A stretch of 64,000 nucleotides of DNA from contig NZ_CP132339.1 of the NCBI RefSeq assembly GCF_030944405.1, positions 4,588,001-4,652,000 on the forward strand, in the 5' to 3' direction. Below are positions 1 to 64,000 of this stretch, in pieces. Both the position numbers and the translations under genes were made by a program. The DNA is from Janthinobacterium sp. J1-1 (GTDB taxonomy: Bacteria > Pseudomonadota > Gammaproteobacteria > Burkholderiales > Burkholderiaceae_D). The notes under the pieces were generated by a model. It ran no database searches, was not told where the DNA came from, and saw nothing but the letters and a program-made list of their open reading frames with translations. The first letter of the stretch is position 1, and each line of letters begins with the position of its first letter.

Positions 1-1400
1 CGGCGATAGTGGGTGACGGCAAGCGCGGTGTCGCCTGCCGCCTCGCCGGCCTCGGCCAGGCTGTCGTGGCCGTTGGCGCTCCCTGGGTACAGCCTTACCG
101 CCAGCTTGAACACGGCGATGGCGTCGCTGGCCTGCTGCCGGCGCAGCAGGCGATAGCCCCAGGCATTCAGATCGTTTTCGTCCGGCGCGGGCAGCGCATG
201 CTGCTGGCGGATGGACGCCAGTTGCTGGTCCATTTTGTCAAAGCCGCCCTTGCCGATGGCTTGCCGCAGCAAATACAGGGCATGGCTGCCGCCCAGTTCC
301 TGGCGCAAGGCGGGCAGATAAAAGCCGGCCACCGTATCGATCAGCTGCTCGGGTTGTCCGCCGGCCAGGTTGGTCAGGATGATGATCGCCAGGTCGTCGT
401 TTGGATACACATAAAAGGCCGAGCGTGCGCCGCCGATACCGGCCACGGCGCGGTGTGCGTCGCGGCGGATGGCGGGCCAGCCCAGCGCCCACGGCGCCGG
501 CTTGCCATCATTGAGCGTGCTCAGCTGCCACAGCCGTGTCACGCTGGCCGCTTCCAGCAAGCGGCCGGACTGCAGCGCGATCAGCCATTTGGCCAGTTCA
601 CCCGTATTGCTGTTGATGCCGGCGCCAGCGCGCATGAAGACGGGGAAATCCTCGATCACATTGCGGTAATCCTTGCCTGCGAGATAGTAGGAGGTGGCCT
701 TGTTGCGCACCACGTCCTTGGCGTCGCCAAAGCCGCTGTCGGGCATGCCGGCAGGATCGAACTGCCCGCGCCGGATGAACTCCACGAAGGCCAGCCCGCT
801 TTGCCGCTCGATCAGCTGTGCCAGCAAGACGTAATTGGTCTGGTTGTAGCGGTAGCGCTGGCCCGGCTGGAAGTCCATCGGCAACGCCTGCACGGCTTTC
901 CAGGCCGCATCATTGTCATCGGGCTGCGGTCCGACCAGCTTGCCCGTGGCCTGGTTCAGCACATCGGGCAGGCCGGAAGTATGGTTCAGCAACTGGGCCA
1001 CCGTCACGGCTTGCCAGGCTTGCGGCAGGTCGGGCAGATAGCGCGAGATGGGCGCGTCTAGCTCGACCTTGCCCTGCTGCACCAGCTGCATGACGGCCAC
1101 GCCCGTGAAGGCCTTGGTGGCGGAATTGATGGAAAACAGGCTGGAGTCAATCACCGGCACGCCATATTGCAGGGAGGCCAGGCCAAAATTGCGCGCCAGG
1201 ACCACCTTGCCGTGCTGTATCACCGCAATCTGCAAGCCGGGAATTTGCCGCTCCTGCATTTCGTTTTGCAAAAAGGCGGCGACGCCCTGCTCGACCGTGC
1301 TTGCCTGGCCGGCTGGCGCCGTCTTGGCCGCAGCACTGGCGCTGGCAGGTGCGGCAACGAGCGCGATCAGCAGGGCAGCCAGCGGCAGGCGACGGTTCAT
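1..1400 (-). CDS. Serine hydrolase, class C beta-lactamase-like (3' end outside window)
   Basis: Exported penicillin-binding-protein-like serine hydrolase; the frame is open from the ATG at 1398-1400 to the window edge, so at least 466 residues are present and the end is missing. A signal peptide runs through about residue 22 (MNRRLPLAALLIALVAAPAS). The acylation motif SATK is at about residues 93-96, and a later YNQTNYVLLA stretch aligns with the family's YxN region, although the usual Asn position reads Gln. The last visible part (RLLRRQQASDAIAVFKLAVRLYPGSA) resembles a TPR helix pair, an arrangement seen in esterase/beta-lactamase-fold proteins with C-terminal TPRs. Substrate is unknown; esterase or peptidase activity is as likely as beta-lactam hydrolysis. 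Confidence 0.85.
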   Translation of the reverse strand, partial: MNRRLPLAALLIALVAAPASASAAAKTAPAGQASTVEQGVAAFLQNEMQERQIPGLQIAVIQHGKVVLARNFGLASLQYGVPVIDSSLFSINSATKAFTGVAVMQLVQQGKVELDAPISRYLPDLPQAWQAVTVAQLLNHTSGLPDVLNQATGKLVGPQPDDNDAAWKAVQALPMDFQPGQRYRYNQTNYVLLAQLIERQSGLAFVEFIRRGQFDPAGMPDSGFGDAKDVVRNKATSYYLAGKDYRNVIEDFPVFMRAGAGINSNTGELAKWLIALQSGRLLEAASVTRLWQLSTLNDGKPAPWALGWPAIRRDAHRAVAGIGGARSAFYVYPNDDLAIIILTNLAGGQPEQLIDTVAGFYLPALRQELGGSHALYLLRQAIGKGGFDKMDQQLASIRQQHALPAPDENDLNAWGYRLLRRQQASDAIAVFKLAVRLYPGSANGHDSLAEAGEAAGDTALAVTHYR

Positions 1401-1494
1401 GGTGACTCTTTCCATATAGAAATATTACAAGAAGGACTCGCAGTCTTGCATATCTATTTATCAAGGTCAAAACAAATCGCGGGGCACGCGCTGC

Positions 1495-1818
1495 TTACTC
1501 TTCCATCCACACATCCTCGTATCCATCGCGGTCGAGAATGAACTTCGCGCCACTGGGCAAGGCCAGGTAGTCGAGCACCTGCGGCAGCAGCTCCCGCAGG
1601 TGCGCCGTGTGCAGCGGCTGGTAAAAATCCGCCGCATCGGAATGTTCGCCGCAATGGATAAACCAGCTGATGGTGCCGTTCTCGGGCAAGGCGATGCGGG
1701 TGCCGTAGATGGGCGACTGGTCCAGGCTGGCGGTCGCCACGGCCACCATCGCTTCGGGCGCCTGCGCGGCCAGGCCGTGCCTGGCGCAGATTTGCTGCTG
1801 CTTGTCGTTGATGGCCAT
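1495..1818 (-). CDS. Imm33-like (DUF2185) immunity-type protein
   Basis: A 107-aa soluble protein. The C-terminal half (ISWFIHCGEHSDAADFYQPL, then LDRDGYEDVWMEE) matches my memory of the Imm33/DUF2185 fold, in which a W-hydrophobic-CGE segment and a terminal G-x-E/D-x-VW motif are conserved. Family members neutralise secreted polymorphic toxins, but many are orphan copies. No toxin gene is adjacent. The gene starts three bases after the stop of the next gene upstream (1822-2151), so the two are probably co-transcribed. Function is by family resemblance only. Confidence 0.7.
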   Translation of the reverse strand: MAINDKQQQICARHGLAAQAPEAMVAVATASLDQSPIYGTRIALPENGTISWFIHCGEHSDAADFYQPLHTAHLRELLPQVLDYLALPSGAKFILDRDGYEDVWMEE

Positions 1819-1821
1819 GCT

Positions 1822-2151
1822 TCAGGATCTTATGTATTGGTAATGCAGGGTCGGAACGCCGTCCTGGTCGGCAACGTCCAGGTGCAGTCTCGCCTCGCCT
1901 GGCTTGCCATCGGCAAACAGCTCGCACGCCATGCCCAGCGCGCCATCGTTCATCGGATACCAGTCAGGGGCCGGTCCCAGCGCAAGGGCGACGCCGCGCT
2001 GGAAATAACTGTCCATGGCCTCGAATACTTCGTCCGCGCAGGCGCTGGAAAAATGGCACAGCGTTTGTATCGCTTCACTGTCGCGTGTATTGATGGCGGC
2101 CAACAACTCGCTGACCAAGGCGTGGGCTTGTTTGATTCTATTTTGATCCAT
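1822..2151 (-). CDS. Hypothetical protein, paired with the Imm33-like gene
   Basis: A 109-aa protein from the ATG at 2149-2151 (MDQNRIKQAHALVSELLAAI). An in-frame ATG at 2206-2208 would add a hydrophobic stretch of 19 residues (with FFIYIIIIF) and has a GAGG about 12 nt upstream, so an N-terminally anchored form cannot be excluded. The body is an acidic alpha/beta sequence with no catalytic motif I recognise. It lies immediately upstream of the Imm33-like gene on the same strand. It could be another immunity-type or an SnoaL-like small protein, but I cannot assign it. Confidence 0.6.
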   Translation of the reverse strand: MDQNRIKQAHALVSELLAAINTRDSEAIQTLCHFSSACADEVFEAMDSYFQRGVALALGPAPDWYPMNDGALGMACELFADGKPGEARLHLDVADQDGVPTLHYQYIRS

Positions 2152-2278
2152 AAAGATGATGATTATGTAGATAAAGAAATTTGACACAAGCCGAACGATT
2201 TTCCACATCTACTCAACCGACCTCTTCCGCCGGTAGCTAGCTGCACTTCAGCCATGGCGAGGAATCTTCTGACCTTTG

Positions 2279-2887
2279 CTAGACGCGACAGGCACTAAAC
2301 TGCTCTGCAACAATATACGACCGCCCAAATTCAAGTACTTGCAGTTTCCCATAGCCCACGTGCTTTGAACCGTCCCAGCGCGTTGGCAGGTGGCCGGGTA
2401 ATGCGTTCGTGATAACGGGCTTGTCCTTTAACGCCTCCAGAATGTGTTTTGCCACCGACTCGGGGAATCTCCCGAGTAGTCCGTAGTTCGAACTGGATAT
2501 TCCCTTGATGGTCGGCGCCGCATTCATGAATCTTGCGATGCTTTCCGGCCTGCCCATGACTTCTATGCAGCATGAACAAACAATACCGAACAAAGTCTCA
2601 GGCGCCACTGCGTTTTTGAAAAACATGATGTCGACTACCGGCTCTAGAAAAGGCTTCAGCAATGGGGAATCATTCGAAAGGGAAAGCGCCTCTGCCCCGC
2701 TTGAACAAAGAGACTCCTCGACGACTCCAAGACAAGAAATCTCCCACATTTCCGGGTCACGGCCATCGTAAAATTGAATCGACAGATTTAACTTGAGGTC
2801 ATTTGCAAACCAGTTAGCATCGACAAGTCGAATCCAACCTTCAGCATCGTCAAAATTTTCGTTTAAGGATTCCAGTAATTCTTTCAT
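2279..2887 (-). CDS. Hypothetical protein, low-GC, possible acquired gene
   Basis: A 202-aa protein (MKELLESLNENFDDAEGWIR) with no recognised domain, signal peptide or membrane segment. Base composition is visibly AT-richer than the surrounding 60-65% GC genes, and codon use includes many AAA, TTT and ATT codons, which suggests recent transfer. It follows the same strand as the two immunity-like genes downstream, with a 127-nt gap. A cluster of isolated small proteins next to an Imm33-like gene is compatible with an immunity islet, but that is inference from position only. Confidence 0.6.
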   Translation of the reverse strand: MKELLESLNENFDDAEGWIRLVDANWFANDLKLNLSIQFYDGRDPEMWEISCLGVVEESLCSSGAEALSLSNDSPLLKPFLEPVVDIMFFKNAVAPETLFGIVCSCCIEVMGRPESIARFMNAAPTIKGISSSNYGLLGRFPESVAKHILEALKDKPVITNALPGHLPTRWDGSKHVGYGKLQVLEFGRSYIVAEQFSACRV

Positions 2888-3201
2888 ATTCCTCAGTACA
2901 AGTTTGTCATATCCGACTGTCCGTCTTCGGCCTATTGTGTTGAAATACGCGGGTACGTTGACGTTTAGATAGAAATCATACCTGTAAAAAAAATACGATT
3001 CAGAAATGGTTGCCTTGTACCACAGAACTTTCCTACATGCCAGCAGCCTGTATCCCTATGCACAGACTGGGCCATGGCGGTGACAATGTTTTCTCCGACG
3101 GCGCCCTCCATTGCACGCCAAGGGACGGCGCATCGGAAGCAAGCAGGCCAGGCAGCCAGAGGCTGTCATGCATATGTATCCCACTTACAAAGGAAACTAT
3201 C
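2888..3201. other. Intergenic region, AT-rich
   Basis: About 314 nt between the divergent genes at 2887 and 3202. The first half is AT-rich and includes a run of eight A residues near 2985. A ribosome-binding AAAGGA sits just before the ATG at 3202. No convincing gene is present; the long upstream extension of the 3202 frame has no appropriate start signal. It presumably carries both divergent promoters. Confidence 0.5.
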
Positions 3202-3564
3202 ATGAACTCGAACAAATCGAACCAGACCAGCAAATCGTCGTCGGACAAGCAAGCCGATACCATGCAAAAAGGTAATCAACAGTCCGGCAATCAACAGTCA
3301 GGTAGCCAACAAGGCGCCGGCAAGCAAGGCGGCACCCATGAGCAGCACGTGGAAGCGGGCCGTCAAAGCCACAAGAACGATGCCAATCGCGGTGGCGCCT
3401 CGCAACAATCGGGCAATGCACAGGGCAACCAGCAGTCCGACCGCTCGCAAGGCAATCAGCAGTCGGCGTCCGGCTCGGGTTCCAGCTCCGGCTCGCGCGG
3501 CGGCACGCATGAGCAGCACGTGGAAGCCGGCCGTCAAAGCCACAAGAATGACGCCAAGCGCTAA
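3202..3564 (+). CDS. KGG/Con-10-like stress-induced repeat protein
   Basis: A 120-aa, extremely hydrophilic, probably disordered protein rich in Gln, Ser, Gly and Asn with no hydrophobic core. Two near-identical units, GGTHEQHVEAGRQSHKND at about residues 43-60 and again at about 100-117, resemble the glycine-rich acidophilic repeat (KGG, PF10685) found in stress-induced proteins and fungal Con-10. They are separated by a Q/S/G linker. The start at 3202 is preceded by AAAGGA at good spacing. The gene is monocistronic, ending in a strong hairpin terminator at 3604-3640. A role in desiccation or general stress is inferred from family only. Confidence 0.75.
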   Translation: MNSNKSNQTSKSSSDKQADTMQKGNQQSGNQQSGSQQGAGKQGGTHEQHVEAGRQSHKNDANRGGASQQSGNAQGNQQSDRSQGNQQSASGSGSSSGSRGGTHEQHVEAGRQSHKNDAKR

Positions 3565-3603
3565 GCCTTGCGGTCCAGCCGGACCAGCACAGCTTCGCTA
3601 GCG

Positions 3604-3640
3604 ACAGCCAGGCCGGCAAACTTGCCGGCCTGGCTGTTTT
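3604..3640 (+). terminator. Rho-independent terminator after the KGG-like gene
   Basis: Perfect 16-bp inverted repeat (ACAGCCAGGCCGGCAA against TTGCCGGCCTGGCTGT) with a 2-nt loop, followed by TTTT. It lies 40 nt past the stop at 3564 and isolates that gene from the DUF3297 gene. Confidence 0.9.
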
Positions 3641-3695
3641 ATTGCGCAGCATGCAGCCGTTGTCTGCTGGCGCATTCTGCGCGATAATGACGCCC

Positions 3696-3944
3696 ATGAA
3701 CGATACCACTACCTTACCCCCATTGCCCGATCGCCTGTCGATCGACCCCAGCAGCCCTTATCACGTCGCCGCCGTGTTTGAAAACGACGTGGGCATCAAG
3801 TTCAACGACAAGGAACGCCTCGATGTCGAAGAATATTGCATCAGCGAACGCTGGATCAAGGTTGCCTCGACCAAGTCGCTGGACCGCCGCGGCCGCCCGC
3901 TGCAAATCAAACTGAAAGGCAAGGTCGAAGCGTTCTACCGCTGA
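3696..3944 (+). CDS. DUF3297 family protein
   Basis: An 82-aa small soluble protein beginning MNDTTTLPPLPDRLSIDPSS. The sequence PYHVAAVFENDVGIKFNDKE and the closing LQIKLKGKVEAFYR match the DUF3297 family as I know it, a conserved proteobacterial protein of unknown function whose members share the signature 'I..N..ER.DVEEYC.SE.WI'. Two in-frame ATGs lie nearby (3687 and 3696); 3696 gives the usual family N-terminus. It ends just before a bidirectional terminator. Confidence 0.85.
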   Translation: MNDTTTLPPLPDRLSIDPSSPYHVAAVFENDVGIKFNDKERLDVEEYCISERWIKVASTKSLDRRGRPLQIKLKGKVEAFYR

Positions 3945-3963
3945 TGCTTGTCCATCTTGTTGT

Positions 3964-3992
3964 AAAAAAGGCCGATCCGATCGGCCTTTCTT
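3964..3992. terminator. Bidirectional rho-independent terminator
   Basis: Inverted repeat AAAGGCCGAT-CCG-ATCGGCCTTT at 3967-3989, flanked by A and T tracts. It is placed between the plus-strand DUF3297 gene and the end of the minus-strand DUF2063 gene, so it serves both convergent units. Confidence 0.9.
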
Positions 3993-4010
3993 GCATCTGG
4001 CGACCGCGTC

Positions 4011-4859
4011 TCAATCCTCGCCGCAAGTGATACCGGCTGCTGCGGCAAGCGGCAGCCACAACATGGCGTCGGCCAGCACCTGGTCGACCGGCAAGGCGCA
4101 CTGACGGGCTGCATGCAAAGCGCAGGCCTGCAGGCTGCCGGCATCGTCGCTTGCCGCCTGCAGCAAATGAAATTGCCACGGCAGCAAGCTGTGCATGCCG
4201 AGCCGATAATGCAAGCGCGCGATGGCGACATGGCCGGGCCCCGGTGCGGGCTGGGGCGGCATGGCGTCATCGGGGGCGGCCTGTGCTTCGCGCCAGAATG
4301 CCTGCAGGGAAAACGACAGGGACAGCAGGCGCGTGCACGGCGCCAGCCGTATCCGCGTCTCGCCGCCGGTGAGCCAGGCCAGGTCCGGCATGGACACCGC
4401 CGCCCGCTGCTCCAGTCCCCGCGCCCTGCCCGCCTCGCTGCGCGCGCGTTCCAGCCGGGCCAGCTCAACGGGAAAGCGCAGCTGTTCGCCACCGCCCGCC
4501 GGCTGGCTGGCCGCAAGGAAATCGGCAAAGCCGCCCCCCAGGTCATACAAGGTGGGCGAGCGCGAGGGGTGGCGCCAGACATAGGCGCGGGCGAAAAAGT
4601 CGAACAGTTCCGCGCCCATGGTCTTGCGCAGCACGGGGAAATCGACCTGCAGGCATTCGAGCAGGCGCTGCACATAGCCGTCGGCGTAGATATGCAGGCG
4701 CGCCTGGCGGCCGGCCGCGCTCTTAAACACCTCGTCCCGGCTCAGGCCATGGTGATGCTGTGCCAGTTCCATGCCGCGCTGCGCGCCGCCGGGCGCCGTC
4801 ATGGCCGTCAAAAACCAGACCTGCAGCCGCGCCAGCGATTGTTGCTCGGATTCATGCAT
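4011..4859 (-). CDS. DUF2063 family MNIO partner protein (BufC/HvfC-like)
   Basis: A 282-aa protein from the ATG at 4857-4859 ([20 protein letters not shown]). The N-terminal half carries the DUF2063 'putative DNA-binding' pattern: [20 protein letters not shown] near residue 70, then [20 protein letters not shown] and [14 protein letters not shown]. In MNIO systems such as bufferin (BufC) and HvfC, and by analogy TglI/ChrI-type partners, this protein binds the precursor and presents it to the MNIO enzyme rather than binding DNA. It overlaps the 3' end of the MNIO gene by 8 nt, so the pair is translationally coupled. An upstream ATG at 4865 is an alternative start. It is the last gene of the unit, before the terminator at 3964-3992. 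Confidence 0.88.
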
Positions 4860-5781
4860 GGACATCTCCCAGGTGAAAGCTGAGCGGGCTGGACACGGCG
4901 CCGCGCGCAGGCACCAACGGTGCTTCGTCCGAAAACTCGCCCCGTTCGGCCGCGCGCGCCTTGGCCAGTTCCGCCAGCAGCTGCGGATACGGCGGGATAT
5001 TCGCATCCCATTCCAGCAGCGCCGACACGCCGCCCGTCAGCCGCTGCGCCAGCGCATACAGCCGCCAGACAGCAGCCGGCACGGGGGCGTCATGCGTGTC
5101 GATCAGCACCTCGCCGCAATCGGTGGGGCCAGCCAGGTGGAGTTGCACGATATGCCGGTGCGGCAATTGGCGGATATAGTGCGCCGCGTCGTAGCCGTGG
5201 TTGTGCGCGCTGACGTACACATTGTTCACGTCCAGCAGCAGGCCGCAGCCCGTGTCTTCGGCCAGGCGGCCCAGGAATTCCCATTCCGGCATGCTGGAGC
5301 TGGCGAACTCGACATAGGTGCTGGGGTTTTCCAGGATCAGCGGACGGCCGAGGAAATCCTGCACCTGGCGCACGCGCGCGGCCACATGCCGAAAACTGGC
5401 CTCGTCCAGCGGCAGCGGCAGCAGGTCGTGGCTGTTGACGGAGGCGGCACCGGTCCAGCACAGATGGTCAGAAATCCAGGCCGGCCGCACCTCCTCGGCC
5501 AGCTGGCGCAGCTTGGCCAGGTAGCGCAGGTCGAGCGGATCGCTGCTGCCGATCGACAGCGACACGCCATGCATGACGATCGGCACTTGCGCCGCCACTT
5601 GCTCCAATACATGGCGGCCATAGCCATGGTTGTCGATAAAGTTCTCGCTGATGATCTCGAACCAGTCCACCTGCGGTCCGTGTTCCAGGATGTGCTGGTA
5701 GTGTTGCGGGCGCAGCCCGACGCCCAGGCCCAGATGCGGCAGGCCCAGGCGGGGAGCCGCCAGTTTATTGGCGGCCATCAT
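4852..5781 (-). CDS. MNIO family (DUF692) multinuclear non-heme iron oxidative enzyme
   Basis: A 309-aa TIM-barrel enzyme of the MNIO family (formerly DUF692; MbnB, TglH, BufB, HvfB). Expected metal ligands are visible in order: His71 ([10 protein letters not shown]), Asp105-His106 (WISDHLCW), Glu151-Asn152 ([10 protein letters not shown]), Asp184-x-Asn-Asn ([16 protein letters not shown]), His215 ([10 protein letters not shown]), Asp228 and His230 (IDTHDAPVP), and Glu257 (LLEWDANIP). Known members oxidatively rearrange cysteine (and in some cases Asn or Asp) residues in peptide substrates. The ATG overlaps the stop of the upstream ferritin-like gene as TGATG at 5779-5783, which implies near-stoichiometric co-translation. 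No small bufferin or HvfA gene is adjacent. Confidence 0.92.
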
Positions 5782-7808
5782 CAGGTCGACGGTGGCAGGG
5801 CCATGCGCAAATCGGTCGGCGCCGGCTTGGCTGCGGGGGTTGCGCCGCGCGCCGCCATCACCTTGACATACGCTTCCCAGGCCTTGTCATACACGCTTTC
5901 GCCAAGGGCGAAGCTGACGGTCTGGCCCAGGGATTCCGACTTGTGGTCCGGGCCCGGGCCGAAGTTGTACAGGGTCATGGTGCCTGGCGTGGCGTTGGGG
6001 TACAGCTGGGAGGCCGAAATCGGCACGGCACAGCCGCCGAAGGTGGCGCATTTGTTGTCGCTTGGTGCGCTGTAGACGTCGTCCGCCGGCACCGGTGGCG
6101 GCGGTTTGGGCGCGCCGCACAGATTGCCCGCCACCTTGGTTACCTTGGCCGAATGGCCACAGGACGAGCCGCCGCACTGGCCGCCACCCGTATCGAGCTG
6201 GGCAAAGCCGCAGCCGCCCTGGGCATGGCAGCCGTTCGAGCCGCGACAGGTATGGTAGACGGCCAGCGCCGCGCAGGTGGCTTCGGCCTCGCCTTCCAGG
6301 TGCATGCCCTGGCAGGCGTGGTACAGGATGTCCTTGTCGCGCACCGGCACGCCCGTTGCCAGGTTGGGCGCCTGGCCCAGCACGGCCCAGCACAGCGCCA
6401 TGCGGTCACCGGCGCCGACCATCGACGGATACGGAAACGCCGTGCTCTGGTCTTGCCAGTAGGTATCGAGCACCGAGGTGATGCCGTAGATGGCGCCGTT
6501 GGCGACCGTGCTCAGCATCGTCAGGGTGTCGGACTTGTCTTTCAAGCGGTTCAGCGCGCCCGCCACATCGTCGGGGCCGGGAATATTCTGCGGCGCCGTG
6601 GCCTGATTATAGTGCTCGTTGGTCAGCATGGCCGCGTCCCAGACATGGCCTTCCGCATGCCATTGCGCCCAGGTCTTCACCGGCAGCATGTGCTTCACAT
6701 GGCCGAAGCGCTCGTAGTGATCATATTTGGCGCTGTCGTGGCGGGCCGCCGCGTCGCGCGACTCGGCGTCGCCGCCGTCGTTGCTGTAGGAGGGATAATC
6801 GACCTTCAGCGCCGCATCGTCCTCGCGGTAATCGGGTTGCACCGCCATCAGCATGGCGCCCACGTTGCGGCGGTAGCGCTTGATGGCGCCATCGCTGCCC
6901 TCGCCCTGGTCGGTAATCGCGGCCATCATGTCGATCGCCTTGTTGAACGAGGTGATATTGCCGCCATCCTGGACATTCGGCCCGAAGCTGGTGTCGAAGC
7001 GGGGGAACTCGGCCTTTTCATGGCCCTTGACGGTGGTGTTGAACATGTCCTGCTGCACCGAGTTATTGACGAACAGCTTCTGCCACAGGGTTTCACCATC
7101 GGTGTACTCGATGCTGATATAGGCCGCATAGCATTCGTACATATAGCCGATGGTGCCGAACAGGGGCAGGTCGTGCACATGCTTGCCCGGCGTCCAGCCG
7201 TCCAGCGGCACTTGCGGGAAATACTTGGTGTGATCAAGCTTGTCGAAGGCGCGCAGCTGCTCCCGCGCCTGCTTTTCCGGCTGCTCGATGGCGCGGAACA
7301 GCTCGCACTGGTTCTCGTTCAGCTCTTCCAGGTTGACCCGCACCTTGCTGTAGCCCGAGGTGTCCTTCAGGTCGACGATATGCGGAATCGTGGTCAGATC
7401 TGGTCCGTAGCAGGTCCAGCCATGCTGCTGGTTCTGCAGTTCCGCACCCGTGAAGCACGGCGCGGCGCCGATCGCGGTGGCGATATTCGACGCCATCTGC
7501 AGGTGCAGCATTTCCTGGATAAACACGCTGAAGATGATGTTGAAGGCCTTTTGCTCTTTCGACTCGGGCCGCGCGGTGGTGCTCATGCCCGGCCATTGCC
7601 GGCCTTCGTAGTAGCGCACGCCCTTGGAATTGATCTGGTGCGTGCCGTAAATCGAATACATGGTGGCCATGTACAGCGGGATGGTAAACAGCTCCACGCT
7701 GACGGCCGCCTGCGCAATGGCGCGCACGGCCGCCGTATCGGTGGCCAACTGGTCGAGCGGACGGTGCTTGATCGGCGACTGGGTACTGCCTGCTTCGGGC
7801 ATTTTCAT
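5781..7808 (-). CDS. VioB-like ferritin-fold protein with Cys-rich C-terminal module
   Basis: A 675-aa protein starting at the ATG of [10 protein letters not shown] (7806-7808), preceded by GGAGAG. Residues about 25-290 look like the ferritin-like domain (PF12902) of VioB/RebD-type proteins: helix [16 protein letters not shown] (Glu39) and helix [16 protein letters not shown] with the ExxH pair Glu99/His102. A middle region (about 370-480) has further helices. Residues 499-593 contain ten cysteines (499, 512, 521, 527, 533, 545, 550, 564, 587, 593), including [13 protein letters not shown] and [10 protein letters not shown], which recall the GKCG repeats of HvfA/bufferin precursors. The last 80 residues are Cys-free. 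Four further cysteines (118, 133, 168, 226) lie in the ferritin part and Cys473 just before the cluster. No signal peptide is evident. It is the first gene of the MNIO unit and the likely substrate; enzymatic role unknown. Confidence 0.85.
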
Positions 7809-8459
7809 GCTGGTCTCTCCACGGGAAGATTGCGTATCGGATGGATGCCCTGCCCGCGCCATTCTGCGTGGCGCCGGGAAAGGCTGGAATATGATACTTC
7901 GTGAAAAGATATTCTTACGTCAAGATTTAAATGCCGTGAAAAAGAACGCTTTTTACCGATTCGGTCGCTGCCTTCCCTGTAAAAAACAGTGTTTTTCCTT
8001 ATATCCATGACAATTGGATAGATTTTGCAAATCGCGCGTGTATAAGCCGTGCGCCGCGCTGCACTGGCTAGTGACTATCGATTCAATAGTCACTGTGATG
8101 GCCGCAGGAAAGCGCAATCGGGTGTCTGCGCATTACATGCGCTACCAGCCCAACTATCCGGGCTGGCGCTCAATACTCGACGCCAGGAGAATATTGCTCT
8201 CCGCATGCTTGCTCGAGGCGACAGCGCTGGTGGCTGGCAAGGTCGAATGGACCGAAGGACGCAAAATGGAATCTCTGATTCAGGAAATTGCCCATGGCAA
8301 TGTGAGCATTTCGATCTATCACCTCGATGGCGTCGAGGTTGGCCAAGTCCAGCCAGACAAGGTACACGCCTTTCCGCGCACGTGATGAAACACCTATCGT
8401 GTTATATCGTCCCGCGACCTGGAACCTGATGCCTCAACTAACGTTGCCCATCGCCCGCA
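7809..8459. other. Long intergenic region with at most a doubtful small ORF
   Basis: About 650 nt between the divergently oriented ferritin-like unit and the convergent glutaminyl cyclotransferase end. The part nearest 7900-8000 is AT-rich and probably holds the minus-strand promoter for the ferritin/MNIO unit; a TTGACG (7918-7923, minus) is present but I see no well-spaced -10. A 39-codon plus-strand frame at 8266-8385 (MESLIQEIAHGNVSISIYHL) follows GAAGGAC and could be a small gene or the remnant of one. I recognise no family and do not call it. Confidence 0.4.
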
Positions 8460-9278
8460 TCAATGCCGCTGTATCTCGATCAGCTCGATCTCGAACAGCT
8501 TGGGCCACAGCTTGCCGGTGACAAACAGGCGCTTGCCGTGCTTGTCCCAGGCGATGCCGTTCAGCACGGCGTCCGGGTTTTCGGTGCCGCGCTGGGCCGG
8601 CGGCAGCAGGCCGGTCAGGTCGATCCAGCCCACCACCTTGCCGCTGGCGGGGTCGATGCGGGCGATGACGTCGGCGCCCCAGACATTGGCAAACAGCTGG
8701 CCGTCGACGATTTCCAGTTCGTTCAGGCGCGCGATCGGCTTGCCCTCGGCCTTGACGTCGAAGCGGCGCACTTCGGCCATGGTTTTCGGGTTCAGCACGC
8801 GGATGGCGGCGCTGCCGTCGCTCATGTAGACATATTTTGCATCGCTGGCCAGGCCCCAGCCTTCGCCCTGGTACTCGAACTTGCGCTTGAGCTTGAAGCT
8901 TTTCTGGTCGAACACATAGCCGGTCTGCGTGGTCCAGGTCAGCGCCATGATCTCGTCGCCCACATCGGTGATGCCTTCGCCGAAAACGTTCTGGTCCAGC
9001 ATTTCGCGCTGCAGCACCCTGCCCGTCTTCAGGTCCACCTTGCGCAACGAGGACTGGCCGTTCTGGCCCGTGCTTTCATACAGATGGCCGTCCTTGAACA
9101 GCAGGCCCTGGGTAAAGGCGCGCGGATCGTGCGGATAGGTATTTTTTACCAGAAAGCCATAGACGGGGATGGCGGCCTGGGCATAACCCATTTCGCTCAT
9201 CAGCCCGACCGTGCATGCCAATCCCAGCAGCATGGAAGTGGTTGTGCGCCTGAGTTTGGTCGTGACGGTGGTGTGCAT
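8460..9278 (-). CDS. Glutaminyl-peptide cyclotransferase, secreted
   Basis: A 272-aa protein of the plant/bacterial glutamine cyclotransferase family (PF05096), a five-bladed propeller converting N-terminal Gln to pyroglutamate. The start at MHTTVTTKLRRTTTSMLLGL gives a basic n-region, hydrophobic core and AQA cleavage site near residue 36, hence periplasmic. Family signatures are present: YPHDPRAFTQGLLF, LYESTGQNGQSSLRKVDL, NVFGEGIT, and near the end LNGIAWDKHGKRLFVTGKLWPKLFEI. An in-frame upstream extension to 9377 lacks a signal peptide and is less likely. Its neighbours do not indicate a substrate. Confidence 0.9.
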   Translation of the reverse strand: MHTTVTTKLRRTTTSMLLGLACTVGLMSEMGYAQAAIPVYGFLVKNTYPHDPRAFTQGLLFKDGHLYESTGQNGQSSLRKVDLKTGRVLQREMLDQNVFGEGITDVGDEIMALTWTTQTGYVFDQKSFKLKRKFEYQGEGWGLASDAKYVYMSDGSAAIRVLNPKTMAEVRRFDVKAEGKPIARLNELEIVDGQLFANVWGADVIARIDPASGKVVGWIDLTGLLPPAQRGTENPDAVLNGIAWDKHGKRLFVTGKLWPKLFEIELIEIQRH

Positions 9279-9303
9279 GTTCTGGTGGAGTGGTTGCGGT
9301 CGC

Positions 9304-10221
9304 CTATTGTAATCGCACTGCGGGCACGGCATTGCCCATATGCGCGCGCACCAGGTCCAGCCAGGCACGGGCGGCAAACGACAGGCGGCCGGCGCGGCGC
9401 CAGGCCAGCATCAGATTCCATTCCACCGGCGGATCAAGCAGGGGCACAATGGCGAACTGGCTGGGGTCCAGGGTGTCGCAGAACATCTTCGGCAGCAAAC
9501 ACACGCCCACGCCCAGGCGCACCAGGGAGGCGATAAAGTCCCACTGGCCGCTGCGGCTGGTAATGCGTGGCACGAAACCGGCGCGCTGGCAGGCGTCCAG
9601 CACGATCTCGTTCAGCGCAAAGGCGTCGCCATAAAAGACAAACGGACTGTCCGCCAGCTCCGCCAGGGCCACCGCGCTTCGCCCCTGCCAGCCTGAATCG
9701 GGCGGCGCAAGCAGGCACAAGGGCGAGCGCACCAGCGGCAGTGATTCGAACTCCTGCCAGCTGGCGACGTTGCCCGGATAGTCCAGCATGGTGCCCAGCT
9801 CGATGCTGCCCTTGCGCAAGTCGCGTTCGATCGCCTGGGTACCGCTTTCGACCATTTTCAGTTCGATGCCCGGATAGCGCTGGTGATACTCGGCCAGCCA
9901 CGGCGCAATCACCGTATGGGTTTGCGGCGACACGCCCACGCGCAGCTCGCCCCGCTCCAGGTGCTGCAAGTCGCGCAATTCCACCTTCAATTCCGCATGC
10001 AGGGCCAGCAATTCATGGGCGCGCGACAGCACCACCTTGCCCGCGTCGGTCAGGGTAAACCGCTTGCCCACCCGGTCCAGCAAGGCCAGGTCCAGCGACT
10101 GTTCCAGCTGCGCGATCATCTTGCTGACGGTGGGTTGCGTCACGTGCAGCTTGCTGGCCGCGCGTGTAAAGCTGTTCTGTTCCACGACTTCGACGAAGTA
10201 GCGCAGCGAGCGGATATCCAT
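9304..10221 (-). CDS. LysR-family regulator, CidR-like
   Basis: A 305-aa LysR-type regulator: winged HTH in residues about 1-60 (MDIRSLRYFVEVVEQNSFTR, then AASKLHVTQPTVSKMIAQLE) and a periplasmic-binding-like effector domain from about residue 90. It is divergently transcribed from the cidAB pair across a 98-nt gap, the classic arrangement of CidR, which activates cidAB in response to overflow metabolism in Gram-positives. Two adjacent ATGs (10221, 10224) exist, plus one at 10233. The palindrome at 10243-10255 lies just upstream of its start. Confidence 0.88.
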   Translation of the reverse strand: MDIRSLRYFVEVVEQNSFTRAASKLHVTQPTVSKMIAQLEQSLDLALLDRVGKRFTLTDAGKVVLSRAHELLALHAELKVELRDLQHLERGELRVGVSPQTHTVIAPWLAEYHQRYPGIELKMVESGTQAIERDLRKGSIELGTMLDYPGNVASWQEFESLPLVRSPLCLLAPPDSGWQGRSAVALAELADSPFVFYGDAFALNEIVLDACQRAGFVPRITSRSGQWDFIASLVRLGVGVCLLPKMFCDTLDPSQFAIVPLLDPPVEWNLMLAWRRAGRLSFAARAWLDLVRAHMGNAVPAVRLQ

Positions 10222-10242
10222 CATGCATTCCAATATCGAATG

Positions 10243-10255
10243 AACTTCATAAGTT
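10243..10255. promoter_or_regulatory. Candidate LysR binding palindrome
   Basis: Perfect dyad AACTT-CAT-AAGTT in the 98-nt divergent region between the CidR-like regulator and cidA. LysR proteins commonly bind an interrupted dyad containing T-N11-A near their own start; this dyad ends in such spacing. No direct evidence of binding. Confidence 0.45.
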
Positions 10256-10319
10256 TAAGTCATTTTATCTTTTAATCATGGCAACCTACAATGCAATCTT
10301 CCGCCATTGAAAGCCTGCC

Positions 10320-10781
10320 ATGCACGCCAACTGTTCCAGTCCCGCCTTGCCTCCAGCCAGCACACCGGCCTGGCGCCGGCCCGCGCAAACGCTGTGGCAG
10401 GTGGGTGTGCTGATCGCTGCCTGGTGGGCCGCCGACCATGCGGCTGCCGCTTTGCATTTGCCTTTTTCGGGCGGCGTGGTGGGCATGTTCCTGCTGGTGG
10501 CATTGCTGGCCTCGGGCTGGGTCAGGCCAGCGGCGGTGGAACTGGGCGCCAACTGGCTGCTGGCCAATATGCTGCTGTTCTTTATACCGCTGGTGGTCTC
10601 GGTGGTGCAATTTACCGAGCTGATCAAGGCCAAGGGCCTGATCTTGCTGCTCGACATAGGGCTGGGCTTTGCGTGCGTGATGCTGGCGACGGCCTTTACG
10701 GTGGAATGGGTATGCCGCATCGAGCGCCGCCTGCGCCTGAAAAAACTGCTGCGCCAGCGCGCCGCAAGGACGGCCCCATGA
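10320..10781 (+). CDS. CidA/LrgA family holin-like protein
   Basis: A 153-aa membrane protein with four predicted hydrophobic helices, including LPFSGGVVGMFLLVALLASG, which matches the conserved P-x-P/S-G-x-x-(I/V)-G-(M/L) core of the LrgA/CidA family, and LLANMLLFFIPLVVSVVQF. Family members are holin-like proteins implicated in murein hydrolase export, and more recently in pyruvate uptake together with LrgB. The charged C-terminus (RIERRLRLKKLLRQRAARTA) is cytoplasmic. It overlaps the cidB start by 4 nt. Confidence 0.9.
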   Translation: MHANCSSPALPPASTPAWRRPAQTLWQVGVLIAAWWAADHAAAALHLPFSGGVVGMFLLVALLASGWVRPAAVELGANWLLANMLLFFIPLVVSVVQFTELIKAKGLILLLDIGLGFACVMLATAFTVEWVCRIERRLRLKKLLRQRAARTAP

Positions 10782-11467
10782 ATACGCTGACCCTGTCGCT
10801 GCTGTTTTTGCTGCTGACGCTGGTGCTGTTCTATGCCAACCAGGCCCTGCACCGCCGCCATCCGCACTTTTTGCTCACGCCCGCCATCTGCACCTCGGCC
10901 ATACTGATTATCATCGTGCAAGCCACCGCCACGCCTTTCAGTACCTATTTTGGCGAAACGCGCTGGCTGCCCTGGCTGCTGGGTCCCGCCACCGTCGCGT
11001 TTGCGCTGCCGATCTTCCAGGAACGGAAGCTGATCCGCAAGCACTGGCTGGCCTTGTCGCTGGGCAGCTGCGCCGGCATCGTGGCCTCGCTGGCCGCCAC
11101 CTTGCTGCTGGACCGCCTGCTGGGCGTGCATGGCGACATGGCGCGCAGCCTGCTGGCGCGGTCGGTCTCCACGCCGTTTGCGCTGGAGGCGTCGCGCCAG
11201 ATGGGTGGCTCGGCCCAGCTGACGGGCATCTTCGTGGTAATGACGGGCTTGTTCGGCCTGATGCTGGGCAAGCCGCTGTTGAAACTGCTGCCGCTGCGCA
11301 TGCGCATCGCCCGCGGCGCCCCGTATGGCGCGGCCGCGCACGGCTTTGGCCTGTCGGTGGCGCGCCGCGTCGGCACGGAAGAAGGCGCGGTGGCCAGCCT
11401 GACCATGATTTTTTCGGGCGTGGTCACCGTCCTGCTGGCGCCCGTGATTGGGCATGTGCTCGCTTAG
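10778..11467 (+). CDS. CidB/LrgB family membrane protein
   Basis: A 229-aa polytopic protein starting at the ATG overlapping the cidA stop (ATGA). It carries the LrgB pattern: LPWLLGPATVAFALPIFQER, then LLARSVSTPFALEASRQMGG near residue 130 and PYGAAAHGFGLSVARRVGTE near the end, which are the highly conserved LrgB helices. It works with CidA as a two-component holin/transporter. The pair is probably controlled by the divergent LysR gene. Confidence 0.92.
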   Translation: MNTLTLSLLFLLLTLVLFYANQALHRRHPHFLLTPAICTSAILIIIVQATATPFSTYFGETRWLPWLLGPATVAFALPIFQERKLIRKHWLALSLGSCAGIVASLAATLLLDRLLGVHGDMARSLLARSVSTPFALEASRQMGGSAQLTGIFVVMTGLFGLMLGKPLLKLLPLRMRIARGAPYGAAAHGFGLSVARRVGTEEGAVASLTMIFSGVVTVLLAPVIGHVLA

Positions 11468-11533
11468 GCGCGAACGTGAAAGCCGTTTATCGGGGATAAT
11501 ACCGGCTTCACCAGTCCACCCGGCGCCGCCAGT

Positions 11534-12637
11534 ATGAAATACCCCGCTGTTTTGCCCTTCGCCGAGATCCTGCCGCGCCTGCATGAATTCGACGCCATTC
11601 TCGATGTGCGCAGTCCGTCCGAATTTGCCGAAGATCACTTGCCTGGCGCCATCAATCTACCTGTGCTGGACGATGAGCAACGCATCAAGGTCGGCACGCT
11701 GTACAAGCAGACCAGCGCCTTCGAGGCGAGAAAACTGGGCGCCGCGCTGGTGGCGAAAAATATTGCACGCCATATCGAAGAAAACTTTCTCGGTCATCCG
11801 CAGGACTGGAAGCCGCTGGTGTATTGCTGGCGCGGCGGCAACCGCAGCGGCAGCATGGCGCATATCCTGGCGCGCATCGGCTGGCCCGTGGTCCAGCTCG
11901 ACGGCGGCTACAAGGAATACCGGCGCCATGTGAACGCCGAACTGACCACCCTGCCCGCCGCGTTCGACTTCATCAATGTGCTGTGCGGCCCCACCGGCAG
12001 CGGCAAGAGCCGTTTGCTGCAGGTGCTGGAGCACCAAGGCGCGCAGGTGATCGACCTGGAACACCTGGCGGCCCACCGCGGCTCGGTGCTGGGCGGCTTG
12101 CCGACGGCGGACCAGCCCTCGCAAAAAGCGTTTGAAAGCGGCTTGTGGCAGCAGCTGCGCCACTTTGATGCCAGCAAACCCGTGTTTATCGAATCCGAAA
12201 GCAAGAAGGTCGGCCGATTGCGCGTGCCGGACGCGCTGATGGACAAGATGCGCGCCGCCGACTGCACCGCGGTGCAACTGTCTACCGCCCACCGCGTGCA
12301 GCTGCTGATGCAAGACTATGATCACTTTGTTGGCGACCCGGAAAAACTCAATGTGCAGCTGGCGCTGTTGACGCAGCTGCATGGCCGCGAGAAAATCGGC
12401 CACTGGCAGCAACTGGCGCTGGCCGGCCGCATGAGCGAACTGGTCGAAGAGCTGCTGGTCCAGCATTACGACCCCGGCTACCGGCAGTCGATCAAGCGCA
12501 ACTTCCGTCGCTACGAACAGGCATCGCCGCTGGTGCTGCCCGATATCTCCGATGCTGCTTTTAAGCAAGCTGCGCTCAGCTTGTGTACTATCGTCAGCAA
12601 CAACACCAACATCAGCAGGAACTCCCATGTCAGATAG
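11534..12637 (+). CDS. mnmH: tRNA 2-selenouridine synthase MnmH (SelU/YbbB)
   Basis: A 367-aa protein with the standard two-domain architecture: an N-terminal rhodanese domain with the active-site loop YCWRGGNRSGSMA (Cys about residue 98) and a C-terminal P-loop domain with GPTGSGKS near residues 151-158. It replaces sulfur with selenium at the wobble 2-thiouridine (geranylated intermediate) of Lys, Glu and Gln tRNAs, using selenophosphate. The downstream selD supplies that donor and its start lies inside the last codons of mnmH, so the two are coupled. Confidence 0.95.
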   Translation: MKYPAVLPFAEILPRLHEFDAILDVRSPSEFAEDHLPGAINLPVLDDEQRIKVGTLYKQTSAFEARKLGAALVAKNIARHIEENFLGHPQDWKPLVYCWRGGNRSGSMAHILARIGWPVVQLDGGYKEYRRHVNAELTTLPAAFDFINVLCGPTGSGKSRLLQVLEHQGAQVIDLEHLAAHRGSVLGGLPTADQPSQKAFESGLWQQLRHFDASKPVFIESESKKVGRLRVPDALMDKMRAADCTAVQLSTAHRVQLLMQDYDHFVGDPEKLNVQLALLTQLHGREKIGHWQQLALAGRMSELVEELLVQHYDPGYRQSIKRNFRRYEQASPLVLPDISDAAFKQAALSLCTIVSNNTNISRNSHVR

Positions 12638-13682
12638 CATTGCAGCACCGATCCGATTGACCGAATTTGCCCATGGCGGCGGCTGCGGCTGCAAGATCGC
12701 GCCGGGCGTGCTGGCCGAGATATTAAAAGGCAGCGGCGGTTTCCCGATGCCGAAAGAACTGCTGGTCGGCATCGAAACAGCCGATGACGCCGCCGTCTAC
12801 CAGCTCAACGACGAGCAGGCGCTGATCGCCACCACCGATTTCTTCATGCCCATTGTCGACGACCCGTTCGATTTTGGCCGCATCGCCGCCACCAATGCCA
12901 TTTCCGACGTCTACGCCATGGGCGGCACGCCGATCATGGCGCTGGCCCTGGTCGGCATGCCGATCAACAAGCTGCCGGTGGAAACCATCGGCCTGATTTT
13001 AAAGGGTGGCGAAACCGTGTGCGCCCAGGCCGGCATTCCGATCGCTGGCGGCCACACCATCGATTCGGTCGAGCCGATCTACGGCCTGGTCGTGCTGGGC
13101 CTGGTCCACCCGTCGCAAGTCAAACGCAACGCGGGTGCGCGCGCCGGCGACCAGCTGGTGCTGGGCAAACCGATCGGCGTGGGCGTGCTGTCGGCGGCGC
13201 TGAAAAAGAATGCGCTCGATGCCGACGGCTACGCGGCCATGATAGACAACACCACCAAATTGAATACGCCAGGCAAGAAACTGGCCCTGCTGGACGGCGT
13301 GCATGCGCTGACCGACGTCACCGGCTTTGGCCTGCTGGGTCACACGCTGGAACTGGCGCGCGGCGCGGGGCTGCAGGCGCGCATTGCTCTTGAGCAGGTG
13401 CCACTGCTGCCGCAAGTGCGGCAACTGGCCGAGCAAGGCAATGTCACCGGTGCGTCCGGGCGCAACTGGCAGGGTTATGGCGAGCAGGTATCGCTGGCCC
13501 CATCGCTGAACAGCGTCGACCAGGCCATCCTCACCGACCCGCAAACGGCCGGCCCGCTGCTGGTGTCGTGCGCACCGGAAGCCGTGGAACAGGTGCTGGC
13601 GATTTTCCGCGCCGAAGGCTTTGCGGAAGCGGCGGTCATCGGCGAGATGCAGGCAGGCAGTACTGGCGTTTCCGTATTTTAA
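12627..13682 (+). CDS. selD: Selenide, water dikinase SelD
   Basis: A 351-aa ATP-dependent selenophosphate synthase. The N-terminal motif HGGGCGCKIAP places the catalytic residue at Cys20, so this is a cysteine and not a selenocysteine form. Other hallmarks are IETADDAAVYQLNDEQALIA, TTDFFMPIVDDPFDFGRIAA and TDVTGFGLLGHTLE. The start at 12627 has AGGA eight bases upstream and overlaps mnmH by 11 nt. No selA or selB is seen in the window, so its proven use here is tRNA selenation. Confidence 0.96.
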   Translation: MSDSIAAPIRLTEFAHGGGCGCKIAPGVLAEILKGSGGFPMPKELLVGIETADDAAVYQLNDEQALIATTDFFMPIVDDPFDFGRIAATNAISDVYAMGGTPIMALALVGMPINKLPVETIGLILKGGETVCAQAGIPIAGGHTIDSVEPIYGLVVLGLVHPSQVKRNAGARAGDQLVLGKPIGVGVLSAALKKNALDADGYAAMIDNTTKLNTPGKKLALLDGVHALTDVTGFGLLGHTLELARGAGLQARIALEQVPLLPQVRQLAEQGNVTGASGRNWQGYGEQVSLAPSLNSVDQAILTDPQTAGPLLVSCAPEAVEQVLAIFRAEGFAEAAVIGEMQAGSTGVSVF

Positions 13683-13705
13683 TAAATAACCTAAAAGGTA
13701 ATCGC

Positions 13706-14572
13706 ATGACAACGTTCTCCAAATTCCCCGCCATCCTGGCCACCGTCGCCGCCACCCTGGCCATCCACAGCGGCATCGCCCAGGCGCAGCAAGTCTTGCG
13801 CGTCTCGGCGATTCCCGACGAAGCGCCGACCGAACTGCAGCGCAAGTTCAAGCCACTGGGCAGCTACCTGGAGAAAAAACTGGGCATGAAGGTGGAATTT
13901 ACGCCCGTGACCGATTACGCCGCGTCCGTCGAAGGCCTGATCAACCACAAGCTGGACATGGTCTGGTTCGGCGGCTTTACCTTCGTGCAAGCGAACGTGC
14001 GCAGCGGCGGCAAGATCGTGCCGCTGGTGCAGCGCGAGGAAGACACCAAGTTCCGTTCCGTGTTCGTCACCACCAACCCCGACATCAAGCAATTGTCCGA
14101 CCTGAAAGGCAAGAATTTCACCTTCGGTTCCGAATCGTCGACCTCGGGCCACCTGATGCCGCGCTACTACCTGCTGGCCGCCAAGATCAATCCGGACACC
14201 GACATGAAGCGCATCGCGTTCTCGGGCGCGCATGACGCCACCGTGGCGGCCGTAGCTGGCGGCAAGGTCGATGCGGGTACGCTGAATATTTCGGTATGGG
14301 AAAAACTGGTCGAATCGAAAAAAGTCGACCCGGCCAAGGTCCGCGTGTTCTACACCACGCCCGGCTATTACGACTACAACTGGAGCGTGCGCTCGGACAT
14401 GAACCCGGCCGTGCGCCAGAAGCTGACCGACGCCTTCCTGGCGCTGGACCCATCCACGCCTGAAGGCAAGGAAATCCTCGAGCTGCAGCGCGCCACCAAG
14501 TTCATCCCGACCAAGGCCGAGAACTACAAGGATATCGAAGCGGCTGCGCGTGATGCGAAGTTGTTGAAGTAA
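13706..14572 (+). CDS. PhnD-like substrate-binding protein, putative selenate/selenium-oxyanion ABC transporter
   Basis: A 288-aa periplasmic binding protein with a signal peptide ending at about residue 27 (ATLAIHSGIAQAQQ). PhnD/SsuA/TauA-type fold: LRVSAIPDEAPTELQRKF, then YAASVEGLINHKLDMVWFGG, FGSESSTSGHLMPRY and GAHDATVAAVAGGKVDAGTL. A PhnD-like subgroup found next to selD/mnmH is classed as putative selenate transport (TIGR04553, from memory); the position 23 nt after selD supports that over phosphonate. Substrate has not been shown by the sequence itself. Confidence 0.85.
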   Translation: MTTFSKFPAILATVAATLAIHSGIAQAQQVLRVSAIPDEAPTELQRKFKPLGSYLEKKLGMKVEFTPVTDYAASVEGLINHKLDMVWFGGFTFVQANVRSGGKIVPLVQREEDTKFRSVFVTTNPDIKQLSDLKGKNFTFGSESSTSGHLMPRYYLLAAKINPDTDMKRIAFSGAHDATVAAVAGGKVDAGTLNISVWEKLVESKKVDPAKVRVFYTTPGYYDYNWSVRSDMNPAVRQKLTDAFLALDPSTPEGKEILELQRATKFIPTKAENYKDIEAAARDAKLLK

Positions 14573-14593
14573 TTTACGTCAACGCGTTTTACC

Positions 14594-14687
14594 GTAGGTC
14601 GGATTAGCGGCGAAGCCGCGTAATCCGACACCACCAGGGACGCCAACAATGTTGTCGGATTACGGCCTCCGGCCTAATCCGACCTAC
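14594..14687. repeat. REP/BIME-like inverted repeat pair
   Basis: A 94-bp element beginning GTAGGTCGGATTAG and ending with its exact reverse complement. It consists of two imperfect palindromic units: TCGGATTAGCGGC-GAA-GCCGC...TAATCCGA and TCGGATTACGGCC-TCC-GGCC-TAATCCGA. It sits inside the transporter operon, between the binding-protein and ATPase genes. A related element lies at 47666-47775. The layout resembles REP/BIME elements mobilised by RAYT (TnpA-REP) transposases; none is encoded in the window. Confidence 0.88.
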
Positions 14688-14700
14688 TGATCTCACAAGC

Positions 14701-15513
14701 ATGACATTCCAACTTCATAAAGTCAGCGTCCACCACGCGGGCGCCGCCGGCAATGCGCTGGCGCTGCGCGAACTCAGCCTGGACGTGGCTCAAGGTGAAC
14801 AGATCGCCCTGATCGGCCCGTCGGGCGCCGGCAAGACCAGCTTGCTGCATACCCTGGCCTGCGCGCTGCGGCCCGAGTCCGGCACCCTGAACATTCTCGG
14901 CGCGGCACCGTGGCAACTGGCCAGCCGCGCGCGCCACGCCTTGCGCGCGCGCCTGTTCCTGGCGCCGCAAACCCCGCCCTTGCCGTCGCGCCAGCGCGTG
15001 GTCAACGCGGTGCTGGCCGGCAGGCTGCCGCAATGGACCTTGTGGACGGCGATGCGTTCGCTGCTGGCGCCGACGGACCCGCGCGCGGCCTGGGAAGCGC
15101 TGGGCAAGTTCAATCTGCAGGACAAGCTGTACGCGCGCGTCGACCGCCTGTCCGGCGGCGAACGCCAGCGCTGCGGCATGGCGCGCGCGCTGGTGTCGAA
15201 CGCACAGGTGTTCCTGGTCGACGAACCGTTGTCGGCGCTCGACCCCACCCTGGCCGTGCAGACCATCGCCGTGCTGCAGGAAGAAGCCACGGCGCGCAAC
15301 GCGACCTTGATTTGCAGCCTGCACCAAGTCGAGATCGCCCGCGCCTGCTTTCCCCGCATTATCGGCCTGCGCGATGGGCAGATGGTATTCGATGCGCCCG
15401 CCACGCAAGTGACCGACGCGATGATCTCCGCACTGTATCAAAACAAGGCGGACCCCGCACCAGAATTCGACCCTGTCGCGGAAAAACTCGAAGCGGCGAG
15501 GCCCCATTGCTGA
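14701..15513 (+). CDS. PhnC-like ABC transporter ATPase (putative selenate uptake)
   Basis: A 270-aa nucleotide-binding subunit: Walker A GPSGAGKTS near residues 39-47, Q-loop region around FLAPQTPPLP, signature LSGGERQRCGMARAL and Walker B VFLVDEPLSALDP. Overall it is PhnC/SsuB-like. It follows the binding protein after the REP-like element and its stop overlaps or nearly overlaps the first permease. It energises import through the two permeases that follow. Confidence 0.92.
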   Translation: MTFQLHKVSVHHAGAAGNALALRELSLDVAQGEQIALIGPSGAGKTSLLHTLACALRPESGTLNILGAAPWQLASRARHALRARLFLAPQTPPLPSRQRVVNAVLAGRLPQWTLWTAMRSLLAPTDPRAAWEALGKFNLQDKLYARVDRLSGGERQRCGMARALVSNAQVFLVDEPLSALDPTLAVQTIAVLQEEATARNATLICSLHQVEIARACFPRIIGLRDGQMVFDAPATQVTDAMISALYQNKADPAPEFDPVAEKLEAARPHC

Positions 15514-15530
15514 CGGCAGCAAAACCGGCC

Positions 15531-16343
15531 ATGCCGCGCGATCCGGCCTGGCGCGACCGCCTCATCACGGCGGCCGTGATAGTGATCGTGCTGTGGCCGA
15601 TGCTGGTGCAGGCCGAATTCAAGCCCTGGATCTTATGGGACGCGCAAAGCCTGGAAGCGACCTGGAATTTTCTGTCCAGCTTCGTGCCGCCGGCCCATTC
15701 TGCCGATTTTTTGCAACTGGTGCTGGTGTCGAGCTGGGAAACCATCGCCATGGCGACGGCCGGCATGGCGCTGGCCATGCTGGGTGCGATACCGCTGACC
15801 CTGCTGGTCACCGAGCGCCTGTCCATTTCACGCATCGGCACTGGCCGGGTGTCGCCGCTGGCGGCCGCCCTGCGCCATGGCGTGCGTACCCTGCTGGTGT
15901 TGCTGCGCAGCGTGCCGGAACTGGTCTGGGCGCTGCTGCTGGTGCGCATCGTCGGCCTGGGCCCCACGGCCGGCGTGATCGCGATCGCCCTCACCTACTG
16001 CGGCATGCTGGGCAAGGTGTATGCGGAAATCCTCGAATCGTCGGACGCTTCCGCCTGCAATGCCTTGCTGAACAATGGCAGCGGCCGGCTGACCGCCCTG
16101 CTGTATGGCGCCCTGCCGGAGTCGGCCGCCGAACTGGTGTCGTACACGATTTACCGCTGGGAATGCGCGATCCGCGGCTCGGTGGTGATGGGTTTTGTTG
16201 GCGCCGGTGGCCTGGGCCAGCGCATGGATGAATCGATGAAGATGATGGCCGGCAGCGAGCTGGCCACCATGCTGATGGTATTCGTGCTGCTGGTGGCCGG
16301 CGCCGATGCGGTGTCGGCCATGCTGCGGCGGAGGCTGTCATGA
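15531..16343 (+). CDS. PhnE-like ABC permease 1
   Basis: A 270-aa inner-membrane permease with about six helices and a binding-protein-dependent transport motif late in the protein (IRGSVVMGFVGAGGLGQRMD). LVLLRSVPELVWALLLVRIV matches the PhnE pattern. The ATG at 15531 is used; a TTG at 15507 overlapping the ATPase stop is an alternative that adds eight residues. Its 3' end overlaps the second permease by 4 nt (ATGA). Confidence 0.88.
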   Translation: MPRDPAWRDRLITAAVIVIVLWPMLVQAEFKPWILWDAQSLEATWNFLSSFVPPAHSADFLQLVLVSSWETIAMATAGMALAMLGAIPLTLLVTERLSISRIGTGRVSPLAAALRHGVRTLLVLLRSVPELVWALLLVRIVGLGPTAGVIAIALTYCGMLGKVYAEILESSDASACNALLNNGSGRLTALLYGALPESAAELVSYTIYRWECAIRGSVVMGFVGAGGLGQRMDESMKMMAGSELATMLMVFVLLVAGADAVSAMLRRRLS

Positions 16344-17146
16344 AGCACGATTTCACACTGCCGCCCCTGCCGGTCGCGGAACCGGTACGCTGGTCGACCT
16401 GGTGCTTGCTGGCGGGCCTGGTGCTGCTGGTCGTCGCCAGCTTTGCCAGCCTGCCCTTGAAATGGGGCGAATTCTTCAGCGGTGAAGCGGTGCACACGAC
16501 TGCCGACTTCCTGCACGGCTTTGCGCCGCCGGAACTGACGCCGGCCTTTCTTTCCAAAGTAGGCATCGCCACCTTTGAAACCCTGGCCATGTCGGCCATC
16601 GGCACGGTGATTGCCGCCATCCTCGGGGGCCTGCTGGCGCTGCCCGCCAGCGGCCGCTTTGGCGTGCTGGCGCGCAACATCACGCGCGGCTTCCTGAACG
16701 TCTTGCGCTCGATCCCCGAACTGGTATGGGCGTCCATTTTGCTGATCGCCGCCGGCCTGGGGCCATTTGCCGGCACCCTGGCTCTGGCGCTGCATACGGT
16801 GGGCGTGCTGGGCCGGCTGTTTGCCGATGCGTTCGAAAACTGCCCGCCGTTGCCGGCCGCCACCCTGCGCATCAACGGCGCGCGCCCGGCGGTGGCCTTT
16901 TTGTACGCCACCTTGCCGCAGTGCAGCCCGCAGATGATGTCCTACACACTGTATCGCTGGGAAAACAATATCCGCGCCGCCGCCATCCTGGGCGTGGTGG
17001 GTGCCGGTGGCCTGGGGCAAATGCTGAAATACCATCTGTCGCTGTTCCAGATGCAGCAGGCCGCCACCGTGATCATCGCCATGCTGCTGATGGTGGCCGC
17101 CGTCGACGCGCTCAGTTATGTGTTGCGCCGGGCTATGACTCGCTAA
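16340..17146 (+). CDS. PhnE-like ABC permease 2
   Basis: A 268-aa paralogue of the preceding permease, with matching segments VLRSIPELVWASILLIAAGL and IRAAAILGVVGAGGLGQMLK. Two different permease genes suggest a heterodimeric channel, which is common in PhnE1/PhnE2-type systems. This is the last gene of the selenium block; an AT-rich, apparently inserted region begins directly after its stop. Confidence 0.9.
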   Translation: MKHDFTLPPLPVAEPVRWSTWCLLAGLVLLVVASFASLPLKWGEFFSGEAVHTTADFLHGFAPPELTPAFLSKVGIATFETLAMSAIGTVIAAILGGLLALPASGRFGVLARNITRGFLNVLRSIPELVWASILLIAAGLGPFAGTLALALHTVGVLGRLFADAFENCPPLPAATLRINGARPAVAFLYATLPQCSPQMMSYTLYRWENNIRAAAILGVVGAGGLGQMLKYHLSLFQMQQAATVIIAMLLMVAAVDALSYVLRRAMTR

Positions 17147-17372
17147 ATTACTTTTATAAGGAGTACCCATGCCAAGCTGATGGATGATCATATCTACAGG
17201 CACTCCGGAGCACATAGCCGATTCGCGAGCGAGACCTAAACGACAATGGATTGAACGCCCCTTTTCATTTTTCCCAAAATACAACATTGGATAAAATAAA
17301 CTCTTATAATTCATTGATTAATTGCAAACCAATTAAAATAAATGCAAAATAGTTCTTTTTTGGTTGCGAATT

Positions 17373-17717
17373 ATGAAAAAATTTATAGCAATATTAATGA
17401 TGTCAGCTTTACTATCCGGTTGTGCGACAGCACCCAATAGCTCCTACAACGTTGAACGCAGTGCCAACAGTCAACATTCGACAAATGGCCAATACGACTC
17501 GCAGTCATCTGCTACTGGACGGTCGACAAGTTCCTCGTCGTCGTTCTCATCCGAAAAGCCATTCTGGACAGGTACCACAATCTTTTGGACAATAGTTAGT
17601 ATTGCCTTGGTGGGAGTCGCTGCAAAGAAATCAAGTGATAAGACATGCCATACCGGACCGCGCGGTGGAACTTATACCATAACGGCAAATGGCAACAAGA
17701 ATTATTCTGGTTGCTGA
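17373..17717 (+). CDS. Small lipoprotein with C-terminal GPRGGTYTIT motif
   Basis: A 114-aa lipoprotein: signal MKKFIAILMMSALLSGC with lipobox LLSG-Cys17, then a Ser/Asn/Gln-rich low-complexity spacer (about 25-60), one membrane helix (WTGTTIFWTIVSIALVGVAA), and a short conserved-looking tail CHTGPRGGTYTITANGNKNY ending in GC. I have seen that tail type (GPRGGxYTIT...KxY) at the C-termini of small envelope proteins in several phyla, but know no function. The gene is AT-rich compared with its neighbours and lies next to an IS66 remnant, indicating acquisition. Confidence 0.75.
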   Translation: MKKFIAILMMSALLSGCATAPNSSYNVERSANSQHSTNGQYDSQSSATGRSTSSSSSFSSEKPFWTGTTIFWTIVSIALVGVAAKKSSDKTCHTGPRGGTYTITANGNKNYSGC

Positions 17718-17758
17718 TTTAGCGAAAATTTAACATTGAAGTATTTTTTAGCAACTAC

Positions 17759-18337
17759 TCAACTAAGGGCTGGCTGATCCGAGTTTCCGGCTTCGTTGGC
17801 GCGCAGCAACAGTTCGCTCATCCTGACGGGCCAGCGCTCGCCGGTGACCTCTTCAACATAAAGCAGCTCGCGCAGCAATAGGCATTGCACAGAGCGTGCG
17901 GGCCGGCTAGTTGCCAGTACGGCGCCCAGCAATTATGGATCAGTACGCCAAGCCGTTGCGGCAAAATCACTTGCGCGGTGATCGCCTCCATGCCGCGCTT
18001 GGCGGGTACGTCATACCAAGTGTGGCTGTCGTTGGCGGCCACATGCAAACAATGCAATTTCCCGGCGACGCGCAGAACCGATTCGTCGGAGTGCAGCAGG
18101 CGGGCAGTCGCAGCGCTCGCATTGATTGGACAGTTGGTGAATGTCGATCCGGCTCGGCTTGCCAATCTGTTTGAGTGTGCCGCCCTTGTGACCAGGCTGG
18201 GAGTTGGGCTTGTTGCCAGATGGCTCGCGCAGCGAATTGGTCTTGCGCAAGCCATCGGAAGACGGCGGCTGGCAGAAGTTGCGGCTGTTCTTGCCGACCT
18301 TCGATTCAAGCTCCTCCAGCCGCTCCCAAAGCGTCAA
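17759..18337 (-). pseudogene. IS66-family transposase remnant (internally deleted, frameshifted)
   Basis: Three frames together recall an IS66 TnpC. Positions 18337 down to about 18110 encode LEELESKVGKNSRNFCQPPS, then SDGLRK and NSQPGHKGGTLKQIGKPSRI (IS66 N-terminal region). About 18090 to 17895 encodes SDESVLRVAGKLHCLHVAAN and PQRLGVLIHNCWAPYWQLAG (core region). About 17890 to 17759 encodes LLRELLYVEEVTGERWPVRM and a stop. Roughly 150 residues, including zinc-finger and part of the catalytic region, are missing between the first two parts, and at least two frameshifts separate the parts. No terminal inverted repeats were identified. Confidence 0.85.
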
Positions 18338-18546
18338 TACGACGCCCTCAAGCTTGCCGCGCGTGAGCGCGGAGAGATCGGGAGGAGCGCGTTTTTGCGA
18401 TGTTAGTATGATGAGCCGGTTTAAAAAGGGTTACAACTGTTTTGTAAAAAACGTTCATCCTGAACAGTGACGAATAATCTAGATATAAGAGCGTTCAACC
18501 ACTTGCTACAACACAAGCGAAATTATCGAAATAGAAGGATTAAAGC

Positions 18547-18912
18547 ATGCTGGGATGGTGGACCGTGATTTCAACTGAAACCCTGGCGCAGCGCGCCCTG
18601 CCCGGTGGCGGCAACAAGGAAGCAATCCTGGCGACCTGGGAAGCGGGTTTGGGCGGCATGGACTGGATTGTGGATCTGTGCAAGCAGGGCAAGGCCGAGC
18701 AGCACAGCTTTAACGGCTATCCGAACCGCTTTACGGCGCTGGCCAGCGAGATCACGCCGATTCTCGCGCAGGGCATTCCGGATGGCACCATGCGCGATTT
18801 CCATGGCAAAGGCCCGGTCGGCTGGAAAGGCAGCATCAAGGTCCATCAGGACCGGATCACGGCCTGCGCGCCGGATCAGCTGTTGACGGTGGAAGTGTGG
18901 GACCAGTCATAA
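18547..18912 (+). CDS. Hypothetical protein
   Basis: A 121-aa soluble protein (MLGWWTVISTETLAQRALPG) preceded by AAGGA at good spacing. No signal peptide, membrane segment or motif that I recognise. GC content is back to the genomic norm, unlike the AT-rich DNA just upstream, so it marks the right flank of the inserted region. Function unknown. Confidence 0.65.
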   Translation: MLGWWTVISTETLAQRALPGGGNKEAILATWEAGLGGMDWIVDLCKQGKAEQHSFNGYPNRFTALASEITPILAQGIPDGTMRDFHGKGPVGWKGSIKVHQDRITACAPDQLLTVEVWDQS

Positions 18913-19023
18913 GCGACGACGCCCACACAATCACAAGTTTCCCGCCAAAATCTCCCTGTGGAAATGCTAATATTACTCAAAGCAATCCATCTCGCGATTG
19001 CACCACTGGAGAAGAGCGTGAAC

Positions 19024-19380
19024 ATGAAAAAACTGGTATTGGGCGCAGCCGCCATCCTGTGCACGTTGGGTGCCCATGCCGAAGGTGTCGATGACTATAT
19101 CGGCACCTGGCAACTGGCGCGCACAACCGTGCCAGACATGGTGGTGATCAAGAAGGATGGCACCGGCCTGGTCGCCGTGCGCTATGTGCGCAATACGCTG
19201 ACTGGCAAGCTGGTCGAGACGCGCTTTCCCGCCACCTATGCCGATGGCGCGGTCGACGTGCCCGCGCTTGAAGCGAAGCTGGAAACGGCGCTGGTCGCTG
19301 GCGTAGCCACATTGACGGTGATGGGCGAACCTTTCCAGAAGGTTTCGGCCGCCACCAGTACACCCAAGCTCGGCAGCTAA
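19024..19380 (+). CDS. Hypothetical secreted protein
   Basis: A 118-aa protein with a clear signal peptide (MKKLVLGAAAILCTLGAHAE, cleavage after AHA). The mature part of about 98 residues (VDDYIGTWQLARTTVPDMVV) looks like a small beta-rich, lipocalin-like domain with the GTW motif near the start, but I cannot assign a family. GGAGAAG lies upstream of this ATG; a longer frame from 18958 would bury the signal peptide. Confidence 0.65.
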   Translation: MKKLVLGAAAILCTLGAHAEGVDDYIGTWQLARTTVPDMVVIKKDGTGLVAVRYVRNTLTGKLVETRFPATYADGAVDVPALEAKLETALVAGVATLTVMGEPFQKVSAATSTPKLGS

Positions 19381-19422
19381 GCTCCCACGCACACACTCAC
19401 AGACCGAATAAGGAAACACAGC

Positions 19423-20064
19423 ATGGGACTGGCAATTTCAGTCGGCGCACTGGCCGACCTGCAGGACGAAGACCCGGAAGGCGCGCAATGGCTGCAGGAC
19501 GCCATCGGCGAGGCAAACGTCCTGCTGCAACAGGCAGGCCTGCCGCAGCATACGGAACCGGCGGCATTGCCTGACCTCGCTTCACGCGCGATGCTCGACT
19601 CCTTCCCCTACAGCTTCTTGCACTATCTGCGCCGTGCCTACGCGCATGCGGCGCTCGACGGCCAATGGCGCGCCACGCCGCTGCCAGACGGCGAAGAGCC
19701 GGCCGACGATCCGGTGCTCGACGAAGCGCAGACCATGTTCGACAGCCACCTGATCTGCCATTCCGACTGCGAAGGGTTTTATTTTCCCATCGTTTTCGAC
19801 GACGTCATCTTTGCCGACGATGACCATCCACTGCTGGGCGGCATGCTCGGCTCCTCCTACAAGCTGCGCGAAGAACTGGTGACGGTCGCGCCCGCGCTGG
19901 GCATCTTTTTGCTGGGCGATGTTCTCGGCGACGAGGAAGCCGAGCGCATCAACACGCGCATCGAGGCGGAGGAAGGACTCGATCGCGAGCTGGCGGCCTG
20001 GCTGGCAGCCTATGAAGCTTGCCGGCTCAGCATCGAGCACAAGACGGCGATCGTGTTCAATTGA
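19423..20064 (+). CDS. Conserved hypothetical protein
   Basis: A 213-aa acidic cytoplasmic protein beginning MGLAISVGALADLQDEDPEG, with ATAAGGAAA upstream. I recall similar 'MGLxISVGxLAD' proteins in diverse bacteria, without function. The central part SHLICHSDCEGFYFPIVFDD, followed by GGMLGSSYKLREEL, could bind a metal through Cys/His/Asp, but this is speculation. Its stop overlaps the TTG start of the acetyltransferase gene (TTGA). Confidence 0.7.
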   Translation: MGLAISVGALADLQDEDPEGAQWLQDAIGEANVLLQQAGLPQHTEPAALPDLASRAMLDSFPYSFLHYLRRAYAHAALDGQWRATPLPDGEEPADDPVLDEAQTMFDSHLICHSDCEGFYFPIVFDDVIFADDDHPLLGGMLGSSYKLREELVTVAPALGIFLLGDVLGDEEAERINTRIEAEEGLDRELAAWLAAYEACRLSIEHKTAIVFN

Positions 20065-20549
20065 AGCTGGTCATACGCGCCACCGAAGCGGCGGACTGGC
20101 AGGATCTGAAGACCACCCGCCTGGCCGCCCTGCTGGACGCGCCGACCGCGTTTGGCGTCAGCCATGCCAGCGCGGCGGCCTACCTTGACGAGGACTGGCA
20201 ACGCCGTGCAGCCAGCACGCCTGAGCGTGCCTTCCTGCTGGCGTATATCGCTGGCGTACCGGTCGGCATTGCCGCGCATGCCGTCAGCGGCAAGGGCGAA
20301 TGCAATCTGCTGGCGATGTGGGTGCGGCCTGAGTATCGCGGCATGGGGATAGCGGCAGCACTGGTCGACGCCGTCAAGCAGCGCGCCGTGGCCAGCGGCC
20401 ATGATCGGCTGGTGCTTGATGTGTCGCCCGACAATGCGCGGGCGTCGGCGTTCTATGAAAAGCAGGGGTTTGTGTTTTTGCCGGAGTGGGAACCGCTGGA
20501 TAGCCATCCGGAGATACAGGTGCAGAAGATGGAGTGGCTGGCAGCGTAA
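20061..20549 (+). CDS. GNAT family N-acetyltransferase
   Basis: A 162-aa GNAT protein; the start is taken at the TTG overlapping the previous stop (MKLVIRATEAADWQDLKTTR). The acetyl-CoA binding motif A is NLLAMWVRPEYRGMGIAAAL near residues 79-98, and motif B includes LDVSPDNARASAFYEKQGF. Likely co-translated with the preceding gene. Substrate unknown. Confidence 0.85.
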   Translation: MKLVIRATEAADWQDLKTTRLAALLDAPTAFGVSHASAAAYLDEDWQRRAASTPERAFLLAYIAGVPVGIAAHAVSGKGECNLLAMWVRPEYRGMGIAAALVDAVKQRAVASGHDRLVLDVSPDNARASAFYEKQGFVFLPEWEPLDSHPEIQVQKMEWLAA

Positions 20550-20595
20550 TTTTTTAACCCAACACCTGAAGTGCCGGGGTCCTTGCTTTCGGGTT

Positions 20596-21153
20596 TCACT
20601 TCACCCGCTGCTTCTCCAGCTTCCTCGCCAAAGTCCTGCGGTGCATGCCCAGCCGCCTTGCCGTCTCCGAAATATTGAAATCGGTCTCGGCCAGCATTTC
20701 GTGGATGCGTTCCCATTCCAGAGTCTTGATATTGGTGGCGCGGCTGGTCAGTTCGATTTCCGAGCTGCCTGCCACATGGCCGAAGGCCGCTTCGATATCG
20801 TCGGTATTGGACGGCTTGGCCAGGTACTGGCAGGCGCCCAGCTTGATCGCCTCGACGGCCGTGCTGATGCTGGCGTAGCCGGTCAGCACCACGATCAGCA
20901 TCTCCGGGTCATGCTGGTGCAGCATCTGCACGCAGGCCAGGCCCGAGGTATTGCCGTTCAATTTCAGGTCGACCACGGCGTAGTCGGGGCAATGCTGCTC
21001 CAGCAAGGCGCTGGCCTCGTCGAAATTGGTGGCCAGGATCACCTGGTAGCCGCGCCGTTCGAACGAGCGGCCCAGGGTGCGCGCAAAGGCGGCATCGTCT
21101 TCGATGATCAGCAGCAGGCGGTCCTGGCTTGCCACTTGTACTTCAGTTGACAT
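20596..21153 (-). CDS. regA: Redox response regulator, RegA/PrrA/ActR family
   Basis: A 185-aa response regulator: receiver domain with acidic pocket IIEDDAAF and phospho-acceptor in YAVVDLKLNG (Asp about residue 62), TGY and a lysine in YLAKPSN; C-terminal Fis-type HTH (NISETARRLGMHRRTLARKL) almost identical to the invariant RegA/PrrA HTH. Partner of RegB, whose gene overlaps it by 11 nt upstream. Known to control respiratory and redox genes globally. It is the last gene of the cyo-SURF1-regBA run. Confidence 0.93.
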   Translation of the reverse strand: MSTEVQVASQDRLLLIIEDDAAFARTLGRSFERRGYQVILATNFDEASALLEQHCPDYAVVDLKLNGNTSGLACVQMLHQHDPEMLIVVLTGYASISTAVEAIKLGACQYLAKPSNTDDIEAAFGHVAGSSEIELTSRATNIKTLEWERIHEMLAETDFNISETARRLGMHRRTLARKLEKQRVK

Positions 21154-22492
21154 GGCTGTCGCTTTCTCTTTCCAGTTTGATGGCCGCCAGGGGCAAGGCC
21201 AGGTGCACGGCCGCCCCGCCCTGCACCCGGTTGCGCGCCGTCACGGTACCGCCCAGGGTGCGTGCCACGTTGACCACCAGGAACAGGCCAAGCCCACTGC
21301 CCGGCTTGCCCTTGGTCGACTGGTAGGGCTTGCCCAGGTGGTTCAGCATCGACGGCTCGAAACCCGGACCGGTATCGGTGACGATCAGGTGCAGCGCATC
21401 GGCTTCGCGCGTGGCTTCGAAGCGCAGCCAGTCGGGCGACGCTTCCAGCGCATTGTCGAGCACGTTGCAGATAGTCTGTTTCAGGGTCGAATCGAAGACC
21501 ACCGGCACGTCATGCTCGATGCGGTTATCGTACTCGAAATTGTGGATCGGCCGGCTGCTGCGCCATTCAAGCGCCAGGTCATCCAGAAAAGTGTTGATGG
21601 TGGTTTTCACGGAAGATTCCCCGCGCGCCTCGCCGGCCGACAACAGAATGCCGCTGACGATGCTTTTGCAGCGCTGCAGCTGGGCCTGCATTTCGGTGAT
21701 CTCTTCCAGCATCTCTTCGTTCTTGCTCAGTTCCGGCATGCGGCGCCAGTCGCCAAGGATCACCGACAAGGTGGCCAGCGGCGTGCCCAGCTCGTGCGCG
21801 GCGCCCGAGGCCAGCAGGCCCATGCGGATGATATGTTCTTCTTCGGCCGCGCGCTGGCGCAAGTCGGCCACCTTGGCGTCGCCGGCGCGCTGGTTGCGGT
21901 TGATGCGGGTGATGAACAACACCAGCAAGGCGGCGTTGAGCATGAAGCAGATGAGCAAACCCTGCACATACAGGCTGGCAAAACCGCGTTCGGGGTCGAT
22001 CGGCAGGATCAGGGGGCCGGGCAGCAAGGCCAGGCCGGCCAGGCACAGGCCGGTGATGGCCACCATGATCCAGGTCGACCATACTTCCAGCAGCACCGCG
22101 CTGAGGATCACTTGCAATAAATACAGGAAGGCGAACGGGTTGCTGATGCCGCCGCTCAGATAGAGCTGGGCGGTCAGCACGGTGACGTCGACCAGCAGGG
22201 CCAGGAACAGCGCCGTGTTCGACACGGGCTGGCGTTCATGCCAGCGCAGCAGGCTGGCGAGGTTGAAGGCGATCAGGCAGGACAGCACTTCGAGCATGTA
22301 GGGCACGGGCAGTGCGATGCCCAGCCCCACGCCGACGCCGAAGATGGTGCTGATCTGGCCGATCACGGCCAGCCAGCGCAGCTGGATCAGCAGCTTCATG
22401 TTCTGGTGACCGGCCGGATGTTCCATCTCGGCCGCCACCGCGCCGCGCTCCAGTACTTCGCGGTTGGGGACTATTTCAATCTTGCCCGGCAT
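21143..22492 (-). CDS. regB: Redox sensor histidine kinase, RegB/PrrB family
   Basis: A 449-aa kinase with about six N-terminal membrane helices. The ubiquinone-binding heptapeptide appears as GGISNPF (family GGxxNPF). The H-box is ASGAAHELGTPLATLSVILG, the redox cysteine region is represented by QLQRCKSIVSGIL, and the ATPase boxes include DNALEASPDW and GSGLGLFLVV. RegB senses the quinone pool and redox state; placement directly behind a quinol oxidase fits that role. Overlaps SURF1 by 17 nt and regA by 11 nt. Confidence 0.94.
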   Translation of the reverse strand: MPGKIEIVPNREVLERGAVAAEMEHPAGHQNMKLLIQLRWLAVIGQISTIFGVGVGLGIALPVPYMLEVLSCLIAFNLASLLRWHERQPVSNTALFLALLVDVTVLTAQLYLSGGISNPFAFLYLLQVILSAVLLEVWSTWIMVAITGLCLAGLALLPGPLILPIDPERGFASLYVQGLLICFMLNAALLVLFITRINRNQRAGDAKVADLRQRAAEEEHIIRMGLLASGAAHELGTPLATLSVILGDWRRMPELSKNEEMLEEITEMQAQLQRCKSIVSGILLSAGEARGESSVKTTINTFLDDLALEWRSSRPIHNFEYDNRIEHDVPVVFDSTLKQTICNVLDNALEASPDWLRFEATREADALHLIVTDTGPGFEPSMLNHLGKPYQSTKGKPGSGLGLFLVVNVARTLGGTVTARNRVQGGAAVHLALPLAAIKLERESDSHVN

Positions 22493-23300
22493 GGTAGACA
22501 GGAGAGTTGGCGGCCACCGGCCGCCGGCGACGGCGTGCTTCGCGCACGATCCACCAGCTGATGCCGGCCACCATCAGGGCCAGCGCATACCAGGTCAGTG
22601 CATACACCAGGTGGCTGTTGTGGAAGGAAATCACGGTCAGCCCGCCCACCGGTGCGTCCGGTGCGCTTTCCAGTCCCTTGGCGGCATCCACAAAGTATGG
22701 CGCCACATTGGTCAGCATGTTCGACTGCGCAATGGCCGCCACGTCGCGCGAATACCAAAGCTGTTTGGCCGCATCGTTTTCACGCAGGAAGCCGCCACGC
22801 GGTTCGCTGATGCGCAGCAAGCCGTCGATGGTGACCGTGCCCGCCGGCGTGCCGGCGGCGATGCCCTTGCGGTCCTTCACGAAGCCGCGGTTGACCAGGA
22901 TGGTCGTGCCGTCGGCCTGGCGCAGCGGCGTGATCAGCCAGAAGCCGCTGCCGAGTTCCGTGGTGGCTTGCACCAGGGTATTGAATAGGGGGAGATAGAT
23001 ACCGGAGAGGCGCACATGGCGGTACTCGTCCGTTTGCTGCGTGACATTGGCCCAGCTTGCGGGACCAGGTGCGTCCGTTGCCGGCGCATGTACACGTTGT
23101 TCGACGCGCTCGATCAGGTCAAGCTTCCATTGCAGGCGCATGACTTGCCAGGTGCCCAGGGCACAGAATCCGGCAAAAACGATCACCGCAAGCACGGCCA
23201 ACGCAGTGCGTATGGCCGTGCCGCGTGGGCCTGGCATGGCATCTTGCGATGCCGTGCCAGGAGCGCGCCCGGTGTTGCCTGGGCGCGGTTGGTTCATCAT
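22476..23300 (-). CDS. SURF1 family cytochrome oxidase biogenesis protein
   Basis: A 274-aa protein with one N-terminal (about 28-48, ALAVLAVIVFAGFCALGTWQ) and one C-terminal membrane helix, the SURF1 layout. Motifs: GTWQVMRLQWK, EYRHVRLSGIYL, ILVNRGFV and the C-terminal YALTWYALALMVAG. SURF1 assists haem insertion into haem-copper oxidase subunit I. The ATG overlaps the cyoD stop (ATGA), indicating it serves the bo3-type oxidase encoded upstream. Confidence 0.92.
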   Translation of the reverse strand: MMNQPRPGNTGRAPGTASQDAMPGPRGTAIRTALAVLAVIVFAGFCALGTWQVMRLQWKLDLIERVEQRVHAPATDAPGPASWANVTQQTDEYRHVRLSGIYLPLFNTLVQATTELGSGFWLITPLRQADGTTILVNRGFVKDRKGIAAGTPAGTVTIDGLLRISEPRGGFLRENDAAKQLWYSRDVAAIAQSNMLTNVAPYFVDAAKGLESAPDAPVGGLTVISFHNSHLVYALTWYALALMVAGISWWIVREARRRRRPVAANSPVYHAGQD

Positions 23301-23701
23301 GGAGCCGATTGCGAATGCATGGCGTCAGGCATCATGCTTGGCATCATGTTGTGGTTCATGTGGTACATGACCCACAGCGAACCGGCCATGGCGATGACGA
23401 CGATCATGATGGTGAAGATCATCGCCATCATGTTCCAGCCGCCTTCCGATTTGCTGTTCATGTGCAGGAAGTACACCATGTGCACCACCACTTGCACCGC
23501 AGCGAAGCCCAGCAGGACCAGGCCCATGGTGCCGGTGTTGGTGATGGTTTTGTTCATCACCAGCCAGAACGGGATGGCAGTCAGGATCACCGACAGGATA
23601 AAGCCGATGGCGTAGGTTTTCAGGCTGCCATGGTCATGCTGGTCATGGTAGTGGCCGTCATGGCCGTGGCCATGGTCGTGGTGATTATCGTGGCCGCTCA
23701 T
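23297..23701 (-). CDS. cyoD: Cytochrome o ubiquinol oxidase subunit IV CyoD
   Basis: A 134-aa subunit with a His/Asp-rich N-terminal tail (HHDHGHGHDGHYHDQHDHG) that is unusually long and could bind metal, followed by three helices: YAIGFILSVILTAIPFWLVM, LLGFAAVQVVVHMVYFLHMN and MIFTIMIVVIAMAGSLWVMY. These match the CyoD family. It overlaps both cyoC (ATGA) and SURF1 (ATGA). Confidence 0.93.
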   Translation of the reverse strand: MSGHDNHHDHGHGHDGHYHDQHDHGSLKTYAIGFILSVILTAIPFWLVMNKTITNTGTMGLVLLGFAAVQVVVHMVYFLHMNSKSEGGWNMMAMIFTIMIVVIAMAGSLWVMYHMNHNMMPSMMPDAMHSQSAP

Positions 23702-24333
23702 GGCAGGACTCCCATCAGGTAGACAAAGGTGAAGACGCCGATCCAGATCACGTCCAGGAAGTGCCAGAACAGCGACAGGCACATCATGCGACGGCCGTTT
23801 TCCGGGGTCAGGCCATGCTTTTTCAACTGGAACATCAAGGTCACGAGCCAGATCACGCCGAACAGCACGTGCAGGCCGTGGGTACCGACCAGCGCGAAGA
23901 ACGAGCTCAGGAAGGCACTGCGCTGCGGGCCGGCGCCTTCGTGGATCAGGTGAATGAACTCATACATTTCCAGCGACAGGAAGGCGACGCCGAACACGCC
24001 GGTGATGCCCAGCCACAGCAGGGTCGAGCCCAGGTTCTTGCGCTGCATCGCCAGCATGGCGAAACCGTAGGTAATCGACGACAGCAGCAACATGGCCGTG
24101 TTGACGGCCACCAGTGGCAGGTCGAACAGCGCGGCGCCGGTCGGGCCGTCCGCGTAGTTGCGGCCCACCACCGCGTAGGTGGCGAACAGACAGGCGAAGA
24201 TCAGGCAATCGCTCATCAGGTAAAGCCAGAAACCCAGCAGGCTGCCGTTTTCCGGATGGTGCTCGCGCACAAAGAAGTTCTTGCGCTCTCCGGCGGCGGG
24301 TGCGCCGGTGTTATGGACGATGGTTTCAGACAT
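23698..24333 (-). CDS. cyoC: Cytochrome o ubiquinol oxidase subunit III CyoC
   Basis: A 211-aa, five-helix subunit III. Characteristic segments: [40 protein letters not shown] and [20 protein letters not shown]. Overlaps the end of cyoB by 8 nt. Part of the bo3-type terminal oxidase in the inner membrane. Confidence 0.95.
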
Positions 24334-26329
24334 GGCTGCTCAGCAATTTAGTGTAAGCGTTTTCGGTACGGATGACTTCGTCGGCCGAAATGTAGTAATC
24401 ACGCTTGTAGTTAAAGGTGTGGACGATGATCGCCACCATCATGGCCAGGAAGCCGACACCGGCGACCAGCCACATTTGCCAGATCAGGCCAAAGCCGACC
24501 ACGGCCGCCAGTGCGGAGACCACGAAACCTGCCCAGGTGTTCTTCGGCATGTGGATCTTCGTGAAGCCCGACGTCGGACGCTCGTAGCCGTGCTTCTTCA
24601 TGTCGGTCCATGCATCGAGTTCATGCACTTGCGGCGTGAAGGCAAAGTTGTAGTCTGGCGGTGGCGACGAAGTCGACCATTCCAGCGTACGGCCGCCCCA
24701 TGGGTCGCCGGTCACGTCGCGCAGTGCGGCGCGGTTGCGGAAGCTGACATAGAACTGCATGATCATCGAGCCGATGCCCAGTGCGATCGAAACGGCGCCA
24801 AACCAGGCGATGATGGTCCAGATCTGCAGCGATGGATCGGTGAAATGATTCATGCGGCGGGTCACGCCCATCAGGCCCAGCACGTACAGCGGCATGAAGG
24901 CCAGGTAGAAGCCGACCAACCAGAACCAGAACGAGCATTTGCCCCAGAAGGTGTCCAGCTTGTAGCCATAGGCTTTCGGGAACCAGTAGTTGATCGCGGC
25001 GAACACGCCGAACACCACGCCGCCGATGATGACGTTATGGAAGTGGGCGATCAGGAACAGGCTGTTGTGCAGCACGAAGTCGGCCGGTGGAACCGCCAGC
25101 AGCACGCCGGTCATGCCGCCGATGGTGAAGGTGACCATGAAGCCGATCGTCCACAGCATCGGCAGTTCGAAGCGGATACGGCCGCGGTACATGGTAAACA
25201 GCCAGTTGAAGATCTTCGCGCCGGTCGGGATCGAGATGATCATCGTCGTGATGCCGAAGAAGGAGTTGACGCTGGCGCCCGACCCCATGGTGAAGAAGTG
25301 GTGCAGCCATACCAGGTAGGACAGGATCATGATGACGCACGTCGCGTACACCATCGAGGCGTAGCCGAACAGGCGTTTCGAGCTGAAGGTGGCGACGACT
25401 TCCGAGAACACGCCGAAGATCGGCAGCACCAGGATGTAAACCTCAGGGTGACCCCAGATCCAGATCAGGTTGACGTACATCATGGCGTTGCCGCCCAGTT
25501 CGGTCGTGAAGAAATTGAAACCGGCGGTACGGTCCAGTGCCAGCATGGCCAGCACGGCCGTCAGCACAGGGAAAGCGGCAACGATCAGCACGTTGGTGCA
25601 CAGCGCGGTCCAGGTGAATACCGGCATTTTCATCCAGGTCATGCCTGGCGCGCGCATCTTGACGATGGTGGCGATCAGGTTGACGCCGGACAGCAAGGTA
25701 CCGACCCCGGCAATCTGCAAGGACCAGATGTAATAGTCCACCCCCACGTCCGGACTGGCGGCAATGCCCGACAGCGGTGGATACGCGAGCCAGCCGGTAC
25801 GGGCGAACTCGCCGACGAACAGCGAGGCCATCACCAGCACGGCGCCCATGGTCGTCATCCAGAAGCTGAAGTTGTTGAGGAACGGGAAAGCCACGTCGCG
25901 CGCACCGATCTGCAGTGGCACCACGTAGTTCATCAGGCCCGTCACGAAAGGCATCGCCACGAAGAAGATCATGATCACGCCGTGAGCGGTGAAGACCTGG
26001 TCGTAGTGATGCGGCGGCAGGAAGCCGGCATTGTCGCCAAAGGCGATCGCCTGCTGGGTACGCATCATCAGCGCATCGGCAAAGCCGCGCAGCAGCATGA
26101 TGATACCGAGGATCATGTACATGATACCGATTTTTTTATGGTCGATACTGGTGATCCAGTCGCGCCACAGGGTACCCCAGACGCGGAAATACGTCAGCGC
26201 CGCGACCAGCGCGATGCCGCCCAGGGCGACGCCTGCAAAGGTCGCCAGCAGGATAGGTTCGTGAAATGGAATTGCATCCCAAGTCAGACGGCCGAAGATA
26301 AGCTTCGTCAGATCAATATGGTCTAGCAT
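24326..26329 (-). CDS. cyoB: Cytochrome o ubiquinol oxidase subunit I CyoB
   Basis: A 667-aa catalytic subunit of the haem-copper superfamily with about 15 helices. Quinol-site residues known from E. coli CyoB are retained: [13 protein letters not shown] and [16 protein letters not shown] (Arg, Asp, His and Gln positions). The binuclear centre appears in [20 protein letters not shown] and [11 protein letters not shown]. It reduces O2 with ubiquinol and pumps protons. Separated from cyoA by an 87-nt gap with strong hairpins. Confidence 0.97.
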
Positions 26330-26351
26330 TGTTACTCTCAGAAAAAAGGGA

Positions 26352-26400
26352 GGCGCCAGGCAAGCGGCGCCAGTATCTGCCGCGCTAACTGACGCGCGGC
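26352..26400 (-). promoter_or_regulatory. Intercistronic hairpins between cyoA and cyoB
   Basis: The only sizeable gap in the cyo operon holds two stem candidates: GGCGCC (26352-26357) with GGCGCC (26366-26371), and a perfect 7-bp stem GCCGCGC (26379-26385) with GCGCGGC (26394-26400). No U-tract follows on the minus strand, so transcript stabilisation or processing is more likely than termination. Confidence 0.6.
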
Positions 26401-26416
26401 GGGATTCATGCGGTTG

Positions 26417-27400
26417 TTACTTGGCTTGAACGCCCTTTTCAACCACTGCATCGCCAGCGACTGCCGCCGTGACAGACGCTACCGGGCTATCCGCCAATGC
26501 CAGTTTGTAAGGCTGGACCGGCGTCACGCACAGCGCGTCGGAAACGATGGTGCGATTCAGGATGGCCTTGTACAGATCGACCGGCACATTGCTGTAGCGG
26601 CGCACGGGATCGCGCTCGCTCGGCTGGACCAGGGTCAGGTAATCGTCGCGGTTCAGCGCGCCGCCACCAGCACGGGTGGTCGCCACCCATTTGTCGAAGT
26701 CCGCATCGTTCACGCCATGGAACTTGAAGCGCATGCCCGAGAAGCCGGCGCCGCTGTAGTTGGCGGAGAAACCGTCGTAGACGCCCGGCTTGTTGATCAC
26801 GGCGTTGAGCTTGGTCTCCATGCCCGGCATGGCGTAGATCTGACCTGCCAGCGCCGGAATGAAGAACGAGTTCATCACCGACTGGGCGGTAATCTTGAAG
26901 CGGATCGGACGATCGACCGGCGCATACAATTCATTGACTGTGGCAATGCCTTGCTCTGGATAGATGAACAGCCATTTCCAGTCCAGCGCGACCACTTCGA
27001 CGATCATCGGCTTGGTGCTCTCCGGAATCGGACGATTCGCGTCGATACGGCTCAGCGGACGATATGGGTCCAGGGTGTGGGTGCTGATCCAGGTCAGCAG
27101 GCCCAGCACGATGATGATCAGCAGGGGTGCGCCCCAGATGATCAGCTCGAGACGCGTCGAGTGGTCCCAGTCCGGCTCATATTTGGCCGCGGTGTTGTTT
27201 TTTCTGTAGCGCCAGGCGAACAGCAGGGTGAGAGCGATTACCGGAACGATAATCAGCAGCATCAGCAGAGTGGAAATGACAATCAGATTGCCTTGCTGGA
27301 CTGCGATGTCACCGGACGGATTCAGTACCACCGTATTGCAACCTGCCAATAAGGTAAGGGGTAACAGCGCCAGTCCGTGACGAACTTTGAGTGAAAACAT
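26417..27400 (-). CDS. cyoA: Cytochrome o ubiquinol oxidase subunit II CyoA
   Basis: A 327-aa lipoprotein subunit II: signal with lipobox LTLLAGC (Cys21), two membrane helices (about 40-60 and 85-105) and a periplasmic cupredoxin domain (VVALDWKWLFIYPEQGIATV). The copper-A cysteines and histidines of cytochrome c oxidases are absent, consistent with quinol as electron donor. The start MFSLKVRHGL is chosen because it gives a proper signal peptide. First gene of the seven-gene run. Confidence 0.95.
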   Translation of the reverse strand: MFSLKVRHGLALLPLTLLAGCNTVVLNPSGDIAVQQGNLIVISTLLMLLIIVPVIALTLLFAWRYRKNNTAAKYEPDWDHSTRLELIIWGAPLLIIIVLGLLTWISTHTLDPYRPLSRIDANRPIPESTKPMIVEVVALDWKWLFIYPEQGIATVNELYAPVDRPIRFKITAQSVMNSFFIPALAGQIYAMPGMETKLNAVINKPGVYDGFSANYSGAGFSGMRFKFHGVNDADFDKWVATTRAGGGALNRDDYLTLVQPSERDPVRRYSNVPVDLYKAILNRTIVSDALCVTPVQPYKLALADSPVASVTAAVAGDAVVEKGVQAK

Positions 27401-27616
27401 ACAGGAAAGTCCAGTACAGGGGATGAAGATATGGTACTTTATTCTTACTGGAGCACAATGGCAATTGGACGTTTTGTCCACCCCTGGGCTCGGACTCCAT
27501 TCAGCAGTTAAGGACTTGTCCTACAGCTACTGTCTGAGTAGTCCTACTCCGGGCTTGAGACTCCTGGGGTAAGTTATACGTGTTGTCGAACTCGAAACTA
27601 TATAAAGAGGCTCATC

Positions 27617-28963
27617 ATGTCCAGCACGCGCACCCATAGCGGCGATGTACCCGCTGATTTCTCCCCCCACTCTCTGCGCGACGCACGCGGAGCCGGCACC
27701 GTCGAATCCCATATCGACCCCGGTGAGATCGCCGTTGGCGTGATCATCGGCCGCGCTTCCGAATACTTTGACTTTTTTGTCTACGCCATCGCCTCGGTGC
27801 TGGTGTTCCCGCAGGTGTTCTTCCCGTTCGAGGAACGCCTGGAGGGCACATTGTACGCGTTCCTGATCTTTTCCTTTGCCTTCATCGCCCGTCCCTTCGG
27901 CACCGTGATCTTCATGGAAATCCAGCGCCGGCTCGGGCGCAGCGCCAAGCTGACCATCGCCCTGTTCCTGCTGGGCGTGTCCACCGCCGGCATCGCCTTC
28001 CTGCCGACCTACTCGCACCTGGGCTTTGCCGCCATCGTCTGGCTGGCCGTCCTGCGCATCGGCCAGGGCGTGGCGCTGGGCGGCTCATGGGATGGCCTGC
28101 CGTCGCTGCTGGCCCTGAACGCGCCTGAAAACAAGCGCGGCTGGTATGCCATGCTGGGCCAGCTGGGCGCTCCGGTCGGTTTTTTGATCGCCGGCGGCCT
28201 GTTCTGGTACATGCTGACGGCCCTTTCCACGGAAGAATTCCTTGACTGGGGCTGGCGCTATCCTTTCTATGTGGCGTTCGCCATCAACGTGGTCGCGCTG
28301 TTTGCCCGCCTGCGCCTGGTGTCGACCAATGAATACGCCAAGCTGCTCGACGAGCGCGAGCTGCAGCCCGTCAGCGTCTTTGAAATGAGCCGCGGCCAGG
28401 GCCGCAACGTGATGATCGGCGCGCTGGCCGCGCTGGCCAGCTACGCGCTGTTCCACCTGGTCACCGTGTTCCCGCTGTCGTGGGTCTCGGTCTACCAAAC
28501 CCGCGCCGCCTCGGACTTCCTGCAGGTGCAGATGGTGGGCGCGATACTGGCCGCCGTCGGTATCGTGCTGTCGGGCCTGCTGGCCGACCGTTTCGGCCGC
28601 CGCACCACCCTGGGCACGCTGGCCGTGCTGATCGCCATCTTCAGCGCCTTTATTCCCAGCCTGATGGGTGGCGGCAATACCGGCCAGGACGCCTTCATCC
28701 TGATCGGCTTCAGCCTGCTGGGCCTGTCGTATGGCCAGGCAGCCGGCGCCGTGACGGCCAACTTCCCTGCCCGCTTCCGCTATACCGGCGCGGCGCTGAC
28801 GTCGGACCTGGCCTGGCTGGTCGGCGCCGGTTTCGCCCCGCTGGTGGCGCTGGGCCTGTCGGCCAACTTCGGCCTGGCCTACGTCAGCTTCTACCTGCTG
28901 TCGGGCGCCGTCGCCTCGCTGGCGGCACTGAGCCTGAACCGGGCGCTGGAGATACGCAACTGA
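27617..28963 (+). CDS. MFS transporter, metabolite:H+ symporter (MHS) type
   Basis: A 448-aa, 12-helix transporter. IGRASEYFDFFVYAIASVLV near residue 45-65 and FIARPFGTVIFMEIQRRLGR are the first-loop signature of the MHS group (ShiA, ProP, KgtP, CitA). Later segments include LRIGQGVALGGSWDGLPSLL and ADRFGRRTTLGTLAVLIAIF. Substrate probably an organic acid or compatible solute, not decidable here. Preceded by AAGAGGC. A strong terminator follows the stop. Confidence 0.9.
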   Translation: MSSTRTHSGDVPADFSPHSLRDARGAGTVESHIDPGEIAVGVIIGRASEYFDFFVYAIASVLVFPQVFFPFEERLEGTLYAFLIFSFAFIARPFGTVIFMEIQRRLGRSAKLTIALFLLGVSTAGIAFLPTYSHLGFAAIVWLAVLRIGQGVALGGSWDGLPSLLALNAPENKRGWYAMLGQLGAPVGFLIAGGLFWYMLTALSTEEFLDWGWRYPFYVAFAINVVALFARLRLVSTNEYAKLLDERELQPVSVFEMSRGQGRNVMIGALAALASYALFHLVTVFPLSWVSVYQTRAASDFLQVQMVGAILAAVGIVLSGLLADRFGRRTTLGTLAVLIAIFSAFIPSLMGGGNTGQDAFILIGFSLLGLSYGQAAGAVTANFPARFRYTGAALTSDLAWLVGAGFAPLVALGLSANFGLAYVSFYLLSGAVASLAALSLNRALEIRN

Positions 28964-28981
28964 GTGCTATATAAGTAGCGA

Positions 28982-29013
28982 AAAAAACGGGACCCGATCG
29001 GGTCCCGTTTTTT
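28982..29013. terminator. Bidirectional rho-independent terminator
   Basis: Perfect 32-bp palindrome (core ACGGGACCCGATCGGGTCCC) flanked by A6 and T6, between the MFS gene and the convergent Hsp20 gene. Confidence 0.93.
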
Positions 29014-29037
29014 ATTGCCTGATGATTTACACCGTCA

Positions 29038-29493
29038 TTATTGTATTTGCAGCTGCTTGCCGCCCGTCCCCGCTTTTTTCTGCAGGGTCAGCTGCAGCAC
29101 GCCGTCCACATAGCGGGCTTGCGAATTGCTGTCGTCGACTTCCTGCGGCAGGCTGAAGCTGCGGTATTGCTGGCCATACATCCTTTCGTTGCGCACCGCC
29201 TTGCCGGCCTCGCCATCCTCATGCTCCTGTTTCAGTTCGGCGCTGATCGACACGCGGTGGCCGTCGATGGCCACCTTGATGTCGTCGCGGTTGACGCCGG
29301 GGATTTCGGCCTTGACCAGGTAGGCTTGCTCGGTTTCGGAAATATCGACGCGCATGCGCGGCACGGCGTCGCGCGCGCGCAGCACGGGGCTGAAAAAATC
29401 GCGCATCAGCTCGTCCATGTCGCTGAAGGGATCGAAACGGCTCAGTGCATGAAAGGGATCGCGCGGATCGCGGGACATCAGTTGATTGGCCAT
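29038..29493 (-). CDS. Hsp20/alpha-crystallin small heat-shock protein
   Basis: A 151-aa ATP-independent holdase. Residues about 45-150 form the alpha-crystallin domain, with VDISETEQAYLVKAEIPGVN, then DDIKVAIDGHRVSISAELKQ and the characteristic A-x-x-x-x-G-V-L box (ARYVDGVLQLTLQKK). Preceded by CAGGAGCG. I looked for a sigma-32-type promoter upstream and found none convincing. Cytoplasmic; acts on unfolding clients. Confidence 0.95.
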   Translation of the reverse strand: MANQLMSRDPRDPFHALSRFDPFSDMDELMRDFFSPVLRARDAVPRMRVDISETEQAYLVKAEIPGVNRDDIKVAIDGHRVSISAELKQEHEDGEAGKAVRNERMYGQQYRSFSLPQEVDDSNSQARYVDGVLQLTLQKKAGTGGKQLQIQ

Positions 29494-29914
29494 GATAATC
29501 GCTCCTGTTCGGTTGGTTGCGGCGGCAGGCCGCGCCTATTAATACTAGGCGGGCAACGCACGCAATGTTTGAGACCGATCAAATAAGCACCACGCCATTA
29601 TGCTAGCGTCCGCCTCTCCCCACGCAGGATGTCAAGGCACCATATCATCCGCCCCGCCACTCTGTGGCTGCATCGGTGCCTTGCCGCCGGCATCGACGCC
29701 CCCTGCCGGAATGTTTCACGCGCCCGGCTTTCTGGCAGCGCGCAAATGACCGGTTTCCCTGACATGATTCCTCATCTTTTTGATCACACCGCACGCGTGC
29801 GTCATTGCCGCGCTCGCGCCGCCTGCTATGCTAGCGCCTGCCGCACGTTTGCGCCTCAGAAATATTGCTTTTCAGTTAAAATTATTTACCTCTGATTATT
29901 CTTCCACGGACCCG
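29494..29914. other. Intergenic region between hsp20 and hybrid kinase
   Basis: About 420 nt containing the divergent promoters. An imperfect dyad GCCTAGTATTAATAGGC lies near 29537-29553, close to the hsp20 start. Frames that run through it lack suitable starts or codon bias, so I see no gene. The final 60 nt before 29915 are AT-rich. Confidence 0.4.
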
Positions 29915-32900
29915 ATGAATACCAAGACCCCGATCGACACTTTCAGTTTCCGGCGCATTCTTGCCCGTAATGTTACCTTGCCGCTGGTGGTCGGGGTGCT
30001 GACCGCCCTGGTCTTCGTCGGCCTGATTGCCTATTTGCTCAGTGCGCTGCGCTCGGTCGAGCATTCCGAGCGCGTGATCGGCAACGCCAATGAAGTGATG
30101 AAACTGTCGGTCGACCTGGAAACGGGCATGCGCGGCTATCTGCTGACGGGCGACGAGACCTTCCTGGCGCCGTATAAATCGGGCAAGGCCAAGATCGCGG
30201 TGGAGATGACGACCTTGCTGGAGCTGGTGGCGGACAGCCCGATCCAGCAGGATCGCCTGCGCCGCATCCGCGCGCTGCAAAGCCAGTGGACCGAGTACGC
30301 CGAATCGATCATCAGCCAGCGCCGCAACAACCAGGAATACCTGGCGCGCGTGCGCCAGGGCGAAGGCAAGCTGGAATTCGACGAAATCCGCCGCGAATTC
30401 CTGTCCTTCCTGGGCATGGAACAGCGTTTGCGCCAGGAGCGCGGCGACTCGGCCGAAGCGCGCACCATGATGGCGGTGGTGGTCTTCCTGCTGCTGAGCC
30501 TGGGCTTGTCGGGCTTGCTCGCCTTCCTGGGCCGGCGCGAACTGATGCGCTTGTCCGATATCTACAATGCGGCGCTGGAGCAGCGCGGCAAGGATAACGA
30601 TGTGCTGCAGGAGCAAGCCTGGCTGCGCACCGGCCAGACCGAACTGGCCGACTACACCAGCGGCCAGCTGGCCCTGCCGCAGCTGGGCCGGCAGGTGCTG
30701 GACTTCCTGGCCAACCGCCTCGAAGTGGCGGTGGCGACGATCTATGTCACCGAAGACGACGGCAGCCTGCGCCGCGCGGCCGTGTATGGCTTCAGCGACC
30801 AGCATATCCAGGACAAGCAGGTCTTCAAGCAAGGCGAAGGCCTGGTCGGCGAAACCGCGCGTGAAAAACGGCTCAAGCATATCAAGCAGGTCCCCGACAA
30901 TTATCTGATGGTGAACTCCAGCCTGGGCCACGGTTCGCCGCTGGAACTGGTGCTCACGCCGGTGGACAACGAAGGCGTCGTCAACGGCGTGATCGAACTG
31001 GGCTTTACCCGCCCCGTGGCCCAGCGCGAACTGGAACTGCTGCGCCTGATCGCCGCCAACGTCGGCACCTCGCTGGAAGCGGCGCTGTACCGCCAGCGCC
31101 TGCAGAACGTGCTGGAAGAAACCCAGCAGTTGAATGAAGAACTGGAAGTGCAGCAGGAAGAGCTGCGCACCGCCAATGAAGAGCTGGGCGAGCAGTCGCG
31201 CGTGCTGGAACAATCGCAGTCGCACCTCGAAGAGCAAAAAGCGGCGCTGGAGCAATCGAACGAGCAGCTGGCCGTGCAGGCCCTGGCGCTGGACCAGAAG
31301 AACGTCGCCATCGGCCAGGCCCACGACCAGCTCGAAGCGCGCGCCGAAGAGCTGCAGCGCGCCAGCCGCTACAAGTCGGAATTTTTGGCGAATATGTCGC
31401 ACGAGCTGCGCACGCCGTTGAACAGCTCGCTGATCCTGTCCAAGCTGCTGGCCGACAATAGCGGCGGCAACCTGACACCGGAGCAAGTGACGTTTGCGCA
31501 AACCATTTATTCGGCCGGCAATGACTTGCTGACCCTGATCAACGATATCCTCGACATTTCCAAGGTCGAGGCGGGCAAGCTGGACCTGACGCCGGAAGCC
31601 ATCCCCTTCAATGAACTGCTGAGCAGCCTGAAGATGCTGTTCGGCGCCCAGGCACAGCAAAAGAAACTCGCTTTCACCGTCGCGGTCGCGCCTGGCACGC
31701 CGCCGTCGTTCGTCAGCGACCGCCAGCGCCTGGAACAGATCCTGAAAAACCTGTTGTCGAACGCCATCAAGTTCACCGATACCGGCAGCGTCTCGGTGCA
31801 GGTGGCGGCGGACGCGGCCGGCCATGTGCGCTTCCAGGTACAGGACAGCGGCATCGGCATCGCCGACGATCAGCAGCAAAAAGTCTTCGACGCCTTCCAC
31901 CAGGCCGATGGCACCACCAGCCGCCGCTACGGCGGCACGGGCCTGGGCCTGTCGATTTCGCGCGACCTGGCCACCCTGCTGGGCGGCGCCATTGAATTGT
32001 CGAGCACGCCGGGCCAGGGCAGCACATTCACCCTGGTGCTGCCGATCGACTGGCAGGAACGCGCCGTGCCGGAGGATGAGGCACCGGTGCCCGCCAGGTC
32101 CGCGCCGCCGGCCCATATCCGTACCAGCGCGGCCGCCATCGCGCCCCTGCCCGTGCCGAAACCGGTGCCGGTCGCCACCTTCAAGGATGACCGCGAAAGC
32201 GTGCCGGCCACGCGCAGCGGGCAGCGCTCGGTGCTGGTGATCGAGGACGAGCCGGCGTTTGCCGGCATCCTGTTCGACCTGGCGCATGAAATGCATTACC
32301 AGTGCCTGGTGGCGCACGGCGCCGAGGAAGGCTTGCGCCTGGCGGCCGAGTTCCTGCCCGACGCCATCCTGCTCGATATCGGCCTGCCTGACCGTCCGGG
32401 CCTGCTGGTACTACAAAAGCTCAAGGAAAACCCGCTGACCCGCCATATCCCCGTGCATATCGTCTCGGGCAATGACCAGGTGCAGGCGGCGATGCAGCTG
32501 GGCGCCGTCGGCTACGCCACCAAGCCGCGCACGCGCGAGCAATTGAAAGACGTGTTCCTCAAGCTGGAATCGAAATTTACGCAGAAAATGAAACGCATCC
32601 TGCTGGTCGAGGATGACGAACGCCAGCGCGAAAGCGTGGTGCACCTGATCAGCGACGACGATGTGGAAATCACCGCCGTGGCGCTGGGCGAAGAAGCGCT
32701 GGCCCTGCTGAAAACGCAGATTTTCGACTGCATGATCATCGACCTGAAGCTGCCCGATATCCAGGGCAACGAGTTGCTGGAGCGCATGGAGCATGAAGAG
32801 CTGTGCTCGTTCCCGCCCGTGATCGTGTATACCGGCCGCAACCTGAGCCGCGAAGAAGAAGCCGACCTGATGAAGTATTCGCGCTCGATCATCATCAAGG

Positions 32901-33406
32901 GCGCCCGTTCGCCCGAGCGCCTGCTCGACGAAGTGACCCTGTTCCTGCACAAGGTGGAGTCGGAACTGTCGACCGAGCGCCAGGGCATGCTGCAGCAGGT
33001 GCGCAGCCGCGAGCGCGTGTTTGAAGGGCGCAAGATCCTGCTGGTCGACGACGACGTGCGCAATATCTTTGCCTTGACCAATGCGCTGGAGCAAAAAGGC
33101 GTGGTGGTGGAAATCGGCCGCAACGGTTTTGAAGCGATCAGCAAGCTCAATAGCGTGGACGATATCGACCTGGTGCTGATGGATGTGATGATGCCGGGCA
33201 TGGACGGCCTGGAAGCGACGCGCCAGATCCGCGCCGACGGCCGCTACAACAAGCTGCCGATCATCGCGATTACCGCCAAGGCCATGAAGAACGACCAGGA
33301 AGAATGCCTGCAGGCCGGCGCGTCCGACTACCTGGCCAAGCCGATCGACCTGGACCGCCTGTACTCGCTGCTGCGCGTCTGGATGCCGAAGATGGAACGC
33401 ATCTGA
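29915..33406 (+). CDS. CHASE3-GAF hybrid histidine kinase with three receiver domains
   Basis: A 1163-aa membrane sensor. Order: TM1 (about 20-45), CHASE3 domain with SVDLETGMRGYLLTGDETFL, TM2 (about 190-210), GAF (about 245-395), long coiled coil rich in EELxxQ, HisKA with MSHELRTPLNSS (His about 495), HATPase_c with NLLSNAIKFTDTG and GGTGLGLSIS, then receivers near 772-890, 892-1010 and 1042-1163 (last ends in IAITAKAMKNDQEECLQAGA). This architecture is a phosphorelay hub. The start at 29915 is chosen because it places a short basic segment before TM1. Its stop overlaps the CheR start (TGATG). Confidence 0.93.
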   Translation: MNTKTPIDTFSFRRILARNVTLPLVVGVLTALVFVGLIAYLLSALRSVEHSERVIGNANEVMKLSVDLETGMRGYLLTGDETFLAPYKSGKAKIAVEMTTLLELVADSPIQQDRLRRIRALQSQWTEYAESIISQRRNNQEYLARVRQGEGKLEFDEIRREFLSFLGMEQRLRQERGDSAEARTMMAVVVFLLLSLGLSGLLAFLGRRELMRLSDIYNAALEQRGKDNDVLQEQAWLRTGQTELADYTSGQLALPQLGRQVLDFLANRLEVAVATIYVTEDDGSLRRAAVYGFSDQHIQDKQVFKQGEGLVGETAREKRLKHIKQVPDNYLMVNSSLGHGSPLELVLTPVDNEGVVNGVIELGFTRPVAQRELELLRLIAANVGTSLEAALYRQRLQNVLEETQQLNEELEVQQEELRTANEELGEQSRVLEQSQSHLEEQKAALEQSNEQLAVQALALDQKNVAIGQAHDQLEARAEELQRASRYKSEFLANMSHELRTPLNSSLILSKLLADNSGGNLTPEQVTFAQTIYSAGNDLLTLINDILDISKVEAGKLDLTPEAIPFNELLSSLKMLFGAQAQQKKLAFTVAVAPGTPPSFVSDRQRLEQILKNLLSNAIKFTDTGSVSVQVAADAAGHVRFQVQDSGIGIADDQQQKVFDAFHQADGTTSRRYGGTGLGLSISRDLATLLGGAIELSSTPGQGSTFTLVLPIDWQERAVPEDEAPVPARSAPPAHIRTSAAAIAPLPVPKPVPVATFKDDRESVPATRSGQRSVLVIEDEPAFAGILFDLAHEMHYQCLVAHGAEEGLRLAAEFLPDAILLDIGLPDRPGLLVLQKLKENPLTRHIPVHIVSGNDQVQAAMQLGAVGYATKPRTREQLKDVFLKLESKFTQKMKRILLVEDDERQRESVVHLISDDDVEITAVALGEEALALLKTQIFDCMIIDLKLPDIQGNELLERMEHEELCSFPPVIVYTGRNLSREEEADLMKYSRSIIIKGARSPERLLDEVTLFLHKVESELSTERQGMLQQVRSRERVFEGRKILLVDDDVRNIFALTNALEQKGVVVEIGRNGFEAISKLNSVDDIDLVLMDVMMPGMDGLEATRQIRADGRYNKLPIIAITAKAMKNDQEECLQAGASDYLAKPIDLDRLYSLLRVWMPKMERI

Positions 33407-34317
33407 TGCTGATCGACTACACGGAGGCGCAGCTGCAGGCGTTGATGGATGCCATCTATCAGCGCTACAGCTACGATTTCCGTGATTATTCCGCGCCCTC
33501 GCAACGGCGCCGCCTGAACCACGCCTTGGGTCGCCTGCACTGCAGCACCCTGGACGAGCTGCAACGCAAGGTGCTCAAGGATGCGGGCGCCTTTGGCCAG
33601 CTGCTGCAGATGCTGACCGTGCCCGTCACCGAGATGTTCCGCGATCCGGCGTTTTTCCTGGCCCTGCGCGAACAGGTGGTGCCGGTGCTGAAAACCTATC
33701 CGTCGCCGAAGATCTGGGTGGCAGGCTGCTGTACTGGCGAGGAGGCGCTGTCGCTGGCCATCATCCTGCACGAGGAAGGCTTGCTCGAGCGCAGCCTGAT
33801 CTATGCCACCGACATCAATCCGGTGGTGCTGGACAAGGCCCGCCTGGGCGTTTATCCGCTGCTCAGCATGCAAGACTACGGCGCCAACTACACGGCGGCA
33901 GGCGGCCTGGGCAGCCTGGACGAGTATTACACGGTGGAACATGCGACGGCGCGCTTCGACAGCCGCCTGCTGGACCGCATCAATTTTGCCGACCACAGCC
34001 TGGCCACCGACAGCGTGTTTGCGGAAACGCAGTTGATCTGCTGCCGCAACGTGCTGATCTATTTTAATAAAGCCCTGCAGGACCGCGCCCTCGGGCTGTT
34101 CCATGAATCGCTGTGCCACCGGGGATTCCTGGGGTTGGGCAGCAAGGAAAGCACGAATTTCAGCGCCTTTGCCACGCAATTCGAGCAGCAATCAGGACCG
34201 GAAAAGCTGTACCGCAAGCGCCCTTCGTTCGGCGCCCAGCGACAAGAGACGCGGCACAAGCCGCGCCAGGATGCACAGCGAGACGAAGCAACACCAGGAA
34301 ACCGCCATGATGAATGA
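33406..34317 (+). CDS. CheR-type methyltransferase
   Basis: A 303-aa SAM-dependent protein-glutamate methyltransferase: CheR_N helices (residues about 5-75), then the SAM site WVAGCCTGEEALSLAIILHE and IYATDINPVVLDKARLGVYP, and LICCRNVLIYFNKALQDRAL. The usual CheR sequence AGCSTGEE reads AGCCTGEE. A charged tail (about 280-303) is poorly conserved. No cheB, cheW or MCP gene is nearby, so it likely belongs to the kinase cascade rather than flagellar chemotaxis. Overlaps the next gene by up to 11 nt. Confidence 0.92.
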   Translation: MLIDYTEAQLQALMDAIYQRYSYDFRDYSAPSQRRRLNHALGRLHCSTLDELQRKVLKDAGAFGQLLQMLTVPVTEMFRDPAFFLALREQVVPVLKTYPSPKIWVAGCCTGEEALSLAIILHEEGLLERSLIYATDINPVVLDKARLGVYPLLSMQDYGANYTAAGGLGSLDEYYTVEHATARFDSRLLDRINFADHSLATDSVFAETQLICCRNVLIYFNKALQDRALGLFHESLCHRGFLGLGSKESTNFSAFATQFEQQSGPEKLYRKRPSFGAQRQETRHKPRQDAQRDEATPGNRHDE

Positions 34318-35491
34318 AACCCGCACCAAACTATTGATCGTCGACGACCTGCCGGAAAACCTGCGCGCGCTGAACGCGCTGATACGCGAAAACGACCGCA
34401 GCGTCTACCAGGCCTCGTCCGGCGAAGAAGCGCTGGCCTTGCTGCTGGAACACGATTTCGCGCTGGCCATCCTCGACGTGCAGATGCCGGAAATGGACGG
34501 CTTCGAGCTGGCCCAGCTGATGCGCGGCACCGACAAGACGCGCCATATCCCGATCGTGTTCGTCACGGCGGCCGGCAAGGAAATGAATTTCTCGTTCCAG
34601 GGCTATGAAAGCGGCGCCGTGGACTTTTTGCACAAGCCGCTCGATATCAATGCCGTGCAAAGCAAGGTCAATGTCTTCGTTGCCCTGCACCAGCAGCGTG
34701 CCGAGACGCGGCGCCAGGTGCAGGCGCTGGAACACAGCCGCCAGCAGCAGGAAGCGCTGCTGCAAGAGTTGCGCGCGACGCAGGCCGAGCTGCAGCGCTC
34801 CCTGCGCATGCGCGACGAATTCATGTCGATGGTGGCGCACGAGCTGCGCACGCCGCTCAACACCCTGTTCCTGGAAACCCAGATGCGCACCCTGAACCTG
34901 GAACGCGGCAACCTGGCCGCTTTCGCGCCGGAAAAATTGCCGAAGATGGTGGCGCGCGACGCACGCCAGATCCGCAGCATGGTGCGGCTGATCGACGACA
35001 TGCTCGACGTCTCGCGCATCAGCAGCGGCAAGCTGTCGATACGGCGCGAACCGGTCGACCTGGCCGCGCTGGTGCGGCGCGTGGCCGAGGACCTGGCGCC
35101 CGGCCCGGACCAGTTGCGGGTGCAGGTGCAGGAAGACGCGTGCATCGAAGGCTATTGGGACGGTTTCCGCGTCGAACAGATCGTCGTCAACCTGATCAGC
35201 AACGCCCTGCGCTATGGCGACGGCAAGCCGGTCGACATCAGCCTGGCGAAAACCCGCAACAGCGCGGTGATCGAGGTGCGCGACCATGGCATCGGTATCG
35301 GCCCCAAGGACCAGGAGCGCATCTTCGACGCCTTCGAGCGCGTGATGCACCAGGACCGCACGGGCGGCCTGGGCCTGGGCCTGTTCATTACCAAGCAGCT
35401 GGTCGACGCCCACGGCGGCGCCATCACCCTGCAAAGCCAGCCCGGCCATGGCGCGCTGTTCAGCGTGACCCTGCCGCTGGCGGGATCGTGA
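34307..35491 (+). CDS. Receiver-histidine kinase (REC-HisKA-HATPase)
   Basis: A 394-aa soluble kinase with an N-terminal receiver (LLIVDDLPENLRALNALIRE; phospho-Asp in LAILDVQMPEMDG, about residue 60), a short coiled coil, HisKA with MVAHELRTPLNTL (His about 178) and HATPase_c with NLISNALRYGDGKPV and GLGLGLFITKQLVDAHGG. The order REC first means it is probably switched by another kinase, most simply the CHASE3 kinase two genes upstream. Start at 34307 or 34310. Confidence 0.92.
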   Translation: MMNETRTKLLIVDDLPENLRALNALIRENDRSVYQASSGEEALALLLEHDFALAILDVQMPEMDGFELAQLMRGTDKTRHIPIVFVTAAGKEMNFSFQGYESGAVDFLHKPLDINAVQSKVNVFVALHQQRAETRRQVQALEHSRQQQEALLQELRATQAELQRSLRMRDEFMSMVAHELRTPLNTLFLETQMRTLNLERGNLAAFAPEKLPKMVARDARQIRSMVRLIDDMLDVSRISSGKLSIRREPVDLAALVRRVAEDLAPGPDQLRVQVQEDACIEGYWDGFRVEQIVVNLISNALRYGDGKPVDISLAKTRNSAVIEVRDHGIGIGPKDQERIFDAFERVMHQDRTGGLGLGLFITKQLVDAHGGAITLQSQPGHGALFSVTLPLAGS

Positions 35492-35493
35492 CC

Positions 35494-37995
35494 ATGGCGA
35501 CCATCCCTGCCCCGGCGCAGTTCCCTGCGCAGTTCCATGATTTCCTGTTGCGGCTGGACCGCAGCCTGCGCCAGCTGGAAGATACCGGCGAAATCCTCTC
35601 CGTCTCGGCGCGGCTGCTGGGCCAGCAATTGCAAGCCCAGCAAGTGGCCTGCTTCGATATCGGCCAGCAGTTGCGCTATGCCACCTTGCAACATGCCTGG
35701 AGCGACGGCCTGGCGCCCGGCGCGGCCGGCGAATATTTCCTCGGTGAATACGCCGCCGGCCTGGCGGCCGAGCTTGAAGCGGACCGCCCGGTGGCGGTCG
35801 ACGATGTGAGCGGCGACCCGCGCACGGCCGCGCCAGGCGCCCTGGCCACCTTCGCGCGGCTGGGCATCCAGGCCTTTTTGAATATTCCCATCGTCAAGGA
35901 CGGCCGGCTGGCGGCCTTGTTCGTGGTGCACAGCCGCGCGCCGCGCGCCTGGCAGGCGGTCGAGATCGCGCTGGCCGTGCAGGCGGCCGAACGCATCTGG
36001 GCCAGCTTGCTGCGCGCCCAGGCCCAGGCCCAGCTGCGTGCCCTGAACGCCGACATGGAACGGCAAGTGGCCGAGCGCACGCGCGAATTCGGCCTGACCT
36101 GGCGCATCAGCCCCGATTTGCTGGGCGTGCTGAACCTGGAAGGCCGCTTCGAGCATCTCAATCCCGCCTGGGAAACCACCCTGGGCTGGTCCGAGCAGGA
36201 AGTGCGCAACATGGCCTTCATGAGTTTGATCCACCCTGACGACCGCGACGCCACCCTGGCGGTCTGGCAAGCGCTGCTGCAGGGCCAGCCCGCGCTGCGC
36301 TTTGAAAACCGCTACCGCGACAAGGCCGGCGGCTGGCACTGGCTGCAATGGGTGGCGGTGCCGGAAAATGGCAAGATCTATTGCAGCGCGCGCGACATCA
36401 GCGAAGAAAAGGACGCCGCGCAAGCCTTGCGCGCGGCCCAGGAATCGCTCGACCATAGCGTTTCAGCGCTGCTGCAATCGCAAAAGCTCGAAGCGCTGGG
36501 CAAGCTGACCGGTGGCGTGGCGCATGATTTCAACAATGTGTTGCAGATTATCTCGGGCAATCTGCAACTGCTGCAAATTACGGTGGGCAGCGATCCGCAG
36601 GCGGCCAAGCGCATCGCCAGTTCCAGCGCCGCCGTCGAACGGGGCGCCAAGCTGTCGGCGCAATTGCTGGCCTTTGCCCGCCGCCAGCCCCTGAAACCGC
36701 TGGTCACCGACCTGAAGGCGCTGCTGCGTTCGACCGAAGACCTGCTGCGGCGCGCCGTCGGCGAGACGGTCGACACGCAGGTGCATGTCGCCGGCGACGC
36801 CTGGCAGGCGCTGGTCGACCCGAACCAGCTGGAAAACGTGATCCTGAACCTGGCCATCAATGCGCGCGACGCGATGGATGGCCGCGGCAAGCTGACGGTG
36901 TCGCTCTTCAATTGTGCGCTCGACGGCACGGAAGACCTGGCGGCCGGGCAATACGTGCAGCTGTCCATCAGCGACACGGGCAGCGGCATCGCGCCGGAGC
37001 TGATCGACAAGATCTTCGAACCGTTCTTTACCACCAAGAAAGAAGGCGAAGGCTCGGGCCTGGGCTTGTCGATGGCCTATGGTTTCCTGAAGCAAAGCGG
37101 CGGCCACCTGCGCGTCGAAAGCACGCTCGGCGCGGGAACCACCTTCCGCATCTACCTGCCGCGCTCGCTCGACGGCGTGACGGAACTGCCTTTGCAACTG
37201 ACGGGGCCAGTGCTGGGCGGCAAGGAAACCATTTTGGTGGTGGAAGACGATCCGCACGTGCAAACCACCGTGGTCGACATGTTGCACGGCCTGGGCTATA
37301 GCGTGCTGAAGGCGTCCGATGGCCAGGGCGCGCTGAACATCGTCGCCGGCGGCGTGCCGGTCGACCTGCTGTTTACCGACGTGGTAATGCCCGGCCCCGT
37401 GGCCAGCACGGAACTGGCGCGCCAGGCACGGCAGCTGCTGCCCGAACTGGCCGTGCTGTTTACCTCGGGTTATACGCAGGACGCCATCATGCATGGCGGG
37501 CGGCTCGATGCGGGCGTGGAGTTGCTGAGCAAACCCTACAGGCGCGAAGACCTGGCGCGGCGCATCCGCCATCTGCTGGCCAACCGCCAGCATGTGGCCC
37601 GCCTGCAGCAGGAACTGGAGCAACCATCGCCCCCCGCCACCGTGCGGACAGGCGGACGCAGCATTTTGCTGGTGGAAGACAACGACGACGCGCGCGCCAT
37701 GACCAGCGAATTGCTGGACATGCTGGGCCATGACGTGACGGCGGTGGGATCGGCCGAAGAAGCGCTGCCGCTGCTGGCCATGCAGGGCCTGGAAATCTTG
37801 CTCACCGATATCAGCTTGCCGCGCATGTCAGGCACCGAGCTGGCCATGCTGGCGGCCAGGGACCATCCGCACCTGCAAGTGGTGTTTTCCACCGGCCACG
37901 CGCCGGCCAATTCCGGCGTGCAAGATCCGTCGGCCCGCTTCCTGCTCAAGCCGTTTTCGGTGGAGCAGTTGCAGCAAGCCTTGCAGGCAGACTAG
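35494..37995 (+). CDS. GAF-PAS hybrid histidine kinase with two receiver domains
   Basis: An 833-aa cytosolic protein: GAF (about 20-175), PAS/PAC (about 200-310, FEHLNPAWETTLGWSEQEVR), HisKA with GGVAHDFNNVLQIISGNLQL (His about 344), HATPase_c with EPFFTTKKEGEGSGLGLSMA, then two receivers (TILVVEDDPHVQTTVVDMLH and SILLVEDNDDARAMTSELLD). The HDFNN H-box is typical of NtrB/HPK4-like hybrid kinases. The gene starts 2 nt after the previous stop. It is a close paralogue of the converging gene at 37992-40496, and the two share the four bases CTAG at their ends. Confidence 0.93.
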   Translation: MATIPAPAQFPAQFHDFLLRLDRSLRQLEDTGEILSVSARLLGQQLQAQQVACFDIGQQLRYATLQHAWSDGLAPGAAGEYFLGEYAAGLAAELEADRPVAVDDVSGDPRTAAPGALATFARLGIQAFLNIPIVKDGRLAALFVVHSRAPRAWQAVEIALAVQAAERIWASLLRAQAQAQLRALNADMERQVAERTREFGLTWRISPDLLGVLNLEGRFEHLNPAWETTLGWSEQEVRNMAFMSLIHPDDRDATLAVWQALLQGQPALRFENRYRDKAGGWHWLQWVAVPENGKIYCSARDISEEKDAAQALRAAQESLDHSVSALLQSQKLEALGKLTGGVAHDFNNVLQIISGNLQLLQITVGSDPQAAKRIASSSAAVERGAKLSAQLLAFARRQPLKPLVTDLKALLRSTEDLLRRAVGETVDTQVHVAGDAWQALVDPNQLENVILNLAINARDAMDGRGKLTVSLFNCALDGTEDLAAGQYVQLSISDTGSGIAPELIDKIFEPFFTTKKEGEGSGLGLSMAYGFLKQSGGHLRVESTLGAGTTFRIYLPRSLDGVTELPLQLTGPVLGGKETILVVEDDPHVQTTVVDMLHGLGYSVLKASDGQGALNIVAGGVPVDLLFTDVVMPGPVASTELARQARQLLPELAVLFTSGYTQDAIMHGGRLDAGVELLSKPYRREDLARRIRHLLANRQHVARLQQELEQPSPPATVRTGGRSILLVEDNDDARAMTSELLDMLGHDVTAVGSAEEALPLLAMQGLEILLTDISLPRMSGTELAMLAARDHPHLQVVFSTGHAPANSGVQDPSARFLLKPFSVEQLQQALQAD

Positions 37996-40496
37996 GAACG
38001 TTTCAGCGCGGCGGCCAGCTCTTCCAGGCCGAACGGTTTTTGCAGGAAACGCGCCTGGCGGCCATGCGCCAGGCTGGCCGCCCAGCCGTGGCCGGACGCG
38101 AAAATCACCTCCAGCTGCGGCGCTTCGGCGCGCGCGCGGCGCGCCAGTTCCAGGCCGGACATGGCGGGCAGGCTGATATCGGTCAGCAATATCTCCAGGT
38201 CAGGCAGCGATAACAGCGGCAAGGCTTCCTCGGCGCTGGCCGCGCCATGCACCGTATGGCCCAGCATATTGAGCATTTCCATGCTCATCTCGCGCGCGTC
38301 GTCATTGTCTTCCACCAGCAGGATGCGGCGCCCCGACGGATCGGGTGCGCCGGGCAAGCGCCGGTCCGCCAGCAGATGGCGGATGCGCCGCGCCAGGTCT
38401 TCGCGCCGGTACGGTTTGCTGAGCAACTCGACGCTGGGTGCCAGCCGCCCGCCCTGCATGATGGCGTTATAGGTATAGCCCGAAGTAAACAGCACGGCCA
38501 GCCCCGGCAGCAGCAGTTTCGCCTGGCTCGCCAGTTCGGTGCTGTCGACCGGACCGGGCATGACCACGTCGGTAAACAGCAGGTCGACCCTGGCGCCGGC
38601 CTGCAATTGCCGCAGCGCACTGTCGCCATCGTGGGCGTGCAATACTTCATAGCCCAGGCCGCGCAGCATGTCGACCACCGTGTTGCGCACGGCCGCATCG
38701 TCCTCCACCACCAGGATGGTCTCGGCGCCACCGAGCACCGGGCCGGCGCGCCACTGCGGCAGGTCGGCCAGCGGTTCGAGCGAGCGCGGCAGGTAGATCT
38801 TGAAGGTGGTGCCGGCGCCGGGCGCGCTTTGCACGCGGATATGGCCGCCGCTCTGGCGGATAAAGCCATACGCCATGGAAAGCCCCAGGCCGGTGCCCTC
38901 GCCTTCTTTCTTGGTGGTAAAGAAGGGCTCGAAGATCTGCTCGATCACGGCCGCCTCCATGCCATGGCCCGTGTCGGTAATCGTCAGCAAGACGTGTTGG
39001 CCGGGTAGCGCATCGGCATGGCCGGCCGTCGCGGCCTGATCCAGGGTAACGTTACTGAGGGAAAAGGTCAGGCGGCCGCCCTGTTCCATCGCGTCGCGCG
39101 CATTGATGGCCATGTTCAGCAGCACGTTTTCCATCTGGTTCGGGTCGACCAGCACATGCCACAGTCCCACGCTGACAAAGGTTTCCTCGAAAATCAGTTC
39201 GCCCAGCGCGCGCCGTATCAATTCCTGCATGCTGACGAGCAAATGGCCGAGATTGGTGGCCAGCGGGCGCAAAGGTTGGCGGCGGGCAAACGCCAGCAGT
39301 TGCAAGGACAGCTTGGCGCCCCGTTCGACGGCGGAGGCGGCCGAATCGAGACGGCTGGCCGCCTGCGGATTGCCGGCCACGGTCAGTTTCAGCAGTTGCA
39401 GATTGCCCGAGATAATTTGCAGCACATTATTGAAGTCATGCGCCACGCCACCGGTCAGCTTGCCGATCGATTCGAGCTTTTGCGCCTGCAGCAAGGCTTG
39501 CTCGCTGCGCAGCAGGGCCAGGCGCGCCTCTTTCTCGTCGGTCACGTCGCGCCCGACGGCATGGATCAGCTGCTCGGCCGGCACGGCGGTCCAGGCGATG
39601 CTGCGGTATTCGCCGTCACCACACCGGTAGCGGTTTTCCATACGCAAGGTGGTGGCGCCGCCAGCCAGTTTTGCCAGGTCCTGCAAGGTGGCCGCGCGGT
39701 CGTCCGGATGCACCAGGCTGATGAAGTCCATGCCCAAGGCATCGCTTTCCGCGCGCGCGAGGATGCTGGTCCAGGCCGGATTGACGGCAATGATCACGCC
39801 GCGCAAATCGGCCACCAGCATGATATCGGTGGCCAGGCGCCACATGCGGTCGCGCTCGGCCGTGCGCTGCACCATGCGGTTTTCCAGCGCGGCATGATGG
39901 CCGGCCAGTTTTTCCAGCCGGCCCCGTTCGATCACGTGCGAGATGCAGCGGGCCGCCACGCTCATGCGGTCGATATCGGCCTGGGTCGGGTGGCGCGCCA
40001 CCTGGGAAAACTGCCCCAGTACGCCCAGCACATGGCCACGCGCGCCAAACACGGGCGCGACCCAGCAGGCGCGATAGCCATGCAGCATCGCTTCCTTGCG
40101 CCCGGCGCTCCAGCCCGGCTCGCGCACGATATCGCCGCAATACACGGGCGCGCCCGTAAACGCCGCCGCGCCAAAGGGCGAAGGATGCGGCCCGTCGTCA
40201 TCGTGCCGCAAGGCCAGCTGCAAGTCGTCCGGCAAGCTGGGGGCGCACAGGCCGCAAAAGCGGTCGGCCTCGTCAATGAGCGCGACGCAGCCATGCAACT
40301 CGTCGCCACTGTCATCGCCTTGCAGCGCCAGCAACAACTGCGCCAGCGCGTCTTCCAGGACCGCACCAGCCGCAACAGAGCCAAGCGCCCTGTGTTCCGC
40401 GTCCAGCAAGTGAAGTATGTCGTGTGCGTGCACCGTATCCGTAAGGCTGAGATTGAAGCTGGAATATACCACGGAGCAAAGTTTCTTAGAATGCAA
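37992..40496 (-). CDS. GAF-PAS hybrid histidine kinase with two receiver domains (paralogue)
   Basis: An 834-aa protein with the same architecture as its convergent neighbour: GAF-like domain (about 25-200), PAS (about 220-325, VNPAWTSILARAESDALGMD), HisKA GGVAHDFNNVLQIISGNLQL (His about 354), HATPase_c EPFFTTKKEGEGTGLGLSMA and two receivers (TILVVEDDAAVRNTVVDMLR; RILLVEDNDDAREMSMEMLN). From the H-box on, identity to the neighbour is very high; the sensory half differs, so the pair probably detects different cues but could share a downstream target. Confidence 0.92.
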   Translation of the reverse strand: MHSKKLCSVVYSSFNLSLTDTVHAHDILHLLDAEHRALGSVAAGAVLEDALAQLLLALQGDDSGDELHGCVALIDEADRFCGLCAPSLPDDLQLALRHDDDGPHPSPFGAAAFTGAPVYCGDIVREPGWSAGRKEAMLHGYRACWVAPVFGARGHVLGVLGQFSQVARHPTQADIDRMSVAARCISHVIERGRLEKLAGHHAALENRMVQRTAERDRMWRLATDIMLVADLRGVIIAVNPAWTSILARAESDALGMDFISLVHPDDRAATLQDLAKLAGGATTLRMENRYRCGDGEYRSIAWTAVPAEQLIHAVGRDVTDEKEARLALLRSEQALLQAQKLESIGKLTGGVAHDFNNVLQIISGNLQLLKLTVAGNPQAASRLDSAASAVERGAKLSLQLLAFARRQPLRPLATNLGHLLVSMQELIRRALGELIFEETFVSVGLWHVLVDPNQMENVLLNMAINARDAMEQGGRLTFSLSNVTLDQAATAGHADALPGQHVLLTITDTGHGMEAAVIEQIFEPFFTTKKEGEGTGLGLSMAYGFIRQSGGHIRVQSAPGAGTTFKIYLPRSLEPLADLPQWRAGPVLGGAETILVVEDDAAVRNTVVDMLRGLGYEVLHAHDGDSALRQLQAGARVDLLFTDVVMPGPVDSTELASQAKLLLPGLAVLFTSGYTYNAIMQGGRLAPSVELLSKPYRREDLARRIRHLLADRRLPGAPDPSGRRILLVEDNDDAREMSMEMLNMLGHTVHGAASAEEALPLLSLPDLEILLTDISLPAMSGLELARRARAEAPQLEVIFASGHGWAASLAHGRQARFLQKPFGLEELAAALKRS

Positions 40497-40598
40497 TACA
40501 GAACACTGTTTTTAAAAAAGGCGACCTGCAAGCAGGTTTTTGCACCATGGCCGCCATGCTAGAGTGTTGCTTTCCTTTTATCTGCCGGAAGCCGCCTG

Positions 40599-41504
40599 AT
40601 GACCTTGCCCTCCTCCCTGATCGCCACCGCCCTGCTGGCCGCAGCACAAGGCGCCGTCGCCGCCCCCATGACCTTGGACAACTACCTGGCCCTGAACGGC
40701 CCGCAAGCAACGGCGCAGATCGTCTATGGCCCGGCCTCCTCGCAGTACGCCCAGCTGTTCCGGCCCAGCGGTGCGGGCCCGTTCCCGGTGGTGGTGCTGG
40801 TGCATGGCGGCTGCTGGACAGTCCAGTTCGGCGGCATCAAGCAGATGCGCAACGTCGCCAACGCCCTCAGCAGCCAGGGCATTGCCGTCTGGAACGTCGA
40901 ATACCGCCGAGTCGACGAAGAAGGCGGCGGCTACCCCGGCACCTACCAGGACATGCATGCCGCGCTCGACAGCCTGCAACACCACGCCAGCCAGTATCAA
41001 CTCGACACCAGCCGCATCGTCGCCATGGGCCACTCGGCCGGTGGTCAGCTGGTGCAATGGATTGCAGGAAGAGCAAAACTTCCCAAGACCAGCCCCCTGT
41101 ACCAGGAGAAATTCCTGCCGATCAACAACATCATCAGCCTGGGCGGCCTGGCCGACCTGCGCCACGAAGAAAAGCTGATCAAAAGCAGCTGCGACCGCGA
41201 CATCCCCCAGCTGGCAGGCAGCGCCAGCACTGACCGCCCCGACATCTACAGCGACACCAACGCCGCCGACCTGATCCCCAACGGCACGCGTACCGTCCTG
41301 ATCACCGGCGAGCTCGACACCATCTCCCCCCCGCGCGTGGCACATGATTACGCAGCGAAAGCCGTGAAGGCCGGCGACCATGCGGAGGTGCTGATTTTAC
41401 CGGGAGCCAGTCATTACGACGAGATCGCGGCGACGTCGCCGGCGTGGAAGATGGTTTTGCCGGTGATCAAACAGATGCTGGGCCTGCAGGGCGACAGCCT
41501 ATGA
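40599..41504 (+). CDS. Secreted alpha/beta hydrolase
   Basis: A 301-aa hydrolase with a signal peptide (MTLPSSLIATALLAAAQGAV, cleavage near AVAA). Oxyanion-hole motif LVHGGCWTVQFGG, nucleophile elbow GHSAGGQLVQW (Ser about residue 149), and a late Asp/His pair (GELDTISPPRVAHDYAAKAV; PGASHYDEIA) as expected for BD-FAE/esterase-type enzymes. Overlaps the following small gene by 4 nt (ATGA). Confidence 0.9.
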   Translation: MTLPSSLIATALLAAAQGAVAAPMTLDNYLALNGPQATAQIVYGPASSQYAQLFRPSGAGPFPVVVLVHGGCWTVQFGGIKQMRNVANALSSQGIAVWNVEYRRVDEEGGGYPGTYQDMHAALDSLQHHASQYQLDTSRIVAMGHSAGGQLVQWIAGRAKLPKTSPLYQEKFLPINNIISLGGLADLRHEEKLIKSSCDRDIPQLAGSASTDRPDIYSDTNAADLIPNGTRTVLITGELDTISPPRVAHDYAAKAVKAGDHAEVLILPGASHYDEIAATSPAWKMVLPVIKQMLGLQGDSL

Positions 41505-41719
41505 AATCCCTGAAATTCAATATCTTCGGCACCCTGATCGCGGTGACAGGTTCTCCCGGCGCATGGCGTGCTTTTTATCCGGGTGCCGATGGAAAGCGCC
41601 GGCCAGCCGACTTTATCGTGCCGGACCACGTCGAGGAACATGATCTGTGCGAATACCTCGCCGACCTGTTCCATGAAGAAGCGACACCGCGCAACAACAC
41701 GGCAAGTCAGATAGCATGA
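41501..41719 (+). CDS. DUF7661-like small protein
   Basis: A 72-aa protein (MKSLKFNIFGTLIAVTGSPG). It resembles, from memory, DUF7661 proteins: a short strand with 'FNIFG', a 'W.AFY.G.DGKRRPA' turn and a C-terminal EYLADLFHEEATP. Overlaps the hydrolase stop and the start of the next gene by 4 nt, so the three genes form a coupled run. Confidence 0.7.
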   Translation: MKSLKFNIFGTLIAVTGSPGAWRAFYPGADGKRRPADFIVPDHVEEHDLCEYLADLFHEEATPRNNTASQIA

Positions 41720-42150
41720 ATCAACTGCCCACCGCCGGCAGCGGCCACGACGATGCCATCCGCAAGAAAATCGACGCCGCCGTCTCGAACAGAAACCTGT
41801 CGCGCGCCGCGAACAATACGAAGTGGGATGAGCTGATCCACCATTTCCGCCAGCGCGAAGACTGGTGGCCGTCCTACCGCTATAAAGCAGTGACCGGCTT
41901 TATCTCCGGCTGGGACGTGGAGTGGCTCTACCACCTGCCGTTCCCGTTCGCCCTGGTCGAATGGTTCGATATCGGCTTGAAAGAACTGGAACCGTCCAAA
42001 GGCATGCTGCTGCCACGCACCTATATCGACCATACGGAAGAAATATCCGGCGTGGTCAGGAAAATCGGACTGGAATTCGAGGTGCACGGGGATGTGTTGA
42101 GGATCTGGGGGTATTTGCCGAAGTCCCATGACGACTTTCCGCCGGTATAG
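41716..42150 (+). CDS. DUF6678-like protein
   Basis: A 144-aa soluble protein. TKWDELIHHFRQREDWWPSY, then YKAVTGFISGWDVEWLYHLP and FPFALVEWFDI fit the DUF6678 pattern as I recall it (DELI..F...W.PSYRYK, then W..EW..HLP). Its function is unknown. Its start overlaps the previous stop (ATGA). A structured repeat follows its 3' end. Confidence 0.72.
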   Translation: MNQLPTAGSGHDDAIRKKIDAAVSNRNLSRAANNTKWDELIHHFRQREDWWPSYRYKAVTGFISGWDVEWLYHLPFPFALVEWFDIGLKELEPSKGMLLPRTYIDHTEEISGVVRKIGLEFEVHGDVLRIWGYLPKSHDDFPPV

Positions 42151-42213
42151 ACGTAGAGACAAAGAAAAACACAAACCAAGCATACAGATAAAGTACGAAT
42201 CGGCCCAAGCCTC

Positions 42214-42356
42214 AAGCCAGGGCTTCCCGGGCCAAGCGGGCCTGAAAAATGCCGAGGGCAAGGCGCGGCGACGAAGACAGTACGCATGTACGGCAAGGAG
42301 CCGCAACGCAGCCATCGGCATTTTCTCAGGTTCGCGTCTCCGGCCCGCTTTTTTAA
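42214..42356. repeat. Structured intergenic repeat, copy A
   Basis: About 140 bp, highly similar to 54708-54852. The core contains CCTGAAAAATGCCGAGGGCA, then a GC-rich part (AAGGCGCGGCGACGAAGACA, GTACGCATGTACGGCAAGGA, GCCGCAACGCAGCC), and ends TCGGCATTTTCTCAGG followed by CGGCCCGC and a T-run. The outer parts pair (AATGCCGA with TCGGCATT; CCTGA with TCAGG), enclosing further stems. It lies between two convergent genes, and the T-run could also aid termination on the plus strand. Confidence 0.85.
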
Positions 42357-42375
42357 AGCTTGTAAAGCAACTCAC

Positions 42376-42885
42376 TCACTGGACACGTGCAAGATACGCT
42401 GCCAACTGAGCGAAGGTGGCACCAAATCCTTGCCTCATCGACTCATGCCCCTCCTTGAACGTCGCATGCTCCTGCTCGGAAGCCTCATGCGGCACCGACC
42501 GTAGCGTCATCGTCGTCTTGCCACCCTCCTCGGACAACGTCATCGTGTTATGCGCCTTGAGTGGCCAAGTGGCGCTAACCGGATGCGGCACCACATTCCC
42601 CTCCCGATCCGCAAACGACAAGATGGAAACAATCTTCTCCGGCGCCTCGATCGCATGATAGGTAAATTTGCCCCACATCTCATAGCCATTGTCGGCCCGC
42701 ATGCCGTAGTGAAAAATGCCTCCCGGCTTGAGTTCCAGCGCCAGCACGCTGAGCTCGAACCCCACCGGCCCCCACCATTGGGCCAGGCGCTCCGGTTCGA
42801 CCCAGGACTGGAACACCAGTTCGCGTGGGGCGTCAAACGTGTGGGTAATCACAAAATCGCTGCTGCCCTGCTCTGCTGTAGTCAT
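42376..42885 (-). CDS. SRPBCC/AHSA1-like domain protein
   Basis: A 169-aa protein of the START-like Aha1 C-terminal family (AHSA1, PF08327). Motifs: FVITHTFDAPRELVFQSWVE, RLAQWWGPVGFE and FKEGHESMRQGFGATFAQLA. The start at 42885 (MTTAEQGSSDF) is preferred over an upstream frame. Such proteins bind small hydrophobic ligands; often encoded beside ArsR-type regulators, but here beside a divergent MarR efflux operon. Confidence 0.88.
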   Translation of the reverse strand: MTTAEQGSSDFVITHTFDAPRELVFQSWVEPERLAQWWGPVGFELSVLALELKPGGIFHYGMRADNGYEMWGKFTYHAIEAPEKIVSILSFADREGNVVPHPVSATWPLKAHNTMTLSEEGGKTTMTLRSVPHEASEQEHATFKEGHESMRQGFGATFAQLAAYLARVQ

Positions 42886-42982
42886 GACTGTACTCCCGAT
42901 AAAATGGACCAACCCTGAATGTAGCAGCGTCTGGAAAAATCATAAAGCCCTGCACGTTCAGCATTTCCTAGTGGTAAAATAA

Positions 42983-43000
42983 TAGTTAGACACCTAACCA
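42983..43000. promoter_or_regulatory. Candidate MarR operator
   Basis: Imperfect dyad TAGTTAG-ACAC-CTAACCA (6 of 7 bp paired) 16 nt upstream of the marR ATG, directly after a TAAAAT that could act as a -10 (42975-42980). A MarR site overlapping its own promoter is typical of autorepression; binding is unproven. Confidence 0.5.
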
Positions 43001-43016
43001 TTAGACGACTTATCTT

Positions 43017-43451
43017 ATGATTTCTATTGAAGAACGCTTCTCCGCCGCGCTCCACAAGACGGCGCGCGGCTGGCGCCATGCGATCGACCGGCGACTGAAA
43101 GACCTGGACCTGGGGCAAGCGAGCTGGATGTGCATCGCCATGATCGCCAAATCGCCCCAGCCGCCGTCGCAAAGCGAGCTGGCCCATCAGCTGGGGGTGG
43201 AGAACCCGACCATGGTGTCAATGCTGGACCGGCTCGTGAAATCCGGCTTCGTGCAGCGCCAGCCATCGGAACTCGATCGGCGCGTCAAGCTGGTGGTGCT
43301 GACCGATGCGGGCATGCAAGTGTATGAAACGGTGCGCAAGGAAGCGGACAGTTTCCGCAAGGAGCTGCTGCAGGGTATAGCTGCGGAGCAGCTGCTGGCC
43401 GCCACCGAATTGCTGGAAGCCTTGCAGGCGGCCACGGAGAAGTCGGCGTGA
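43017..43451 (+). CDS. MarR family regulator of the efflux operon
   Basis: A 144-aa winged-helix repressor. PPSQSELAHQLGVENPTMVS (recognition region about 43-62) and LDRLVKSGFVQRQPSELDRR (wing) are typical MarR/EmrR. Divergent to the AHSA1-like gene and overlapping the exporter start (GTGA). By analogy with EmrR it represses the operon until a phenolic or hydrophobic ligand binds. Confidence 0.92.
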   Translation: MISIEERFSAALHKTARGWRHAIDRRLKDLDLGQASWMCIAMIAKSPQPPSQSELAHQLGVENPTMVSMLDRLVKSGFVQRQPSELDRRVKLVVLTDAGMQVYETVRKEADSFRKELLQGIAAEQLLAATELLEALQAATEKSA

Positions 43452-45016
43452 GTTCCATCACCGCAGCATCTCCCCTTCCAGCCTCGGAGGACCCCACGCT
43501 GAACCGGCGCATGATCACGATCTCGATCATGCTCGCCACCATCATCCAGGCGCTCGACGGCACCATCGCCAACGTGGCCCTGCCGCACATGCAGGGCAGC
43601 TTGTCCGCCTCGCAAGACCAGATCACCTGGGTGCTGACCTCGTTTATCGTGGCGGCCGCGATTGCCACGCCGTTGACCGGCTGGCTGTGCGACCGCTTTG
43701 GCCAGAAGAAAACCTTTCTCGTCTCCGTAGCCGGTTTTACGATCGCCTCCGTGCTGTGCGGCCTGTCCGGCACTTTGTCCGAAATCGTTGCCGCCCGCCT
43801 GCTGCAGGGCGTATTCGGCGCGGCGCTGGTGCCGCTGTCGCAAGCCGTGCTGCTGGACATCAATCCGCGCGAAAAGCACGGCTCGGCCATGGCCATCTGG
43901 GGCATGGGCGTGATGATCGGCCCTATCCTGGGCCCCACCTTGGGTGGCTGGCTGACGGACAGCTATAGCTGGCGCTGGGTCTTCTTCATCAATATCCCGA
44001 TCGGCGCGATGGCCTTCTATGGCATCTGGCGCTATATCCGCAAGGACCCGCCGAACCGCCGCATGAATTTCGACATGTTCGGCTTTGCCACCCTCAGCCT
44101 GTCGATCGGCGCGCTGCAGATGCTGCTGGACCGGGGCGAGCAGAATGACTGGTTTTCGTCGACCGAAACGTGGATCGAGGCCATCGTGCTGGCCATGAGT
44201 TTGTGTTATTTCATCGCCCATACGGCCTTGCGTCCGGCCGGCAAGTCCTTCCTCGACTACCGGCTGCTGAAAAACTCGAACTATGTCAGCGGCCTGCTGT
44301 TCATCTTTATCGTCGGCCTGGTGCTGTTCGCTACCCGTGCGCTGACGCCGTCGATGCTGCAGGGGCTGATGAATTACCCGGCCGCGATTGCCGGCCTGGT
44401 GACGGCGCCCAGCGGCCTGGGCACCATGATGGCGATGCTGATCGTCGGCAAGCTCACCGGCAAGGTCGATACGCGCGTGCTGCTGGGCGTGGGGTTTTCG
44501 ATCACGGCCTTTTCGCTGTGGCAGATGGCCAATTTCACCCTGGACCTGGTGCCGAAGACCGTGGTGTGGAACGGCATTATCCAGGGCATCGGCCTGGGCC
44601 TGGTGTTCGTGCCGCTGAGCGCAGCCACCTTTGCCACCCTGTCGCCGCAGATGCGGGCGGAAGGCACGGCCATCTACAGCCTGGTGCGCAATATCGGCAG
44701 CAGTATCGGCATTGCGCTGGTGCAGACTTTACTGGTGCGTAATACGCAGATCGCCCATGCGTCGCTGACCGAACACATCAATATCGCCAACCCGGCCCTG
44801 CACGACCCGGCGGTCGCCAGCGTGTTCGACTTGTCATCCGGTGCGGGAATGGCGGCCCTGAATGGCGAGATCAACCGGCAGGCGTCGATGATCGCCTACC
44901 TCGATGATTTCTGGCTGATGATGTGGCTGACCATCCTGGTGCTGCCACTGCTGCTGCTGATCAAGCCACCGAAGAAAAACGCGCCCGTCGTGGTCGACCA
45001 CGCGGCGATGGAGTAA
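43448..45016 (+). CDS. emrB: DHA2 family MFS efflux pump, EmrB-like
   Basis: A 522-aa, 14-helix drug:H+ antiporter beginning at a GTG overlapping the marR stop. Signatures: LDGTIANVALPHMQGSLSAS (motif D1), WLCDRFGQKKTFLVSVAGFT (motif A) and GVMIGPILGPTLGGWLTDSY (motif C). With the downstream OMF and adaptor it forms an Emr-type tripartite pump. A later in-frame ATG near 43511 would remove only a short N-terminal segment. Confidence 0.92.
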   Translation: MSSITAASPLPASEDPTLNRRMITISIMLATIIQALDGTIANVALPHMQGSLSASQDQITWVLTSFIVAAAIATPLTGWLCDRFGQKKTFLVSVAGFTIASVLCGLSGTLSEIVAARLLQGVFGAALVPLSQAVLLDINPREKHGSAMAIWGMGVMIGPILGPTLGGWLTDSYSWRWVFFINIPIGAMAFYGIWRYIRKDPPNRRMNFDMFGFATLSLSIGALQMLLDRGEQNDWFSSTETWIEAIVLAMSLCYFIAHTALRPAGKSFLDYRLLKNSNYVSGLLFIFIVGLVLFATRALTPSMLQGLMNYPAAIAGLVTAPSGLGTMMAMLIVGKLTGKVDTRVLLGVGFSITAFSLWQMANFTLDLVPKTVVWNGIIQGIGLGLVFVPLSAATFATLSPQMRAEGTAIYSLVRNIGSSIGIALVQTLLVRNTQIAHASLTEHINIANPALHDPAVASVFDLSSGAGMAALNGEINRQASMIAYLDDFWLMMWLTILVLPLLLLIKPPKKNAPVVVDHAAME

Positions 45017-45021
45017 CCATC

Positions 45022-46467
45022 ATGTCCAGGAAACCAACCATGAAGCTTTCCCTTGTTGTGCTTGCGCTGGCCCTGGCCGGCTGCGCCAGCATTCCGCCAG
45101 ACACCCATGTATTGCCGCAGCAGGATCTGGCGACAAAGCAGCTGGCGTCCGATATCCACCTGGCCAGCGAAGGCTGGCCGGCCGCCCAGTGGTGGCGCCA
45201 GTTCCAGGACAGTCAACTCGACGGCCTGATCGAACAGGCGCTGTCCGCCAGCCCCAGCCTGGACGTGGCCAATACCCGCATCGGCTCGGCCTTGTCCGCT
45301 TTCGACTACCAGCATGCGGACCGCGACCCGCGCGTGGACGTCAACGCCAGCATCAACCGCCAGCGCTATTCGGCCCATGGCCTGACGCCCGCGCCGATCG
45401 GCGGCAATTACTACAACGAGGCGGCCGTCACGGTGCAAGCCCATTACGACCTCGACTGGTGGGGCAAGCACAAGGCGCAGATCGCGTCGGCCCTCGGTGA
45501 AGTCAACGCGCGCCGCGCCGAGTATGCGATGGCCGAACAGATGCTGGCGGCCGAAATCGCCCGCCATTACTTCAGCATGCAAAACAGCTGGGCCCGCATG
45601 GACAATCTGCATGCGCTGGTGGCCTTGCAGCAAGCCCTGGTGACGGACAAGGAAAAGCGCATCGCCAACGGCCTGGGGGTCAACGACGACCATCTGTCCG
45701 CGCAAACGCGCTTGAGCCTGATCGAGCAGCAGATCGCCTTGCTGGAAACCCAGATCGTTACCGAACGCGAAGCGCTGCGGGCGCTGCTCGGTGCGGACGG
45801 CACGGCGCTGGCCAGCCTGCAATTGCGCGAAGCGCAAGCCTTGCCGCATATGCTGCCCGGCAAGCTGGGCATGGAGCTGCTGGCGCGCCGGCCCGACCTG
45901 CAGGCGGCACGCTGGCGGGTGGAAGCGTCGCTGAACCGCATCGAAGCGTCGCAGGCCGCGTTCCACCCCGATATCGACCTGGGCGCATCGTTCGGCCTCG
46001 ATGCGATCCGGCTCGGCAAGCTGCTCGAAGCCGGCAGCCGCACCCTGTTCGTCGGTCCGGCTTTATCTCTGCCGCTGTTCGACAGCGGCCGCCTGCAGGC
46101 GCAGTTGAATGGCGCGCGCAGCGAACGCAATGAGCTGATCGCCGACTATAACCAGAACGTGTTCAATGTGGTGCGTGACGTGGCCCAGGCCGGCGCCAGG
46201 ATCCAGGGCGTGGAAAACCAGCTGCGCCTGCAGGGCGAGAGCCTGCGCGCCAGCGAGGCGCAGCTGCGCAATGCCAACGCCCGCTTGAAACAAGGCCTGG
46301 CCGACCGCGCCACCGTGCTCAATGCGGAAATGACCGTGCGCGGCCAGGTGGACCTGGGCATGCAATTGCAGAACCAGCGCCAGAACGCGGAAATCAACCT
46401 GAACGTGGCACTGGGCGGCGGCTACCGCGGCGCCAGCGATTTTGCTTCCACAACAACTACCAAATAA
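45022..46467 (+). CDS. NodT/OprM-family outer membrane efflux lipoprotein
   Basis: A 481-aa TolC-like outer-membrane channel with a lipoprotein signal (MKLSLVVLALALAGC, lipobox ALAG-C); the ATG at 45022 has GGAG nearby and the one at 45040 is an alternative. SNARE-like OMF repeats are visible: QWWRQFQDSQLDGLIEQALS and again in the C-terminal half (LLARRPDLQAARWRVEASLN, then QAQLNGARSERNELIADYNQ). Completes the pump as the outer-membrane duct. Confidence 0.92.
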   Translation: MSRKPTMKLSLVVLALALAGCASIPPDTHVLPQQDLATKQLASDIHLASEGWPAAQWWRQFQDSQLDGLIEQALSASPSLDVANTRIGSALSAFDYQHADRDPRVDVNASINRQRYSAHGLTPAPIGGNYYNEAAVTVQAHYDLDWWGKHKAQIASALGEVNARRAEYAMAEQMLAAEIARHYFSMQNSWARMDNLHALVALQQALVTDKEKRIANGLGVNDDHLSAQTRLSLIEQQIALLETQIVTEREALRALLGADGTALASLQLREAQALPHMLPGKLGMELLARRPDLQAARWRVEASLNRIEASQAAFHPDIDLGASFGLDAIRLGKLLEAGSRTLFVGPALSLPLFDSGRLQAQLNGARSERNELIADYNQNVFNVVRDVAQAGARIQGVENQLRLQGESLRASEAQLRNANARLKQGLADRATVLNAEMTVRGQVDLGMQLQNQRQNAEINLNVALGGGYRGASDFASTTTTK

Positions 46468-46485
46468 TCCATCAGAGAACCGACC

Positions 46486-47646
46486 ATGAGCACCGACAAC
46501 AATATCGCTACTGAAAACCCCGGCAAGCGCAAGACCGTGCTGATCGCCATTACTGCAGCCTTCGTGCTGGCCGGCCTGGGCTGGGCCGTGTATTACAACC
46601 TGGTGTGGTCCAAAGAGGAAGTCACCGACAACGCCTATGTGGGCGGCAACCTGGTGACCCTGTCGGCCCAGGTGACGGGCAATGTCGATGAAATCCGCGC
46701 CGACGAAACGCAGATGGTAAAAGCCGGCGCGCCGCTGATTACCCTGAACGCCATCGATGCGGACCTGGCCCTGCGCCAGGCCGAAGCGCGGCTGGGCAAT
46801 ATCGTGCGCCAGGAGCGTGAGCGCTATTCCAGCGTGGCGCAATACGACGCCGTGATCGAGCAGCGCCGCCTGGCCTTGAGCACGGCCCAGGGCAATCTGT
46901 CGCGCCGCGCGCCGCTGGCGCTTGACCACACGATTTCCGGCGAAGACCTGGCCCATGCGAAACAGGCGGTCGACGATGCGAAAGCGGCCCTGATCGTTGC
47001 CCAGCGCCAGGCCGAGTCCGCCAAGGCCGGCGTGGCCGGCGTGAGCCTGGCCAGCCATCCGGCCGTATTGTCCGCCAAGGGCGACGTGGTGCAAGCCTGG
47101 CTGGCCGTGCGCCGCAATGCCGTGATTGCCCCGGTCTCGGGTTACGTGGCCAAGCGCAGCGTGCAGCTGGGCAGCCATGTCACGCCCGGCACGCCGCTGA
47201 TGTCGATCGTGCCGCTGGACCAGCTGTGGATTGACGCCAATTTCAAGGAATCGGAATTGCGTAATATCCGCATCGGACAACGCGCCACGATAGAAACCGA
47301 TCTGTACGGCAGCAAGGTGGTGTATCACGGCAAGGTGCTGGGCATGTCGGCCGGCACCGGCAGCGCATTTTCCCTGTTGCCGGCACAGAATGCCACCGGC
47401 AACTGGATCAAGGTGGTGCAACGCGTGCCGGTGCGCATCACCCTGGACCCGAAAGAACTGGCCGCCCATCCGCTGCGCATCGGCCTGTCCACCACCGTGA
47501 CCGTGGACACCAGTCACGCGGAAGGCGCGACCCTGGACCAGCCGATGGTGGCGTCGGCCTTGTACACCACCAGGGCATTGAGCCAGCCGGTGGCGGATGC
47601 GGAGAAGATTGCCGATACGATTATTGCGCAGAATTTGGCGCATTAA
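46486..47646 (+). CDS. emrA: EmrA/HlyD-type membrane fusion protein
   Basis: A 386-aa periplasmic adaptor: one N-terminal helix (VLIAITAAFVLAGLGWAVYY, about 15-35), lipoyl/biotinyl halves VTDNAYVGGNLVTLSAQVTG and VIAPVSGYVAKRSVQLGSHV, and an intervening alpha-hairpin. It bridges the EmrB-like pump and the outer-membrane channel. Last gene of the operon; a REP-like element begins 20 nt after its stop. Confidence 0.93.
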   Translation: MSTDNNIATENPGKRKTVLIAITAAFVLAGLGWAVYYNLVWSKEEVTDNAYVGGNLVTLSAQVTGNVDEIRADETQMVKAGAPLITLNAIDADLALRQAEARLGNIVRQERERYSSVAQYDAVIEQRRLALSTAQGNLSRRAPLALDHTISGEDLAHAKQAVDDAKAALIVAQRQAESAKAGVAGVSLASHPAVLSAKGDVVQAWLAVRRNAVIAPVSGYVAKRSVQLGSHVTPGTPLMSIVPLDQLWIDANFKESELRNIRIGQRATIETDLYGSKVVYHGKVLGMSAGTGSAFSLLPAQNATGNWIKVVQRVPVRITLDPKELAAHPLRIGLSTTVTVDTSHAEGATLDQPMVASALYTTRALSQPVADAEKIADTIIAQNLAH

Positions 47647-47665
47647 GCACCAGCGTGATAAAACC

Positions 47666-47775
47666 GTAAGTCGGATTAGGTGGGGCCGCCGAGGCCAAAG
47701 GCCGTAATCCACAACATTGTTGGCCGAGGCCGGTGGTGTTGTCGGATTACGCGCTTGCGCGCTAATCCGACCTAC
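47666..47775. repeat. REP/BIME-like inverted repeat, second copy
   Basis: A 110-bp element starting GTAAGTCGGATTAG and ending CTAATCCGACCTAC, related to 14594-14687. Between the ends lie GGCCGCCGAGGCC, ACAACATTGTTG and TTGTCGGATTACGCGC. It separates the convergent emrA-like and fusA genes; its right end supplies the TAG stop of fusA (47772-47774). Confidence 0.85.
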
Positions 47776-49877
47776 CTGGTTTTTCCTGCGGCTACTTGGT
47801 CAAGAATATGCTTCGGCACGGCCGCATAATGCTTGAACTCCATGGTATAGGTCGCCCTGCCCTGCGTCAGCGAACGCAGGGTGGTGGAGTAGCCGAACAT
47901 CTCGGCCAGCGGCACCAGCGCGCGCACGATGCGGCCCGAACCGCCGGGGATATCGTCGACGCCCTGCACCATGCCGCGCCGCGCCGTCAGGTCGCCCATC
48001 ACATTGCCCATGAAGTCTTCCGGCGTTTCCGCCTCGACCTGCATCATCGGTTCCAGCAACACGGGCGCGGCCTTGCGCATGCCGTCCTTGAAGGCAATCG
48101 AGCCGGCCATGCGGAACGCGTTTTCGTTCGAGTCGACGTCGTGGTAGGAACCGAAAGTCAGGGTGGCTTTCACGTCGACCACCGGGTAGCCGGCCAGAAC
48201 GCCTGATTTCAGGGTTTCAATGATGCCCTTGTCGACGGCGGGTATGAATTCGCGCGGCACCACGCCGCCCTTGATGGCGTCGACAAACTGGTAGCCGGTG
48301 CCCGGTTCCAAAGGTTCGAGTTTCAAGACCACGTGGCCGTACTGGCCGCGTCCGCCCGACTGCTTGACGAACTTGCCTTCGATATCCTCGACCATGCGCG
48401 TGATGGTTTCGCGGTAGGCCACCTGCGGCTTGCCCACATTGGCTTCGACGCCGAATTCGCGCCGCATGCGGTCGACCAGGATCTCCAGGTGCAGCTCGCC
48501 CATGCCCGACATGATGGTCTGGCCCGATTCCTCGTCCGTATGCACGCGGAAGGATGGGTCCTCCTGCGCCAGCCGGTTCAGGGCGATGCCCATCTTTTCC
48601 TGGTCGGGCTTGGTTTTCGGCTCCACCGCCTGCGAAATGACGGGTTCCGGGAAAATCATTTTTTCCAGCACGATGATATGGTCGATCGCGCACAGGGTGT
48701 CCCCGGTGGTCACTGCTTTCAGGCCGACGGCGGCGGCGATGTCGCCCGCATACACTTCCTTGATTTCCTTGCGTTCATTCGCATGCATCTGCAGGATGCG
48801 GCCCAGCCGCTCGCGCGCGCTCTTGGTGGGGTTGTACACCATGTCGCCCGAGTTGACCACGCCGGAATACACGCGGAAAAACGTCAGCTGGCCGACGAAG
48901 GGGTCGGTCATGATCTTGAAGGCCAGCGCCGAAAAATGTTCGTTGTCGGCCGGGTGGCGTTCCACTTCGTTGTCGTGCTCGTCATGGCCCATGATGGGCG
49001 GCACTTCGACGGGCGACGGCAGGTAGTCGATCACCGCGTCCAGCATGGCCTGCACGCCCTTGTTCTTGAAAGCGCTGCCGCACAGCATGGGCACGATTTC
49101 ATTGCGGATGGTGCGCGCGCGCAAGGCCTGCTTGAGTTCGTCTTCGGAAAATGCCCCGCCGTCCAGGTAGCGCTCGGTAAATGCGGGCGTTGCCTCGGCC
49201 GCCTGCTCCACCAGCTTGTCGTGCCATTCCTGCGCCTGGCCTTGCAGCTCGGCCGGAATATCGCCATACGTGAACTGCACGCCCTGGCTGGCGTCGTCCC
49301 AGGTAATCGCACGCATTTTTACCAGATCGATCACGCCCGTAAAATGGTCTTCGGCGCCGATCGGCAGCTGGATCGGTACCGCCACGCCTTTCAGGCGGTC
49401 GCGGATCTGCTGGCGCACGCGTAAAAAGTCCGCGCCGACCCGGTCCATCTTGTTGATGAAGGCGATGCGCGGCACATGGTATTTGTTGGCCTGGCGCCAG
49501 ACCGTTTCCGATTGCGGCTGCACCCCGCCGACGGCGTCATACACCATCACGGCGCCGTCGAGCACGCGCATCGAACGTTCCACCTCGATCGTGAAGTCCA
49601 CATGGCCGGGCGTGTCGATGATATTGATGCGGTGTTCGGGGAAGTTGCCGGCCATGCCTTTCCAGAAGGCGGTGGTGGCGGCCGAGGTGATGGTGATGCC
49701 CCGCTCCTGTTCCTGCTCCATCCAGTCCATGGTGGCCGCGCCATTGTGCACTTCGCCGATCTTGTGATTGACGCCCGTATAGAACAGGATGCGCTCGGTG
49801 GTGGTGGTCTTGCCGGCATCGATATGGGCGCTGATGCCGATATTGCGGTAGCGTTCGATGGGGGTTCTGCGGGTCAT
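47772..49877 (-). CDS. fusA: Elongation factor G (stand-alone paralogue)
   Basis: A 701-aa translational GTPase of full length. G1 [20 protein letters not shown], switch [20 protein letters not shown] and [26 protein letters not shown], and domain [22 protein letters not shown]. Start at the ATG (49875-49877) with AAGGAG upstream. It is not flanked by rpsL, rpsG or tuf, so it is a second-type EF-G copy outside the str operon, if the genome has the usual one too. It promotes ribosomal translocation and/or recycling. Confidence 0.94.
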
Positions 49878-50114
49878 CACACTCTCCTTGCCAGGGCCGG
49901 GAAAATCAACGATGCGGATCTTTCAGTGTAGCAGACAAGGCCCACAAGCATGCAAGCGGCCAAGTGTTTACCATGCGTACAACACACCATGGGGTGCGCA
50001 CGCCAGCGGGCCGGAATAAACGGGGCTTTCAGATATACTTTCCGGTGAATAAGATTAACAAAGTTTAATCTAGATCAAAACGCGCTGCATTCACCGACCT
50101 GTCCCTTTAGCCCT

Positions 50115-51233
50115 ATGAAAATCGATCCAAGAAAAATAATTATTTGCACGCTGCTGGCCTCGCCAGCCTTTGCCATGGCCGGCGAACTGGAACAACAAAT
50201 GCAGCGTTGCGCCGTGCTCGGCGACGCCAGCGCCCGCCTGGGCTGCTTCGACGTGCTGGCCAAGGCCGTGGAAGAAGCGACCATCGCCACCGGCGGCAAT
50301 GCGCATGCCACCGGCGCCACCCTGGCCGTGGCGGGCGCCGCCACGCCAAGCACGGCGGCCAATCCGGCCGGCGTGGCCACCCCGGAAGCCGTCAATGCGG
50401 CCGTGCCCGCCGTCGCCCAGACTGGCGCGGCGCCACCGGAGGCGCCGATTTCGCGCGTGACGCAGTTGTGGGAGCTGGACGATCCATCGAAGCGCGGCAT
50501 GTTCAATATCCGCCCGCACCGCGACAATTATTTGTTGCTGGCCAATTACAGCAACGCCTCGAACGACCAGCCGTTCAAGGAATTCACGCCGGGCGGCGTC
50601 GAGACCCAGCACGTGGAACTGACGTACCAGCTGAGTTTCAAGATGAAGATGCTGGAGGATATCGCCTCCACGCCGATCGACCTGTGGTTCGGCTATACCC
50701 AGCAAAGTTTCTGGCAGGCGTATAACCGCAAGGCGTCGAGCCCGTTCCGCGAGACCAACTACCAGCCGGAAATGATGCTGGTGATGCCGATCAACAAGCG
50801 CTTTGCCGGCGTGGATTTCCGCTATGCCAACCTGGGCTTTGTGCACCAGTCGAATGGCCAGACTTCGACCCTGTCGCGCAGCTGGAACCGCGTGTATGCG
50901 GAACTGGGCATGGAACGCGACAACCTTGCCGTCACGGCGCGCTACTGGAAGCGTCTGGACAACAGCAAGTCGGACAATGACAATATCGACATCATCGACT
51001 ACATGGGCCACGGCGACGTGCGCGTCAGCTACCGCAACGACGGCCATGAATTCTCGGCCACCTTGCGCCGCAACTTCAGCAAGAACCATGGCTCGGTGCA
51101 GGCAGGCTGGGCTTTCCCGGTGAAAGCCAACCTGAAAGGCTATCTGCAGCTGTTTTCCGGTTACGGCCAGAGCCTGATCGATTACAACTATTCGCAGAAG
51201 TCGATCGGCGGCGGTTTCCTGGTCGATTTCTGA
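50115..51233 (+). CDS. pldA: Outer membrane phospholipase A1 PldA (OMPLA)
   Basis: A 372-aa outer-membrane enzyme with a signal peptide ending after about residue 22 (ASPAFAMAGE). A Cys-containing segment (QQMQRCAVLGDASARLGCFD) and an Ala/Thr/Pro-rich linker of about 60 residues precede the barrel. The catalytic signature is NLGFVHQSNGQTSTLSRSWN (His and Ser of the His/Ser/Asn triad). The chain ends in a C-terminal aromatic (GGGFLVDF). It hydrolyses phospholipids that reach the outer leaflet, upon dimerisation and calcium binding. A terminator follows. Confidence 0.94.
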   Translation: MKIDPRKIIICTLLASPAFAMAGELEQQMQRCAVLGDASARLGCFDVLAKAVEEATIATGGNAHATGATLAVAGAATPSTAANPAGVATPEAVNAAVPAVAQTGAAPPEAPISRVTQLWELDDPSKRGMFNIRPHRDNYLLLANYSNASNDQPFKEFTPGGVETQHVELTYQLSFKMKMLEDIASTPIDLWFGYTQQSFWQAYNRKASSPFRETNYQPEMMLVMPINKRFAGVDFRYANLGFVHQSNGQTSTLSRSWNRVYAELGMERDNLAVTARYWKRLDNSKSDNDNIDIIDYMGHGDVRVSYRNDGHEFSATLRRNFSKNHGSVQAGWAFPVKANLKGYLQLFSGYGQSLIDYNYSQKSIGGGFLVDF

Positions 51234-51249
51234 TCAATTTACACAATGC

Positions 51250-51276
51250 AAAAATGGCGCCGACGGCGCCATTTTT
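51250..51276. terminator. Bidirectional rho-independent terminator
   Basis: Inverted repeat AAAAATGGCGCCG-A-CGGCGCCATTTTT between pldA and the convergent small membrane protein gene. Confidence 0.9.
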
Positions 51277-51290
51277 TATGCAAGACAAGA

Positions 51291-51491
51291 TCAGCGGCGG
51301 CTACCGCCACCCAGCACCCGCGCCGGCAGCATCACGATGGCGCGCAGCAATTCGAATACGCCTTCGACGCCGATGCCGATCAGGCGGAACGGCAGCAGGA
51401 TCAGCCAGGCCAGCGGATACAGCACGAGGGCCAGCAAGGCCAGCGGCCAGCACACGATCAACAGCAGCAGCCACAGCACGAATCCAAGCAT
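51291..51491 (-). CDS. Small membrane protein
   Basis: A 66-aa protein almost entirely hydrophobic (MLGFVLWLLLLIVCWPLALL, then LVLYPLAWLILLPFRLIGIG) with a basic C-terminus (GGGSRR). It contains one or two membrane helices. A GGGAGAC ribosome site is present about six bases upstream of the ATG. No family assignment; the stop lies just beyond the shared terminator. Confidence 0.7.
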   Translation of the reverse strand: MLGFVLWLLLLIVCWPLALLALVLYPLAWLILLPFRLIGIGVEGVFELLRAIVMLPARVLGGGSRR

Positions 51492-51658
51492 TGTCGTCTC
51501 CCGAAATAAATGTGCGGAGCAAGCCGCGCTTGCCCCGCTACCGAGACACCACTATAAAAACATGCTGGCGTTGCGGCAACGGCAATGCGACGGAATGCAG
51601 GCTGGCGCGACGGGAGGAAGAAAAACGGGAATGGACGGCGGCCGCTGGTTGTCCGGGC

Positions 51659-51907
51659 CTATTGCCCGACGCAGATCACTTTGGTGACGTATTCGTGGGC
51701 GTTGGGCTTTTTACTGGTGGCCCATTTGATGGCCTGGTTGGCTTCGGTAATCGTCATGACGGTCGCCTTGTCCTTTGATTTGATAAAGGATACGCCCTCG
51801 AAGACGCCTTCCTTGCTGCGCATGACCTTGGCAAATACGGGCGGCCTGGTTTCACCGTCGCTGATTTTGTTTTGCTGTACGAGGTAGCGCTGATCGATCT
51901 GTTCCAT
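51659..51907 (-). CDS. Hypothetical protein
   Basis: An 82-aa protein from the ATG at 51905-51907 (MEQIDQRYLVQQNKISDGET). It is Lys-rich with a regular alpha/beta pattern (VFEGVSFIKSKDKATVMTIT) and a C-terminal Cys (VICVGQ). No signal peptide or known motif. An ATG at 51937 in frame is a less likely start. Function unknown. Confidence 0.6.
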   Translation of the reverse strand: MEQIDQRYLVQQNKISDGETRPPVFAKVMRSKEGVFEGVSFIKSKDKATVMTITEANQAIKWATSKKPNAHEYVTKVICVGQ

Positions 51908-52007
51908 AGTAATAAAGCTGTCCGGTGGGTAAAACACGGAATATACCCTGAATGGCGCAACGCCGCAGGAGGAAATGCTGCGGCGTTGCCATCGTCACAA
52001 TGCAGCG

Positions 52008-52931
52008 TCAGGCGTAGACGACCGTCTGCGGGGCCGGCTGCAGGTTGACGTCGTACAGCACCTGCACGTTCATCGAGGCCTCCAGCGAAGGAATCGAGCC
52101 GCCGGCGCGGTACTGGAAGCTCACTTGCAGCACGTCGCCCGCCTTCACCGTCATGGCCTGCGGCAATGGCAGGCACATATAGTGATTCAGCCAGTCGATG
52201 GTGGTCGAACGCTCGGGCACCACCGCCAGGATATTCTTGGTCACGAAACGCAGGGCGTTCAAGGTACCGCTGCGCTCGACGACAAACTTGCCGTCAAAGC
52301 CGAACAAGGTGTCGGTCGGCTGCGTAAAATCGATGATGCTGTAGACGGCCGGCGGCGCCAGTTCCAGCACGCCAGGGTGGATCGCCGTGGTTTCCTGGAA
52401 TTGCACGATCGGCGCATAAAAACCTTCGAAATCGTATTCCTGCTGCATCGGCTGCACCGCCATGATCACCGCTTCCGGCACAAACAGCGGCAGCGGTCCG
52501 CCAAAGCGGGCCAGGTAGCGGCGCTTGAACGATTCGATCACTTCCACCTGCTTTTCGCGCAGCATGCCGACATGGATCATCTCGCAGATGACGACGTCGA
52601 CCGGCTCGGGCGGCAGGTACTCGAAGGCGTCGGCATGCACGACTTCGACTTTTTCGCCATTGGCGTTGAGGGCGAGCATCTTGCGCGCTTCCTTGACCAT
52701 GTCCGGATTGAACTCCACGCACCAGACCTTGTCGGCCTTGGCTGCCGCGAAGCACGACAGCACGCCGGTGCCGCCGCCCAGTTCCAGCACCTTCATGCCC
52801 GGCTTGACCGCATAATCGATGGCCGACTTGAAGCCATGCATGCGGTTCTGGTCCATCAGCATATTGTGATGGTAATGCACGGGGATGAATTGCCCCAGAT
52901 AACAACTCTCGATCTCGCGTTCATTCAGCAT
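52008..52931 (-). CDS. PRMT-like class I SAM methyltransferase
   Basis: A 307-aa protein with a Rossmann methyltransferase domain: motif I MKVLELGGGTGVLSCFAAAK, acidic VWCVEFNPDM, motif II VEVVHADAFEYLPPEPVDVV, and CEMIHVGMLREKQVEVIESF at the position of the PRMT double-E loop (here a single Glu). The C-terminal half is a beta-barrel-like segment (YSIIDFTQPTDTLFGFDGKF) as in protein arginine methyltransferases. Start 52931 is preferred because AGGAC lies six bases upstream; 52943 is possible. Substrate unknown. Confidence 0.82.
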   Translation of the reverse strand: MLNEREIESCYLGQFIPVHYHHNMLMDQNRMHGFKSAIDYAVKPGMKVLELGGGTGVLSCFAAAKADKVWCVEFNPDMVKEARKMLALNANGEKVEVVHADAFEYLPPEPVDVVICEMIHVGMLREKQVEVIESFKRRYLARFGGPLPLFVPEAVIMAVQPMQQEYDFEGFYAPIVQFQETTAIHPGVLELAPPAVYSIIDFTQPTDTLFGFDGKFVVERSGTLNALRFVTKNILAVVPERSTTIDWLNHYMCLPLPQAMTVKAGDVLQVSFQYRAGGSIPSLEASMNVQVLYDVNLQPAPQTVVYA

Positions 52932-53171
52932 GGGTGTCCTCATGGGGGCTGGTTCCGTGTTCGGTTCGATTTTGTCGTTCCAGAAAGCAGTGACATCGCA
53001 TGGGCTGCGTGCGGGCCGGCGGCAAAACAGCCGGCGCCTGGCGTAAAAGGGACTGCCCATTGCGTGACTCCTGATTAATGCGACACAGGCATTATCGTCA
53101 ATCAGGATCAAACACCATCGGCGGAGATGAGGGGGAATTCCGTGCCAGTTCGGAAATGGTTGCCGGCCGCT

Positions 53172-53831
53172 TCAGTTGCGGCGGCCGCGTTCCTGTTGGA
53201 ACTTGTCGATAATCGCGGCCACGCCTGGCTTGTCGGCCGCCAGCGCAAACTGGGCCGCGGTCCAGCCGTGACTGCTTTTCAAGGTGGGATCGGCGCCCGA
53301 GGCCAGCAGCAGTTTGACGGCCTCCTCCTGCCCTTCGCGGGCGGCAAACATCAGCGGCGTGATATTGGTCGGCGCATAGGCATCGACCTTGGCGCCACGT
53401 TGCAGGAATACTTGCATGATGGGTATATCACCGGCCGAGGCCGCATAGTGCAGCGCCGTCCAGCCGCTCTGGTTGACCTTGGCGCCCTTGGCCAGCAAGG
53501 CATCCACTGCTTCGCGCTTGTGCTTGTAAGCGGCCATCATCAACGCCGTATTGCCATTCGCCGAGCGCGCTTCCAGGTCGATGCCAGGGGTTTCCAGCAG
53601 CACCTTGAACACCTTGTCGGCGTCGTCGCGCAATGCAATCACCAGCGCGATATCGCCGCGCTGCTCATCGGGCAGGTTGGGATTCATGCCCTCATACAAC
53701 ATCTTGCGCACGCCACCCGCATTGTCGATCGACACGGCGCGGAAGAAACTGACCGGATCGGGCGCGGCCAGCACCGCGGTGGAAACGCACAACAAGGCGG
53801 AAGCCACCATATGACGCATGAGAGTTTGCAT
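53172..53831 (-). CDS. Secreted ankyrin-repeat protein
   Basis: A 219-aa exported protein with a signal peptide (MQTLMRHMVASALLCVSTAV, cleavage near VLAA). About five ankyrin repeats follow, e.g. NGNTALMMAAYKHKREAVDA, SGWTALHYAASAGDIPIMQV and NITPLMFAAREGQEEAVKLL. Periplasmic ankyrin proteins in other genera protect catalase or act as immunity partners, but no such gene is adjacent. Lies seven bases from the end of tatD. Confidence 0.9.
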   Translation of the reverse strand: MQTLMRHMVASALLCVSTAVLAAPDPVSFFRAVSIDNAGGVRKMLYEGMNPNLPDEQRGDIALVIALRDDADKVFKVLLETPGIDLEARSANGNTALMMAAYKHKREAVDALLAKGAKVNQSGWTALHYAASAGDIPIMQVFLQRGAKVDAYAPTNITPLMFAAREGQEEAVKLLLASGADPTLKSSHGWTAAQFALAADKPGVAAIIDKFQQERGRRN

Positions 53832-53838
53832 GAGGACT

Positions 53839-54618
53839 TTACGCTACCTGGTTGAAAAGCTTGAAGAAGTTGCTAGTCGTCTGCTCGGCAACCTGGGCCA
53901 GCGGGATGCCTTTCAGCGACGACAGATATTCCGCCACATGGGCAACATAGCCCGGTTCATTCATGCGGCCGCGAAACGGCACCGGCGCCAGGTAGGGCGA
54001 ATCGGTCTCGATCAGAATCCGATCCAGCGGCACTTCCAGGGCGACGGCCTGCAGGTCTTTTGCGCTCTTGAAGGTGACAATGCCGGAAAACGAAATATAG
54101 AACCCCATGTCGATCGCCGCTTTCGCCACCTCCAGCGACTCCGTAAAGCAATGCATGACGCCGGCCACGCCGCCGGCCGCCACGCCGGCACCTTCTTCGC
54201 GCATGATGCGGATGGTGTCCTCGCTGGCCGCTCTTGTGTGAATAATCAAGGGCTTGCGCGTGATTCTTGAAGCTTTGATGTGAGTACGAAAGCGCTCGCG
54301 CTGCCACTCCAGGTCGCCGGTCAGGCGGAAATAATCGAGCCCGGTCTCGCCGATGGCAATGATTTTCGGATGATCGGCCAAGCGCACCAGGTCTTCGACG
54401 GACGGCTCCGGAGTGTCCTCGTAATCGGGATGGACGCCGACCGAAGCGAAAATATGCGGATACTGTTCCGCCAGGGCAAGCACCTGCGGAAAATCGGGCA
54501 AGTCGACCGACACGCACAAGGCATGCGTCACCTTGTTCTCGGCCATTTTGGCCAGAATTTCAGGCATGCGAGCAGCCAGCTCGGGGAAATTGATATGGCA
54601 GTGGGAATCGATATACAT
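53839..54618 (-). CDS. TatD family metal-dependent hydrolase (YcfH-like)
   Basis: A 259-aa TIM-barrel hydrolase beginning MYIDSHCHINFPEL. Metal ligands: His7/His9 equivalent (DSHCHIN), Glu in IIAIGETGLDYFRLTG, His in KPLIIHTRAA, His in GVMHCFTESLEVA and Asp in RILIETDSPYLAPV. Family members are 3'-5' DNases or D-tyrosyl-tRNA-type hydrolases. It lies in the holB/tmk neighbourhood, as ycfH does in E. coli. Confidence 0.92.
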   Translation of the reverse strand: MYIDSHCHINFPELAARMPEILAKMAENKVTHALCVSVDLPDFPQVLALAEQYPHIFASVGVHPDYEDTPEPSVEDLVRLADHPKIIAIGETGLDYFRLTGDLEWQRERFRTHIKASRITRKPLIIHTRAASEDTIRIMREEGAGVAAGGVAGVMHCFTESLEVAKAAIDMGFYISFSGIVTFKSAKDLQAVALEVPLDRILIETDSPYLAPVPFRGRMNEPGYVAHVAEYLSSLKGIPLAQVAEQTTSNFFKLFNQVA

Positions 54619-54707
54619 AAGAGGAATTGTACCGGACGCAGACAAACAGCGTGGAAGATGACACGGCGGAAGACGCCAACCCAGACGCAAGCAACAGCAA
54701 AAGTCGC

Positions 54708-54852
54708 CAGCCAAGGCGCCTCGGGCCAAGCGAGCCTGAAAAATGTCGAGGGCAAGGCGCGGCGACGAAGACAGTACGCATGGTCGGCGAGGAAGCCGCA
54801 ACGCCGCCATCGGCATTTTCTCGGGCTCGCGTCTCCGGCCCGCCGTTTTTAA
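54708..54852. repeat. Structured intergenic repeat, copy B
   Basis: Same element as 42214-42356, with the sequence GCCTGAAAAATGTCGAGGGC, AAGGCGCGGCGACGAAGACA, GTACGCATGGTCGGCGAGGA and the closing CATCGGCATTTTCTCGGGCT before CGGCCCGCCGTTTTT. Compensatory-looking differences from copy A occur in the stem-forming ends. Situated between tatD and the GNAT gene, both on the minus strand. Confidence 0.85.
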
Positions 54853-54855
54853 AAT

Positions 54856-55371
54856 CTAAGCAACACGTTTGCCCAGAATAATCAGATCGCGTTCGACACC
54901 ATCAAGATTCGCCACCTTGGGCAAATTCGCCCAAACCTCAAAGCCAAACTTGCGGAACAAACCCAGCGACGGCGCATTATGCCCAAAAATAAACCCCAGC
55001 ACCGTATGCACGCCAACAGAGGGCGCATGCGCGATGGCTTGCGTCAGTCCGTAAGCGCCGATCCCCTTGCCGCGCGCCTCCGGCGCAATATAGACGGACA
55101 ACTCCGCCGTCCCCGAATACGCGGGCCGGCCGTAAAAATTCGAGTACGACAACCAGCCCAGGACAGCAGGCGAAGCGGAATCATCAGTAGAAGACTCAAT
55201 AATCCACAGCGGCCGGCGCTCCGGCGTATGGTCGTGAAACCACGCCAGGCGCGACTCCACCGTGACCGGCTCCGTATCGGCCGTCACTTCGCGTGAAGCA
55301 ATCGTGGTGTTATAGATGGCGACGATGGCAGGCAGGTCGTCGATGGTGGCAATGCGATGGCGATAGTTCAT
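54856..55371 (-). CDS. GNAT family N-acetyltransferase, phosphinothricin-type
   Basis: A 171-aa protein of the PAT/YncA subgroup: ATIDDLPAIVAIYNTTIASR, then VLGWLSYSNFYGRPAYSGTA and the acetyl-CoA motif ELSVYIAPEARGKGIGAYGL. The strand FIFGHNAPSLGLFRKFGFEV matches motif B. YncA-type enzymes acetylate phosphinothricin, methionine sulfone or related amino-acid analogues; the actual substrate is not shown. Confidence 0.9.
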   Translation of the reverse strand: MNYRHRIATIDDLPAIVAIYNTTIASREVTADTEPVTVESRLAWFHDHTPERRPLWIIESSTDDSASPAVLGWLSYSNFYGRPAYSGTAELSVYIAPEARGKGIGAYGLTQAIAHAPSVGVHTVLGFIFGHNAPSLGLFRKFGFEVWANLPKVANLDGVERDLIILGKRVA

Positions 55372-55406
55372 GTGTTATATAAGATAGTGAATGCAACTAT
55401 TTGATT

Positions 55407-56435
55407 TTATTGACAGCTTGCCGCATAGTCGAGCAGCATGTCTTCCAGAAACAGCTTGGGCGACAGCGGATGGTCGGCAATCGCGCGCCGCTCGTTGGCG
55501 GCCTTGATGGCAGCCATCAGGCGGCTGACATTGATGCGCGCAGCCAATGCCTCCAGCTCGCGCCGGTGGCGCGGATAGTAGCGGATGGTGCCGGCCAGCT
55601 TCATTGAAAACACGTCATACAGCCAGCGCTGCAAGGACGCCACCAGCGGCGCCAAGGGCGACTTCTGCAGCTTGTCGGCCGCTTTCAACGCCGCCTCCAC
55701 GCCCGGATGGGCCAGCACTTGCAGCAGTTGTTCGGTTTCCTCGCGGCCACCCGATTCGGACTGGGCCAGCGCCGCCAATGGCGCGCCGCCCTGCTCGCGC
55801 AGCCAGCTGTCGGCGTCATTCAGACCCTGGGTTTTCAGCCAGGCCAGCGCCTGTTCATGGCTGGGCATGGGCAGGGCGAACTTGCGGCAACGCGACAGAA
55901 TGGTCGGCAGCAGACGGTCCAGGCTGTTCGACGCCAGCAGGAACAAGGTGCCCGGCGGCGGCTCCTCCAGGGTTTTCAGCAAGGCGTTCGAGGCCGGCGT
56001 ATTGAGCGCCTCGGCCGGATACAGCACCACCACGCGCAAGCCCTGGCGGTGGGTCGAGATGTTCATGAAGTCGGCCAGGTTGCGGATCTGCTCGATCTTG
56101 ATGTCTTTCGACGGCGTCCTGGTCTTGGCGCTTTTCTTGGCGGTTTCCTCGCCTTCGCCGTCCTCAGGCACGTCGTCTTCCAGCGCTTCCGGGCGCACGC
56201 GGCGGTAGTCGGGATGGTTGCCCTGCACAAACCAGCCGCAGGAAGCGCAAGCGCCGCAGGCATGGCCGTCGGCGCGCACGTCTTCGCACAGCAGGGCCTG
56301 GGCGAAATGTTCGATAAAGTCGGCCTTGCCGATGCCTTGCGCGCCATGGAACAGGATGGCGTGCGGCATGCGCGGGCGCAAGGCTTGCAATTGCCGCCAG
56401 GCGTCCTGCTGCCAAGGATAGAGTGAATTGGTCAT
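55407..56435 (-). CDS. holB: DNA polymerase III subunit delta' HolB
   Basis: A 342-aa AAA+ clamp-loader subunit from ATG 56435 (MTNSLYPWQQDAWRQLQALR). Degenerate P-loop GAQGIGKADF, zinc module HACGACASCGWF, a charged insert (about residues 86-115), then LKTLEEPPPGTLFLLASNSL and the sensor SRC motif LPTILSRCRKF. The TTG at 56444 overlaps the tmk stop and is an alternative start. It is part of the polymerase III holoenzyme clamp loader. Confidence 0.92.
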   Translation of the reverse strand: MTNSLYPWQQDAWRQLQALRPRMPHAILFHGAQGIGKADFIEHFAQALLCEDVRADGHACGACASCGWFVQGNHPDYRRVRPEALEDDVPEDGEGEETAKKSAKTRTPSKDIKIEQIRNLADFMNISTHRQGLRVVVLYPAEALNTPASNALLKTLEEPPPGTLFLLASNSLDRLLPTILSRCRKFALPMPSHEQALAWLKTQGLNDADSWLREQGGAPLAALAQSESGGREETEQLLQVLAHPGVEAALKAADKLQKSPLAPLVASLQRWLYDVFSMKLAGTIRYYPRHRRELEALAARINVSRLMAAIKAANERRAIADHPLSPKLFLEDMLLDYAASCQ

Positions 56436-56440
56436 CTCAA

Positions 56441-57082
56441 TCAACCACTTACGGAATTAGTCTCAAGCAAAACATCAAGCAGCTTTGCCAGTTCGACTTG
56501 AATATCGGCGATGCTTTGCGTGGAATCGATGATGCGGAAACGCTGCGGAAACTCGGCCGCGCGGCGCAGGTATTCATTGCGCGTGGCGGCGAAAAAGTCG
56601 GCTTGCTCCTGCTCGAACTTGTCGAGCGACCGCGTGGCGTCCAGGCGGGCGCGGGCCACGGCCAGCGGCACGTCGAACAGGAACGTCAGGTCCGGCTGCA
56701 ACTGCGGGTGGACCCAGGCTTCCAGCGCCTCCATCTTGCGCAAGTCCATGCCGCGCCCGCCGCCCTGATAGGCAAAGCTGGCGTCGGTAAAACGGTCGGA
56801 AATGACCCACTCGCCACGCGCCAGGGCGGGCGCGATCACTTGCGCGATATGTTCACGGCGGCTGGCAAACATCAGCAGGGCTTCCGTTTCCAGGTGCATT
56901 TTTTCATGCAGCAGCAGTTCGCGCAGCTTTTCGCCCAGGCTGGTGCCGCCCGGTTCGCGCGACGAGACCAGTGTCACGCCGCGCTGGCGCAGGTAATCGG
57001 CGACAAAGCCGATATGGGTCGACTTGCCCGCGCCATCGATACCTTCGAAGGTGATAAAACGGGCGGTAGATGTTTGAGTCAT
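56441..57082 (-). CDS. tmk: Thymidylate kinase
   Basis: A 213-aa kinase converting dTMP to dTDP. Walker [17 protein letters not shown], a TMP-binding DRX motif [20 protein letters not shown], and the LID region [20 protein letters not shown]. Contiguous with holB and mltG, which is the conserved order mltG-tmk-holB. Confidence 0.95.
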
Positions 57083-57103
57083 GAAGCAACTTATCTTGAA
57101 ATG

Positions 57104-58090
57104 TTAACGCTGGTATTTGTTCACGGCGCGGTTATGGTCGGGCAAGTTATTCGAAAACTCGCTGGTGCCATTACCGCGCGCGACGAAATACAGGGCTTGG
57201 GTACGGGCCGGCGCCAGCGCGGCCGTCAGCGACTGGGCGCCGGGCAAGGCGATCGGCGTGGGCGGCAAGCCGCCGCGCGTATAGGTATTGTACGGGGTGT
57301 CCGCTTCCAGGTCGCGCTTGCGGATCTTGCCCTGGTAGGCATCGCCCATGCCGTAGATGACGGTCGGGTCGGTCTGCAGCAGCATGCCGGTCTTCAGGCG
57401 GTTGACAAACACGCCGGCGATCATGGCGCGCTCGGACTTTTGCCCGGTTTCCTTTTCCACGATGGAGGCCATGATCAAGGCCTCATATGGGTTCTTGTAC
57501 GGCAAGGCCGGATCGCGCTTGTCCCATGCTTCCGACAGGCGGGCGATCATCGCCACATGCGCCTGCTTGAAGATCTGCATCTCGCTGGCGCCCTTGGCGA
57601 ACAAATACGTGTCCGGGAAGAACAGGCCTTCGGGCTGCGGATATTCGGGGCTGATCTTGGCCATCAGCTCGCGGTCGCTCAATTGCTCGGTATCGTGCTT
57701 GAGGCCCGGGTGGCTGGCCATGATCTGGCGCATCTGCCTGAAGGTCCAGCCTTCGATGATGGTCAGCGACTCCTGCGCAAATTCGCCACGCGCCAGTTGC
57801 GTGATCAGGCGCTGCGGCGAGGTGCCGGGCTTGAGTTCATACGAGCCCGCCTTGATCTTCGAGGTCTTGCCCTCGATGCGGGCCAGCAGGTTGAATAGCA
57901 AGGGCTCGATCGGGATGCCGGCGTCGGCAATCTGCTGGCCGGCCGCGTGGGCGCCGCTGCCAGGCATGATGGCGAACGGGATCACCTCGCCTTCGGTGGT
58001 GATGGGCTGCTGGGCCCAGTACACAAAGGTGGCGCCGGCGCCGATGGCGGCGATGACGGTACAGACTACCAGTTTTTTAAAGAAAGCCAT
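57104..58090 (-). CDS. mltG: Endolytic transglycosylase MltG
   Basis: A 328-aa inner-membrane murein lyase. One N-terminal helix (VVCTVIAAIGAGATFVYWAQ), LysM-like region, and YceG catalytic segment with ALIMASIVEKETGQKSERAM (catalytic Glu) and LQTDPTVIYGMGDAYQGKIR, then YNTYTRGGLPPTPIALPGAQ. It terminates glycan strands. Start 58090 is used (MAFFKK); 58114 is an alternative. Confidence 0.94.
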   Translation of the reverse strand: MAFFKKLVVCTVIAAIGAGATFVYWAQQPITTEGEVIPFAIMPGSGAHAAGQQIADAGIPIEPLLFNLLARIEGKTSKIKAGSYELKPGTSPQRLITQLARGEFAQESLTIIEGWTFRQMRQIMASHPGLKHDTEQLSDRELMAKISPEYPQPEGLFFPDTYLFAKGASEMQIFKQAHVAMIARLSEAWDKRDPALPYKNPYEALIMASIVEKETGQKSERAMIAGVFVNRLKTGMLLQTDPTVIYGMGDAYQGKIRKRDLEADTPYNTYTRGGLPPTPIALPGAQSLTAALAPARTQALYFVARGNGTSEFSNNLPDHNRAVNKYQR

Positions 58091-58282
58091 TGTTCCAATT
58101 CTTGTGATGCGCATCAGACTAGGGTAAAGGCCGGACGCGCTGACCATGATCATTCATTTGTGAATAAAACCCGCTGAAAGCGCCGCTAACTGGACGATTC
58201 TGTCCGCTGCCGACGCGTTTGACGCGACATCACTATAATGAACCCGTAATCATAATGCTTAATTGCTGATCTAATGGAAATT

Positions 58283-59359
58283 ATGAATAACTGGAATCAA
58301 TTTTTACTGGCGCAAGGCGCCCGCAGTGCCGATACCGGTACCGCCGACATTGCCGATTTTGGCACCGCCTTGAGCGTGGCCCAATTGCAGGACGGCTTCG
58401 TGGCGCCGGTCACCGACCAGGGCCTGATCGGCGTAAACGGCGACGATGCCGCCAGCTTCCTGCACAGCCAGCTGACCAATGATGTGGAACACTTGAACCA
58501 GGAGCAAGTGCGCCTGGCCGGCTATTGCACGCCGAAAGGCCGGCTGCTGGCGAGCTTTTTGATGTGGAGAAACGCCACCACCGTCTACCTGCAGCTGTCG
58601 CGCGGCATCCAGGCGCCTGTCCAGAAGCGCTTGCAGATGTTCGTGCTGCGGGCCAAGGCCAAGCTGCATGACGCCAGCGGCGACGAGGCCAACCAGGTGA
58701 TCCTGGGCCTGGGCGGCAAGCATGCCTCCGCCGTGCTGCCGCAATGGTTCGACAGCCTGCCGGCCACGCCGTTCAGCAAGGTCGAAGGCAATGCGGGCAC
58801 CTTGCTGCGCGTGGCCGATGCGTTTGGCCTGCCGCGCTACCAGTGGCTCACTTCCGCCGCCAACGCCGAAGCCATCTGGCCGCAACTGACCGAAAAACTG
58901 GCCAAGGGCGGCAACGATGCCTGGCATTTGTCGGAAATCCATGCCGGCGTGCCGCAGATCAGCCAGGCGACACAAGAGCAGTTCGTGCCGCAGATGGTCA
59001 ATTTTGAATTGCTGGGCGGCGTCAATTTCAAGAAGGGCTGCTACCCGGGCCAGGAAATCGTCGCGCGCAGCCAGTACCTTGGCAAGCTCAAGCGCCGTAC
59101 CACGCTGGTCAGCATCGACGATGCGCAGGCCAGGGCGGGGAGCGAGCTGTTTGCCGTCAGCGACCCGCAGCAGCCTTGCGGCATGATCGTCAACGCGGCC
59201 GCCAATGGCGCCGGCGGCGTCGATGCGCTGGTGGAAATGAAGCTGGCGGCCATCGAAGAAGGCGGCAGTACGCCAGGCGCCGTCAGGCTCGGTTCCGCCG
59301 AGGGCGCCGCCGTGCGCTTCCTGGCCATGCCGTATGTGCTCGACGCACTCGACCTGTGA
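58283..59359 (+). CDS. ygfZ: Folate-binding protein YgfZ
   Basis: A 358-aa protein divergently transcribed from mltG. It has the YgfZ/GcvT fold and invariant motif NFKKGCYPGQEIVARSQYLG near residue 240-260; other parts are DAASFLHSQLTNDVEHLNQE and YCTPKGRLLASFLMWRNATT. YgfZ uses tetrahydrofolate to support some Fe-S enzymes, e.g. MiaB. An ATG at 58274 is an alternative start. Confidence 0.93.
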   Translation: MNNWNQFLLAQGARSADTGTADIADFGTALSVAQLQDGFVAPVTDQGLIGVNGDDAASFLHSQLTNDVEHLNQEQVRLAGYCTPKGRLLASFLMWRNATTVYLQLSRGIQAPVQKRLQMFVLRAKAKLHDASGDEANQVILGLGGKHASAVLPQWFDSLPATPFSKVEGNAGTLLRVADAFGLPRYQWLTSAANAEAIWPQLTEKLAKGGNDAWHLSEIHAGVPQISQATQEQFVPQMVNFELLGGVNFKKGCYPGQEIVARSQYLGKLKRRTTLVSIDDAQARAGSELFAVSDPQQPCGMIVNAAANGAGGVDALVEMKLAAIEEGGSTPGAVRLGSAEGAAVRFLAMPYVLDALDL

Positions 59360-59366
59360 GGACGCC

Positions 59367-59657
59367 ATGAAAGACTTGTATATCTATTACCAGGTAAAAG
59401 AAGAGCATGCGCAGGCGCTGGAAGCGCGCGTGCGTTCCTTGCAGGCAAAACTGGCGGCCGGCTCGGGCGTCTCGCCCCAGCTGAAACGCCGCCCGGAAAG
59501 CCGCGACGGCCTGCAGACGTGGATGGAAATCTACCCGGTGGTCGGCGAAGGCTTTGCCGAACAGCTGGCGGCCGCCGCCGACGAGGCCGGCTTGCTGAGC
59601 CTGACGGCAGGCGGGCGCCACGTGGAAACCTTCATGGACTTGCCCCCATGTGCCTGA
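59367..59657 (+). CDS. DUF4936 family protein
   Basis: A 96-aa protein (MKDLYIYYQVKEEHAQALEA) with central RRPESRDGLQTWMEIYPVVG, which matches DUF4936 as I recall it, a dimeric alpha/beta fold occurring after ygfZ in betaproteobacteria. Its end overlaps the NRDE gene start by 10 nt. Confidence 0.82.
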   Translation: MKDLYIYYQVKEEHAQALEARVRSLQAKLAAGSGVSPQLKRRPESRDGLQTWMEIYPVVGEGFAEQLAAAADEAGLLSLTAGGRHVETFMDLPPCA

Positions 59658-60385
59658 TCGTTTTTGCCTGGAAAGTCAATCCGCACGTACCGCTGATTGC
59701 CGCCGCCAACCGCGACGAATTCTATGAACGCGCCAGCGCCCCGGCCGGCAGCTGGCCGGAACACCCGCAAGTGTATGCGGGCCGCGACCTGCAGGCCGGC
59801 GGCAGCTGGATGGGCATCACGCAAATGGCGGCAGGCGCCTCGCGCTTTGCGGCCATCACGAATATCCGCAGTCCGCAGGACCACCGCGCCGATGCCCCCT
59901 CGCGCGGCGCGCTGGTGGCCGACTACCTGGCCGGCTCCATGTCGGCGCACGATTATGTCTCGCAGATCCGTCCCGGCTGCGCCGCCTACAACGGTTTCAA
60001 CCTGGTGCTGGGCGACGCCGAGACCCTGATCTGGTTTTCCAACCGCGGCGACGGCGACCCGCGCAACGGCCAGCCACTGGAACCGGGCATCTACGGCCTG
60101 TCGAACGCTCTGCTCGACGCGCCCTGGCCCAAGGTGCTGAAAACCAAGGCCCAGTTCGCCAGCCTGATGTGCCTGGGCGCGCCGGACGACGCGTATTTCG
60201 AGATGCTGGCCGACACCACCCGCGCACCGGACTTCCGCCTGCCGGACACGGGCGTGCCGCTGGACCTGGAACGGGTCCTGTCGGCCGTCTGCATCGAGAC
60301 GCCGGGCTACGGCACCCGCACCTCGACGGTGGTCAAGCTGTTCCCGGACGCGCCGGGCGAGCTGCACGAGCTGCTGATCCAGTAA
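59648..60385 (+). CDS. NRDE family protein (TANGO2-like)
   Basis: A 245-aa protein beginning MCLIVFAWKVNPHVPLIAAA, with the name-giving NRDE motif (ANRDEFYERASAPAGSW) at about residues 20-24 and Cys2 as candidate nucleophile of an NTN-hydrolase-like fold; later GFNLVLGDAETLIWFSNRGD and ETPGYGTRTSTVVKLF. Human TANGO2 is a homologue linked to haem or lipid handling. The bacterial role is unclear. Coupled to ygfZ and DUF4936. Confidence 0.9.
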   Translation: MCLIVFAWKVNPHVPLIAAANRDEFYERASAPAGSWPEHPQVYAGRDLQAGGSWMGITQMAAGASRFAAITNIRSPQDHRADAPSRGALVADYLAGSMSAHDYVSQIRPGCAAYNGFNLVLGDAETLIWFSNRGDGDPRNGQPLEPGIYGLSNALLDAPWPKVLKTKAQFASLMCLGAPDDAYFEMLADTTRAPDFRLPDTGVPLDLERVLSAVCIETPGYGTRTSTVVKLFPDAPGELHELLIQ

Positions 60386-60418
60386 GGAGCCGGCAAGGAT
60401 CAGGTAAAGGTCCGATAA

Positions 60419-61201
60419 CTACAGTGGCGTCACCTGGTAGCGCGCGCCCAGTTCGCGCAGGAAAGGCGTGCCGCGCAGCTGCTGGTACTGGCCGCGCAGC
60501 GCTTCCACCGTGGCGGCCGGCGTGGCCAGGCTGGCCGCCAGGTAGTAGTCGGAATCGTCCGACAGCAAGATGGTGCGCTTGAGTGCGCTTTCCGGCACGC
60601 CGGCCTTGGCGCACAGGCCACGGATGGAAAAGGGATTGCCGGCAATCAGGTCGACCCGTCCCACCAGCAATTTCCTCATGCTCGACAGTTCGCTATTGGC
60701 CAGGTCCAGCCGCCCCGCACGCGCCAGGCCCAGCGCCGTGAGCTGGGTTTGCGCCACATCGTCGCGGTTCACTGCGGTCCTGTAGCGCGCCAGGTCGGCC
60801 AGCGTGCGCACATTGATGTCGTTGCGCTTGCTCAACTGGTACAGATACACCTGCCGCCGGGCCAGCGGCGCGATCCACTGGAACTGCTTTTCGCGCTCGG
60901 CGGTCCTGGCCATGCTGAAAATCAGCACATTCGGCAGTTGCTGGGCCATGCGGTAGGCGCGCGCCCACGGGTAGGACGCCATCGCGTAATCATGGCCGCC
61001 ACGCCCCAGCAGCTCGCGCACCAGCTCCACGCTGTAGCCGGTCAGCTTGCCCTGCTCGAAAAAATTGAAGGGTTCAAACTCTTCCGTCACCACGCTCAGC
61101 TTCGCCCGGGCCAGCACCGGCCGCTCCCCGGCCCAGGCCGGCAGCCACAGTGTCGCCAGGCATAGCGCGATGCTTCCCATACCCCGTCTTCTTGCCCGCA
61201 T
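60419..61201 (-). CDS. Periplasmic substrate-binding-like protein (SBP_bac_3 type)
   Basis: A 260-aa exported protein. The start at 61201 (MRARRRGMGSIALCLATLWL) gives a signal peptide ending near PAWAG. Segments LSVVTEEFEPFNFFEQGKLT, YSVELVRELLGRGGHDYAMA and YPWARAYRMAQQLPNVLIFS fit the transporter solute-binding domain family that often acts without a dedicated permease. The sequence ends in LRELGARYQVTPL. It stands alone, convergent with the NRDE gene; ligand unknown. Confidence 0.85.
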   Translation of the reverse strand: MRARRRGMGSIALCLATLWLPAWAGERPVLARAKLSVVTEEFEPFNFFEQGKLTGYSVELVRELLGRGGHDYAMASYPWARAYRMAQQLPNVLIFSMARTAEREKQFQWIAPLARRQVYLYQLSKRNDINVRTLADLARYRTAVNRDDVAQTQLTALGLARAGRLDLANSELSSMRKLLVGRVDLIAGNPFSIRGLCAKAGVPESALKRTILLSDDSDYYLAASLATPAATVEALRGQYQQLRGTPFLRELGARYQVTPL

Positions 61202-61326
61202 CGCCCTGTCGTTCCCTATCAATAAAGTCATTCGATGACCGCGCCTCGCACAGGACAGGACCACGGCAGGACCCATGACAATACACGATCATGCAAACAA
61301 GTTAACAAGAAACTTCGTGAAAAATA

Positions 61327-61358
61327 AAAAGAAAGCGCTTGCGCAAGCGCTTTCTTTT
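61327..61358. promoter_or_regulatory. Candidate LacI-family operator palindrome
   Basis: Perfect 32-bp palindrome AAAAGAAAGCGCTTGC / GCAAGCGCTTTCTTTT. It contains two copies of the 8-bp dyad AAGCGCTT (61333-61340 and 61345-61352), centre to centre 12 bp. Centred-CG cores of this kind are bound by LacI-family proteins. It lies between divergent genes where no transcript ends, so an operator, or double operator, for the LacI gene 69 nt downstream is more plausible than a terminator. Confidence 0.65.
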
Positions 61359-61426
61359 ATTTAGCATGTCATATAACAGCAAAGCAGCAAATAAAAACAG
61401 CGGTACCAAAAAACACAGGAGACACC

Positions 61427-62428
61427 ATGGCCACCATGGAAGATGTAGCGCGGGCGGCGGACGTATCGCTGTCGACCGTCTCGCACGTAGTCAACGGCAC
61501 CCGCAAGGTCAGCCCGAAAACCGTCGCCGCCGTCAACACGGCGATGCAGCAGATCGGCTATGTGCCGAACATGCTGGCGCGCGCCCTGGCTGGCTCGTCT
61601 TCCGGCACCATTGGCGTGGCCATCTCCGCGTTTACCAATCATTACTTCAGCGAAACCGTGCGCGCCATCGAGGCGGCCTGCACGCGCCATGGCCTGATGA
61701 TGCTGTTTTCCGATACCCATGACGACCCCGAGCAGGAACTCAAGGTGGTGCAGAACCTGCACCAGCGCCGGGTCGACGGCATCGTGCTGGCGCCGTCGGG
61801 CGATCCGCACAACCGCGCGCTGGACTATCTGAACAGCAACAAGATCGCCTCGGTGCTGGTCGACCGCATGTCGCCGCTGGCCTTCGACCAGGTCGGCGTG
61901 GAAAATATCGAAGCCACCTGCGAACTGGTCAGCCATCTGATCACCGTGCACGGCCACCGCCGCATCGGCTTTATCGCCGGCGCGCCCGGCCTGTCGACCA
62001 CCGACGAACGCATCGACGGTTATCGCCTGGCGCTGGCGCGCGCCGGCCTGCCGTTCGACCCGGCCCTGCTGCAATGGGGCCATTCCAATCTCGAGCGCAG
62101 CGGCGCGGCCACGCGCGAACTGCTGGCGCTGCCGCAGCGCCCGACGGCGATTGTCGCCGGCAATAACCTGATGACCATCGGCACCATGCATGCGCTGCGC
62201 GACGCCCATGTGGCCGTGCCGCAAGACGTGGCGCTGGCCGGCTTCGATGATTTCGACTGGGCCGATTACTTCAGCCCGCGCCTGACCGTGATGGCCCAGC
62301 CGCTGGAAGAGCTGGGCGCGATGGCGGTCGACCTGCTGATCGAGCGGCTGGCCCATCCACAACGTGCGCAATATGTGCAGCGCTTGTCGCCGGTGCTGCG
62401 CGTGCGCAACTCATGCGGCTGTTCCTGA
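61427..62428 (+). CDS. LacI family transcriptional regulator
   Basis: A 333-aa repressor with HTH in residues about 1-50 (DVARAADVSLSTVSHVVNGT, hinge NMLARALAGSSS) and a periplasmic-binding-like effector domain (TIGVAISAFTNHYFSETVRA; DDPEQELKVVQNLHQRRVDG; VALAGFDDFDWADYFSPRLT). Preceded by AGGAGA. Adjacent to xylulokinase (18-nt gap) and a likely transaldolase, so it probably responds to a pentose or pentitol. The Cys-rich end NSCGCS is unusual. Confidence 0.92.
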   Translation: MATMEDVARAADVSLSTVSHVVNGTRKVSPKTVAAVNTAMQQIGYVPNMLARALAGSSSGTIGVAISAFTNHYFSETVRAIEAACTRHGLMMLFSDTHDDPEQELKVVQNLHQRRVDGIVLAPSGDPHNRALDYLNSNKIASVLVDRMSPLAFDQVGVENIEATCELVSHLITVHGHRRIGFIAGAPGLSTTDERIDGYRLALARAGLPFDPALLQWGHSNLERSGAATRELLALPQRPTAIVAGNNLMTIGTMHALRDAHVAVPQDVALAGFDDFDWADYFSPRLTVMAQPLEELGAMAVDLLIERLAHPQRAQYVQRLSPVLRVRNSCGCS

Positions 62429-62446
62429 TTCCTTGACCTGAAGACC

Positions 62447-63940
62447 ATGACCAACAAAATTTCCCTCGGTATCGATCTCGGTACTTCCGAACTGAAAACC
62501 GTGCTGATGGACAGCCACGGCGCCATCCGCGGCCAGGCCTCGGTGCGGCTCGACGTGTCGCGCCCGCACCCGGGCTGGTCCGAACAGGCGCCGCAGGACT
62601 GGTGGGATGCCTGCGTGGCGGCGCTGGCGCAATTGCGCGCCGCCTGTCCTGACGAGTTTGCCGCAATTGCCTGCATCGGCCTGTCGGGCCAGATGCATGG
62701 CGCGGTGCTGCTCGACTGCGACAACGCCTGCATCCGGCCCGCCATCCTGTGGAACGACGCGCGCGCCCATGCCGAGGCGGCGCAACTGGCGCATGACTAC
62801 CCGGCCTTTGCTGAAGTCACCGGCAGCCTGGCGATGGCCGGCCTGACGGCGCCAAAACTGCTGTGGCTGCAAAAACACGAGCCGCAGGCGTTTGCCGTGA
62901 TCGACTGCGTGTTGTCGCCGAAAGACTATCTGCGCCTGCGTTTGACGGGACAGAAAATCACCGACATGTCCGATGCGGCCGGCACCTTGTGGCTGGACGA
63001 AGCGCGCCGCGCCTGGTTCGCGCCCATCGTCGAAGCGTGCGGCCTGCGCCTGGAGCAATTGCCTCCGCTGGTCGAAGGCGATGCCGCCACCGGCACCGTG
63101 CTGGCGACTATCGCCAAACGGCTGGGCTTGCCAGAGAACGTGGTGGTGGCCGGCGGCGGTGGCGATAACCCGGTCTCGGCCGTGGGCATCGGCGCCGTCC
63201 ATGCCGGCGACAGCTTTATTTCGCTGGGCACCAGCGCCGCCATCGTCTCGGTCACCGAGCAGCCGCTGGGTAATCCGAACGGCGGCGTGCACAGCTTTTG
63301 CCACGCCCTGCCCGGCCGCTGGTACGCCATGGGCGCCATCTTGTCGGGCGCCAGCTGCCTGCGCTGGGCCACGGGCGTGCTGAACCAGGCCGGCGAAGCG
63401 GCGCTGCTGGCGCTGGTCGAGGCCGATATTCCGTTAAGCCAGACCGTCACGCCCGGCGCGCCGCTGTTCCTGCCGTATTTGTCGGGCGAGCGCACGCCGC
63501 ACAACGATCCGCAAGTGCGCGGCGCGTTTTTGCAATTAGGCCATGATAGCAATCCGGCGCAGCTTGGCTATGCTGTACTGGAAGGGGTGGCGTTTGCCTT
63601 GCGCGACGCGATGGCGGCAGTCATCTCGACCGGCGCCACCGTGCCGCACTGCCTGCTGGTCGGCGGCGGCGCGCGCAGCCAGTACTGGGCGCAATTGCTG
63701 GCCAACGTGCTGGGCCGCGAAATGCGCACCCTGCACAACAGCGAATTGTCGGCCAGCATGGGTGCGGCCAAGCTGGGCTTTGCCGCCATCGGCCACACCG
63801 GCCTGCTGGCGACGGGACTGCCGATCAAGAACAGCTTCGCACCGGATGCCGCGCAACATGCCGCGCTCACCATCCGCTATAACAAATACCGCAGCCTTTT
63901 TCCTGCCGTTCAGGCCCTGCATCAACTGTCGTCTACCTAA
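62447..63940 (+). CDS. xylB: Xylulokinase
   Basis: A 497-aa FGGY-family carbohydrate kinase: ISLGIDLGTSELKTVLMD (phosphate 1), SGQMHGAVLLD, AILWNDARAHAEAA and the C-terminal FGGY region (LPHCLLVGGGARSQYW...LGREMRTLHNSELSASMGAA). The GQMHG motif and SAAIVSV segment fit XylB rather than glycerol kinase. Phosphorylates D-xylulose to xylulose-5-phosphate; no xylose isomerase is in the window, so the sugar could enter from a pentitol. Confidence 0.92.
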   Translation: MTNKISLGIDLGTSELKTVLMDSHGAIRGQASVRLDVSRPHPGWSEQAPQDWWDACVAALAQLRAACPDEFAAIACIGLSGQMHGAVLLDCDNACIRPAILWNDARAHAEAAQLAHDYPAFAEVTGSLAMAGLTAPKLLWLQKHEPQAFAVIDCVLSPKDYLRLRLTGQKITDMSDAAGTLWLDEARRAWFAPIVEACGLRLEQLPPLVEGDAATGTVLATIAKRLGLPENVVVAGGGGDNPVSAVGIGAVHAGDSFISLGTSAAIVSVTEQPLGNPNGGVHSFCHALPGRWYAMGAILSGASCLRWATGVLNQAGEAALLALVEADIPLSQTVTPGAPLFLPYLSGERTPHNDPQVRGAFLQLGHDSNPAQLGYAVLEGVAFALRDAMAAVISTGATVPHCLLVGGGARSQYWAQLLANVLGREMRTLHNSELSASMGAAKLGFAAIGHTGLLATGLPIKNSFAPDAAQHAALTIRYNKYRSLFPAVQALHQLSST

Positions 63941-63952
63941 GGACAAGTCACG

Positions 63953-64000
63953 ATGAATCAACTGCAACAACTGAAGCAAGCGAGCACCGTCGTCGCCGAC
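63953..64000 (+). CDS. Probable transaldolase, start only (cut by window end)
   Basis: Only 16 residues are visible (MNQLQQLKQASTVVAD), preceded by AAGGACAAG. The pattern L.Q.TVVAD matches the conserved transaldolase N-terminus (in E. coli TalB, LRQYTTVVADTGD). A transaldolase after xylulokinase makes metabolic sense, feeding the non-oxidative pentose phosphate pathway. Identification rests on very few residues. Confidence 0.5.
   Translation, partial: MNQLQQLKQASTVVAD

What the first reader, a model, noticed from the sequence alone, without database searches (positions are those of the whole stretch)
4011..7808. Three-gene ferritin-like / MNIO / DUF2063 unit with no small precursor peptide
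Seen: a 675-aa ferritin-fold protein, an MNIO enzyme with its full ligand set, and a DUF2063 partner in one strand run, with TGATG and 8-nt overlaps and a shared terminator. Known: MNIO-DUF2063 pairs modify cysteines of short precursors (bufferins, HvfA; 3-thiaglutamate and methanobactin systems use related enzymes). Inference: the large protein itself is the substrate, yielding a metalloprotein or iron-handling complex with oxidised cysteine groups, not a released peptide. This may be an undescribed branch of MNIO biology.
Basis: partly seen in the sequence, partly recalled or inferred. Interest (0 to 1): 0.88.

Follow-up and report, generated by a model that had tools for sequence, protein, structure and literature searches.

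The report
Ferritin-like protein with modifiable cysteine tail
A bacterial gene trio pairs an enzyme family that chemically rewires cysteines with a large ferritin-like protein that appears to carry the enzyme's target as a built-in tail, instead of making a separate small peptide as related systems do.

Summary
Confirmed and widened. The window (a Janthinobacterium-like genome) encodes a 675-aa PF12902 ferritin-like protein, a BufB-family MNIO and a DUF2063 partner in one overlapping run. The trio recurs: 60 of 61 related loci, from alpha-, beta- and gammaproteobacteria and one cyanobacterial MAG, have both enzymes downstream; the miss ends at a contig edge. Among 24 PF12902 loci from two genome samples, the 5 next to an MNIO are the only 5 with a conserved Cys module. 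Two held-out genomes fit. The module is separable: two genomes of one genus encode it as its own ~155-aa gene between the ferritin-like gene and the MNIO, and a Symploca MAG lacks the ferritin-like domain but keeps the C-terminal part, with one Cys motif repeated six times, plus both enzymes. These MNIOs form one clade beside BufA2 maturases. Best reading: a bufferin-like MNIO substrate fused to a di-metal ferritin-like carrier, probably cytosolic. Thiooxazole chemistry, copper binding and role are inference.

The parts
5781..7808 (-). Ferritin-like protein with C-terminal Cys module (675 aa); proposed MNIO substrate
6885..7712 (-). PF12902 ferritin-like match, residues 33-308; E39, E99xxH102, E175, E303 (and H364 beyond the match) are conserved di-metal-type residues
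   Evidence: Pfam; conservation; fold match 3hl1
6030..6314 (-). Cys module core, residues 499-593; C499, C512, C521, C527, C533, C587, C593 conserved in 59 of 59 rows; mostly low-confidence in the model
5784..6008 (-). C-terminal region, residues 601-675: predicted beta-hairpin and helix, conserved end PPST in type A; possible recognition element (inference)
4852..5781 (-). MNIO (PF05114), NCBIfam BufB 'bufferin maturase' over cut-off (357.7 vs 310 bits)
4011..4859 (-). DUF2063 partner protein; model matches the MNIO partner TglI (8hci, 8hi7) and NGO1945 (3dee)
3967..3989 (.). Inverted repeat with flanking A and T runs, likely bidirectional terminator shared with the convergent DUF3297 gene
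   Evidence: read directly; not listed by scan; DUF3297

Best explanation
The operon makes a post-translationally modified protein. The BufB-type MNIO, with the DUF2063-RRE partner, oxidises several cysteines in the flexible C-terminal module (C521, C527, C533, C587, C593 are the main candidates) of the ferritin-like protein encoded just upstream. By family precedent each modified Cys becomes a 5-thiooxazole (-4 Da, absorbance near 302-305 nm). The module descends from, or is related to, a small bufferin-type precursor that became fused behind a PF12902 di-metal ferritin-like domain and has no evident export signal, so the product is probably a cytosolic metalloprotein that binds Cu(I) or another soft metal next to a di-metal site. 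Shown: gene order, recurrence, exclusive co-occurrence of module and MNIO in the samples, split and ferritin-less module genes, a single MNIO clade. Inferred: that modification happens, its chemistry, the metal bound and the role. I put the substrate step at about 0.85, thiooxazole at about 0.65, Cu(I)/soft-metal binding as main role at about 0.5.
For: Recurrence in 60 of 61 loci. PF12902 survey: 5 of 24 over-cut-off loci have an MNIO, all 5 have the module, 0 of 19 others have either (Fisher p 2.4e-5). Held-out: 2 of 2 strong new module hits in 370 class genomes are ferritin-module + MNIO + DUF2063; the one weak hit is a bufferin-type precursor before MNIO + DUF2063. Split gene in G099 and G528, one genus; ferritin-less gene in L064 with six GCAVPI repeats. 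The same 20 of 40 genus genomes hold gene 1 and an MNIO of 80% identity or more; none of the other 20 has an MNIO above 50%. MNIO clade 100/99, nested with BufA2-linked MNIOs 97/93 (those precursors are over the BufA2 cut-off). Partner model matches TglI and NGO1945. Cys conserved although the segment is variable and modelled as flexible. Module types A and B homologous (hhalign 98.0%), B to BufA2 core 91%.
Against: No mass spectrum or expression evidence. Type A module against BufA2 alone is weak (14%), and P0001 hits no NCBIfam family. The BufA2 profile also scores a DUF2282 precursor at 26 bits, more than the split module's 22, so that score says bufferin-like rather than BufA2. C527 is not strictly invariant (L158), C512 is missing in Nostoc, and Symploca has none of the Cys before the GCAVPI motif. 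PME-type 1 partners are reported to go with signal-peptide precursors (PMC12452194), which this is not. Symploca is a MAG; its short gene could be an assembly product. No conserved neighbour gene or promoter points to copper.
Confidence: 0.66

Rival explanations
1. The modified Cys are a protein-derived cofactor: the thiooxazole-bound metal works with the di-metal site of the ferritin-like domain, making an oxidase or oxygenase rather than a metal buffer. The substrate step is the same as in the best explanation; only the role differs.
For: E39, E99, H102, E175, H364 identical in 27 of 27 sampled rows and E303 in 26 of 27, MNIO-less PF12902 proteins included; body modelled with confidence; in most loci found, module and body are fused.
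Against: Two genomes keep them as separate genes and the Symploca gene has no ferritin-like domain, so the module can exist without being attached to that domain.
Confidence: 0.22
2. The ferritin-like protein is a tailoring enzyme or chaperone, and the MNIO modifies a different small precursor encoded elsewhere.
For: Bufferin genes without a neighbouring MNIO are reported in print (PMC12452194, passages). The genome has a DUF2282 bufferin precursor.
Against: That bufferin has its own MNIO-DUF2063 fusion gene; MNIOs of similar identity and long open frames, probably the same gene, remain in genus genomes without the trio. The module profile finds one place in this genome (only the best first-look candidates were scored, 8 and 22 of 47). 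No small Cys ORF is conserved around 59 loci beyond 3 related genera. The split-module gene sits where bufferin precursors sit.
Confidence: 0.07
3. The Cys tail is an unmodified structural metal site (zinc or iron-sulfur) and the MNIO neighbours it for an unrelated reason.
For: Some MNIO-less PF12902 proteins also end in Cys-rich tails that look CDGSH-like (sequence seen in L105, L115; label recalled).
Against: Exclusive pairing of this module with MNIO and DUF2063 in the samples; segment modelled as flexible rather than a compact site; Cx5C pattern like bufferins.
Confidence: 0.05

Closest known systems
Bufferin / captophorin operons (BufA-BufB-BufC; PMC12452194, PMC13097082)
   Same: BufB-family MNIO followed by DUF2063 partner, precursor gene directly upstream, Cx5C-rich precursor segment; MNIO nearest to BufA2-linked maturases
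   Different: Precursor segment is the tail of a 675-aa ferritin-like protein, no evident signal peptide, no bufferin family hit; carries a folded di-metal-type domain and a conserved C-terminal domain
TIGR04222 membrane proteins linked to MNIO (PMC12452194)
   Same: Large protein with C-proximal Cys-rich segment next to an MNIO; proposed protein substrate; one is in this genome (L003)
   Different: Membrane protein, PME-type 2 or no partner, more distant MNIO (168 bits to BufB); P0001 has no TIGR04222 hit
Buf_EGKCG/EF-hand fusions (PMC12452194)
   Same: MNIO-type Cys segment fused to a metal-binding domain
   Different: EF-hand, transmembrane helix, EGKCG motif; here PF12902 and Cx5C / GGCAVPI motifs
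CC_0557, PDB 3hl1, Caulobacter ferritin-like protein
   Different: The match ends at residue 484; the 317-residue chain covers no part of the Cys module
TglI / NGO1945 MNIO partner proteins (8hci, 8hi7, 3dee)
   Same: Best fold matches of the DUF2063 protein (E 5.3e-6, 7.6e-6, 6.6e-5)
   Different: 15% and 11% identity; partners of other precursors

Membership tests
Bufferin/captophorin (MNIO-DUF2063 thiooxazole RiPP) | MNIO of the BufB family | tested here: met
   NF050167 357.7 bits vs cut-off 310
Bufferin/captophorin (MNIO-DUF2063 thiooxazole RiPP) | PME-type 1 partner: DUF2063 domain | tested here: met
   PF09836 69 bits vs 27.2
Bufferin/captophorin (MNIO-DUF2063 thiooxazole RiPP) | Partner has the DUF2063 plus RRE two-domain fold | tested here: met
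   Model pLDDT 90.8; Foldseek best matches TglI 8hci E 5.3e-6 and NGO1945 3dee E 6.6e-5, prob 1.00. PF22106 below cut-off, sequence search found no relative
Bufferin/captophorin (MNIO-DUF2063 thiooxazole RiPP) | Precursor gene directly before the MNIO gene | tested here: met
   Gene 1 overlaps MNIO start; split module likewise precedes it
Bufferin/captophorin (MNIO-DUF2063 thiooxazole RiPP) | Precursor matches a bufferin profile at curated cut-off | tested here: not met
   P0001 no NCBIfam hit to E 1; split module 22 bits vs 60
Bufferin/captophorin (MNIO-DUF2063 thiooxazole RiPP) | N-terminal Sec signal peptide | tested here: inconclusive
   Crude hydropathy only, with ranges close to those of real signal peptides; residues 18-50 are a long helix of the modelled body
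Bufferin/captophorin (MNIO-DUF2063 thiooxazole RiPP) | 5-thiooxazole on Cys, copper binding | not testable with these tools
   Needs co-expression, mass spectrometry, metal assays
PF12902 ferritin-like | Profile and fold | tested here: met
PF12902 ferritin-like | Conserved Glu/His residues of the family | tested here: met
   E39, E99, H102, E175, H364 in 27 of 27, E303 in 26 of 27 sampled rows; geometry and metal not tested
TIGR04222 MNIO-linked protein | TIGR04222 profile | tested here: not met
   No hit to E 1

The most novel reading that the evidence does not exclude
A dedicated MNIO branch builds thiooxazole metal sites inside a folded di-metal ferritin-like protein, giving a two-centre cytosolic metalloenzyme whose protein-derived cofactor evolved by fusing a bufferin precursor to an oxidase-like domain.
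Probability: 0.22. Interest if true: 0.92.

Novelty: new variant of a known kind. Interest (0 to 1): 0.74.

Why it matters
MNIO enzymes are known mainly for making small modified peptides. Here a well-supported MNIO clade is tied to one large folded protein family, with natural split, fused and stripped-down versions that point to the segment modified. If confirmed, it shows MNIO chemistry used to build a metalloprotein, extends bufferin-type chemistry to a probably cytosolic protein with a DUF2063 partner, and gives a defined candidate segment to test by mass spectrometry.

Tried and rejected
Hidden small precursor near the trio: 876 small Cys-containing ORFs (20-160 aa, at least 2 Cys) around 59 loci gave no family shared by more than 3 related genera; those few were not examined further. 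Conserved accessory genes: flank ORFs of 90 aa or more in 27 representative loci gave no cluster of more than 3 loci, all close relatives, so no function by neighbourhood. Defence role: no PADLOC hit. Promoter: one sigma-70-like match, expected by chance; an upstream alignment shows conserved patches within the genus, not interpreted. Sequence search of P0003 against solved structures found nothing meaningful. Two small module-only proteins from metagenomes (P0126, P0133) start with Met and look standalone, but their N-termini do not align with the full-length protein beyond shuffled controls and I could not see their neighbours; other short hits may be fragments. In the tree I labelled L119 and L120 BufA1 without seeing a DUF2282 precursor; the A+B clade does not depend on that. 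Type A alone is not firmly one clade (74/80). One search found 11 PF12902 places in 9 of 43 genomes of one family; of the 9 new ones I examined 4 (L146 positive; L147, L138, L139 negative, the last two only to about 1.5 kb), leaving 5 unexamined. One search found PF12902 in 2 of 74 genomes, both already counted.
Full report
Observation. Pfam assigns PF12902, PF05114 and PF09836, all over cut-off. NCBIfam places the MNIO in the BufB 'bufferin maturase' family (357.7 bits, cut-off 310) and finds nothing for the ferritin-like protein.

The genome. G000 has three MNIO genes: this one; a DUF2282 bufferin precursor (PF10048) in front of a natural MNIO-DUF2063 fusion; and a TIGR04222 protein in front of a more distant MNIO. 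The other two each have their own substrate candidate, so this MNIO has no evident claim on them.

Recurrence. A scan of one-per-species genomes gave 61 loci (its six peptide patterns came from several parts of the protein, so it favours close relatives). In 60 of 61 both an MNIO and a DUF2063 gene follow on the same strand; the exception, L033, ends at its contig edge. Hosts include Janthinobacterium, Massilia, Undibacterium, Chromobacterium, Ralstonia, Dyella, Caulobacter, Sphingomonas, Vibrio, Marinobacterium and one cyanobacterial MAG. A protein search listed full-length relatives also in Nostoc, Sorangium and Myxococcus, without context (724 hits, 120 shown). Inside the genus, gene 1 is in 20 of 40 genomes, and an MNIO of 80% identity or more is in exactly those 20; no other MNIO in the genus exceeds 50%. 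The genes are linked and the genomes related, so this shows a dedicated pair, not 20 independent events.

Co-occurrence in samples not chosen for the trio. PF12902 was searched in 150 order-level and 397 phylum-level genomes. That gave 24 distinct loci over the cut-off; two rows below it (G130, G197) were dropped. Neighbourhoods of about 5 kb, shorter at contig ends, were read. Five have an MNIO and a DUF2063 gene: the window, G350, G122, G243 and G099:C12. All five have the Cys module, four fused and one as the next gene. None of the other 19 has an MNIO, and the module profile run on those loci (plus the dropped G197) found nothing at E 10 (Fisher p 2.4e-5). The module profile (A3) over the same genomes found it only in those five, though only the best first-look candidates of each genome were scored. 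A3 contains rows from four of these loci, so its presence there is by construction; its absence elsewhere is not. As a held-out test, 370 class-level genomes gave, besides the window's genome, two strong new hits (G749, G738), both ferritin-like-plus-module followed by MNIO and DUF2063, and one weak hit (G695, E 5.9e-4), a 93-aa bufferin-type precursor (33.7 bits to BufA2, cut-off 60) also followed by MNIO and DUF2063, with no ferritin-like gene in the stretch read.

The module is separable. In G099 and G528, which belong to one genus, the ferritin-like gene ends before it and the module is its own gene of 157 and 155 aa between that gene and the MNIO. In the Symploca MAG (L064) the gene before the MNIO encodes only 164 aa: its first 30 residues match the N-terminus of the full-length Nostoc protein (score 94; best of 200 shuffles 46), the ferritin-like domain and the earlier Cys are gone, and the last motif is repeated six times as GCAVPI before the conserved C-terminal domain; those six are its only Cys. 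Both enzymes remain open. This is the strongest hint that the tail, not the ferritin-like body, is what the MNIO needs; being a MAG with near-exact repeats, it needs checking.

Relation to bufferins. In a 35-row tree all trio MNIOs included, fused, split and Symploca, form one clade (100/99) within a larger one that also holds MNIOs linked to BufA2 precursors (97/93); DUF2282-linked ones fall outside. The BufA2 labels rest on precursors over that family's cut-off. Profile comparison links the two module types (98.0%) and type B to the BufA2 core (91%), but type A to BufA2 only at 14%. The BufA2 profile also gives the DUF2282 precursor 26 bits, so its 22 bits on the split module mean bufferin-like, no more. 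Of the five nearest non-trio MNIO loci that I read in the genus (45-50% identity), three sit behind BufA2 precursors; in the other two I found no precursor.

Mechanism proposed. Shown by sequence: a dedicated MNIO and DUF2063 pair next to one Cys module that may be fused, split or alone. From the literature: BufB-type and HvfB-type MNIOs with DUF2063 partners install 5-thiooxazoles on Cys with loss of 4 H, and such products bind copper (PMC13097082, abstract, passages, sections 12 and 13; PMC13419390, passages; PMC12538549, passages). Inferred: the same chemistry on this tail, in the cytosol because no signal peptide is evident, giving a protein that binds Cu(I) or another soft metal near a di-metal domain. 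Whether it is a metal buffer or an enzyme with a protein-derived cofactor cannot be told here.

What is in print. Of PMC12452194 I read the abstract, sections 13, 15, 17, 18 and 21 and passages: it states that MNIOs may modify real proteins, ties PME-type 1 partners to signal-peptide precursors, and its main text holds no 'ferritin'. Searches of the open library list no MNIO paper reporting a ferritin-like substrate; this is from listings and passages, and subscription papers and supplements were not open. PMC12710340 and PMC8224329 were seen as passages only. A study of lodA/goxA genes (PMC4417212, passages) notes PF12902 genes near lodA in fungi, a different context.

Verdict. Real, recurrent and more informative than the finding claimed. 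The family is best called a new variant of the bufferin-type MNIO system. It works like one, but it is not filed as a bufferin because the precursor fails the bufferin profiles at cut-off.

Noticed in passing
L094:4990-6738 (G000:C1 about 6,314,000-6,315,700): The same genome has a natural single-gene fusion of MNIO and DUF2063 (582 aa) behind a DUF2282 bufferin precursor.
   Followed up: partly
L003:579-2325: A TIGR04222 protein ending in a Gly/Ser/Cys-rich tail, next to a divergent MNIO gene, in the same genome.
   Followed up: partly
L064:4494-4988: Cyanobacterial MAG mini-protein with six in-frame GCAVPI repeats that lacks the ferritin-like domain but keeps both enzymes downstream.
   Followed up: partly
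L105 and L115 (MNIO-less PF12902 loci): PF12902 proteins with a different Cys-rich tail that looks CDGSH/ferredoxin-like (label recalled), a second case of a redox-type tail on this domain.
   Followed up: no
window 3190-3564: Low-complexity small protein with two copies of GGTHEQHVEAGRQSHKNDA; no Pfam hit.
   Followed up: no
L052:4959-7277: Some Sphingomonas relatives carry long variable linkers with CGTP-type repeats inside the Cys module, possibly extra modification sites.
   Followed up: no
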